In this document: positions 1 to 40,902 of the stretch, piece after piece
Layout: every line of letters starts with the position of its first letter
Numbering within the stretch: position 1 is the stretch's first letter
Notes under the pieces: generated by a model
Database searches by the model: none
What the model saw: only the letters and a program-made list of their open reading frames with translations
Told to the model about the DNA's origin: nothing
Assembly: GCA_027027005.1 (NCBI GenBank)
Contig: JALVMN010000120.1
Coordinates: forward strand, 1-40,902
DNA from: Desulfobacterales bacterium
GTDB taxonomy: Bacteria; Desulfobacterota; DSM-4660; Desulfatiglandales; Desulfatiglandaceae
Direction of reading: 5' to 3'
Length of the DNA stretch: 40,902 nucleotides
Made by a program: the position numbers and the translations under genes

Positions 1-284
1 CCCAGGATGGAGCCCTTTCTCCTTGCACATGTCTGTGATATTGGGGGGCGGGCCGACTCTCTTTGAAAGGTGGACGGGAGTGGCACTAGGGCTGATCACT
101 TGTTGACTTATGGTCGTATTGCAGGGTAGTTAATTGGAAGGGTTGTAGAGGAGCTCCTGGAGAGGCTATTTGCATTGAACACAGAGAGGCGGCGGGCCGA
201 TCAGGAGGGCGGATTTGATCCCTGTTTCAACAATTCTTATTTATTGGCGGCCCAAAAGGCAACATCACTTACAGAGGACAAAGA

Positions 285-1079
285 ATGGGGGAGGCGATGG
301 TGGATGCACAAGGGCTTAGGGAGTTGGTAAGAGAATTTGTGAGGTCTTATGCTGATCAACCCGGGACAACCGATTGGTGGAGGGATCCCCTGCTGGTCAC
401 AGCACGGATTGACCAGAGATTTGACGCCCTCCCCCGGATTGCATGGGATGAGCACCTAAGGCCCACCGAACTTCTTCCTTCGGCCAAGACCCTGATCGTG
501 TTTTTTGTGCCCTTCAAGAAATCACTTCTGGATGAAAATACTCCAGGCCCTTTTCCGTGCCGAAACTGGGGCCTTGCATACGAGGCCACCAACAAGCTCA
601 TAGGACTGGTGTGTCAGAGGATCAAGGATGTGCTGGCAGTGCAGGGATTCATGTCTGCACTCATGCCTGCCACCCACAACTTTGATGAGAAAAAACTCAT
701 GGCCAGGTGGTCCCACAAACACCTGGCCCATATAAGCGGCTTGGGCCGCATCGGAATAAACACTCAGCTCATCACTCCCGTGGGCTGCGCAGGGAGGTTG
801 GGAAGCCTTGTTACCGAGGCAGACCTTGGTAATTCCCCTCTAGTAGTGGATGGTGAACTCTGCCTCCATAAGCAGGGAAAAGAATGCCTTGAGTGCCTCG
901 GCCGATGCCCGGTGGAGGCCTTGAAAGTGCAAGGTATAGAGCGTCAAAAATGCTGGGCCCGCCTGAAGTTCAATATCCAAAAAACAGAGGAGCTTTCCGG
1001 CCTTGACCGCAATACCCATGTGTGCGGCAAATGCGTGGTTGGCCTGCCCTGCTCTTACTTTGAGGGGCAGGAAAACTAA
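285..1079 (+). CDS. Fe-S protein, epoxyqueuosine reductase (QueG)-like
   Basis: 264-aa ORF with GAGGA 7 nt before the ATG; C-terminal ferredoxin-like cysteines (CLHKQGKECLECLGRCPVEAL ... CGKCVVGLPC) and GLGRIGINTQLITPVGCAGRLGSLVTEADL, typical of QueG-like reductases. Confidence 0.7.
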   Translation: MGEAMVDAQGLRELVREFVRSYADQPGTTDWWRDPLLVTARIDQRFDALPRIAWDEHLRPTELLPSAKTLIVFFVPFKKSLLDENTPGPFPCRNWGLAYEATNKLIGLVCQRIKDVLAVQGFMSALMPATHNFDEKKLMARWSHKHLAHISGLGRIGINTQLITPVGCAGRLGSLVTEADLGNSPLVVDGELCLHKQGKECLECLGRCPVEALKVQGIERQKCWARLKFNIQKTEELSGLDRNTHVCGKCVVGLPCSYFEGQEN

Positions 1080-4000
1080 CCCTTTCCAAGCATCGGAAAA
1101 GGGCTTTCCAAGGGTTTTGCCCCTTGAGAAGGGTAAAGGGGACATGCCCGCTTGATGCATTTCTTGTTGAGCAAGTACTGATTGCAAACCAGGGCCTCAT
1201 CAGCCTTCAGCGTTAACGGCAACAGTCCCTCAGACATCCTGGCTGCTTGTCTCAGAGAGAGGTATGATTCCCTCAAACAGCACCTGGCTGCCTTGAGCCG
1301 GGAGATCTCTTTCAAGATCTCTCCCACCACGCCCATCACCTGCTTACGAGGCCTGGGAGTCAAGGGACTGGCCCCAAGTATGATGGAAAAGGCGATCCCC
1401 ACACCTATTGCCGCACCACAGCTACCCATGAACCCACAGGCCCCACCCGGGATCTCGCTTCCCCTCTTGATACCGGTCTCAACAGCATCCTTGGGCAACT
1501 TCCCCCCAAGGTTTCTATAAGTGGAAAGAATGATCCCTGGCACCATGCCATGGTGTTCAGGGCCATGCAATACTGACACATACTGGGAGCGAATGTTCTT
1601 GAGCAGGGCCAACATGTCTGTTTCAGTGGTAGTGGTGCATATCTCCATTATCTTGGCCAGGGGATCCTTCATGTGGCATGCGTCACAAACGAAATGGCCT
1701 TTCATGCACACAGCATCGGCCATGGCCTTTGAGCCACAGATGGAACACGACTTCATCTCTGAAGAAGTAAAGTATTTTAGTGGCTCTCCGCATATCAAAC
1801 AACCAACCGCATGGGTTTCTTGGCAACCTAAGTCTATATTGGACAAGGCAAGGCCTTCAGGAGGGCCACAGCACGAACACCTGTTGGCCATCTCCACATT
1901 TGTTACCATAGCGGTCTCTTTGTCTATGACCAGCACCCCACTTTCTGCCATCTCTTTTGTGGATGCATCACCAAAGGCCACCTCCACCACCTCCCCCCGT
2001 CTCAAGATCTCGGAGCCGTCCAAGACCAACGCCTGGAATGGACCTGAATATAAAAGCCTTTGTTCTTCCCGGTGGCCAGATGCATGGTCCGGCTTTCTGG
2101 CCAAAAAGGTCAAGGAGTGGAATCCATGCCCTTGCACTTCCCTGTATGGAAATCGCCCAAGGATCTTTGCCCCCATAAAGCCAATTTCACCCAAAAGGGC
2201 AAGAAGGTACTTTTCCACCAGTGCTCCGCCGATGCACTCTCCAATGAGCTGATGATCAGCCCTAATGGAGGCAGGGGGTTCATCTTCTGTAACCACATCC
2301 GATATCACCAGGCGCCCCCCGGGCTTGAGCACCCTGAATATCTCTGAAAACACCCGCCTCTTGTTCTTGCTGAGATTTATGACACAGTTGGACATGACAA
2401 GGTCCACAGCATTGTCGCCTAGGGGAATCTCTTCAAGGTAGCCTTTCAGAAAAAATACATTCCCGTATCCCAATTCCTTGGCCACCTTGCGAGCCGCGCC
2501 GCCCGCAATATCCAGCATCTCCTGGGTCATATCAAGTCCCAGCACAAGGCCCTTTGGTCCCACCATTCGGGAGGCCATAAAACACTCCACCCCGCTTCCT
2601 GAGCCAAGGTCAAGGACTGTTTCGCCCTCTGAGATCCCGGCATCTTGAGCAGGACTACCGCACCCGTACATCCTCAACCTTGCCTCTTCTGGAATAAACT
2701 CAGCCCCTGCACCCAGTTGGACAGGGTTTGCAATCCTGGTGTCTGCCTCCAAGGCCCTACGAGAGTAAAACTCCCTAACCAGGCCCCTGCTATCTCCCTG
2801 GCCCACAGAGAGGAGGCAGTTGCAGTGAGTGAAATTAATTTCTTCACCAGAGGAGCACTCAGTGCTTACATCACCCATCCTCAAAACAAGGCCAGGATGC
2901 TCTGGAACCGGGAGCCCCCTTATTTCTCTCTGGATCAAAAATTCAACCATGGCCTTGTAGACAGGGGTATACGGATCCTGGCCCAATTTCAGCTCAATAT
3001 CTTTACCCGGCACTATCTCAAGGCAATGGTCAATATCTCCCCCGCCGATGATAAATCTCCAGGGGTCATGTCTCATGTGTGGGGACTCCATGAGGCTCAT
3101 GCCACGTATCGCTTCAAAAAGGGCACTCTCCCTCCAAACCCGCTCAAGCCCCTGACCCAGATGGCCACCAATACACTCAGGTCTTTCAACCATTGCAGGG
3201 GTGGGATATATTGCCCCGTCAGGACCAACGGCCAAGGACTCCCAGCACGCATTTCCAAGGTCATACCTGGTCCCTGGAGGAGAAAATACCTGGGAGGCCA
3301 TTGCATCCAAATTATCTATGGAAATCCCTGATTCCTGAGCCACCTCAAATGCAGCTACGAGAGCAGAGATAAGAGCATCTGTCTCTGGCACATCCAGGTT
3401 CTCACCGAGACCCCGTTTGAAGTGCCACTGAAGGTGGAGGTTATGTATCCCAATATTTCTCAAAATAGTTATGAGTTCACTTATGCAAGGAGTGTTTATC
3501 TCGTTTACACTCATGGCAACGCTGCACGATATACCCCTCTCCAGGAGCTCCTCTATTGTCTTCAGGGTCTTTATGTATGTTCCCTTTCCCCTTATCTTGT
3601 CATGAGACTCCTCGGGTCCATCCACGCTCACTTGCAAGTGAACCCTTTCGAGATCCAGCCTGGAAATGCGTGAAAGGTCTTGTGCCTTCAGGAGCCCATT
3701 GGTCAGGACCACGAGCTTTACATCGCTCCAGCCCAAAACAGCCTTCATCAAGCCTACAAAGTCGGGATACACAAATGGTTCCCCCCCCGTGAAACATATC
3801 AGCCCACAGCCTAGATCATAGGCCTGGGACGCTGCTTGAAGGATGGTATCTCTTTCAAGAAATCTTGTGCCGGTGAGGTGTTCCCCGAACATGCAATGGG
3901 TACATCGAAGGTTGCATTTGTCAGTGAGGTGAAACCATATCTCTTGAAGGCGCCCCAGCGGCCTGGTGCTTCGCCCTTCATACGGCCTGTAAGGGGAGAA

Positions 4001-4243
4001 CGTAATGGAGCTCACAAACGTGCTTGCCTCCAAAGACGAAGTAAGGATGTCCTTTGCAGTTAACTTGTTCAAGGAAATGGCCAGATCATCGAGCGAGAGT
4101 TTTCCATTGCAGAGATCGAGTATCTCACTGGCAGAAGGACTGGGAACAAACCAAAAAGGGACCTCTGGAATTATGTAGATGGGGAGCTTTTGCCCTTGAA
4201 CACTAACATACCCCCCTTTTGTTGCACTAAGCTCTTTTTTCAT
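1076..4243 (-). CDS. Multidomain PqqD-like / radical SAM / ArsM-like SAM-methyltransferase / DUF5714-like Cys-rich protein
   Basis: 1055-aa ORF with SD GAGGTGG. CNLRCTHC (CX3CX2C) and GGEP mark radical SAM; ETVLDLGSGSGVECFMASRMVGPKGLVLGLDMTQEML...SNCVINLSKNKRRVFSEIFRVLKPGGRLVISDVV marks an ArsM-type class I methyltransferase; Cys-rich C-terminus CLICGEPL..CSICGS..CMKGHFVCDACH..CGFMGSCGAAIGVGIAFSIILGASPLT resembles DUF5714. Confidence 0.8.
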   Translation of the reverse strand: MKKELSATKGGYVSVQGQKLPIYIIPEVPFWFVPSPSASEILDLCNGKLSLDDLAISLNKLTAKDILTSSLEASTFVSSITFSPYRPYEGRSTRPLGRLQEIWFHLTDKCNLRCTHCMFGEHLTGTRFLERDTILQAASQAYDLGCGLICFTGGEPFVYPDFVGLMKAVLGWSDVKLVVLTNGLLKAQDLSRISRLDLERVHLQVSVDGPEESHDKIRGKGTYIKTLKTIEELLERGISCSVAMSVNEINTPCISELITILRNIGIHNLHLQWHFKRGLGENLDVPETDALISALVAAFEVAQESGISIDNLDAMASQVFSPPGTRYDLGNACWESLAVGPDGAIYPTPAMVERPECIGGHLGQGLERVWRESALFEAIRGMSLMESPHMRHDPWRFIIGGGDIDHCLEIVPGKDIELKLGQDPYTPVYKAMVEFLIQREIRGLPVPEHPGLVLRMGDVSTECSSGEEINFTHCNCLLSVGQGDSRGLVREFYSRRALEADTRIANPVQLGAGAEFIPEEARLRMYGCGSPAQDAGISEGETVLDLGSGSGVECFMASRMVGPKGLVLGLDMTQEMLDIAGGAARKVAKELGYGNVFFLKGYLEEIPLGDNAVDLVMSNCVINLSKNKRRVFSEIFRVLKPGGRLVISDVVTEDEPPASIRADHQLIGECIGGALVEKYLLALLGEIGFMGAKILGRFPYREVQGHGFHSLTFLARKPDHASGHREEQRLLYSGPFQALVLDGSEILRRGEVVEVAFGDASTKEMAESGVLVIDKETAMVTNVEMANRCSCCGPPEGLALSNIDLGCQETHAVGCLICGEPLKYFTSSEMKSCSICGSKAMADAVCMKGHFVCDACHMKDPLAKIMEICTTTTETDMLALLKNIRSQYVSVLHGPEHHGMVPGIILSTYRNLGGKLPKDAVETGIKRGSEIPGGACGFMGSCGAAIGVGIAFSIILGASPLTPRPRKQVMGVVGEILKEISRLKAARCCLRESYLSLRQAARMSEGLLPLTLKADEALVCNQYLLNKKCIKRACPLYPSQGAKPLESPFPMLGKG

Positions 4244-4254
4244 AATTCCACCTC

Positions 4255-4291
4255 AAAAAAAAGAAACGCCAGGGCATTTCGCCCCAGGCCC
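4255..4291 (-). terminator. Intrinsic-terminator-like hairpin in the 5' leader of the 1076..4243 gene
   Basis: Minus-strand sequence GGGCCUGGGGC-GAAAU-GCCCUGGCGUUUC-UUUUUUUU; stem of about 7 bp (two G-U), GAAAU loop, U8 tract at 4255-4262 directly followed by the SD (4248-4254). Confidence 0.55.
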
Positions 4292-4415
4292 ATCTATTTT
4301 AATCAATCCAACCCTTAAACTCTACCAACAAAACCCCATGGGCACAACTGTGGGACGCTCGGTCCCAAGTCGGTGTTGGGCCTCTCTTAATGTAGAGCAA
4401 TATCTCCCTTTGTCA

Positions 4416-4444
4416 TTGACTTGCCTGGCTGAATTCCTTAGAGT
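4416..4444 (+). promoter_or_regulatory. Putative sigma-70 promoter for the AbfD-like gene
   Basis: TTGACT - 17 nt - TAGAGT, about 66 nt upstream of the ATG at 4511. Confidence 0.4.
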
Positions 4445-4510
4445 CCTAGCGTATTGCAATCATAAGTTTTCTCAATTCAACCCAATTAGTATAAATGAGG
4501 AGAGGGAAAA

Positions 4511-5929
4511 ATGATTATCTCGAGAAATGACTACATTGAAAGGCTTTCGGGATACAGGCGCGAAATCTATGTAAAGGGCGAAAAAATTGAAAATTTCGTA
4601 GAGCACCCCAATATCCGCCCTGCCATAAATGCCATTGCCTTTACCTATGACCTTGCTGCCCAAAAGGAGGAGTATTCTCCCTTTTCTGAACTTGTCCATC
4701 AAAAGGTGAACCGCCTCAACTATGTAAATAGAACCCCTGAAGACCTGATTGCAAGGCTGGACTACCAGCGGGAATTGAGCATGAGGACAGGGACCTGCCA
4801 CTATAGATGCCCAGGGGCTGACGCCATATGCTCCCTTTATCCCACCACAAAGGCATTGGACCAGAGGCTCGACACTGACTATCACCAAAAATTCCTGGCA
4901 TTTCTAAAGGAAATCCAGTCTAAGGACTATGCGTGCACAGGCGCACTCACCGACACCAAGGGCGACAGATCCAAGAGGCCGAAAGAGGCAAGGGACATGT
5001 ATGTCCATGTGGTGGAAAAAAGTGATGCGGGCATCGTGGTAAGTGGTGCCAAGATCCACCAAAGCGGGGCATTTGCCGCTGATGTCAATTTTGTGCTCCC
5101 CACCCAAACTTTCAAGCAGGGTGAAGAAGAGTTTGCCATCGCCTTTGCAGTGACACCAGAGGATGAGGGGGTCAAATTCATCCTGCAGAGCACCGGCTAT
5201 CAGGCAAAATTCCGGGAAGGGGGGAGCTTTGAGCCTGGAAACTTCAAATATGGAGACAGGCTCACCTGCACCGTTATATTTGACAATGTCTTCATACCCT
5301 GGGACAGGGTCTTTGTCTTTGAAGACCTGGAGGCAAACAGGCATCTTCTCACCGGCTTTGCCGTCTCGCACCGCTGTGCAGGGGCTGCCTGCAAGGCGGG
5401 CTTCATGGATTCCATGATAGGTGCAGCAAGCCTGATGCTAAAGGCCAATGGCCTTGAAAAGGTGGCGGCCTTGAAACAAAAGATAGGCGAGATGGTGGGG
5501 ATAAGTGAAGCGGCTTACGGAATTGCAATCGGAGCTGCCACCAAGGGATATGAGGACTGGGGGGTGTATCAGCCCAACACATTGATCGCCAATGCCGGAA
5601 AGGTGATCGGCGTGGACGGGCTGAACAAGGTCATAATGAATCTTGCTGAAATTGCAGGGGGCATCCCTGTTACAGCGCCCTCAGAGTTTGACCTCAAAAA
5701 TCCTGAGATAGGCGCATTGGTAGAAAAATACTTGAGCGCCAACCCGGAGTTCACAACAGAGGAGCGGCTCAAGATCATAAAGTTCATAGAGTTCTGGGTT
5801 ACCAGTTCCCACCTGTTGGGCGGGATCCATGGAGGGGGCTCACCTGCTGCCTCCATCATATTCTTGCAGATCCTGGCTGATATCAAGTCCAAGGAAGAGG
5901 CCGTCAAGGAGGCCCTGGGCCTGAAATAG
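4511..5929 (+). CDS. abfD: 4-hydroxybutyryl-CoA dehydratase / vinylacetyl-CoA delta-isomerase family protein
   Basis: 472-aa ORF of the HpaB/AbfD flavoprotein family. Retains the AbfD [4Fe-4S] ligand pattern: CHYRC (C-X3-C) near residues 96/100, and HRCAGAAC (H-X6-C). Confidence 0.8.
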   Translation: MIISRNDYIERLSGYRREIYVKGEKIENFVEHPNIRPAINAIAFTYDLAAQKEEYSPFSELVHQKVNRLNYVNRTPEDLIARLDYQRELSMRTGTCHYRCPGADAICSLYPTTKALDQRLDTDYHQKFLAFLKEIQSKDYACTGALTDTKGDRSKRPKEARDMYVHVVEKSDAGIVVSGAKIHQSGAFAADVNFVLPTQTFKQGEEEFAIAFAVTPEDEGVKFILQSTGYQAKFREGGSFEPGNFKYGDRLTCTVIFDNVFIPWDRVFVFEDLEANRHLLTGFAVSHRCAGAACKAGFMDSMIGAASLMLKANGLEKVAALKQKIGEMVGISEAAYGIAIGAATKGYEDWGVYQPNTLIANAGKVIGVDGLNKVIMNLAEIAGGIPVTAPSEFDLKNPEIGALVEKYLSANPEFTTEERLKIIKFIEFWVTSSHLLGGIHGGGSPAASIIFLQILADIKSKEEAVKEALGLK

Positions 5930-5943
5930 CACAGTAACAGGTC

Positions 5944-6429
5944 TCAGGAAAGAAACTCCTTCAGAGGATGCCTTGGCGAGTAGGTGCTGTTGGCCAGGAC
6001 CAGTTGGCGGCCCGTGCGCTCCGGGATGTCAATCACTATTGGGCCAAGGAGGTTGGCCGTCATCTCCTCCACCTCGCCCGGGGGGATGGTGACCAGCACA
6101 AATACGGCGTTTTTGCCATCCCGGATCCCTTCCAGGATCTCTTCGAATGATCTGCCAAGGCCCTTTAGGTAGTCAGGGTCAATGAGAAAAGGGCTTGTCA
6201 TCACAAAGGCAAGTGCCGGATCATCCAGGGATTGAAGCCAGCAAAAAGGGGAATTGGGCTTGTGCTCCAGTATGGTGAAACGCCTTTGGTTTGGAAATCC
6301 CAAGATACCTTCAGGAAACCGGATTATTCTCTTCTCTTTCACCTCAATGGTCCCGAACCTGGTGGTTTCAATTGACACCAGCCCGTGGTTTTCCTGATTG
6401 GATTTAATCCGTTCCGCCGGATCTACCAT
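5944..6429 (-). CDS. fliW: Flagellar assembly factor FliW
   Basis: RFGTIEVKEKRIIRFPEGILGF...FTILEHKPNSPFCWLQSLDDPALAFVMTSPFLIDPDY is FliW-like; follows csrA. Start taken at MVDPAER; the ORF track extends to 6456. Confidence 0.93.
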   Translation of the reverse strand: MVDPAERIKSNQENHGLVSIETTRFGTIEVKEKRIIRFPEGILGFPNQRRFTILEHKPNSPFCWLQSLDDPALAFVMTSPFLIDPDYLKGLGRSFEEILEGIRDGKNAVFVLVTIPPGEVEEMTANLLGPIVIDIPERTGRQLVLANSTYSPRHPLKEFLS

Positions 6430-6445
6430 GGGTCCTCTTTCCCTC

Positions 6446-6649
6446 CTAAGCGTCAAGGTCCTTGGGGCTTTGGGATGCCTTGATGTTTTCTGCCACGATC
6501 ATCTCGTATATCTCTGTGCGGTGAACCGAGGTCTCCTTTGGGGCATCAATACCCAGTCTCACCTGGTTTCCCCGTATCTCCAAGACAGTGACCCTGATAT
6601 TGCTCCCAATGGTGATGCTCTCTTCCACCTTCCTGGTAAGTACCAACAT
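6446..6649 (-). CDS. csrA: Carbon storage regulator CsrA
   Basis: [49 protein letters not shown] is canonical CsrA; SD GGAGGGAG precedes the ATG at 6649. Confidence 0.96.
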
Positions 6650-6749
6650 AGGCTCCCTCCATGGCACCTGTTTTCACAAAAACCTCTCTTCTCTTCACCC
6701 TAACTGATTTGATTTGTCACGGGGTCATAGTTCATACAGAGGAGGCTTA

Positions 6750-7676
6750 TCATAGAAAGTCCACAAGGCTCATGCGCATCACCCTGGCAGAGGAGGCCAG
6801 GGCGGCCTGATACGCGGTCTCCACGGCCTTGAGCTCCATTATGGCCTCTGCAATGTCTGCATCCTCCAGGGTGGAGCGTCGCTCCACATAGGCAAGCTCC
6901 AACTCCTTCAGGACGCTCTCCTTTGTCTCCAGCCTTATCATTTTGGTCCCGGTATCAGAGATGATGTCTCCCACGCGATCCATCACATAGTCCAGTCTCC
7001 CGATGGCCTCTCTTATCCCGTCAACATCATTGCTCTCAAGGGACCTTTTGAGGTCCAAGAGCACCTTGAAGACATTGGAGTTACCAACCGTTGGGTCTGA
7101 CCAGTCAAAGTTATCGTCCCCCATCACCTCTTCACCGTCACGGCCCACCTCCACATCCACCCCGGCCCCTATGCGAATGCTAAAGGCGTTGGAGTTTCCG
7201 TTATAAGTGACCTGGGTGGGGTTTTCCTCGTCGTCAAAGGAAAAGGGTGCGCTGCTGGTCTTGGTCCCCGAAAATATGTATCTTCCCCCCACCTCGGTGT
7301 TTGCAAGCCCGAGGATCTGGCGCATGTAGCCGTCCACAACCTGGGCTGCATTCGCCCTCTCGGACTGACCCTTGGTGTCATTGGCCATCTCCACGCTGAG
7401 CGCCTTGGCGGCGCTTAGGAGGTCGTATATCTGGGTGAGGGCGGATTCTGCAGCCATGAGCCATGACTTGCCCATGGTTATGTTTCTCTTCAGTTGATTC
7501 ACTCCTGAAAGAGAGGCCTTGATATTCATTACACTGACCAAGGCCACTGGATCGTCGGAAAGATTATTGATCCTTTTACCGGTGCTCACCACATTATTGG
7601 CCTTCACCAGGTTCTCTGTAACCCGGGCGAGATTCACCTTTATGTTTTCATACATGGTCTTGTTGGCCACGCGCAT
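6750..7676 (-). CDS. flgL: Flagellar hook-associated protein 3 FlgL
   Basis: MRVANKTMYENIKVNLARVTENL... flagellin-like N-terminus with GRYIFSGT; directly downstream of flgK. Confidence 0.92.
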   Translation of the reverse strand: MRVANKTMYENIKVNLARVTENLVKANNVVSTGKRINNLSDDPVALVSVMNIKASLSGVNQLKRNITMGKSWLMAAESALTQIYDLLSAAKALSVEMANDTKGQSERANAAQVVDGYMRQILGLANTEVGGRYIFSGTKTSSAPFSFDDEENPTQVTYNGNSNAFSIRIGAGVDVEVGRDGEEVMGDDNFDWSDPTVGNSNVFKVLLDLKRSLESNDVDGIREAIGRLDYVMDRVGDIISDTGTKMIRLETKESVLKELELAYVERRSTLEDADIAEAIMELKAVETAYQAALASSARVMRMSLVDFL

Positions 7677-7689
7677 TGTGCTCTACCCC

Positions 7690-9471
7690 CTACTTCACAT
7701 CCAGTAGTGTCTGGAACATCTCGTCTGCAGTGGCGATCAACTTGGCAGCCGCTGCATAGGCGTGCTGGAACTTTATGAGGTCGGCCATCTCTTCGTCAAT
7801 GGAGACAGCCGAGATGTTATCCCTGGTCTCCCTGAGCTGATTGGTGATGATCTCAGTATATTCCCTGGAGCGGGTCACACTTTGGCTGAACACCCCTATG
7901 CTGCCGATAAAGGATGCCAGATGGCCGCCAATGGTGTCCGTGGCCGTCTCTGTCACGGGGTTGTCTAGGCCCCGCTCATAATAATAGCGATGGCTGGTTA
8001 CATTCTGGGACTCAAGTCCTGAAACGGCCAAGGAGTTTGAATTGTCACCCTCTGCAAATTCCCCTGTGTCGCCGTCCACCCGGGCCGCTGCCACATAATC
8101 CTTGTTGGTGATGAGGGTGGAGTTGAGAGTTATGAATCTTGCGTAATCCTGCTCCACAGGGCTTGAACCCTCAAAAAAGGTGTTGATGCCAAGGCCTGCC
8201 AAAACACCGCTTGTATCCTCTGAAAAGGCAAAGGTATGGCCTGCGCCCCCCTGGATGCTGAGCCTTCCGTCAGCCGTTATGCTTGCAGTGATATTGCCCC
8301 CCGCCAAGCCGTTTATTGCATCCCTTATGTCTTCCAGGGTGGTTGAAGCAGGGTCAACGCTGATCTGCAGAGAGCCGCCGGGGCCTCCCAGGTCCACCAC
8401 ATCACCGTTGGCATCATATACCCAGAATCGAAAGGAGCCTGTCTGTATCCTGTCGGCAAAATCCAGCCCCGAACTATCGAGGGAGGCCGAGGGATCTGTG
8501 ACCGCGTAGCTCCCAGTAAGCTCAGAGAACCCCACCAAGCCCACTCCCTGGCTGTATATGCGATTTACCTCCCATATGATGGTCTTGGCCAGCTCGTTTA
8601 GGTCTGATTCGTATTTGGGGATTATGGCATCGCGCATGTCCAGCCAGCCCCCCATCTTGCCCCCTGTTATGGTATCAGTGATATCTGTCCTGGCCCCTCC
8701 TGATGTCTCCCACCGGATCCGGCCGTCATCATAGGAAAGCTCATAGCTATCGGCCTTGCTCACCAGGATGTAACCCCTGCCGGTTGTGACGGTGAGATTA
8801 CCGTCATCGTTTTCATAGTATCTTATATCCATAAGCTCTGAGAGTTCGGTGACCAGTCGATTGCGCTGATCCAGCAGGTCATTGGGGCTTCCATGAACCC
8901 TTTCGGCCACAATCTGCCGATTTAACTGGGCGATCTGGGCCACAAGCTCGTTTACCTTCTCCACCCCTGCCTCGAGGGAGAGATTGAGCTCTGTGGTCAA
9001 CCTGCCAAGGTCTGCATGGACCCCATTAAAGGCCTCGCACAGCAGGACCGCCCGCTCGCACACCACGGTCCTTTCTGAGGATCCGGTGGGGTTGTTTGAA
9101 AGGTCATGCCAAGCGTTCCAGAAATCGGCCAGCAATGTTCCAAGACTCCTCTCAGAGCTCTCACTGAATACACCCTCCAAGACCCCCATATAGACCTCTT
9201 TTTCCTGAAGCGAGTTGAGGGCGGTCTTTCTCTGCTGGAGCCTGGTCTCCACAAAGGGGTCAACATTCCTGATTATCTCCTGGACCTCCACGCCTCTTCC
9301 CAGCAGGAACCCTGCATATGGGGCAGGGGCCCTGGTCTGGAGGTTTGCCGTCTGCCTGGAATACCCGGGCGTGTTCACATTGGCTATGTTCTGGCCCACT
9401 ATATCCATGGCAAGCTGCTGGGAGAGCAGCGCATCTTTTGCAATGTTCAATAACAGCCCTATTCCGCTCAT
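7690..9471 (-). CDS. flgK: Flagellar hook-associated protein FlgK
   Basis: 593 aa; GLLLNIAKDALLSQQLAMDIVGQNIANVNTPGYSRQ N-terminus and SIDEEMADLIKFQHAYAAAAKLIATADEMFQTLLDV C-terminus. Confidence 0.96.
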   Translation of the reverse strand: MSGIGLLLNIAKDALLSQQLAMDIVGQNIANVNTPGYSRQTANLQTRAPAPYAGFLLGRGVEVQEIIRNVDPFVETRLQQRKTALNSLQEKEVYMGVLEGVFSESSERSLGTLLADFWNAWHDLSNNPTGSSERTVVCERAVLLCEAFNGVHADLGRLTTELNLSLEAGVEKVNELVAQIAQLNRQIVAERVHGSPNDLLDQRNRLVTELSELMDIRYYENDDGNLTVTTGRGYILVSKADSYELSYDDGRIRWETSGGARTDITDTITGGKMGGWLDMRDAIIPKYESDLNELAKTIIWEVNRIYSQGVGLVGFSELTGSYAVTDPSASLDSSGLDFADRIQTGSFRFWVYDANGDVVDLGGPGGSLQISVDPASTTLEDIRDAINGLAGGNITASITADGRLSIQGGAGHTFAFSEDTSGVLAGLGINTFFEGSSPVEQDYARFITLNSTLITNKDYVAAARVDGDTGEFAEGDNSNSLAVSGLESQNVTSHRYYYERGLDNPVTETATDTIGGHLASFIGSIGVFSQSVTRSREYTEIITNQLRETRDNISAVSIDEEMADLIKFQHAYAAAAKLIATADEMFQTLLDVK

Positions 9472-9473
9472 AA

Positions 9474-9887
9474 CTACACCTGTGCCCTGTAAATTAAGGG
9501 AGGCTTCTCTGGACTGCCTGCTGTCTTTCCGTATAGGCCCGGCTCAGCTCCACTTCCGGCGATCACCCCGATCAGGCCCTCAATGAAATCCAGCATCTCG
9601 CATACAAACTGCCTGTTCTCCTGGGCCCTGAGCCTGATCTCCAGCTTGAGGGAATCTATCTTACTCTTCATCTCTCGAGCTTCCCTTGCCTTCCCTTTTT
9701 CAACATCTTCCTTTTGAAGCTTGGATAATTGTCTTATCAGTTCCTCCTTTCTCTCTGACACCCTTCTTAGGCCCTTGAGGTCAGAGCTGATCAGGAAGCC
9801 CTTTTCCTCTTCCAGGGCATCGCAAAGCCCTTGGAGGAGTTCCACTTGTCTTGCCAAAACGCTCTTTTCACTTGGCGAGCTCAACAT
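9474..9887 (-). CDS. flgN: Flagellar chaperone FlgN-like
   Basis: Coiled-coil protein of about 137 aa immediately upstream of flgK (LARQVELLQGLCDALEEEKGFLISSDLKGLRRVSERKEELIRQL). Called from position and character. Confidence 0.75.
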   Translation of the reverse strand: MLSSPSEKSVLARQVELLQGLCDALEEEKGFLISSDLKGLRRVSERKEELIRQLSKLQKEDVEKGKAREAREMKSKIDSLKLEIRLRAQENRQFVCEMLDFIEGLIGVIAGSGAEPGLYGKTAGSPEKPPLIYRAQV

Positions 9888-9964
9888 CCCTCTCCTCAAA
9901 TCCTTTAATCGACAATCCTTGAACGAAACTGAAACGGGCTATTTTGTGGCCTCACCCCCGTCTA

Positions 9965-10339
9965 CTATTTCAGCCTGATTTTATCCCGTAGTTTCAATCT
10001 GTTATCCGGTTTTACCTGCTCCTTGCCCTCACTAGGGGCGGAGTCGGGCCGAGCCCTTTTGAGCTGATGGTACAACATCCTGGACAGGCTGTTTGGTCCC
10101 ATGCCGGCCATTTGCTTTGAGAGTTCCAAGTCAAACAAGGATTCATAGATTTCTTCTCCCTGCCCCCCATGAAACAGGTCACACTTGTCAATGGTCCGCC
10201 TCATGGATTTGAGCAACTGATACGTGAAGATGGCTTCAAAATCCCTGCAAGCCTTTCGGAGTTTTCGGTCCCGGGAGTCCCTTTGGGGGCCGTGGACCCC
10301 ATTTTGGTTTGAAAATTTGTCCGCTATTCCCTTGACCAT
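9965..10339 (-). CDS. flgJ: Rod-binding protein, FlgJ N-terminal-domain type (no muramidase domain)
   Basis: 124 aa: ACRDFEAIFTYQLLKSMRRTI...GGQGEEIYESLFDLELSKQMA; downstream of flgI. Confidence 0.88.
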   Translation of the reverse strand: MVKGIADKFSNQNGVHGPQRDSRDRKLRKACRDFEAIFTYQLLKSMRRTIDKCDLFHGGQGEEIYESLFDLELSKQMAGMGPNSLSRMLYHQLKRARPDSAPSEGKEQVKPDNRLKLRDKIRLK

Positions 10340-10350
10340 CCTTCTCCCCT

Positions 10351-11463
10351 TTAGATTATCTCCAGCTCGGCCTGAAGGGCGCCCGCAGCCTTTATGGCCT
10401 GGAAAACAGAAATCAGGTCCCTGGGGCTCACCCCGATGGCGTTCAAGGCCCTCACCAGTTCTCCCAGGCTTGTCCCCTCAGGCATGAGGATTAATTTCTT
10501 GCCTTCTTCTGTCACGGTCACCTTTGATTCGGGTGTTACCACGGTCTGTCCCTCGGAAAAGGGCAGGGGCTGGCTCACCTTCTTGGTCTCCTTTATCTGC
10601 ACACTGAGGTTTCCGTGGGCAATGGCCACGGAGGATATCCTCACATCCTTTCCCATGACCACGGTGCCTGTCTTTTCGTCCAGGATGATCTTGGCCTTTG
10701 TATCAGTGGATACCTGGAGTTGTTCTACTTTGGCCACGAGAGCCACCAGGTTGCCATGATACGATTGGGGCACCTTTACCTTTACGGTGCCTGCATCAGC
10801 CGCAAAGGCCACCGGCTCATCAAGGGCCTCGTTTATGCTCCTTGATACCCTGAGGGCAGTGGTAAAATCGGGCTCCTGCAAAGATATGACCAGTTGATCC
10901 ATGCGGTTGAAATCAAACGGGATCTCACGTTCTATGGTGGCGCCGTTCGGGATGCGTGCCACCGTGGGGTGGTTCTTTTGGACGCCCCCGCCCGCCTCTC
11001 CTCCTGCTGCAAACCCGCCCACGATCAACGGCCCCTGGGCCAGGGCATAGATCTTGTTATCGGCTCCCCTCAAGGGTGTGAGGAGGAGCGTGCCTCCCAG
11101 GAGGCTTTTTGCATCACCCACTGAAGAGACCATCACGTCCAGCTTGCTCCCCACCCTGGCAAAGGGAGGGAGGTCGGCAGTAACCATGACGGCTGCCACA
11201 TTACTGACCTTGACCTCATCTGGGAGCACATGGATTCCCAGCCTTTCCATCATGTTTGCCAGGGATTGGACCGTGAACTTGGTCCCTGCACCATCCCCGG
11301 TGCCGTTCAGTCCCACCACCAGTCCATAGCCCACCAGTTGGTTGCTCCTCACTCCACGAAACGAGGCTATGTCCTTTATCCTTGCCCCGTGAGCACCGGA
11401 TATGGACAAAAAGCAGAACAAGATAGTGCCCAAGATGAGTCGCGTTATTAATCTGCTCACCAC
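10351..11463 (-). CDS. flgI: Flagellar P-ring protein FlgI
   Basis: ARIKDIASFRGVRSNQLVGYGLVVGLNGTGDG with signal peptide; likely GTG start after AGGAGG (ORF track extends to 11490). Confidence 0.96.
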   Translation of the reverse strand: MVSRLITRLILGTILFCFLSISGAHGARIKDIASFRGVRSNQLVGYGLVVGLNGTGDGAGTKFTVQSLANMMERLGIHVLPDEVKVSNVAAVMVTADLPPFARVGSKLDVMVSSVGDAKSLLGGTLLLTPLRGADNKIYALAQGPLIVGGFAAGGEAGGGVQKNHPTVARIPNGATIEREIPFDFNRMDQLVISLQEPDFTTALRVSRSINEALDEPVAFAADAGTVKVKVPQSYHGNLVALVAKVEQLQVSTDTKAKIILDEKTGTVVMGKDVRISSVAIAHGNLSVQIKETKKVSQPLPFSEGQTVVTPESKVTVTEEGKKLILMPEGTSLGELVRALNAIGVSPRDLISVFQAIKAAGALQAELEII

Positions 11464-11477
11464 TTTTCCCCTCCTCA

Positions 11478-12203
11478 TCAGAAAGGCCATACAAAATCTA
11501 TGAGCCTTGCCAGCCAGCCCGGTCTTTGCTTGTCGCTCACCGCACCGCGGCCCGTGTATTCTATCTTTGCATTGGCGATATAGCTGGAAAGTATGGTGTT
11601 GTCGGGAGAGATGTCCACCGGCCGAATGATGCCTGAAAGTATTATGTACTGGGTCTCGTTGTTGACCCTTATCTCCCGGCTTCCACGGATCACAAGATTG
11701 CCGTTGGGCAACACCTCGGTGACAACCGCGGTAATGGATGCGGTCATGCTCTCGTCGCGGCTGGTGGAACCACTTCCGTCAAATTTATTGCTGATGGAGC
11801 CCTTGAACATGGTTGCATTGTTAAAGGCCCTTGGAAGGTTTCCCCACTCCCTGAACTTGGTTTCGTATCCAAGGAGGTTGTCTATCCCAGCCTCTATGGA
11901 AGAGGTCCTCTCTGTCTTGGTGTCAGCCTTCTTGGTGGCCTTGGAGGTCTCAACGATATTTATGGTCACGAGGTCCCCCACCTTAAAGGCCCTTAGGTCC
12001 TGGAAAAAGCCTCCGTAGGCCCGCTCCTTGAAAAGCCCGGCCTCAAGCCCTGTGAGGGTAGGCTTTGGTAAAGCCTTTTCACTTTTGTCTAGCATCTTGG
12101 TGGGAGCGGTCTTTACTACCTCCTTGCGCGAGGCACCACAAGCCGAAAAAAACCCCAGGATCAAGATCAACATTGTTAAATGAAAAACTTTTTTCTTGGA
12201 CAT
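11478..12203 (-). CDS. flgH: Flagellar L-ring lipoprotein FlgH
   Basis: Lipobox FSAC; FQDLRAFKVGDLVTINIVETSKATKKADTKTERTSS; NGNLVIRGSREIRVNNETQYIILSGIIRP. Confidence 0.95.
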   Translation of the reverse strand: MSKKKVFHLTMLILILGFFSACGASRKEVVKTAPTKMLDKSEKALPKPTLTGLEAGLFKERAYGGFFQDLRAFKVGDLVTINIVETSKATKKADTKTERTSSIEAGIDNLLGYETKFREWGNLPRAFNNATMFKGSISNKFDGSGSTSRDESMTASITAVVTEVLPNGNLVIRGSREIRVNNETQYIILSGIIRPVDISPDNTILSSYIANAKIEYTGRGAVSDKQRPGWLARLIDFVWPF

Positions 12204-12239
12204 ATCACCATTCCTCCAAGGAAACCCGCCGGTTTCACC

Positions 12240-13211
12240 TCAAAAACTCACCGCCACCCTGCCCTTTCCCGCTACAGTGGCAAATAGCTGCTTTCCGCTC
12301 GTAATGTTTACGACCCTGACTTGCTCGCCCAGGGCCCCGTCCTCCAGGACCTTGCCCAGGGTGGTCACCTTTATGGCCCGATTTTCAGCCGTTATCAGCA
12401 CGCGCTCTCCTTTCCTGACCAGCGGGGGGGATTTCACCATGGCCTTGGTTATGACCTGTCCTCTTCTTATGGGGCGGGTGAGCATCATCCCCAGAATCGC
12501 CTCACTCCCAACCGGTATTTCTTGTGCTGGATAATGGGTCATCTCAGTGGATTCCACCAGGTCAGCCTCTGAAAGAATATGGCCTTTGGGGAGATTCCTG
12601 GATGCCTTTACCACCCTTTGAAGCACCTTTATCCTTCCCGAGAGCGGCACCTTTTTGATGGCCCTGCCATCCACCTTGAAGGTAATCACCAATGAGACAA
12701 GGCCTGACCATTGAGACCTGCCCCTTTTCTTCACAGACCAGGTGAGTTTTCCCTCTGGCAGATGGACCAGCTTTGGAGTGGAAACCTCCTCTATGGTCAT
12801 TTCATTGAGCATCCAGGGGCTGTGTGCCCTGACATAATCGATAAAGATTCTCTTGAGCCTCGGGCGGGACATTATCCTGGCACTTCTTGTGAGGGCCATG
12901 GTCTCGGGTATCCGCACCTTTATGCGGGCCTCGGCAGGGAGGGCTGCTTGGAGCTTGTTGATGAGATAGCTGTGGGTAAGGGTGCGGGTCTCGCCTGGTG
13001 AGGGAGAGGCGCACACCTTCACCTGCCCGATGGTGCCAACCATTGGATGGTCCTGGGGATAAAAGCTTGCAATGTCCTTGAGATAAGTGTGGGTGCCGGA
13101 AACTTTGGCCCTATCTTTTATCACTATCTCAAGCTCATGGGCAGCAGCACCTCCTGCCCACAGGATCGCCACGGCTAGGATTAAGCAAATTCTTGCTCCC
13201 AAACGCACCAT
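12240..13211 (-). CDS. flgA: Flagella basal body P-ring formation protein FlgA
   Basis: 323 aa with signal peptide; SAF-like region ASRNLPKGHILSEADLVESTEMTHYPAQEIPVGSEAILGMMLTRPIRRGQVITKAMV; between flgG and flgH. Confidence 0.9.
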   Translation of the reverse strand: MVRLGARICLILAVAILWAGGAAAHELEIVIKDRAKVSGTHTYLKDIASFYPQDHPMVGTIGQVKVCASPSPGETRTLTHSYLINKLQAALPAEARIKVRIPETMALTRSARIMSRPRLKRIFIDYVRAHSPWMLNEMTIEEVSTPKLVHLPEGKLTWSVKKRGRSQWSGLVSLVITFKVDGRAIKKVPLSGRIKVLQRVVKASRNLPKGHILSEADLVESTEMTHYPAQEIPVGSEAILGMMLTRPIRRGQVITKAMVKSPPLVRKGERVLITAENRAIKVTTLGKVLEDGALGEQVRVVNITSGKQLFATVAGKGRVAVSF

Positions 13212-13214
13212 GTC

Positions 13215-13997
13215 CTATCTCCTGATATTGTTGGCTATTTGGAGCATTTCGTCTGCCGCCTTGATAGCCTTTGAATTGACCTCGTATGCCCTCTGGCCCG
13301 TTATCATGTTTACCATCTCCTGGACCACATCCACATTGGACATCTCCAGATACCCCTGGGCAATGGTCCCCATGCCGTCCACGCCGGGGTTGCCCTCCAC
13401 CGGGTCACCTGAGGCTGCAGTGGGGACGAAACGATTTCCCCCAATGCTCAGGAGTCCGGAAGGATTGGGAAAGCTGTAGAGGGTGATCTGTGCACTTGCC
13501 AGCTCGGTGCCATCAGGGCCCATACACACCATCCGTCCGCCTGAGTCCACGGTAAAGGTGACTGTATCAGAAGGGATGGAAAACTCCGGCTGGAGCCTGT
13601 CACCGTTGGAAGTGCAGATAAATCCCTCGCTGTCTATCTTGAAGGCGCCTGAGCGGATATAGACCTCTTCACCGTTGCTGATGATCTTGAAAAAGCCCTT
13701 ACCTTCAATGGCAAAGTCCAGCTCGTTCTTGGTCTCCACATAGTCGCCCTGGGAAAAGATTTTTTGTACCGCCACCGGCCTGGTCCCCATGCCCACCTGG
13801 ATCCCGGTGGGCACCTGGCCTCCTGCTGAGGTGGAGGCCCCTGGGGCGCGCATGTTCTGGTAGAGCAGGTCTTCGAAATCAGCCCTGCTTTTCTTGAAAC
13901 CACTGGTGTTGACGTTTGCCAAGTTGTTGGCTATCACATCGATGTTTAGCTTTTGGGCGGCCATGCCTGATGCCGCTGTCCACAGACTCCTTATCAT
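13215..13997 (-). CDS. flgG: Flagellar distal rod protein FlgG
   Basis: MIRSLWTAASGMAAQKLNIDVIANNLANVNTSGFKKSRADFEDLLYQ; start placed at 13997 after GGAGG (ORF track extends to 14045). Confidence 0.95.
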   Translation of the reverse strand: MIRSLWTAASGMAAQKLNIDVIANNLANVNTSGFKKSRADFEDLLYQNMRAPGASTSAGGQVPTGIQVGMGTRPVAVQKIFSQGDYVETKNELDFAIEGKGFFKIISNGEEVYIRSGAFKIDSEGFICTSNGDRLQPEFSIPSDTVTFTVDSGGRMVCMGPDGTELASAQITLYSFPNPSGLLSIGGNRFVPTAASGDPVEGNPGVDGMGTIAQGYLEMSNVDVVQEMVNMITGQRAYEVNSKAIKAADEMLQIANNIRR

Positions 13998-14022
13998 TCC
14001 TAAGACCTCCTCTTTGGGTTTT

Positions 14023-14724
14023 TTATCGTAGCCTTGCCACGTCATTGGTGGCCTTGTCGTCCAGGTGATCCAAGACCTTTACGGCGCGCTGATAACTTTC
14101 AAAGGCCCTGAGGGAATGGACCATCCTCACCATTTCTTCTGCCACGTTCACATTGCTCTCTTCCAGATACCCCTGCTTGACTACTGTCTCGGCTCCCACG
14201 GGCCCTTCGTTTACGCCATCCGGTTTCTTGAACATGGTCCCCCCCACCTTGACGAGCCTCTTGGGATCTTCGAATGTCACCACATCCAACTGATCCACCC
14301 CTGTCTCACCCACCACCACTCGCCCTGTCTGGTCAATGGTGACAGGGCCAGCCGGGATGCTTATGGGGCCCCCCTTTCCGAGGACTTGGTATCCCTCGGT
14401 GGTTATGAGTGTCCCAGTGGCATCCAGGGTGAAGTTCCCCTTCCTGGTGTACCGGACCCCTTCAGGGGTATTTACCTTGAAAAATCCCGGGCCGTTTATG
14501 GCAAGGTCAAGCTGGTTTCCAGTAAACCTCAACTCGCCTTGGCCCAGGTCGGTTTCCACATGGACCAGTGCCTTCTCGGTGCCTGCCAGGATCTCTTGAA
14601 ACGAGACCCGGTCCCGCTTGAAACCCACAACAGCAGTGTTTGCCAGATTGTTGGCTATCACATCCATATTTACCTCTTCCTTGAGGCATCCCCTTACCGC
14701 TTCCAGCATCCCTATGATGGCCAA
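14023..14724 (-). CDS. flgF: Flagellar proximal rod protein FlgF, probable TTG start
   Basis: In-frame TTG at 14724 gives MAIIGMLEAVRGCLKEEVNMDVIANNLANTAVVGFKRD; perfect AGGAGG at 14735-14740 (spacing 10) and a sigma-54-like site 46 nt upstream. The ATG at 14826 in the ORF track lies upstream of that promoter. Confidence 0.85.
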   Translation of the reverse strand: MAIIGMLEAVRGCLKEEVNMDVIANNLANTAVVGFKRDRVSFQEILAGTEKALVHVETDLGQGELRFTGNQLDLAINGPGFFKVNTPEGVRYTRKGNFTLDATGTLITTEGYQVLGKGGPISIPAGPVTIDQTGRVVVGETGVDQLDVVTFEDPKRLVKVGGTMFKKPDGVNEGPVGAETVVKQGYLEESNVNVAEEMVRMVHSLRAFESYQRAVKVLDHLDDKATNDVARLR

Positions 14725-14769
14725 GACCTTAAAACCTCCTTTTGGGCTGAATTTCATGGCCAAAAGGTG

Positions 14770-14785
14770 TGCAATTCCCATACCA
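14770..14785 (-). promoter_or_regulatory. Sigma-54-type (-24/-12) promoter upstream of flgF
   Basis: Minus strand TGGTAT-GGGAA-TTGCA: invariant GG-N10-GC kept, 46 nt to the TTG start. Confidence 0.6.
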
Positions 14786-14946
14786 TCCCATTGCCATCCG
14801 GTACCATTTTTTGTGCGTATAACCATTTGAAGTTACATCGGTTTTCTTTGAAGCCCGATTCGGTTTGAACACATCCCGTCAAAAATTGGACCAGCGTCGA
14901 AGTTCTTGCCTATATCAGAAGGAAATTATTGCCGGATGATTTGGGG

Positions 14947-15002
14947 GATTGGTTGAATGGTTGATTGGTTGAGTTGTCAAGTGGTTGCGGTGGATTGGTT
15001 GA
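14947..15002. repeat. Short GATTGGTTGA direct repeats
   Basis: GATTGGTTGA at 14947-14956, 14963-14972 and 14993-15002, plus an extra TGGTTGA at 14958-14964 giving a local 8-bp period. Confidence 0.7.
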
Positions 15003-15027
15003 GCGGAAGCCCCAAAGGGTATCTTTT

Positions 15028-15306
15028 TTATGGGGTTTCTGCTTCTTTGTTGAGGTCGTAGGCAAAGGCCAGGATCTCTGCCACCACCCTGTAAAGCTCG
15101 GGAGGAATCTCCTGATACCAGTCCAGAGCCACAAGGCTCTCCACCAGGTCTGGGTCTTCAGTGATGGGGATTCCGTGGCTTTTGGCCATCTCTATTATCT
15201 TTTGTGCCGCCTTCCTCCTCCCCTTGGCGATCACCTTGGGGGCATTGTCTTCGCCCGGCAGGTATCTCAAGGCCACGGCCTTTTTATGGGTCTTTTGCTT
15301 GTCCAT
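15028..15306 (-). CDS. FlhB cytoplasmic-domain-like stand-alone protein (FhlB/YlqH family)
   Basis: 92 aa: KAVALRYLPGEDNAPKVIAKGRRKAAQKIIEMAKSHGIPITEDPDLVESLVALDWYQEIPPELYRVVAEILAFAY, collinear with the C-terminus of the FlhB encoded at 23090-24154. Confidence 0.9.
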   Translation of the reverse strand: MDKQKTHKKAVALRYLPGEDNAPKVIAKGRRKAAQKIIEMAKSHGIPITEDPDLVESLVALDWYQEIPPELYRVVAEILAFAYDLNKEAETP

Positions 15307-15309
15307 GCT

Positions 15310-16401
15310 TCAAACCGTCAAATCCACTATGGATGCAGGCCGCTCCCTACCCAACCCAGGGGGGAGCATAGCTGCAAACTCCGCCTGGTCACAAGAAAAG
15401 CTCCTTAAGGATATCCCCGCCTCCCTCAAGGCCTCATCCAGTTGGCCTATGTTTGCCTCCACCATTCTCTTTGAAGCCTCACTTTCCACTCCCACCATCA
15501 GGTCCAAGAATTTCTCTCCCTCCCCTTCCATGTAAGCCACAACCTCCATCCTGCCCAATCGCGTCAAATTAAGGTGTATTACCAGTCTCAGTCCCCCCTG
15601 CTTTTCACGTTTTACAAATACCCGTGCAAGTTCCAGGTCATGATCCTGGAAAACAGGGATAAAGAAAAGCCACCACTGGATGGCTCCATCCATTTTGAGG
15701 CTCATGACCTGGTGTTGTTGGATTGCCTTTAGCAGTTCTGCCGCCCCTTCTTTGTGCGCTTCTTCCAACCGAGACGCCAGGTCTTGGAGGGCTCCTTTGA
15801 GGTCACTCTGCACCTCTGGCAATTTATCCATGTTGAGGCCTTCAGATACCTTTGCCTCCCAAAACAGCCCTGATCCAAGGATAGTCTCCCTGAGCTGCAC
15901 CGCTCGGGCCTTTGAACTAGGGTCAAAGAGCAGGGTGGAAAGGAGTTTTTCCACTCCCTTGGTGTTACCCATGAATTGAGGCGTTCTTCTCTTGTCACTG
16001 GGCAATGCCTTTATAACACTAATCAGTTCCTTCAAAAGCGATGCAATTCTGGCCTGAGACTCTGTTAAGCTGTTCCAGATATTCATCACCTCCAATGAAT
16101 CGGCCCGACCCACCTGGACCAATTTCAAGACCAGGCCTTGGTCAACACCCTTTACAAGAAAGGAATAGTCATTCCCTGGCACAAGGGTCGGCCGTAGCGT
16201 GCCGCGAAGATCAATGCGGGCGTTAAACTTGTGGCCCCTAAATTGTATCAGCACCCTACCAGGGTCCAACTGCCTCAAGACCCTTGCCTGAATAAGCTTA
16301 CCTCGGGGGATGCTGAGCCCCCCACTTTTCTTGCTGGACGGCAATCCGGGCCGTGAAAAGGCTGGTGGGGATTTACCCACTGTGGGTGGTCTTTTCAGCA
16401 T
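15310..16401 (-). CDS. Second FliK-like (hook-length control C-terminal-like) protein
   Basis: 363 aa, paired with the FlhB-C-like gene; C-terminal HLNLTRLGRMEVVAYMEGEGEKFLDLMVGVESEASKRMVEANIGQLDEALREAGISL resembles the FliK C-terminal fold. Confidence 0.7.
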   Translation of the reverse strand: MLKRPPTVGKSPPAFSRPGLPSSKKSGGLSIPRGKLIQARVLRQLDPGRVLIQFRGHKFNARIDLRGTLRPTLVPGNDYSFLVKGVDQGLVLKLVQVGRADSLEVMNIWNSLTESQARIASLLKELISVIKALPSDKRRTPQFMGNTKGVEKLLSTLLFDPSSKARAVQLRETILGSGLFWEAKVSEGLNMDKLPEVQSDLKGALQDLASRLEEAHKEGAAELLKAIQQHQVMSLKMDGAIQWWLFFIPVFQDHDLELARVFVKREKQGGLRLVIHLNLTRLGRMEVVAYMEGEGEKFLDLMVGVESEASKRMVEANIGQLDEALREAGISLRSFSCDQAEFAAMLPPGLGRERPASIVDLTV

Positions 16402-16402
16402 G

Positions 16403-16933
16403 TCAGCTCAGATTTGGATTGTCCTGACCCAAGGCCCCCTGCCCATCTGCAGGCCAAGCCGAAGAAGTGCTGGGGGAAGGCTGGAGTTTCAGGATCAGGT
16501 CCAGCTCGCCTACAGGGAGAGAGAGACGCTTTGAGATCTGCTCTTTGCTCAGGCCCTCTGCCAGAAGTGTTTCTATGGTCTTTCGAGTCTCCATCATGGC
16601 CCTTTGTCTGGCCTGATTCTGCTGGTGCTGAGTCTTGTATGCCTCAAGCAGTGTGCCCAGCCTCTCTGCAATCTCTTCTGCCTGTTCCAGGCGTTTATCC
16701 AATTCGCCCACAATGGTGTCGGTGAGTCTTTTCTTTTCCTCCAGATTTCTTTCCAGGACTCCCCCGAGGTTGTTGAGTTCCTGGATGAGGGAACTCACCT
16801 CTTCCTGGACCTCCCCTCTCTCAGTGGGGTTGTTTTTTGCGAACCTGGCCCTCAAAAGCATCACTATGACTCCCAGCAGGGCCACATCAATGGCCAATTG
16901 ACTTATTACCCAGAATTTAACTTCCATGATCAC
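16403..16933 (-). CDS. DUF2802-like membrane-anchored coiled-coil protein
   Basis: 176 aa: N-terminal TM (AIDVALLGVIVMLLRARF), coiled coil, then KTIETLLAEGLSKEQISKRLSLPVGELDLILKL HTH-like tail. Confidence 0.6.
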   Translation of the reverse strand: MIMEVKFWVISQLAIDVALLGVIVMLLRARFAKNNPTERGEVQEEVSSLIQELNNLGGVLERNLEEKKRLTDTIVGELDKRLEQAEEIAERLGTLLEAYKTQHQQNQARQRAMMETRKTIETLLAEGLSKEQISKRLSLPVGELDLILKLQPSPSTSSAWPADGQGALGQDNPNLS

Positions 16934-16935
16934 AC

Positions 16936-17223
16936 TCAGATGAAGATGTCTATCTTCTTGGTGCCATCTTCCTCGTCTGATTCTCGGATCTCCAGGTTAT
17001 CCATTCCCTTCTTGATCCTGTAGATAACCAATTCACCCCCTTGTTTCGGACTCTGAGGTTCTGCTTTCGACCTTAGCTCCTCGTCTTCTTCTCTACCCTT
17101 CTTCCCTCGCCGCTCCTGCTTCTGCTTCCTCTCTTCGGCTTTCCTCTTTGAGGGGGGTTTCCATACCCTTTCGGTGGAAATGTTTTCCACCATCGCAGGG
17201 ATGATTCTAGAGAGATCATCCAT
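16936..17223 (-). CDS. Hypothetical highly charged protein within the flagellar cluster
   Basis: 95-aa ORF in tight linkage (3 nt before the next gene); RKAEERKQKQERRGKKGREEDEELRSK linker and conserved-looking ends; no family recognised. Confidence 0.6.
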   Translation of the reverse strand: MDDLSRIIPAMVENISTERVWKPPSKRKAEERKQKQERRGKKGREEDEELRSKAEPQSPKQGGELVIYRIKKGMDNLEIRESDEEDGTKKIDIFI

Positions 17224-17261
17224 GGCCTATCCCTCCCCTCTTCAGGCTATTTAAGCCCCTC

Positions 17262-18086
17262 TCAGATCACCTTTACATTTCCCACCGTTATTATCAAATC
17301 CTCCACACCCAACGCCCTCTTGGCAGCCTCTGTCAGTGCCTCCCCCATGGTCCTTTTCATCTCCCTTGGGTTTTTACCTTGTTCCAGGAGCCTTACAAGC
17401 ACCCAGTAAAGATCAGCCCTAACCTTGGTCATGTTCTCTTTGAAAAGGACCGAGATCACCTTCTCCCACCTGGCAGTGACCTCCACATAAGCCATCACCT
17501 TCACCCTTTTGGGCTTGGGTTTCCCCTCCCTTTGGGGTAGGGGTACAAAAAAGGGAGCCAGTTTTTCTTCCACCACCCTTCTTTCAATTGGCTTGAGTAT
17601 GACCTTTCGTTCCTTGCGAGGCCCAGGCTCCTCCTGAAAAAAGGTGATGAATCCTACCACGCTCCCCACTACCATCACCACAAGCCCCAATGCATACAGC
17701 AGCCGTCTCTTGGCCTTACCTTTTTTCGGCTTTACTTCTCCGGATGCATGGTCTTCTGATTCCCCTTTGTCCTCGGGCGTAGCCTCAGGCGGCACCTCCT
17801 GCTCCCTTGGCTCCTCCTGGGCCTCGGGAGCCTCCTGGGGTTTTTTCTCTTGCTTTGGTTCTTCCTCTGCCTCCTTTTTTACCTCGTCTAGTGCATCGTC
17901 GATTTCTGAAATGGCCTCATTCTCGGCATCTTCTTTGGGAGGGGTATCAGAAGAATCATCTTCGTGGTCGTCAAGCTCCACCAACTCTTCATTAAGAAAA
18001 TCCGGGGCAGCGGATTCCTCCTCGCCTTGGGCCTCATCTTTTTCGGGCTCTTCTTCAACCACATTTTCGGGGGGATGTTCATTCAC
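17262..18086 (-). CDS. FliL-like membrane protein with long acidic N-terminal region
   Basis: Likely GTG start overlapping the fliA stop (GTGA). About 130 aa Glu/Asp-rich cytoplasmic region, TM LLYALGLVVMVVGSVVGFITFF, then KVMAYVEVTARWEKVISVLFKENMTKVRADLYWVLVRLL...ALTEAAKRALGVEDLIITVGNVKVI, resembling the FliL periplasmic domain. Confidence 0.6.
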   Translation of the reverse strand: MNEHPPENVVEEEPEKDEAQGEEESAAPDFLNEELVELDDHEDDSSDTPPKEDAENEAISEIDDALDEVKKEAEEEPKQEKKPQEAPEAQEEPREQEVPPEATPEDKGESEDHASGEVKPKKGKAKRRLLYALGLVVMVVGSVVGFITFFQEEPGPRKERKVILKPIERRVVEEKLAPFFVPLPQREGKPKPKRVKVMAYVEVTARWEKVISVLFKENMTKVRADLYWVLVRLLEQGKNPREMKRTMGEALTEAAKRALGVEDLIITVGNVKVI

Positions 18087-18880
18087 GGCCTTATCCCCCT
18101 GGTCTCAAAATAACTCTTCATCCTGTTTCGCAGGCGGATTACCGCCTTGGTATGGAGCTGGGATATCCTGGACTCGGTATATCCCATGACCATTCCTATC
18201 TCTTTCATGGTGAGTTCATCATAGTAGTACATGCTCATGACGAGCTTTTCGTTCTGGGGCAGATTCTCAATGGCCTCTGCCAGCACTTGACTCAGCTCCC
18301 TGAAATCGAGATAGGCTGCTGGATCAAACTCCCTGGTGTCTTGGTAGGCCTCCCACAGTCCATTTACCTGTTTGTGAGAGATCAGTTCCCCCAATTCCTC
18401 CTCGTTCAGGATGGCCACACCTCTGGTCTCCTCCAGCATCTGGTGAAATGAGTCCAGGTCCATGTTGAGTTCTTCAGCCACTTCCTTGTCCGTGGCAGGG
18501 GCCATCTTGCGGCTTTCCACCCGTTCGTAGGCCTGCTCCAAGATCTTTGCGTTTTTCCTCACCGAGCGGGGCACCCAGTCCATGGCCCTTAACTCATCCA
18601 GCATGGCCCCGCGAATCCTGAACTCAGCATAGGACTTGAAAGCAACCCCTTTGTCTGGATCAAATTTTTCTATGGCATCCAGCAAGCCCATGATGCCGGC
18701 ACTTACCAGATCGTCCTGATCCACATTAGGAGGGAGCTTCATGGCCAGCCTTCCGGCTATGGTCCTTATGAGCGGAGCATATTTCTCTATGTATTCCTCC
18801 CTCTCGGATGGATCTATTCGCCTTTTTCTTTTTTGCTTTGCCTCATAACCCTTCAGTTTCTTGGTAGCCGTAACAGCCAT
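18083..18880 (-). CDS. fliA: RNA polymerase sigma factor for flagellar operon FliA (sigma-28)
   Basis: REEYIEKYAPLIRTIAGRLAMKLPPNVDQDDLVSAGIMGLLDAIEKFDPDKGVAFKSYAEFRIRGAMLDELRAMDWVPRSVR. Confidence 0.96.
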   Translation of the reverse strand: MAVTATKKLKGYEAKQKRKRRIDPSEREEYIEKYAPLIRTIAGRLAMKLPPNVDQDDLVSAGIMGLLDAIEKFDPDKGVAFKSYAEFRIRGAMLDELRAMDWVPRSVRKNAKILEQAYERVESRKMAPATDKEVAEELNMDLDSFHQMLEETRGVAILNEEELGELISHKQVNGLWEAYQDTREFDPAAYLDFRELSQVLAEAIENLPQNEKLVMSMYYYDELTMKEIGMVMGYTESRISQLHTKAVIRLRNRMKSYFETRGIRP

Positions 18881-18908
18881 CCTCTTCTCTCTTTCCTTGC
18901 TCTACGCT

Positions 18909-19895
18909 TTAATGACTCAAAAGCCTTTGCCAGAAAAATTTGATATCTCCTTCAAAATCCAGGTTCTCCTGTCTCGCCATCAATCTCTCGGCCACTTCCA
19001 TGAACCCCTTGCTGGCCTTGGACAAGGGGTAGAGATCAACCACCGGCTGCTGTTGTCTCACTGCCTTTGGCACATGCTCGTCATATGGGATCCAGCCGAG
19101 GTAGTCCAAGGAAAGGGAGCCCAGGAATCTATCAACCACCAGGCAAAGGTGCTTGTAAATGCCGTTTGCCTCACTCTTGGTCTTGGCTGCATTTACCAGG
19201 ACCATAAACTTCTTTTGTTTGTACTTTTTTGAGAGGATCTTTATGACTGCATATGCATCTGTAAGAGATGCAGGTTCATTGGTAATGACAACTACCTTTT
19301 CCATGGCCGCAAAATTGAAATACATCACGTTTGAAGATATACCTGCCCCTGTATCTATCAGGAGGATGTCAAAGAACTTTTGGAGGGCATCAAATTCGTC
19401 CAGCAAGAACATCCTCTGGGACTGGCTCAAGTCGGTTAACTCCTGTATGCCGGATGCTGCCGGCAGGAGATGAAACCCTGCAGGCACATTTATTATGATC
19501 TCCTGGAGCTTCTTCTCTCCTGAAAAAACATGCTGGATGGTATAACGAGGATTGAGGCCCAGGAGCACATCCACATTGCCAAGGCCCAGGTCTGCGTCCA
19601 GGATCAAGACCCTGTTTCCCATCCTGGTCAGAGCAAGAGCGAGGTTTGCCACCACAGAGGTCTTGCCCACTCCTCCCTTTCCACTGGTAACAGAGATCAC
19701 CCTCAAGCCTGCCTGTCCGTCGCCTACACGCACGGCAGCCTCCGGACCTCCAGAGAGGCTTGAGCCTTTTCCGTTTCCGGCAGGCTCCCTGGGGGCTTCA
19801 GGCCATGGAGTGGTGTTGTTGCCTTGCCCATGGGTCGAATGCAGGGAGGCCTTTTGTCCTTCAACTATATGTCTGAGCCGACTGGCTTGATCCAT
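18909..19895 (-). CDS. flhG: Flagellar number regulator FlhG/FleN (MinD-like ATPase)
   Basis: VISVTSGKGGVGKTSVVANLALALTRMGNRVLILDADLGLGNVDVLLG, with N-terminal MDQASRLRHIV (FlhG DQA-like motif); downstream of flhF. Confidence 0.95.
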   Translation of the reverse strand: MDQASRLRHIVEGQKASLHSTHGQGNNTTPWPEAPREPAGNGKGSSLSGGPEAAVRVGDGQAGLRVISVTSGKGGVGKTSVVANLALALTRMGNRVLILDADLGLGNVDVLLGLNPRYTIQHVFSGEKKLQEIIINVPAGFHLLPAASGIQELTDLSQSQRMFLLDEFDALQKFFDILLIDTGAGISSNVMYFNFAAMEKVVVITNEPASLTDAYAVIKILSKKYKQKKFMVLVNAAKTKSEANGIYKHLCLVVDRFLGSLSLDYLGWIPYDEHVPKAVRQQQPVVDLYPLSKASKGFMEVAERLMARQENLDFEGDIKFFWQRLLSH

Positions 19896-20997
19896 GTTCA
19901 CTCGCTCCGCTGGAAACACGAAATTCTGTGCGCCTCTTTCGTCTAAGCATCCATTGGGCCACTCGACGCCTGGTGGCCCGCTCTATATCCTCTGGCACCC
20001 TTTGGCCCGTGGTGAAATAGGAAATGGGCCGCCTCCTGGAGAGCAGAAAATTCAGCATATCCGAAACATCAGTGGTCTCATCCAACTTTGTAAAAATATA
20101 GCTTCCCAGAGGAAGGGCGGAAAACCTTCGCTCTGCCATGTAAAGGTCCTGGAGCCTGGTGGTGGCACTGAGCACCAGGTAGTGATGGATGGGATCTCCT
20201 GTATCCAGTGTGGTGAGGAGTTGGTCCAAGTCGTTCTTGTTTCCAGGGCTCCTCCCAGCCGTGTCTATGAAGATGAAGTCGAAATCATCATAGTTCCTTA
20301 TGGCCCTGTGAAGTTCCACCGAATTGGAGGCAACCGAAAGGGGCAGTCCCATTATCCTGGCATATGTCTTGAGTTGGTCCACTGCCCCAATCCTGAAGGT
20401 ATCAACCGTGATGAGGGCAGTCTTTCTGCCGTGAGTCACCGCGCTGAGTGCCGCCAGCTTGGCCATGGTGGTGGTCTTGCCCACACCCGTAGGGCCCACA
20501 AAGGAGAATATCCTCCCATTACCCGCAGAGGTGTGAATCTGTTTGAGCACTGTAATGAGGCAGTCCTTCACCACCTTGGTCTCGGCCCCAGGGGCAGGTT
20601 CTTCATCAGGGACAGGCACAAGCCCCTTTATCACGCTGGGACTGAGGCCAAAGTAATTATGGTAAACCAACTCCTGGCTCGTGCCCGAGGTGCCCATGAT
20701 TCGTGACTGAAGCATTACGAGCGAGTCCCAGATCTCCCTGAGCTTCACCTCCACCTCTTCCAACTTGACCTGGTCCTCTAGGTTGGACTGCCTCGCCTCC
20801 GGACCACCCTTGCCTTGGGCCATCTCGTAGTCAATGGCCGCTGTCACCTCTATCTTGCTTCTCCCTTTTCCGGAATGGCCACCAGAGGGAGTGATGGTCC
20901 GGGTCTCCAAGATCACTGCATCAGGCCCCATCTCCTTCTTCACCATCATCAGTGCCTGTTGCGGGTTATCTGCTATGAACTTCTTGATATTCATCAA
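19861..20997 (-). CDS. flhF: Flagellar biosynthesis SRP-like GTPase FlhF
   Basis: FSFVGPTGVGKTTTMAKLAALSAVTHGRKTALITVDTFRIGAVDQLKTYARIMGLP; FIFIDTAGRS; YIFTKLDETTDVSDMLNFL. Confidence 0.96.
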   Translation of the reverse strand: MMNIKKFIADNPQQALMMVKKEMGPDAVILETRTITPSGGHSGKGRSKIEVTAAIDYEMAQGKGGPEARQSNLEDQVKLEEVEVKLREIWDSLVMLQSRIMGTSGTSQELVYHNYFGLSPSVIKGLVPVPDEEPAPGAETKVVKDCLITVLKQIHTSAGNGRIFSFVGPTGVGKTTTMAKLAALSAVTHGRKTALITVDTFRIGAVDQLKTYARIMGLPLSVASNSVELHRAIRNYDDFDFIFIDTAGRSPGNKNDLDQLLTTLDTGDPIHHYLVLSATTRLQDLYMAERRFSALPLGSYIFTKLDETTDVSDMLNFLLSRRRPISYFTTGQRVPEDIERATRRRVAQWMLRRKRRTEFRVSSGASEHGSSQSAQTYS

Positions 20998-23078
20998 ACA
21001 GCCCCTATCTCAGCAATGGCCTCCACCTTTATGCCGGGCGGGATTTCGTTGTGGGACAAAACCGCCACCTGGAGATCAAATCTCTCACAAAGCTTTTTGA
21101 GGTGGCGTCTCACTGTGGACGAGCACATCACCACGGCCTGCTCTATCTGGGCCGCTGCATTGTCCACGACCTTTTTGATCGAATCTATAATCCTTTGGGC
21201 CTCACCGGGCTCAAGGGCCAGATAGGCCCCATATTCGGTCTGATTAATGCCCTTTGCCAATATCTCCTCCACCGCCGGGGATACTGAGAAGACCTTCAGT
21301 GTGTTGTTCTTGTCCAGGTAAGGCTTTACTATGGTCCTTGCCAGCTTTTGGCGCACATACTCGGTCAGCAAATCCGTATCCTTGGTGAGGGGGGCATAGT
21401 CTGCCAGGGTCTCCACAATGGTCAACAGGTCCCTAATGGAGACCTGCTCCCTTATTAGGTTCTGCAATATCTTCTGGACCGCGCCAAGGCTGAGTTGAGC
21501 TGGGGTCAATTCCTCCACCGCCTTGGGATGAGTCTCTGATAGATTGTCCAATAGCCTTTGGACCTCTTGGCGGCCCAAGAACTCGTATCCATGGACACGG
21601 ACAACCTCTGAGAGATGTGTGGTCACAATACTTGCCAGGTCCACCACTGTGTAGCCTGCAAGTTGGGCATCCCCTTTCTTGTCCGGCGTGATCCACAACG
21701 CAGGAAGTCCGAACGCTGGCTCCCGGGTCCTGATTCCCTCCACCTTGAATTTGGTGTCTCCCGGGTCTATTGCCAGGTAATGGTCCATCATGAGTTCGCC
21801 TGTTGCCACCCTGTTCCCTTTGATGCAGATGGCATACTCGTTTGGCTTCAACTCCAGATTATCCCTGATATGAAGAGGTGGTATGATGAGTCCCATCTCG
21901 AGTGCATACTGTTTCCTCAAGGCCCTGATCCTGTCCAGCAGGCCCCCCTGTCTCTGGTCATCCACCAGGGGAATCAGGCTATAGCCGATTTCCAGCTCCA
22001 GCATGTCCAGGGGAAGGAGGGACTCCACCTGCTCAGGGGTGGCCGCATCTCCCATGTCTTGCTCTTCCTTTTGCACCTCCAAGGCCCTGGCCTGATCAGC
22101 CGCAGCCACCATGCGGGAGACAAAAAACAGGGTGCCCGACAAGAGCAAGAAGGGCAGGGCCGGCATGCCAGGGGCCAAGCCAAAAAGAAATACCACGCAG
22201 GACGCAATGGTGAGCGCCCTTGGCTGCAGCCTGAACTGATTTGCAAGATCTTGGCCCATGTTCCCTTCAGAGGCAGCCCTGCTCACCAGGATGCCTGCTG
22301 CGGTGGAGATGATGAGGGCAGGGATCTGGGAGACCAGCCCGTCGCCTATGGTAAGGAGGGTGTAGTTCTGGACCGCGGTTGAAAAATCCAGGTTCATCTG
22401 GACCACCCCGATTATCAAGCCTCCCACTATGTTTATGAGGGTGATCACGATACCTGCTATGGCATCTCCGCGCACAAACTTGCTCGCCCCGTCCATGGCA
22501 CCGTAGAACTCTGCCTCTTTTGCAATCTCAGCCCTCCTGGCTCGTGCCTCTGCCTCGTCTATGAGTCCGGCATTGAGGTCTGCATCGATACTCATCTGCT
22601 TGCCTGGCATGGCGTCCAAGGTAAAGCGGGCCGCCACTTCGGCAATTCTTCCGGCACCCTTGGTTATGACCACAAAGTTAATCACCACCAAGATCATGAA
22701 GACCACAAGCCCCACCGTGGTGTTGCCCCCCACCACAAAGGAGCCGAAGCTCTTGATGATGTGACCGGCAGCCAAGGAGCCACTGTGGCCGTTTAGGAGA
22801 ATCAGTCTCGTGGATGCAATGTTCAGTGAGAGTCTGAAAAGGGTGGCGATCAGGAGAAGGGAAGGAAAAACCGAAAAATCAAGGGGCCGCACTATGTAAA
22901 AGGTCAGCAACAATACCATGATGCTGAGGGTAATGTTGAATGCCAGCAGCATGTCCAGCATGCCAGTGGGCAGCGGTATGATCATTACCATGAGGATTCC
23001 CACCACCCCCAGGGCAACTGCCACATCCACATTTGCCCCGAAAGAAAATCTGCCCAAAGCCACTCTCAGCGATTCCAA
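20994..23078 (-). CDS. flhA: Flagellar export apparatus protein FlhA
   Basis: 694 aa; FHIPEP-family motifs RFTLDAMPGKQMSIDADLNAGLIDEAEARARRAEIAKEAEFYGAMDGASKFVRGDAIAGI. Confidence 0.98.
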   Translation of the reverse strand: MESLRVALGRFSFGANVDVAVALGVVGILMVMIIPLPTGMLDMLLAFNITLSIMVLLLTFYIVRPLDFSVFPSLLLIATLFRLSLNIASTRLILLNGHSGSLAAGHIIKSFGSFVVGGNTTVGLVVFMILVVINFVVITKGAGRIAEVAARFTLDAMPGKQMSIDADLNAGLIDEAEARARRAEIAKEAEFYGAMDGASKFVRGDAIAGIVITLINIVGGLIIGVVQMNLDFSTAVQNYTLLTIGDGLVSQIPALIISTAAGILVSRAASEGNMGQDLANQFRLQPRALTIASCVVFLFGLAPGMPALPFLLLSGTLFFVSRMVAAADQARALEVQKEEQDMGDAATPEQVESLLPLDMLELEIGYSLIPLVDDQRQGGLLDRIRALRKQYALEMGLIIPPLHIRDNLELKPNEYAICIKGNRVATGELMMDHYLAIDPGDTKFKVEGIRTREPAFGLPALWITPDKKGDAQLAGYTVVDLASIVTTHLSEVVRVHGYEFLGRQEVQRLLDNLSETHPKAVEELTPAQLSLGAVQKILQNLIREQVSIRDLLTIVETLADYAPLTKDTDLLTEYVRQKLARTIVKPYLDKNNTLKVFSVSPAVEEILAKGINQTEYGAYLALEPGEAQRIIDSIKKVVDNAAAQIEQAVVMCSSTVRRHLKKLCERFDLQVAVLSHNEIPPGIKVEAIAEIGAV

Positions 23079-23089
23079 TACCTACTCCC

Positions 23090-24154
23090 TCAGCTATTGT
23101 TTTTCAGGCTATAGACATAGGCCAGGATCTCGGCCACTGCATGGTAAAACTGCGATGGTATTTCTTCGCCTATGTCCACAGATTTATACAAATTTTGTGC
23201 CAGGGTCTTGTCTTCCACCACAGGGACTCCGTGTGCCTTTGCAACCTCTTTGATCTTGCGGGCCACCTTTTCCGCCCCTTTTGCCACCACCTTGGGAGCA
23301 CTCATCGCGTGGGCCTCATAGTGCAGTGCCACGGCCAGGTGCAGCGGGTTCGTGATAACCACATCCGCCTTTTTCACCTCCTCCATCATTCGCCGCCTGG
23401 CCATTTCCCTTTGCAGGGCCTTTATCCTGCTCTTGATCAAGGGATCACCCTCAGTCTGCTTGAGCTCTTCCTTGACCTCCTGCTTGGTCATCTTAAGACT
23501 CTGCTCGTGCTCCCATTTCTGGTAAATGAAATCTAGGAGGGCCAACAGGGCGATCACGTAGCAACTCCTGGCAGCCACCCTCATGGAGGTGTCCCCGAGA
23601 TAGGCCATGATCTGCCACTTATCGTTATATACCAAGTGAATCAGGTGAGTTAGCTCCCCCTTTAGAACAGAAAAAGCGGCCCAACCCACGATGATTATCT
23701 TTGCAATGGACTTGGCCAGCTCCACCAGCGAGCGCTTGGAGATTATCCTCTTGGCACCCTCTATCGGGTTGATTTTTGACGCCTTGGGTGCCAAGGGTTC
23801 GACACTCCAGATGAGACCTGTCTGAACTAGGTTGGACAGAATGGCCACGGTGGCCAATACCATCATGAATGGAAAGGCCACGCCCATAAAAAATTCTGCC
23901 GATTCCTTTAGGCGAACAACGATATTCGTATCTTCCAGGGGTGCGAAGGAAAGGCTGGAGAGGTTGCCTGACATGAAGCTCCCCAATTCTTTCAAGAACC
24001 ACTCCCCGCCGAAAAATAGGAACAAGATGCCAGAGACAAGTATTGCCAGGGATGATACCTCCCTGCTCTTTCCCACCTGGCCCTTGCGTCTGGCCTCTTG
24101 CCGCCTTCGCGGGGTTGCCGGCTCAGTCCTCTCTTGATATTGCTCCTCTGGCAT
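23090..24154 (-). CDS. flhB: Flagellar export apparatus protein FlhB (NPLH variant cleavage motif)
   Basis: EERTEPATPRRRQEARRKGQVGKSREVSSL; ADVVITNPLHLAVALHYEAHAMSAPKVVAKGAEKVARKIKEVAKAHGVPVVEDKTLAQNLY. Confidence 0.96.
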   Translation of the reverse strand: MPEEQYQERTEPATPRRRQEARRKGQVGKSREVSSLAILVSGILFLFFGGEWFLKELGSFMSGNLSSLSFAPLEDTNIVVRLKESAEFFMGVAFPFMMVLATVAILSNLVQTGLIWSVEPLAPKASKINPIEGAKRIISKRSLVELAKSIAKIIIVGWAAFSVLKGELTHLIHLVYNDKWQIMAYLGDTSMRVAARSCYVIALLALLDFIYQKWEHEQSLKMTKQEVKEELKQTEGDPLIKSRIKALQREMARRRMMEEVKKADVVITNPLHLAVALHYEAHAMSAPKVVAKGAEKVARKIKEVAKAHGVPVVEDKTLAQNLYKSVDIGEEIPSQFYHAVAEILAYVYSLKNNS

Positions 24155-24191
24155 CTACCTGCTCCCAGCGGCTCAAAGGTTCTCTCTGGGC

Positions 24192-24989
24192 TCATACCCC
24201 TACCAAGACCATCATCAGCACCTCTCCCATCTTCTTGACTATACTTACGAGAAATGGGGCGAGCCCGGTGAAGGTGAGCCCCAGCAAGATCATCCCCAGA
24301 CCTATGTTTACAGGAAATCCCACCATGAGGATGTTCACCTGGGGCACTGTGCGGGCCACTATTCCAAGGCAGAGGTTTGACAGAAACAGGGCTACCATTA
24401 TGGGTGCTGCAAGCTTGAGGGCCAATACAAACATCTGATTGCTTGCCTTGATAAGCCCGGTCACCACACTGCCTTGAAGGCCGAATCCTCCTGGGGGTAC
24501 GGCTTCAAAGGAGTATGCTAGGGCGCGAATAAAGAGATGGTGGCCGTTTACTGCAAAAAACACCAAGACCATGAACAAATACATGAACTGCGACATTACC
24601 GAACTCTGCCCCCCGGTCTGGGGATCAAGGACACTTGCCATGTTAAAGCCCATCTGAAAGCCCAGAAACTGGCCTGCCAACTGGACCGATGCAAAGAGGA
24701 ACTTGACCCCGAGGGCCATCACCACCCCAAGCAATACCTCGGAGCACACGGCCAAACCGAATTGCGTCAGGCTTTGGGGGCTGGGGATCTGGGGAGGGAT
24801 TGCGTGGAACAGGGCTGCAGCCATGATCATGGAAAACCCTGCCTTCCACATGGCAGGCAGCCCCCTTGCCCCAAACAAGGGCAAGAGGAAAAGCACCACC
24901 GCCACCCTCAGAAGGATCCAGAAAAAGACTTGGAACTGCTCTATTGTTGACACTGGAAAGTCCAACACCTCAGCCTCCAGCGGCCGCAC
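24192..24989 (-). CDS. fliR: Flagellar export apparatus protein FliR
   Basis: Hydrophobic 265 aa, SEVLLGVVMALGVKFLFASVQLAGQFLGFQMGF; GTG start overlapping the fliQ stop (TAGTG). Confidence 0.94.
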   Translation of the reverse strand: MRPLEAEVLDFPVSTIEQFQVFFWILLRVAVVLFLLPLFGARGLPAMWKAGFSMIMAAALFHAIPPQIPSPQSLTQFGLAVCSEVLLGVVMALGVKFLFASVQLAGQFLGFQMGFNMASVLDPQTGGQSSVMSQFMYLFMVLVFFAVNGHHLFIRALAYSFEAVPPGGFGLQGSVVTGLIKASNQMFVLALKLAAPIMVALFLSNLCLGIVARTVPQVNILMVGFPVNIGLGMILLGLTFTGLAPFLVSIVKKMGEVLMMVLVGV

Positions 24990-25258
24990 TACCTTATGAA
25001 CTCAGGTATGCTGTTGATCAAGCGGGTGGTGAATATGGTCAGTTTTGAGAGCATCCACGGGGCCACGGCAATCAGGGTGAGCAACACAGCCACTATCTTG
25101 GGCACAAAGGTGAGGGTCATCTCCTGGACCTGGGTGGTTGCCTGAAGGATTGCGATGACCAGGCCCACCATCAGCCCTATTCCCAGAAGAGGCGCTGCGA
25201 GAAGGAGACTCAGTTTCACCGCCTCGTTTGCCAGGGTAACCACTGATTCCGGGCTCAT
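24989..25258 (-). CDS. fliQ: Flagellar export apparatus protein FliQ
   Basis: MSPESVVTLANEAVKLSLLLAAPLLGIGLMVGLVIAILQATTQVQEMTLTFVPKI; start placed at 25258. Confidence 0.95.
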   Translation of the reverse strand: MSPESVVTLANEAVKLSLLLAAPLLGIGLMVGLVIAILQATTQVQEMTLTFVPKIVAVLLTLIAVAPWMLSKLTIFTTRLINSIPEFIR

Positions 25259-25268
25259 ACCTGTCTCC

Positions 25269-26072
25269 CTATGCAAAGCTCTTGATCATTGAGCCCACCA
25301 ATAGATACCAGCCGTCCACCAACACAAACAGCATCAGCTTGAAGGGCAGGGATACCATAAATGGTGGCAGCATCATCATGCCCATGGAAAGCAGCACGCT
25401 TGCCACCACCATGTCTATCACCAAAAACGGGATATAAATGAGAAAACCTATTTGAAACGCCGTCTTCAGCTCACTTATGACAAAAGAGGGGATGAGTGCC
25501 ACCGTGGGGACCTCATCCAGGCTTTTGGGTTTTTCCTCTTTGGCAATGCTCAAGAATAGGGCCAGGTCCTTTTTCCTGGTCTGCTTGAACATGAATTCTC
25601 TGACAGGCTTCAGTGCCTTTTCAATGGCCTCTTTCTGAGATATCTCCTCGGCCATGAAGGGCTGAATGGCCTCCTGGTGCACCCTGGTATAGACGGGGGA
25701 CATGAGGAAAAAGGTCAAAAGCAGTGCCAGCCCTATCAAGACCTGATTCGGAGGCATCTGCTGTGTCCCCAGGGCATGGCGGATCAGGGAGAATACCACC
25801 ACCAGCCTGGTAAAGGAGGTCATCATCACCACGATGGCAGGGGCCAGGGTGAGCACTGTCATTAGAAACAGGATCTGTAAGACCACTGATACCTGCTGAG
25901 GCCTCTGGGCCTCCTTCATTCCTATGGTAATGGAAGGAACCATTGGGAGGTCCTGTGCAAGGGAAAGGGAATGAATGCCAAGAGCCAGGACCAGGGCGGC
26001 CAATATCGCCAAGGCCGACCATCTCGTCCTTGCACTTGGCCTTTGGCAACTAATCACCCTGCTCACCCCCAT
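25269..26072 (-). CDS. fliP: Flagellar export apparatus protein FliP
   Basis: [63 protein letters not shown]; start placed at MGVSRVI, overlapping the fliO end (ORF track extends to 26168). Confidence 0.95.
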
Positions 26073-26553
26073 CCATTTGAGCCCTCTTGCCCCGCAATAT
26101 GCCCAGAAATCCAGCACCACCACCTCTTTCCTCTTGCTCGTGTGAGAGGAGGTCTTCTGGCTTTTCAAGCTTGGAAAGCAGCCTTACATTGTCTGTGCCT
26201 ATTCCCAGCAGGAGCAGCTCACCGCAGACCTCCACCAGGGCTATGGATCTCTTGGGAGCCAATGCCAGCGTCCCTATCACCCTCATCCTGGCCGGTCCCT
26301 GAATGCCTGCCGTGAGCTTGAGCCGTCTTATGCCATAAAATATGACCAGGATGATGCCTATTACTAGAATAAGTGAGCCGAACATCTTGAATGAGGCCGA
26401 GGCCATATCATCCAGAGAAGGAGCCACAGCCTCTTGGGCAGCCCAGACCCGGCAACTGATCAGAAGCATTGCCAGGGCCACTATCAGAGGGCCTATCCTG
26501 GATTTTGAGAGTTTCTTTTTCAAATCCATCTTCCCTTTCATAGGCCTGGCCAT
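26050..26553 (-). CDS. fliO: Flagellar biosynthetic protein FliO
   Basis: Signal/TM protein, [27 protein letters not shown]...[29 protein letters not shown]; between fliN and fliP. Confidence 0.88.
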
Positions 26554-26556
26554 TGC

Positions 26557-26934
26557 TCAGGCCAGGTTCTTCACCCTTTCACCAGGGCTCACGATGGTGG
26601 TGAGTCTCACTCCAAACTTTTCATTGACCACCACCACCTCTCCATGGCCCATGAGTTTATGGTTAACGTAGATATCCACCGGCTCAGAGGTGAGCTTTTC
26701 CAGCTCCACCACCGAGCCCTGGCCCAGCTTCAACAGATCGCCTATCTGCATCTTTGTGCGCCCAAGCTCCACGCTAATCTCAAGGGGCACGTCCAGGAGG
26801 AAATCGAGCCCTTGTGTTCCTTCAGGATCGCCAGAGTCCTCTTCCATCTCCTTTAGAGCCATCTCCTCTGCCTCGGCCTCTTCAGGTGCGGCCTCCTGCC
26901 CTTTCTCTTCCACCTTTTCCTTGTCATCAGCCAT
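26557..26934 (-). CDS. fliN: Flagellar motor switch protein FliN
   Basis: LLDVPLEISVELGRTKMQIGDLLKLGQGSVVELEKLTSEPVDIYVNHKLMGHGEVVVVNEKFGVRLTTIVSP. Confidence 0.97.
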   Translation of the reverse strand: MADDKEKVEEKGQEAAPEEAEAEEMALKEMEEDSGDPEGTQGLDFLLDVPLEISVELGRTKMQIGDLLKLGQGSVVELEKLTSEPVDIYVNHKLMGHGEVVVVNEKFGVRLTTIVSPGERVKNLA

Positions 26935-26952
26935 GAATACACCTCACGGGTT

Positions 26953-27939
26953 TCAGGAAAGATTTTCCTCTGTGATCAGTTGGTCCACCTTGACTACTGC
27001 CTTGTTGCCGTGCTTTCCAGGAGTGCACAAGAACTTGGGGATCCCTTCCACCATGGCAACAAGTTTGCTGTTTATGCCGTTCTTGAGGACCAGGATATCT
27101 CCCTCCTTCATGTTCAAGAAGTCCCTGACGGCCAACTCTGCCTGGCCAAGCTCAATACTCATCTCCACCTCCGCCTCCTCAACCCTCTCCTTCAGCCTGC
27201 TGATCCACTCCTGATCCACCTCTTCCTCCTCTTCTCTGTAATGACCAGAAAGTCTTTCCCTTATGGGCTGAAGGGATGAATATGGGATACACATCGTTAT
27301 GTAGCCGGCAGGCTTTTTGAGTTCTATTTCAGCCTTTACGGTGAGGAGGTAATCATTGGGCGGGGCGATGTTCAGACCCAATGGATTGGTCTCTGAACGC
27401 ACAAAACTCAATCTGAGGGGATAGATCTCAGACCAGGCATGCTTGAGATCATCCAATGCCATATCCACCACCCTCTTAATGATCCTCTTTTCAATGGGAG
27501 TAAATTCCCTGCCTTCCACCTTTGCCGAGCCCGTGCCCGTGCCACCGAGATAAGCCTCCAGCAGGGAAAAGACCAACCTGGTCTCCAATACCAGCATTCC
27601 CATCCCCTTGAGGGGGTCCAGTTTAAAAAGATGAAGGCTCGTGGGGATGGGCAATGCCCTTTGAAATTCCTCCATTTTGATGAGTTCCAGCCCCCCCATG
27701 TCTATGTCCAGCATGCGCCTCAGCGAGTTTGACAGACTGTGGCGGAATCGGTCCCCAAAGCGCTCATGGATCAGGTTCAGGAGGGGCATACTGGCCTTGA
27801 GATTCTTTCCCTGGGAGGTCCAGTCATATTTAGGGAGATCTGTTTCCTCCTTGCTGGCCTCCTGCTCTGTATCGATCTCTCCCTTGTCCAGGCCCTTTAG
27901 GAGGGCATCAACCTCGTCCTGGGATAGAATCTGGTTCAC
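26953..27939 (-). CDS. fliM: Flagellar motor switch protein FliM
   Basis: MNQILSQDEVDALLKGL; RFGDRFRHSLSNSLRRMLDIDMGGLELIKMEEFQRALPIPTSLHLFKLDPLKGMGMLVLE. Confidence 0.97.
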   Translation of the reverse strand: MNQILSQDEVDALLKGLDKGEIDTEQEASKEETDLPKYDWTSQGKNLKASMPLLNLIHERFGDRFRHSLSNSLRRMLDIDMGGLELIKMEEFQRALPIPTSLHLFKLDPLKGMGMLVLETRLVFSLLEAYLGGTGTGSAKVEGREFTPIEKRIIKRVVDMALDDLKHAWSEIYPLRLSFVRSETNPLGLNIAPPNDYLLTVKAEIELKKPAGYITMCIPYSSLQPIRERLSGHYREEEEEVDQEWISRLKERVEEAEVEMSIELGQAELAVRDFLNMKEGDILVLKNGINSKLVAMVEGIPKFLCTPGKHGNKAVVKVDQLITEENLS

Positions 27940-27950
27940 TTCCCCTCCCT

Positions 27951-28469
27951 CTATTGCACTACAAATTCAGTGAAGTAGACATTGTTTATCTTCCCTGTCT
28001 TCAGAAACCGGTTGAGCATGGCGATTATCTCGGCCCTCAACTGGTATTTCCCTGACAGATCACTGATGTCTTCGTAACTCTTGCTGCTGAGCATGGTGAG
28101 AATGGCATCCCTTAGTTGTGGAAGCCTCTTTTCCACCTCGGGCAACAGCTTTTCAGAGTCAAGCTCCAGTTCCACCTTGACCTTCAGATACCTCTTCCCC
28201 ATGGGCTCCATGAGGTTCACTATGAACACGTTCATGGGGTATATGGGCCCGATGTCCGGTTTTTCCTCCTTTTTGGGCTTTGCTGCCAGGGCCTCTTTGT
28301 CCTCTTTACCCAGCCACTTGTCCAGCATTCCCATCTTCCAGGCAGCAGCCCCTCCTCCCCCCAGGAGCACCACCACCAAGACAATGATGATCAATTTCAT
28401 GGGGAAGCCTTTTTTGGGCTTTTCTTCTTCCTCCTGGCCTTCTGCCTCTTTTTTTTCTTCCTCAGCCAT
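27951..28469 (-). CDS. fliL: Flagellar basal body-associated protein FliL
   Basis: 172 aa; single TM, FIVNLMEPMGKRYLKVKVELELDSEKLLPEVEKRLPQLRDAILTMLSSKSYEDISDLSGKYQLRAEI. Confidence 0.93.
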   Translation of the reverse strand: MAEEEKKEAEGQEEEEKPKKGFPMKLIIIVLVVVLLGGGGAAAWKMGMLDKWLGKEDKEALAAKPKKEEKPDIGPIYPMNVFIVNLMEPMGKRYLKVKVELELDSEKLLPEVEKRLPQLRDAILTMLSSKSYEDISDLSGKYQLRAEIIAMLNRFLKTGKINNVYFTEFVVQ

Positions 28470-28525
28470 GGCTCACTCCCATATTTCTCGATTTTCCAAT
28501 TAAAGCTTTGACAAGTTTCTTCACA

Positions 28526-29293
28526 TTACTGGTTGAATGAACTCTGCCTCAACTGCGGTGGTAAGTAGGCGTTGAGTTTCTGCTCTATGACCCTGGGATT
28601 TTCTCCCTTGGCAATGGAGATTATCCCTTCCATCATCAACTCCTTCATCATGACCTCTTCCTTGCTCCTGTTCTTCAGCTTTCCGGCGATGGGCAGAAAA
28701 ACGATGTTTGCCATAACAGCACCATAGAAGGTGGTAAGAAGGGCCACGGCCATTGCAGGACCAATGGTGCTGGGATCACTCATGGTCTGAAGCATCTGCA
28801 CAAGACCGATTAGTGTCCCGATCATGCCCAAAGCCGGGGCAAATGTGCCGAACGTGGTAAAGATCTCGGCCCCCAGTTTGTGCCTCTCCTGTATGGCATC
28901 TATTTCGGTCTCAAGGATTTCCTTGATGGCCCCAGGTTCCAGCCCGTCCACCGAAAGCTGCATCCCCTTTTTCATGAACTCATCGTCCATCTCCCCTATC
29001 TTGGCCTCTAGCGCCAGTATGCCTTCCCGGCGTGCAATGCCTGCTAGGTTTACGAAATTGGCGATCAACTCTGTGGGTGTGAGCTTTTTCATGAAAAAGG
29101 CATTCTTCACCACATTGACCACCTTCAACATGTCTGGAAGAGGATAGTTGATCATGGTAGCCCCTATGGTTCCCCCCACCACAATCATCACCGAAGGGAT
29201 GTTTATGAAGATGCTCAGACTACCACCCATGAGGATGGCCGACAGCACCAGGGCAAATGCCAGAACTATGCCGATCAAGGTGGCAATATCCAT
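28526..29293 (-). CDS. motA: Flagellar motor stator protein MotA/PomA
   Basis: MDIATLIGIVLAFALVLSAILMGGSLSIFINIPSVMIVVGGTIGATMINYPL; TFAPALGMIGTLIGLVQML. Confidence 0.95.
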   Translation of the reverse strand: MDIATLIGIVLAFALVLSAILMGGSLSIFINIPSVMIVVGGTIGATMINYPLPDMLKVVNVVKNAFFMKKLTPTELIANFVNLAGIARREGILALEAKIGEMDDEFMKKGMQLSVDGLEPGAIKEILETEIDAIQERHKLGAEIFTTFGTFAPALGMIGTLIGLVQMLQTMSDPSTIGPAMAVALLTTFYGAVMANIVFLPIAGKLKNRSKEEVMMKELMMEGIISIAKGENPRVIEQKLNAYLPPQLRQSSFNQ

Positions 29294-29341
29294 GAAACAC
29301 TTCTCCCTAAATCGTGTTTGAGGTATTCAAGAGGGGTATTA

Positions 29342-29357
29342 AGCAACCATTGTGCCA
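29342..29357 (-). promoter_or_regulatory. Sigma-54 promoter upstream of motA
   Basis: Minus strand TGGCAC-AATGG-TTGCT, matches the TGGCAC-N5-TTGCW consensus exactly; 49 nt from the motA ATG. Confidence 0.85.
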
Positions 29358-29485
29358 GTTTTGGCAGGAGGGATAAAAAGGGGGCAACTTAGACGAAAGT
29401 GAATGTTATATCAATAGGTTATACACGCTCCCCAACATTGAAGCTCATGAGAGGATATATCGCTCGTAAACAAATCGGTCCTGTT

Positions 29486-29499
29486 GTCAATTTATTGAC
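29486..29499 (-). promoter_or_regulatory. FleQ-like enhancer-binding-protein box
   Basis: Minus strand GTCAATAAATTGAC (palindromic arms GTCAAT/ATTGAC); matches the remembered FleQ consensus GTCaNTAAAtTGAC; about 130 bp upstream of the motA sigma-54 site. Confidence 0.55.
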
Positions 29500-29543
29500 T
29501 GAGGCGGCAATCCTTCAAACACCCTAATATTTGTGATTGTTGA

Positions 29544-29580
29544 TGGCCCGGGGGCACCAAGTCTTTCAGCCCCCGGGCCA
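29544..29580 (-). terminator. Strong GC-rich hairpin downstream of flgE (terminator or processing signal)
   Basis: TGGCCCGGGGGC-13 nt-GCCCCCGGGCCA, perfect 12-bp inverted repeat, 13 bp after the flgE stop; no clear U tract. Confidence 0.6.
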
Positions 29581-29592
29581 GGGCCCTGATGT

Positions 29593-31008
29593 TTATCGCT
29601 TGAGATTTATGAGCTCTGCCAACATCTGGTCTGTGACCGTGATTATCTTTGAGTTGGCCTGAAATCCCCGCTGGGTGGTGATCATCCTCACAAATTCGTT
29701 GGCAATGTCCACATTTGATTGCTCAAGTGAGTTGGGGGCGATACTGCCCAGGCCGTTTGTGCCGGGGCGGTTCGTGATGGCATCGCCACTTTCCCTGGTC
29801 TGCCTGTAAAGATTGCCTCCCTCTTTCCTGAGCCCCTGGACATTTTGAAACTTTGCAAGGGCCACCCTGAAAAGGGGTATAAGCTGGCCGTTTGAATAGA
29901 CACCCGTTATCACGCCATCCACATCCACATCCACGCCCTGGAGGTCACCGGCTCCATAGCCGTTTGCAGACTGAAAGGTGGTGGTGGAGGCAGTGGCATA
30001 CTGGGTGGTGGTAAGGGAGTCGTTGGCCCAGGCAGGTGATCCGACTCCGGCGTTTGCATCCCTTGTGCCGATGTTGAATTCCACATTCATGGGAGTCCCT
30101 GAAATGAAGGTGGGCGTAAAGTAGAAATAACCGTTGGAACTGATGGAAGCCGCACTCCAGTTTCCTTGCCCGTCATTGAGCTCCATATCCATGTCTTCAA
30201 TGGTTCCTGAGCTGGAATTAAAGGTGATGGTGCCCCTGGCAAGAAGGCCGAGATCCGCCCCTGTGGCACCAGACCTATTGTCTTCAGATGGATTGCAGAC
30301 AATGATGTATTCCCACTGGTTCGGGGTGGTGTGATCTGGGTCATAATATACGGTGATATCATGGGTGGAACCCAAAGAGTCATATACCTTCACCGTGCTC
30401 TGGTACTCGTATGCATCATCTGAGATGAAGGCCCCATCGCCATCCGAGTCTGCTCCATCCCAAGCACCTGAAAGCGAATTGGTATTGCTTGTGGCCCTGG
30501 ATGAGAGATTCGTGATCACAGTAATCTGGCTACTTGCCTGGGGAGGGCTCGTAAAGGAGTCGAGCACTATGTCGGTAACCGAGCCCACATCCTGGCCGTT
30601 CTCGTCCAGTCGCCAGCCCTGCACCACATAACCTTCAGGGTTGGTGAGGTAGCCGTCCTTGTCAAAGCGGAAATTCCCTGCCCTGGAATAAAATAGGTTC
30701 TGGGTGCCGGCCTCCCGCAACACGAAAAACCCGTCTCCACCAATGGCAAGATCAGTGGTATTGCCTGTGGACTCAAAGGACCCTTGCTCAAAGGTGGCAT
30801 AGATGTCGCCAAGGGCCACACCCCTTCCCACCTGGGCCGTGCCCGAGCGGGTGGATACCGACTGGCTCAACAGGTCCTGGAATGTAAAGGAGCTCGCCTT
30901 AAAACCAATGGTATTCACATTGGCGATGTTGTCACCAATCACCTGCATGGCATTGCCCAGGGTGCTGAGTCCGCTTATGGCTGAAAACAATGCGCTGGAT
31001 AGTGCCAT
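29593..31008 (-). CDS. flgE: Flagellar hook protein FlgE
   Basis: MALSSALFSAISGLSTLGNAMQVIGDNIANVNTIGFKASSFTFQDLLSQ; C-terminal SLEQSNVDIANEFVRMITTQRGFQANSKIITVTDQMLAELINLKR. Confidence 0.97.
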   Translation of the reverse strand: MALSSALFSAISGLSTLGNAMQVIGDNIANVNTIGFKASSFTFQDLLSQSVSTRSGTAQVGRGVALGDIYATFEQGSFESTGNTTDLAIGGDGFFVLREAGTQNLFYSRAGNFRFDKDGYLTNPEGYVVQGWRLDENGQDVGSVTDIVLDSFTSPPQASSQITVITNLSSRATSNTNSLSGAWDGADSDGDGAFISDDAYEYQSTVKVYDSLGSTHDITVYYDPDHTTPNQWEYIIVCNPSEDNRSGATGADLGLLARGTITFNSSSGTIEDMDMELNDGQGNWSAASISSNGYFYFTPTFISGTPMNVEFNIGTRDANAGVGSPAWANDSLTTTQYATASTTTFQSANGYGAGDLQGVDVDVDGVITGVYSNGQLIPLFRVALAKFQNVQGLRKEGGNLYRQTRESGDAITNRPGTNGLGSIAPNSLEQSNVDIANEFVRMITTQRGFQANSKIITVTDQMLAELINLKR

Positions 31009-31059
31009 CTCTCAATACCTCCCTCTTTTTTTATTTCCCTTTCCAAAACCAAATTGCCT

Positions 31060-31776
31060 CTAAAGCTCACTTCCCTGATCCTCGCCCTCATTTTCACCTG
31101 TGGCCTCAGAGGCGGGCATCCTTATGTCAATGACCTGATCCAGTCCCACGGCCACCTGGCCCAGGTAGAGGACTGGACTGGTTCCTTCCAGACTCACCTT
31201 GTCCACCATCCCGGAGATCATGGTATCAGCATTCACTAGATTGCCCATGGTGTCAGTGGCAAGGATTCTAAATTCATAAGCACCTGAAGGCAGCCGATTG
31301 CCCGATTGGTCCAGTCCATCCCACTGGAAGTGGTGCTCTCCCGGTTGCAAGATGCCGAGCTCGATTCGCCTCACCTCCATACCGTCTTGATTCAATACCT
31401 GAACTGTACAACTGGCCTCTTCTGAAATCCTGAACCCTCCCCTGGCCTCACCTGCTTCCCCAAGGGATAGCCGGGCGCCTTGGGCCAGGATCTCCTTTCC
31501 AATGAGTGATAGGACCTGATATTTTTGGGATTCGTCCTGGGCAGTGGTAAGGCTTTCTAGGTATTCGTTAACGTTGAATAACTGCTCCAGGCTGCTGAAC
31601 TGGGCAAGCTGGGCTGTAAATTCTGTCCCCTCCAAAGGATTAAGCGGATCCTGGTACTTGAGTTGGGCCAGGAATATCTTGAGAAAGTCATCCCGCCCTA
31701 GGGTCTCGCGATTCCCTTGACTACTAAATTGCTGACCATAATATGTTGTCCCCAATGTATTTATCGCGTTAAGCAT
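31060..31776 (-). CDS. flgD: Flagellar hook capping protein FlgD
   Basis: LGRDDFLKIFLAQLKYQDPLNPLEGTEFTAQLAQFSSLEQL...FQWDGLDQSGNRLPSGAYEFRILA. Confidence 0.95.
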   Translation of the reverse strand: MLNAINTLGTTYYGQQFSSQGNRETLGRDDFLKIFLAQLKYQDPLNPLEGTEFTAQLAQFSSLEQLFNVNEYLESLTTAQDESQKYQVLSLIGKEILAQGARLSLGEAGEARGGFRISEEASCTVQVLNQDGMEVRRIELGILQPGEHHFQWDGLDQSGNRLPSGAYEFRILATDTMGNLVNADTMISGMVDKVSLEGTSPVLYLGQVAVGLDQVIDIRMPASEATGENEGEDQGSEL

Positions 31777-31804
31777 GGATCATCCTCCAACTCTTTCTGA
31801 TACT

Positions 31805-33475
31805 TCATGCCACCACATGGACCAGGGACTCTCCCCCAGACAAATCCTCAGCCCTTTGGACCTCCAATGATGCTTGGTTTTTGCCCTTCCCAGAGGCCCG
31901 CTTTGCCCTGGCCCAGAGATGTCCTTCCCCGTCTTTTACACCTTTGTCACCCAAGCCAACCCTCACCTGAAAGTTCTCCACCACTAATCCCAGATCTGAA
32001 AGTTGCTGCCTCAGTTGATTGATGTTCCCCTCTATGAGCTCCTTGACCCAGGCATGCTCTGCACCAAGCCTGGCATGAAGGACACCGTCTTTGACCTCCA
32101 CCCTTATCTCCAATCTCCCAAGCTCTGGGGGATGGAGGTTTATGGTGGCCTTTTGCTCTCCCCCCCTTACCATGAGCCTTAACCGCTCCATTATCTTGGT
32201 GATGGTCTCATGGTGTGTGATGGGCCCCAGATAAGCAGACTGAGTTGCAGGCGCTTCAATCCTGCTGTCAAGGGAGGACAACAAGACGCCACCGGGGTGG
32301 CAATCTCTGCTGGCTTCAATAAGTGCGCCAATTTTCTTCAAAATTATCCTAGCCCCGTTGTTCCCCTCCGCTGGCTTACCCATATCAGCTTCTTTTGAGG
32401 TGCCGAGGTTCTTCGATAAGAGCTCAGCCACGCTATTGCCCTTTAATACTTGTTCTCCGCTTGAATCCTTGACTCGTAAGTCACCTGGATTGAACTTTGA
32501 TACTACTCCATCCTTCTCAACCAAGCTGTTTCTTCCGAATGCCTTTGGAGGATGCCTTACTCCCTTCATCTTCTTTTCTGCAATGCCCTCGAGCTCTTTC
32601 AAGAGGGCTTCCAGTATCCTTTCACCCTCGGGGCTGGGGCTCACGGTTTTTGCGTTTTTCAGTTCCGCAATGGATAGCTTCTCCAGGATGGCCTTGACCT
32701 CTTCGGGCCTAAATCCCTGCTCCCTTAAGGCAGTGGCAAGCCTTAATTTGACCGCTTCGGGTGCCTGACCCCCCTTTAATGCTTGGGCCATGAGATCTCC
32801 TACGCCTTGATCCCTCAAAACGGTTTCAAGGCCCCGCTGCCTTGTATCCACCCCAAGGCGGCCAATCCACTCGGTAAATCCTTCCTTGCCAAGACCTGAC
32901 AGAAATGATTGGAGCCTTTCTTGCAGCTTATCCACACTGATACCCTCTGGGCTTTTTGTCCCCTGGAGGATCTTGTCCACATCTTCGGCCTTGAGACCCA
33001 GGCGAAACAGCAATTTTCCCATCTCAGGGATTTCATGAAAGGGAATGCTCTTTTTGTCCTCTTGGGAACCCGTATCCCACAGCCCGGCCTCCCTTGCCAG
33101 CCTCAGCAGTTTATCAAGCCTTACCAGACCGTTTCTGTCGGATGCCCTGGCTATCAGGTCCTTTGCAGTGTCTGAAGAAGCCCTGAAGCCAGAAAGGGCA
33201 AGGATAAAGCGAAGCGCGAATCCCTCACCCACCTCCAAAGGACCCAGCAATCTGGAGGCCTCTTCCATTATCTTTTCAAGGCTCTCTCCTTCGATCTTAT
33301 TTTCCCTCAATCCCGCTCCAGGTCGTGTCCCGGCCTTGATAGCACCTTGCGCTCGAACCCTTTTTAGCAGCTTTCCAAAAATTCCTTTCCCCACATTGAG
33401 ATTTCCCCTTTTAGTAGGGACAATCCCTGGTCCATCTAGGTCTTTGAAGAGATTCAACAATGGTAGCTGTTTCAT
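31805..33475 (-). CDS. fliK: Flagellar hook-length control protein FliK
   Basis: 556 aa; C-terminal GGEQKATINLHPPELGRLEIRVEVKDGVLHARLGAEHAWVKELIEGNINQLRQQLSDLGLVVENFQV. Confidence 0.93.
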   Translation of the reverse strand: MKQLPLLNLFKDLDGPGIVPTKRGNLNVGKGIFGKLLKRVRAQGAIKAGTRPGAGLRENKIEGESLEKIMEEASRLLGPLEVGEGFALRFILALSGFRASSDTAKDLIARASDRNGLVRLDKLLRLAREAGLWDTGSQEDKKSIPFHEIPEMGKLLFRLGLKAEDVDKILQGTKSPEGISVDKLQERLQSFLSGLGKEGFTEWIGRLGVDTRQRGLETVLRDQGVGDLMAQALKGGQAPEAVKLRLATALREQGFRPEEVKAILEKLSIAELKNAKTVSPSPEGERILEALLKELEGIAEKKMKGVRHPPKAFGRNSLVEKDGVVSKFNPGDLRVKDSSGEQVLKGNSVAELLSKNLGTSKEADMGKPAEGNNGARIILKKIGALIEASRDCHPGGVLLSSLDSRIEAPATQSAYLGPITHHETITKIMERLRLMVRGGEQKATINLHPPELGRLEIRVEVKDGVLHARLGAEHAWVKELIEGNINQLRQQLSDLGLVVENFQVRVGLGDKGVKDGEGHLWARAKRASGKGKNQASLEVQRAEDLSGGESLVHVVA

Positions 33476-33518
33476 ACCGAGCCTCTGTTTGGGTTTTATC
33501 TGTTTGACTTAGCCTTTC

Positions 33519-33534
33519 AGCAAGGGGTGTGCCA
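33519..33534 (-). promoter_or_regulatory. Sigma-54 promoter upstream of fliK
   Basis: Minus strand TGGCAC-ACCCC-TTGCT, exact consensus; 44 nt from the fliK ATG. Confidence 0.85.
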
Positions 33535-33636
33535 TAGGAGGAAGCAATTATTTTGTTAATTATTTCAATCAAATATAAAAACCTTCAGGGATTTTGGGCC
33601 TGGCAGAAAAGGAAAAAAAGGCCGCCACAATAGTCT

Positions 33637-33872
33637 CTGGCAGGAAAAACTTTCCCACGCTGCGCTTTTTTTGAAGCTTTGAATTGAGGGGATATGGGGA
33701 GTCATGCCTGTCCGCAATCGGTTTTTGGACAGTAGGCAGGGGAACGGGATGTTCCAGGAGCGGCGTGTTTTGGACCTGTAGCCAGGAAGGTGAAGGGGCC
33801 AAAACCCGCAGTGAGCGGAGCCACGGAGGGCGAAGCGAGCGTAGCGAGGGGAATGTGCCGTTTCCCTGCCAG
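33637..33872. repeat. Candidate inverted-repeat-bounded intergenic element (about 236 bp)
   Basis: Left end CTGGCAGGAAAAAC (33637-33650); right end GTTTCCCTGCCAG (33860-33872), whose reverse complement CTGGCAGGGAAAC matches with one indel/mismatch. Multiple internal hairpins, no credible CDS. Confidence 0.35.
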
Positions 33873-33987
33873 GGAAGTCTCAAATTGAAAACATGATTTT
33901 CCGAATTATCATGCTAAGCCGGGAATCTATTAGGCCAACTTGTTAGGTTCAATTCTATTTTGGAGCGCAGCGAGGGGAGTAAGGGGG

Positions 33988-34539
33988 TTAACGTGTGCGG
34001 CTGAGGGCCTCGCTGATCTTTGCCCCCTTTACAGGGTCCATCATGGCCAAAATCTTGCCGGCAGACTTGCCCTTCATGTTCCTCATAATCTTTACCACGG
34101 TCTCAAGCCTGAGCTTGTCCATTATGGCGGCTGCCTTGGCAGGATCCATCGCGCTGTAAAGAGACACCAGGTGGGCCATTTTTGCGTCCTTGAGCGCCCT
34201 TTCCCTTTCGGCCAATTTCTTGGCATATGCAGCAAGCTTTGTTTGGAGTTCGGTGAGCTCTGCCATTCTAGCCTCCACCTCTTCCTGCAGGGGTTTGAGC
34301 CGTGCTTCCATCTTGGCAAGCTCCTCTTCCTTCTTCCGTAACGCCTCCTCGCGCTCTTTCAGCTTTTTCATCAAATCGGCGGGGGCCTTCCCCTCTATAG
34401 AGGCCTTTTTTTTCTCCTCTGCAAGGGCCTCCATACCAAAGTACGAACCCCTCAGATACAGGATTCCCATTCCTATCTTTATCAACGCAAGGATAAAGAA
34501 GAGGGCCAAGAAGATATGGGCAACTGCCTTTCTCCTCAC
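33988..34539 (-). CDS. motE: MotE-family flagellar protein (MgtE N-terminal-like domain)
   Basis: 183 aa: TM, coiled coil, then MAHLVSLYSAMDPAKAAAIMDKLRLETVVKIMRNMKGKSAGKILAMMDPVKGAKISEAL; downstream of fliJ. Confidence 0.8.
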   Translation of the reverse strand: MRRKAVAHIFLALFFILALIKIGMGILYLRGSYFGMEALAEEKKKASIEGKAPADLMKKLKEREEALRKKEEELAKMEARLKPLQEEVEARMAELTELQTKLAAYAKKLAERERALKDAKMAHLVSLYSAMDPAKAAAIMDKLRLETVVKIMRNMKGKSAGKILAMMDPVKGAKISEALSRTR

Positions 34540-34979
34540 AGAAACTCCCTCCCATATCTCATGATGCTGAGTTCACTGAGCTCCTTTTGCTCCTGGCGCG
34601 CTTGGTCCATGAGCCACTTGACTTTTTCCCTTTCCTTGAGGGATTCAAGGACCTTTAGTTCCTTGTGCCTCTCCAAGAGAAGGGCCCTTTTTTCCTCTGC
34701 CTCGGCCTCGTATCCAGCCTTTTTTTGGATCTGTTCTGCCACCTCTTGGTCAAGTGCCACCAGAAATTCTCCATAGTTTTGTATCTGCCTGCCATCCACA
34801 CCCCTTTTCATCAACTCACCTAGGGTCCTGGCGGTGTGGTGATAGAGTTGGTTGAGCTCTTTTATGGTTGCCTCCACCTCATTTATCCTCTTTAGGCATT
34901 GGGAAAGCTCTAGCTCCGCCATCTCCTTTCTGTGGCGCCTGTAGGATAATAATGCCTCGTATCTGAACCTGAAGGCCAT
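34536..34979 (-). CDS. fliJ: Flagellar export chaperone FliJ
   Basis: MAFRFRYEALLSYRRHRKEMAELELSQCLKRINEVEATIKELNQLY coiled coil; downstream of fliI (ORF track extends to 35012). Confidence 0.88.
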   Translation of the reverse strand: MAFRFRYEALLSYRRHRKEMAELELSQCLKRINEVEATIKELNQLYHHTARTLGELMKRGVDGRQIQNYGEFLVALDQEVAEQIQKKAGYEAEAEEKRALLLERHKELKVLESLKEREKVKWLMDQARQEQKELSELSIMRYGREFL

Positions 34980-35002
34980 CAGATCGCCCCGTCTCAGGCC
35001 AC

Positions 35003-36328
35003 CTAGCTGCATCTTGACAGCAGGGTGGCCAACCTACTGAAACCTTCCTCAAGGCCTGCTCGCGTGTTCATGTCTTGCTTCAAAAATTGGTTTAGATCTT
35101 CTATCATCTCCACGGCCAGATCTGCCTTTTTGTTGTTTCCCCGCTGGTATGCCCCCAGGTTCACCAGGTCCTCAATCTTGGCATAGTCCGACAACATCTC
35201 CCTGAACTTGTGGGAGAGGCGCAGGGATTCCTTGTCAAGCACCTCCACCATCAGCCTGCTCACGCTGGAGAGCACATCGATTGCAGGGTAATGCCCTCTC
35301 GAGGCCAAGTTCCTGTCAAGCACAATGTGCCCGTCCACTATGGAACGAACCGCATCTGCCACAGGCTCGTTCATGTCATCCCCTTCCACCAGCACGGTGT
35401 AAAGACCAGTAATGGACCCACTGGTCCCATTGGTTCCTGCCCGCTCCAGCAATCTGGGAAGGTGGGCAAAGGTGCTGGGTGGATAGGCCTTGGTGCTCGG
35501 TGGCTCCCCTGAGGCTAGGCCCACCTCACGGGCTGCCATGGCAAACCTGGTTATGGAATCCATCATCAACAGGACATCTTTCCCCTGATCCCTGAAAAAC
35601 TCTGCCACTGCCGTGGCAAGGTAGGCACCCCGCATCCTGATGAGAGGTGAGGTGTCCGATGTGGCAGCGATCACCACAGATCTTCTGAGTCCTTCTTGGC
35701 CCAGATCTCGCTCTATGAACTCCTTTACCTCCCTTCCCCTCTCCCCGATCAGGGCGATAACATTTACATCTGCCTTGGTGAACCTTGCCATCATGCCGAG
35801 CAGGACACTTTTCCCCACCCCTGAGCCTGCCATTATGGCGGCCCTCTGCCCCTTGCCCAGGGTGATGAGGCTATTGATGGCGCGGATCCCCACATCCAAC
35901 GGCTCGGTAATGCGGGCCCTCTCCAGTGGGTTAAGGGGCGCTGCGTAGAGGGGCATCATCGTAGAAGGGTCGATGCTAGGACCCCCGTCAATGGGCTCTC
36001 CCAGCCCGTCAAGGATTCTACCCAGCATACGAGGGCTTGCCGGCACCATGGCATGATAACGCCTTGCAACGATCCTGCTTCCTGGCTCAATGCCATTACA
36101 ATTGCAAAGGGGCATTAGCAAAAGGCTCTTGGCCCTGAACCCCACCACCTCTGCCAAAATGGGCTCCCTTCCCCTGGGCGGATAGATCTCGCATGTGCCC
36201 CCTACCGGCATGGAAGGGCCGTTGCTCTCTATCACGGTACCTACAACCTTGGTCACATGGCCTTCCTGGACGATGGGCTCAATCTCCCTTAGTTCCCTGA
36301 AGTATTTTTCAAGACTGAGCTGCATCAT
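35003..36328 (-). CDS. fliI: Flagellum-specific ATP synthase FliI
   Basis: GQRAAIMAGSGVGKSVLLGMMARFTKADVNVIALIGERGREVKEFIERDLG; start near MMQLSLEKYF (ORF track extends to 36352). Confidence 0.97.
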   Translation of the reverse strand: MMQLSLEKYFRELREIEPIVQEGHVTKVVGTVIESNGPSMPVGGTCEIYPPRGREPILAEVVGFRAKSLLLMPLCNCNGIEPGSRIVARRYHAMVPASPRMLGRILDGLGEPIDGGPSIDPSTMMPLYAAPLNPLERARITEPLDVGIRAINSLITLGKGQRAAIMAGSGVGKSVLLGMMARFTKADVNVIALIGERGREVKEFIERDLGQEGLRRSVVIAATSDTSPLIRMRGAYLATAVAEFFRDQGKDVLLMMDSITRFAMAAREVGLASGEPPSTKAYPPSTFAHLPRLLERAGTNGTSGSITGLYTVLVEGDDMNEPVADAVRSIVDGHIVLDRNLASRGHYPAIDVLSSVSRLMVEVLDKESLRLSHKFREMLSDYAKIEDLVNLGAYQRGNNKKADLAVEMIEDLNQFLKQDMNTRAGLEEGFSRLATLLSRCS

Positions 36329-37022
36329 CCTCCATCCCCAAGAATTTGTCATCCAGGAGTCGGCTCAACTCTTTAAGCTGCTCTTCTATACCTGCGTTTA
36401 TCCGCCCAAAGCCTGTCTCAAGGAGGCATCCTCCTCGCTCCACGGTCTCATCCTCCACCAGCTCTATACCCTCCACCTTGTGCTCTGTGGCAACCTGGGC
36501 CACCCTCTCGGACATGAACTCCATGTCTTGAGGGTTTATCAGGATCCTCACCCTGGATTTTTCTGTGAGAAATTCAAGAGCAGCCCTCACGCTGTTTACC
36601 ACCACCTCCGGATTCAACATGAGTTCCTGGCGGACTATTTTTTTGGCAATCTCCATGCTCAGTTTTACGATCTCTGACTCGGCCTCCTTGTAAATTTGCG
36701 CCTTCAGTCCGCCGATTTCGCGCCCCAGTTTTTGAACCTCCAGGATGGCTTCCTGGAGCTTTTTTTCCCCAAGGGCCATTCCATCCCTCTGCCCCTGCTC
36801 GAATCCCTTTTGATAGGCCTCCCGCTCGAGTCTTGCCATCCTCTCCTTTGGGGTTTCCTTCTTATGCCCATCAGGTCCGTTCGGATTGGCACCGCCCTTC
36901 TCGCGTGCTTTTTTCCTCAAGGGAGATACAGGCCCCGCCTTTATCTCCTGGGCCTTGAAGTCTTCCACTTTGACCTTTGTTGCTGCCGGTGACTTTATGA
37001 TATTAGACAACCAGGTCGTCAC
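36309..37022 (-). CDS. fliH: Flagellar assembly protein FliH
   Basis: YQKGFEQGQRDGMALGEKKLQEAILEVQKLGREIGGLKAQIYKEAESEIVKLSMEIAKKIVRQEL; GTG start or a nearby downstream TTG, exact start uncertain. Confidence 0.9.
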   Translation of the reverse strand: MTTWLSNIIKSPAATKVKVEDFKAQEIKAGPVSPLRKKAREKGGANPNGPDGHKKETPKERMARLEREAYQKGFEQGQRDGMALGEKKLQEAILEVQKLGREIGGLKAQIYKEAESEIVKLSMEIAKKIVRQELMLNPEVVVNSVRAALEFLTEKSRVRILINPQDMEFMSERVAQVATEHKVEGIELVEDETVERGGCLLETGFGRINAGIEEQLKELSRLLDDKFLGMEDDAAQS

Positions 37023-38013
37023 CTCCTTTTCCTCCCAGGACTATCTTTCCTTCCTCTTCGAGCCGCCTGGCAGTCTTGATGATACTCCTCTGGGCCTGCT
37101 CCACTTCCTTGACCTTAACGGGCCCCATCACCTCCATATCCTCCTTGAGCATCTCTGCAGCCCTCTTGCTGAGATTTCCGAATATCTTTTCCTTCAAGTC
37201 TTCTGATGCGGTCTTGAGGGCAAGGAGCAACTCGTCATTGCTGATTTCCTTGAGAAGCGCCCTTATGGAGCGATCGTCCAGATGGACGAGGTCTTCGAAT
37301 ATGAACATGGACTGGCGGATCTCGTCGGCCAACTCTTCATGGTCTTCTTCAATCTTTTCCAGGATCACTTTTTCCACCGTCCTGTCCACCTGATTGAGGA
37401 TCTCGGCAGCCACTTCCACCCCACCCATCTTGTGGGGACCGCCACCGCCTACATCTTCCACCTGGCTTTCCAGAACCGACTGAATCTCATCAATTATCTC
37501 ATCAGGCACCCTGTCGAGCTTGGCGATCCTCACCACCACCTCGCTCTGGATGTCTTCTGGGAGGAGCTTAATCACCTCTGCTGCCACTTGAAAGTTGAGG
37601 TTGGAAAGTATCAAGGCTATGGTCTGGGGATGCTCGTCAGCGATCAGATTTATGATCACATCGGGGCTCAGGGTCTTGAGTTTTTCAAAATAGCCACCTT
37701 CCCTTTCCCCCTTGATATCGCCCAGCAGCACGTTTGCCTTTTTTGAATTAAATGCCTTGGCTACTGTCTTTTTGAAAAAGGACTGACCGCTTCCCCCGAC
37801 AATAACACTACCCTTCAAAGTTCCCACGAATTCGTCTATGACCTTGGAAACCGTTACCGGGTCAACATTCCTCACATTGGCCATTTGCTCGCCGATCACC
37901 TTTATTTCTTCTTCGTCCAGGTGCTTGAACACATCGGCCGTAAATTCCTCACCCATCACCATCAAGAAGATGGCTGCCTTGAGCGCGCCGTTTATCCTTA
38001 CCTCGTTTTCCAA
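37003..38013 (-). CDS. fliG: Flagellar motor switch protein FliG
   Basis: AAIFLMVMGEEFTADVFKHLDEEEIKVIGEQMANV; EHPQTIALILSNLN; FEDLVHLDDRSIRALLKEI. Confidence 0.97.
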   Translation of the reverse strand: MENEVRINGALKAAIFLMVMGEEFTADVFKHLDEEEIKVIGEQMANVRNVDPVTVSKVIDEFVGTLKGSVIVGGSGQSFFKKTVAKAFNSKKANVLLGDIKGEREGGYFEKLKTLSPDVIINLIADEHPQTIALILSNLNFQVAAEVIKLLPEDIQSEVVVRIAKLDRVPDEIIDEIQSVLESQVEDVGGGGPHKMGGVEVAAEILNQVDRTVEKVILEKIEEDHEELADEIRQSMFIFEDLVHLDDRSIRALLKEISNDELLLALKTASEDLKEKIFGNLSKRAAEMLKEDMEVMGPVKVKEVEQAQRSIIKTARRLEEEGKIVLGGKGGDDLVV

Positions 38014-38014
38014 A

Positions 38015-39604
38015 TCAGCTACCCTCTCTCACCCACGCCCTGATCACTTCAGCTATCTTTTCCGGGTCGCTTTTGGTGATGTCCAGGATCTCTTCTTTAC
38101 TCAGTTGTCCGGAGCCCCCTCCGGGTGAGCCGGCGGCCAGTTGCGGCACTGCTTCACCTTGGGGCAGGGCGGCAGGTCCGGCAAATTCCCTGGCCTCGTT
38201 AAGCCATTTTTTGAACGGTTTGATTACAAACAAAAAGAGGAGGGCAATGAGTATTAGATTAAAGAGGGGTTTTGCAGCCTTTTTCAAATAGTTCATCCAC
38301 ACAGGCTCTTCTTCAGCCATTGGCTCAGACTTCTGAATGGCGAACGGGATATTTGAGATGGTGAGCTGGTCCCCCCTGTTTTCATCGAAGCCCATGGCCT
38401 TTTTTACTATGTCCTCAAAGGTCTTCATCTCCCGCCTACTTCTAGGCACAAATGTCTTCACCTCATTGCCTGCCTCATCCTTTTCCACTTTGTAGGGACC
38501 ATCTATCACCACCGCCACCGATAGCCTCTTGATTTCTCCAGCCCCACTTATGACCTGCTTGTTTACACGACTGATCTCATAGTTGATCACCGCATCTTCT
38601 TTTTCAAAATTCTGGGAGGCCCCTCCACCTCCCCCACCCGTCTGATAGACCTCGAACTTCAGATCAGGGGATCCGCTCGGGATGGCCTTGGCGCCTGTGG
38701 CCTTCTCCTTGCTGCGCTGCTCACTCCTTACAACCGCACTGTCCGGATCAAAGCTCTCTTCTGTGACCGTCACCTCCTTGAAGTCCACATCTGCAGAGAC
38801 CTTGGCAACCACCATGTTTCTGCCGACCACCGGCTCCAGCATGGAGCGGATCCTGTGTTCCAGGGTTTGCTCCAGCTTTCGTTTGTACTCAAACTGGCTC
38901 TGGGTCATGGAGCCTAGCTCGTCTTCCTGCTCACCTCCGGCAAGAAGCCCTCCTTCCATGTCAACCACTGTAATGTTTTCAGGCTTGAGGCCCTTTACGG
39001 CGCAGGCCACCAGGTTGACGATCCCCTGAAGCTGCCTTCGATCCAGTTTTCTGCCGGGGTGGAGCTTCAACACCACAGATGCGCTGGCCTCCTGGGAGGG
39101 CTCCACGAACAAGCTTTCCTCTGCGGTTACGATATGCACCCTGGCCTGGGCCACTGCATCAAAGCCCATTATGGTCCTTGCCAACTCTCCCTGAAGGGCC
39201 TGCTGGTACTTTAGTTTTTGGACGAATTCAGTGGTTCCAAAGGGCATGTTGTCAAACACCTCAAAGCCCACGTTGCGGCCCTGGGGAAGCCCCAGACTTG
39301 CAAGCTCCAGCCTGAGTTCATATACATTTTCACTTGGCACCAGGATGGCACTGCCCCCATCTTTCAGCACAAAGGGAACCTTCTTTTCCCTTAGTTTTTC
39401 CATGATCCTGCCGGCATCAGAACTATCTAGATTGGCAAAGAGAACCTGATAGTCAGGACGGTTGGTCCACAGGAAAAGGGCTGTGAAACCTGCAATTATC
39501 ATGAGCAGAATTACGGCAAGGGATATCTTTTTGCCCAGGGGTATTGCCTGGAAAGCCCTCAGAAACGGGCTGGTATTGGTGGTCCTGGTTTCATCTTCGG
39601 CCAT
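38015..39604 (-). CDS. fliF: Flagellar MS-ring protein FliF
   Basis: NRPDYQVLFANLDSSDAGRIMEKLREKKVPFVLKDGGSAILVPSENVYELRLELASLGLPQG; start placed at MAEDETR (ORF track extends to 39619). Confidence 0.97.
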   Translation of the reverse strand: MAEDETRTTNTSPFLRAFQAIPLGKKISLAVILLMIIAGFTALFLWTNRPDYQVLFANLDSSDAGRIMEKLREKKVPFVLKDGGSAILVPSENVYELRLELASLGLPQGRNVGFEVFDNMPFGTTEFVQKLKYQQALQGELARTIMGFDAVAQARVHIVTAEESLFVEPSQEASASVVLKLHPGRKLDRRQLQGIVNLVACAVKGLKPENITVVDMEGGLLAGGEQEDELGSMTQSQFEYKRKLEQTLEHRIRSMLEPVVGRNMVVAKVSADVDFKEVTVTEESFDPDSAVVRSEQRSKEKATGAKAIPSGSPDLKFEVYQTGGGGGGASQNFEKEDAVINYEISRVNKQVISGAGEIKRLSVAVVIDGPYKVEKDEAGNEVKTFVPRSRREMKTFEDIVKKAMGFDENRGDQLTISNIPFAIQKSEPMAEEEPVWMNYLKKAAKPLFNLILIALLFLFVIKPFKKWLNEAREFAGPAALPQGEAVPQLAAGSPGGGSGQLSKEEILDITKSDPEKIAEVIRAWVREGS

Positions 39605-39691
39605 GTGCTTTCCTCTCATCTACAATATTTGAGGCTGTGGCTTATCCGCACCCTCTGTCCTGAACTGTCGAGCCATTTTCACGGCATGAGA

Positions 39692-39991
39692 TCAGATCTG
39701 CATCCTCATGATCTCTTGGTAGGCCTCCACCAACTTGTTGCGGATTTTGAGCAAAAGCCTCAAAGAGATGTCCGCCTTTGCCGCCTCCACCATCACCTCG
39801 TGGAGGTCTCCTTTCCTCTCAACTGCAAAGGCCACCGCCTTTTGGTCGGCCTCTTTAAGCTGCCCGTCCACCTTGGCCACAAAATCCTGGAGCAGCTTGC
39901 CGAATCCTTCCTGGGGCTGCCTTTTTTCCACCCCTGAGCGAGGCACCCGCCGGGCCAAGGCGGCAGGGATGTTCGATATCTTATTCATCAC
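39692..39991 (-). CDS. fliE: Flagellar hook-basal body complex protein FliE
   Basis: FGKLLQDFVAKVDGQLKEADQKAVAFAVERKGDLHEVMVEAAKADISLRLLLKIRNKLVEAYQEIMRMQI. Confidence 0.95.
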   Translation of the reverse strand: MMNKISNIPAALARRVPRSGVEKRQPQEGFGKLLQDFVAKVDGQLKEADQKAVAFAVERKGDLHEVMVEAAKADISLRLLLKIRNKLVEAYQEIMRMQI

Positions 39992-40014
39992 TCACCACTC
40001 CTCCCAGTCTGGAT

Positions 40015-40455
40015 CTAGCGGCCCAATTCCAAGGCCTTCAGCGCCATTTCTTTGGCAGTCTTTATGGCAGCGGCGTTTGCCTCATATCCCCGGTTAGCAT
40101 TTAGCATCTGAACCATCTCCTGGACCAGATTCACATTGGGAAGTGATACATAGCCGTCCTTGTCGGCATCAGGGTGAGAAGGGTCGAATATCTTTTTAAA
40201 AGGCCCTTTTACAGGCATAACCCCTATTACCCTTACTCCATATACCTGCCGGCCCTTGAGAGAGGCCTTTAGCTCTTCTTGGAAAGAGGCCGATACAGGG
40301 GCTGATTGAAAAATCACGGTCTTGCGCCGGTAAGGCCCGCCTTGGGCAGTTCTCGTGGTATTGGCATTTGCAAGGTTCATGGATATGACATTCAGCCTTG
40401 CCCTCTGGGCCGTCATGCCTGTGGAGGCAATGTCAATGGCACTCAAAATATCCAT
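40015..40455 (-). CDS. flgC: Flagellar basal body rod protein FlgC
   Basis: ILSAIDIASTGMTAQRARLNVISMNLANANTTRTAQGGPYRRKTVIF...YVSLPNVNLVQEMVQMLNANRGYEANAAAIKTAKEMALKALELGR. Confidence 0.97.
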   Translation of the reverse strand: MDILSAIDIASTGMTAQRARLNVISMNLANANTTRTAQGGPYRRKTVIFQSAPVSASFQEELKASLKGRQVYGVRVIGVMPVKGPFKKIFDPSHPDADKDGYVSLPNVNLVQEMVQMLNANRGYEANAAAIKTAKEMALKALELGR

Positions 40456-40459
40456 ATCC

Positions 40460-40864
40460 CTATCTCCTTCCTTCCTCTATAACTAGCCTTAATTTTTCAA
40501 ACTTTTTCGAGAGCATCTGCACGGTGGCCTCATAGAGGAGGTTGTTCTTGGCCATCTTTGCCATCTCTATGTCAAGATCCACCCCCTTGTCCCCCATAAA
40601 GCCCCTGCTTTGCTCCACCAATGGAAAACCTCTCCCGCTCCGGGCGCCGGAAGTTGGCAAATGGGCCGGATGGGTTCTCTTAAGGGCGATCGGCTCCTTC
40701 CTGGCCGCTTCTTTGAGGACCTGGTCAAACTTGAGTTCCTTTGGCCTGTAGCCGGGTGTGTCCATGTTGGCCAAGTTGGCAGCTATCACCGAGTGGCGTT
40801 TGGCCCTGAAATCCAGGGCATGGCTCAACAATTCAATGCTCTTCCCCATCCATCCCATTTCCAT
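40460..40864 (-). CDS. flgB: Flagellar basal body rod protein FlgB
   Basis: IELLSHALDFRAKRHSVIAANLANMDTPGYRPKELKFDQVL...KGVDLDIEMAKMAKNNLLYEATVQMLSKKFEKLRLVIEEG; start 40864 or 40858. Confidence 0.96.
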   Translation of the reverse strand: MEMGWMGKSIELLSHALDFRAKRHSVIAANLANMDTPGYRPKELKFDQVLKEAARKEPIALKRTHPAHLPTSGARSGRGFPLVEQSRGFMGDKGVDLDIEMAKMAKNNLLYEATVQMLSKKFEKLRLVIEEGRR

Positions 40865-40902
40865 AATCTCCTGTGCTCAAGATCCCTGGTCCTCAACCAG
40901 GA

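Follow-up and report, generated by a model that had tools for sequence, protein, structure and literature searches.

The window, a stretch of 40,902 nucleotides from a Desulfobacterales bacterium, carries on its minus strand a single open reading frame of 1,055 amino acids (positions 1076 to 4243, read 4243→1076), which starts with ATG at 4243 and joins a divergent PqqD-like domain, a radical SAM core, a degenerate SPASM region, an ArsM-type methyltransferase and a DUF5714 tail. A Shine-Dalgarno-like GAGGTGG (4248 to 4254, minus strand) lies 4 nt upstream of the ATG. The first-pass annotation had described the same frame without stating its strand and had read it as a four-part chain, a reading that the domain matches and 31 homologues essentially bear out. 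Neighboring genes in the window encode a QueG-like ferredoxin protein, an HpaB-like protein and flagellar proteins. An Rfam search of the window gave no match, and the leader 5' of the fusion gene folded no better than its shuffles.

The 31 full-length homologues are 39 to 58% identical and can be aligned over their whole length, 131 columns being invariant, so the domain fusion is far beyond chance. The fusion was found in 34 of the 395 genomes of the phylum, and further members occur in the Acidobacteriota; a tblastn search of plasmids gave no match. Selenocysteine was considered for the in-frame stops reported inside some homologues and was rejected, the stops in L035 and L036 being ordinary stop codons. 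The full-length AlphaFold model of the fusion, built from four sequences, had a pLDDT of 50.7 and was too poor for use.

Domains and conserved residues

Residues 1 to 98 (3950 to 4243; all domain coordinates are on the minus strand) appear to form a divergent PqqD-like (RRE-type) domain. A search of the window protein with Pfam PF05402 (PqqD) gave no match, and just 1 of 30 family members matched that model, with an E value of 0.19. Profile-profile comparison by hhalign nevertheless aligned the N-terminus with PqqD at 66.8% and a score of 31.2, while 20 column shuffles used as the control scored at most 10.6, with a probability of at most 0.25%. An intermediate protein, P0001, which has a true PF05402 match (27.6 bits; cut-off, 23.4), aligned with the N-terminus of the family at 93%. 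The AF2 secondary structure, of low confidence, comprises a beta hairpin and three helices. The profile comparisons favor a probable remote, degenerate PqqD-like domain, and the PqqD/RRE-like N-terminus proposed earlier is the weakest part of the original domain reading. Conservation within the family is also lowest here: W31 is the sole invariant residue of the domain, whose second half is missing in many members. The domain has no role in the arsenosugar scheme proposed below.

The radical SAM core occupies residues 104 to 270 (3434 to 3934) and matches PF04055 with an E value of 1.2e-21; in the PDB, its profile matches SkfB, PqqE and MoaA. The CX3CX2C motif recognized in the first-pass annotation is C110-x3-C114-x2-C117 (3893 to 3916), the ligands of the SAM-binding 4Fe-4S cluster, and both this motif and the GGEP motif of the core are invariant in 31 of 31 homologues. 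Between the core and the methyltransferase, alignment and hhalign revealed a degenerate SPASM-like region (residues 286 to 512; 2708 to 3388) whose auxiliary-cluster cysteines are replaced by W334, P349, D403 and similar residues. This region, about residues 286 to 510, had been missed earlier. It ends in a C463-x9-H473-x-N475-C476 motif that is invariant in all 31 homologues. Its counterpart by homology is the C-terminal portion of stand-alone PqqD-radical SAM proteins (hhalign, 98.9%) and not the C-terminus of ArsS, with which residues 286 to 510 gave 0.5%.

The PqqD-like N-terminus, together with SkfB and PqqE as the best relatives of solved structure, would fit a RiPP-type maturase. In such an enzyme a leader peptide would dock on the PqqD-like domain, the radical SAM/SPASM-like module would act on a cysteine-rich peptide, and the ArsM domain would add methyl groups to that peptide or to arsenic bound to it. 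We consider such a maturase, and with it the leader-peptide idea of the first-pass annotation, unlikely. The PqqD-like domain is less conserved than any other part, the SPASM cluster cysteines are lost, and the recurrent neighbors of at least 90 aa around the fusion homologues are glycosyltransferases and oxidoreductases, none of them peptide-like.

The methyltransferase (residues 514 to 717; 2093 to 2704) matched PF13847 (1.3e-29), the NCBIfam arsenite methyltransferase (2.4e-66) and the PDB structure of ArsM, 5evj (2.9e-39), which confirmed the ArsM-type domain assigned earlier from its SNCVINL signature (residues 618 to 624). Its score against the arsenite methyltransferase model NF008823 was 224 bits, below the 263-bit cut-off. 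In alignment, C528, C620 and C670, in YGCG, SNCVINL and GEC contexts, fall on the three cysteines that bind arsenic in ArsM; all three are invariant in 31 of 31 homologues. An ArsM C-terminal extension follows (residues 718 to 800; 1844 to 2092) and ends in a mostly conserved C-x-C (789 and 791). In the methyltransferase phylogeny that had been suggested, the fusion clade joined the ArsM of ArsS genomes, separate from the other sampled ArsM (SH-aLRT 99).

The cysteine-rich tail described in the first-pass annotation spans residues 808 to 1041 (1121 to 1822) and consists of a zinc-ribbon-like part and DUF5714; it matched PF18978 over all model positions (1 to 173 of 173) with an E value of 1.9e-54 and 184 bits (cut-off, 26.2). 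Fourteen of its cysteines are invariant (815, 818, 833, 836, 846, 853, 856, 936, 942, 988, 989, 1020, 1029 and 1034), as are histidines. The AlphaFold model of DUF5714 was fair (pLDDT 76.4) and gave no fold match in the PDB. A literature search for DUF5714 found no paper, and a search of viral contigs found no DUF5714; the fusion family gives this hitherto function-less domain a concrete context.

DUF5714 also matches MbdU, the "metal-binding double selenoprotein," and several of the ArsM-like models matched are selenoprotein families without an assigned substrate. Both observations would suit a detoxification or selenometabolite enzyme acting on another metalloid or thiol substrate (selenium, antimony, tellurium or mercury). 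This appears improbable, as all three arsenic-binding cysteines of ArsM are invariant and the methyltransferase clade groups with the ArsM of ArsS genomes. Plain arsenic detoxification, in which only the ArsM domain matters and the radical SAM part is reductive or vestigial, could be argued from the wide distribution of stand-alone ArsM and from loci in which the DUF5714 part is separate (L119 and L117). It is very improbable, since neither the radical SAM cysteines nor GGEP nor the C463/H473/C476 motif varies in any of the 31 homologues.

Genomic context and mutual exclusion with ArsS

The survey of homologue neighborhoods proposed in the first-pass annotation showed that TIGR04282 and TIGR04283, glycosyltransferases named "arsenosugar biosynthesis" by NCBI, recur near the fusion. 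These names presumably derive themselves from association with ArsS. In 10 of 28 genomes, TIGR04282 and the fusion are no more than 10 kb apart, against 0.2 expected (p 4e-15); in L035 the two are direct neighbors, and in L039 DUF5714 adjoins a TIGR04282-TIGR04283 protein. Thirty-two of the 34 fusion genomes have one or the other above cut-off (29 with TIGR04282 and 3 more with TIGR04283). No TIGR04282 or TIGR04283 was found above cut-off in the genome of the window (97% complete, 8.9% contamination) or in the one-contig genome G442.

Among genomes with TIGR04282, ArsS is present in 1 of 29 with the fusion but in 113 of 153 without it (p=3e-13 by genome); counted by family, the exclusion gave 3/16 (p 4e-7). 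Since about 33 TIGR04282 genomes have neither the fusion nor ArsS, the link of these enzymes to TIGR04282 is not one-to-one. When the exclusion was re-tested in the Acidobacteriota, it was not seen (2/12 versus 1.8 expected); 9 of these 12 are without the fused DUF5714 part.

In the operon TIGR04282–AhpD–radical SAM–TIGR04283 of L172, a stand-alone PqqD-radical SAM relative occupies the slot that ArsS holds in other operons, and the AhpD-like gene is a TIGR04169-like peroxidase homologue. An FAD-disulfide oxidoreductase and a phosphate-permease-like protein are neighbors common to ArsS loci and to fusion or radical SAM-ArsM loci. ArsS-ArsM fusions are present in L040, which belongs to the window organism's own genus, and in L138 and L139, which indicates that the joining of these two activities evolved separately.

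The lack of TIGR04282/TIGR04283 in the window genome would also be consistent with an ArsL-like enzyme, that is, a radical SAM and ArsM combination akin to arsinothricin biosynthesis, where ArsL and ArsM form such a radical SAM/methyltransferase pair according to PMC8552651. The arsinothricin ArsM model was the second-best NCBIfam methyltransferase match, far below cut-off. We regard an ArsL-like function as having a small probability: taken together, the family members are linked to TIGR04282/TIGR04283 and exclude ArsS, and the best 25 NCBIfam matches include no ArsL-type model.

Proposed function

The substrate, which the first-pass annotation had left open, can be narrowed: both the gene neighborhoods of the homologues and their mutual exclusion with ArsS suggest arsenic, in arsenosugar-type biosynthesis. 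The expected new bond is therefore C-As, formed by adenosylation, and not C-C or C-S as had been thought; the accompanying idea, that a metalloid held by thiols undergoes both radical chemistry and methylation, is probably right. The fusion is probably a second, non-orthologous radical SAM enzyme of the arsenosugar pathway, one that stands in for ArsS and has the partner methyltransferase ArsM built into its own polypeptide. Several observations weigh against this reading: the window genome and G442 have neither glycosyltransferase above cut-off, the genes beside the fusion in the window are of other kinds, the exclusion is not seen in the Acidobacteriota, the NCBI names of the glycosyltransferases presumably go back to ArsS, homology to ArsS ends with the radical SAM core, the PqqD-like domain is left without a role, and some TIGR04282 genomes have neither enzyme.

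In the proposed scheme, the ArsM domain would methylate As(III), held by C528, C620 and C670, to mono- and dimethylarsenite, and the thiolate-held arsenical would pass to the radical SAM module, where it would most likely dock on C463, H473 and C476. Cleavage of another SAM molecule by the 4Fe-4S cluster bound to C110, C114 and C117 would then yield a 5'-deoxyadenosyl radical, whose addition to the trivalent arsenic would produce a 5'-deoxy-5'-(dimethylarsino)adenosine. Arsenosugars and arsenolipids are derived from that compound, and in most relatives glycosyltransferases of the TIGR04282/TIGR04283 type would complete them. DUF5714 could serve as an auxiliary thiol/metal module that binds the arsenical or keeps it reduced.

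On a broader view, which we hold tentatively, the PqqD-radical SAM, PqqD-radical SAM-ArsM and PqqD-radical SAM-ArsM-DUF5714 proteins may be a second lineage in which arsenic-carbon bond formation evolved independently of ArsS. The longest form might run the complete route from As(III) to the adenosyl-arsenical inside one polypeptide, its cysteine sites passing the toxic trivalent intermediates from one to the next. Many anaerobic bacteria have arsenosugar-associated glycosyltransferases without ArsS, and in a large proportion of these the fusion family would supply the missing enzyme. If so, organoarsenical production would be predicted in sediment bacteria where nobody would look, and the fusion would offer a one-protein system for studying the channeling of methylarsenite intermediates.

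Comparison with known systems

The fusion shares with the PqqD-radical SAM-SPASM enzymes (SkfB, PqqE, AlbA and StsB) the order of PqqD-like domain, radical SAM core and SPASM-like region, but it is without the SPASM cluster cysteines, is joined to ArsM, and has no precursor peptide among neighbors of at least 90 aa. By its description, ArsL is likewise a radical SAM enzyme acting with ArsM on As(III); ArsL and ArsM are separate genes in another context. MbdU has the same zinc ribbon plus DUF5714 and the same cysteine pattern, and the fusion has cysteine throughout; outside the fusion, DUF5714 is stand-alone (L022 and L131) or inside the double selenoprotein. Compared with ArsM/AS3MT, the methyltransferase has the same fold, SAM motif and three arsenic-binding cysteines, but the additional N-terminal cysteine has no counterpart, the CC of other ArsM being N506-P507 in the fusion, and the domain is joined to other parts at both ends.

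According to PMC12159101 and PMC8552651, which cite the primary papers, ArsS transfers an adenosyl group to arsenic and acts together with ArsM; no other arsenosugar radical SAM enzyme is named there. ArsS (TIGR04167), including ArsS-ArsM fusions such as that of L040, shares with the fusion family the CX3CX2C radical SAM core, the pairing or fusion with ArsM, and the TIGR04282/TIGR04283, AhpD-like and FAD oxidoreductase neighbors, the TIGR link being absent from the window genome. However, the fusion scores 45 bits against TIGR04167 (cut-off, 300), over model positions 7 to 163 only. The homology is limited to the radical SAM core. A degenerate SPASM region takes the place of DUF3641 (PF12345), which is present in the ArsS of L040 and gave no Pfam match in the fusion protein, and the fusion has the extra PqqD-like and DUF5714 parts.

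Domain composition of the fusion protein

The open reading frame that the first-pass annotation had placed at 1076-4243 was borne out as a real gene on the minus strand. It starts with the ATG at 4243, and a Shine-Dalgarno-like motif, GAGGTGG, lies shortly 5' of that codon. A domain search (hmmscan) found the claimed radical SAM core (Radical_SAM, residues 106-243, 1.2e-21), ArsM-type methyltransferase (Methyltransf_31, residues 538-674, 1.3e-29) and cysteine-rich tail (DUF5714, residues 865-1037, 1.9e-54). The top NCBIfam match, to the model for arsenite methyltransferase (2.4e-66), scored 224 bits, below the cut-off of 263. Among solved structures, ArsM enzymes were nearest to the methyltransferase part (5evj, 2.9e-39), and the radical SAM core came closest to SkfB and PqqE. 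No fold match to DUF5714 was found in the PDB, and full-chain structure prediction was uninformative.

The PqqD-like N-terminus, also claimed, stood as a remote similarity: the window protein had no Pfam match to PqqD, and profile alignment with PqqD sequences from related genomes reached 66.8% (score 31.2; column-shuffled controls, ≤10.6). P0001, an 828-aa PqqD-rSAM-SPASM-ArsM protein of G102 that lacks DUF5714 and matches PF05402 above the cut-off, aligned with the fusion N-terminus at 93%. On these alignments we accept a divergent PqqD-like origin. Since the domain's second half is shortened or absent in most members and W31 is its sole invariant residue, leader-peptide binding is doubtful. 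P0001 (L130:5456-7942, minus strand) has intact SPASM cysteines and is an evolutionary intermediate; similar DUF5714-less proteins occur in Acidobacteriota (L196, L206-L213).

In hhalign, residues 286-510 matched the C-terminal region of stand-alone PqqD-rSAM proteins at 98.9% (E 1.9e-17); the C-terminal region of ArsS gave no alignment (0.5%). Since the cluster-cysteine positions of the P0001 SPASM domain are W, P and D in the fusion, this region is, by sequence, a degenerate SPASM domain.

Distribution and conservation

The fusion was present in 34 of 395 genomes sampled from the phylum and 3 of 297 from Acidobacteriota, where nine further genomes encode the rSAM-ArsM part without fused DUF5714. 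Full-length relatives include a protein with 58% identity from a Desulfobacterales MAG (L009), one from a Desulfobulbaceae MAG whose contig begins within the gene (L010) and one from an Acidobacteria MAG (L011). Alignment of 31 full-length proteins gave 131 invariant columns, among them C110/C114/C117 with GGEP, the C463/H473/N475/C476 motif, 14 cysteines of the C-terminal region and the ArsM arsenic-binding cysteines C528/C620/C670, which match the YGCG/WGCG, SNCVINL and GEC positions of solved ArsM proteins.

Some members have DUF5714 encoded by a gene of its own, adjoining the rSAM-ArsM gene (L119, L117) or elsewhere in the genome (G546), and the family core is therefore rSAM-ArsM. A conserved cassette also pairs a stand-alone DUF5714 gene with one for a cysteine-rich protein of 431 aa (L131:3751-6295, L132:5311-7843). 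A 445-aa protein and a small methyltransferase are encoded nearby, and no arsenic gene was seen there.

Genomic context and exclusion with ArsS

The neighbours in the window were uninformative. A QueG-like 4Fe-4S ferredoxin gene (285-1079, plus strand) converges on the fusion, and the two genes overlap by 4 bases at their stop codons. The divergent HpaB/4-hydroxyphenylacetate-3-hydroxylase-like gene (4511-5929, plus strand) shares no evident pathway with it, and a large, ordinary flagellar cluster follows (5944-39619, minus strand; FliW, CsrA, FlgL, FlgK, FlgI, FlhA, FlgE, FliK, FliI, FliF). The neighbourhood survey suggested in the first-pass annotation was informative in the relatives' loci. 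FAD-disulfide oxidoreductases and TVP38-like membrane proteins with a VTT domain, in some loci fused to each other, recur as neighbours, as do TIGR04282/TIGR04283 glycosyltransferases, both named 'arsenosugar biosynthesis glycosyltransferase' by NCBI. These names presumably rest on association. A TIGR04282 gene lies directly behind the fusion in L035, and a TIGR04282-TIGR04283 protein behind DUF5714 in L039, all above NCBI cut-offs. Coordinates were listed for both genes in 28 genomes of the phylum; in 10 of these, the fusion and TIGR04282 lay within 10 kb of each other (0.2 expected, p = 4e-15).

TIGR04282 was found in 182 of the 395 phylum genomes, ArsS in 120 and the fusion in 34. ArsS and the fusion co-occurred only in G424, on separate contigs (L136, L137). 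Within TIGR04282 genomes, the fusion-by-ArsS table was 1/28/113/40 (p = 3e-13), and 3/13/53/8 when collapsed to families (p = 4e-7), neither fully corrected for relatedness. The exclusion was not seen in Acidobacteriota (2/12 vs 1.8 expected), where most members lack fused DUF5714. In five genomes of the window's family (G024, G025, G039, G040, G054), TIGR04282 occurs without ArsS or the fusion; these may have another route, or employ the glycosyltransferases for something else.

TIGR04283 was above the cut-off in three of five fusion genomes without TIGR04282, leaving the window genome and G442 alone among the 34 with neither. Since the window genome (a MAG with 8.9% contamination) lacks these glycosyltransferases, it may make a simpler end product.

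Proposed reaction and comparison with ArsS systems

PMC12159101 and PMC8552651, citing primary work, describe methylation of As(III) by ArsM and addition of an adenosyl radical to arsenic by ArsS. By analogy with these activities, we infer that the fusion would methylate first and adenosylate second, inside one chain. C463/H473/C476 are natural candidates to hold the arsenical at the radical site. DUF5714, rich in metal ligands and with weak similarity to C_GCAxxG_C_C, a putative redox family, is a candidate for arsenical storage or reduction.

In L172 (G108), a compact operon (1323-4674) encodes, one after another, TIGR04282, an AhpD-like protein that comes near TIGR04169 (109/120 bits), a stand-alone PqqD-rSAM and TIGR04283. 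An AhpD-like gene also adjoins ArsS in L133, L134, L141 and L142; the PqqD-rSAM of L172 is another enzyme in the slot of ArsS. Similar PqqD-rSAM genes lie on the TIGR04282 contig in G210, G183, G400, G236 and G345.

Natural ArsS-ArsM translational fusions of about 670 aa (L040:1438-3456, plus strand, from the window organism's own genus; L138:221-2260; L139:4296-6302) are convergent to the PqqD-like/rSAM/ArsM/DUF5714 fusion. In the methyltransferase phylogeny, another check suggested at first pass, the fusion clade grouped with ArsM of ArsS genomes, ArsS-fused ArsM and P0001 against other sampled ArsM (SH-aLRT 99; midpoint root, other ArsM sampled mostly by window-derived patterns). ArsS/ArsM loci and rSAM-ArsM loci have in common a phosphate-permease-like (PiT-type) gene adjoining ArsM, ArsS-ArsM or PqqD-rSAM-ArsM (L126:5911-7050, L139:1720-2832, L208:3977-5125, L196:2769-3902), perhaps linked to arsenate entry. 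An FAD oxidoreductase neighbour is likewise common to ArsS and fusion loci. The fusion shares the radical SAM core with ArsS, but beyond that core it is not ArsS by descent.
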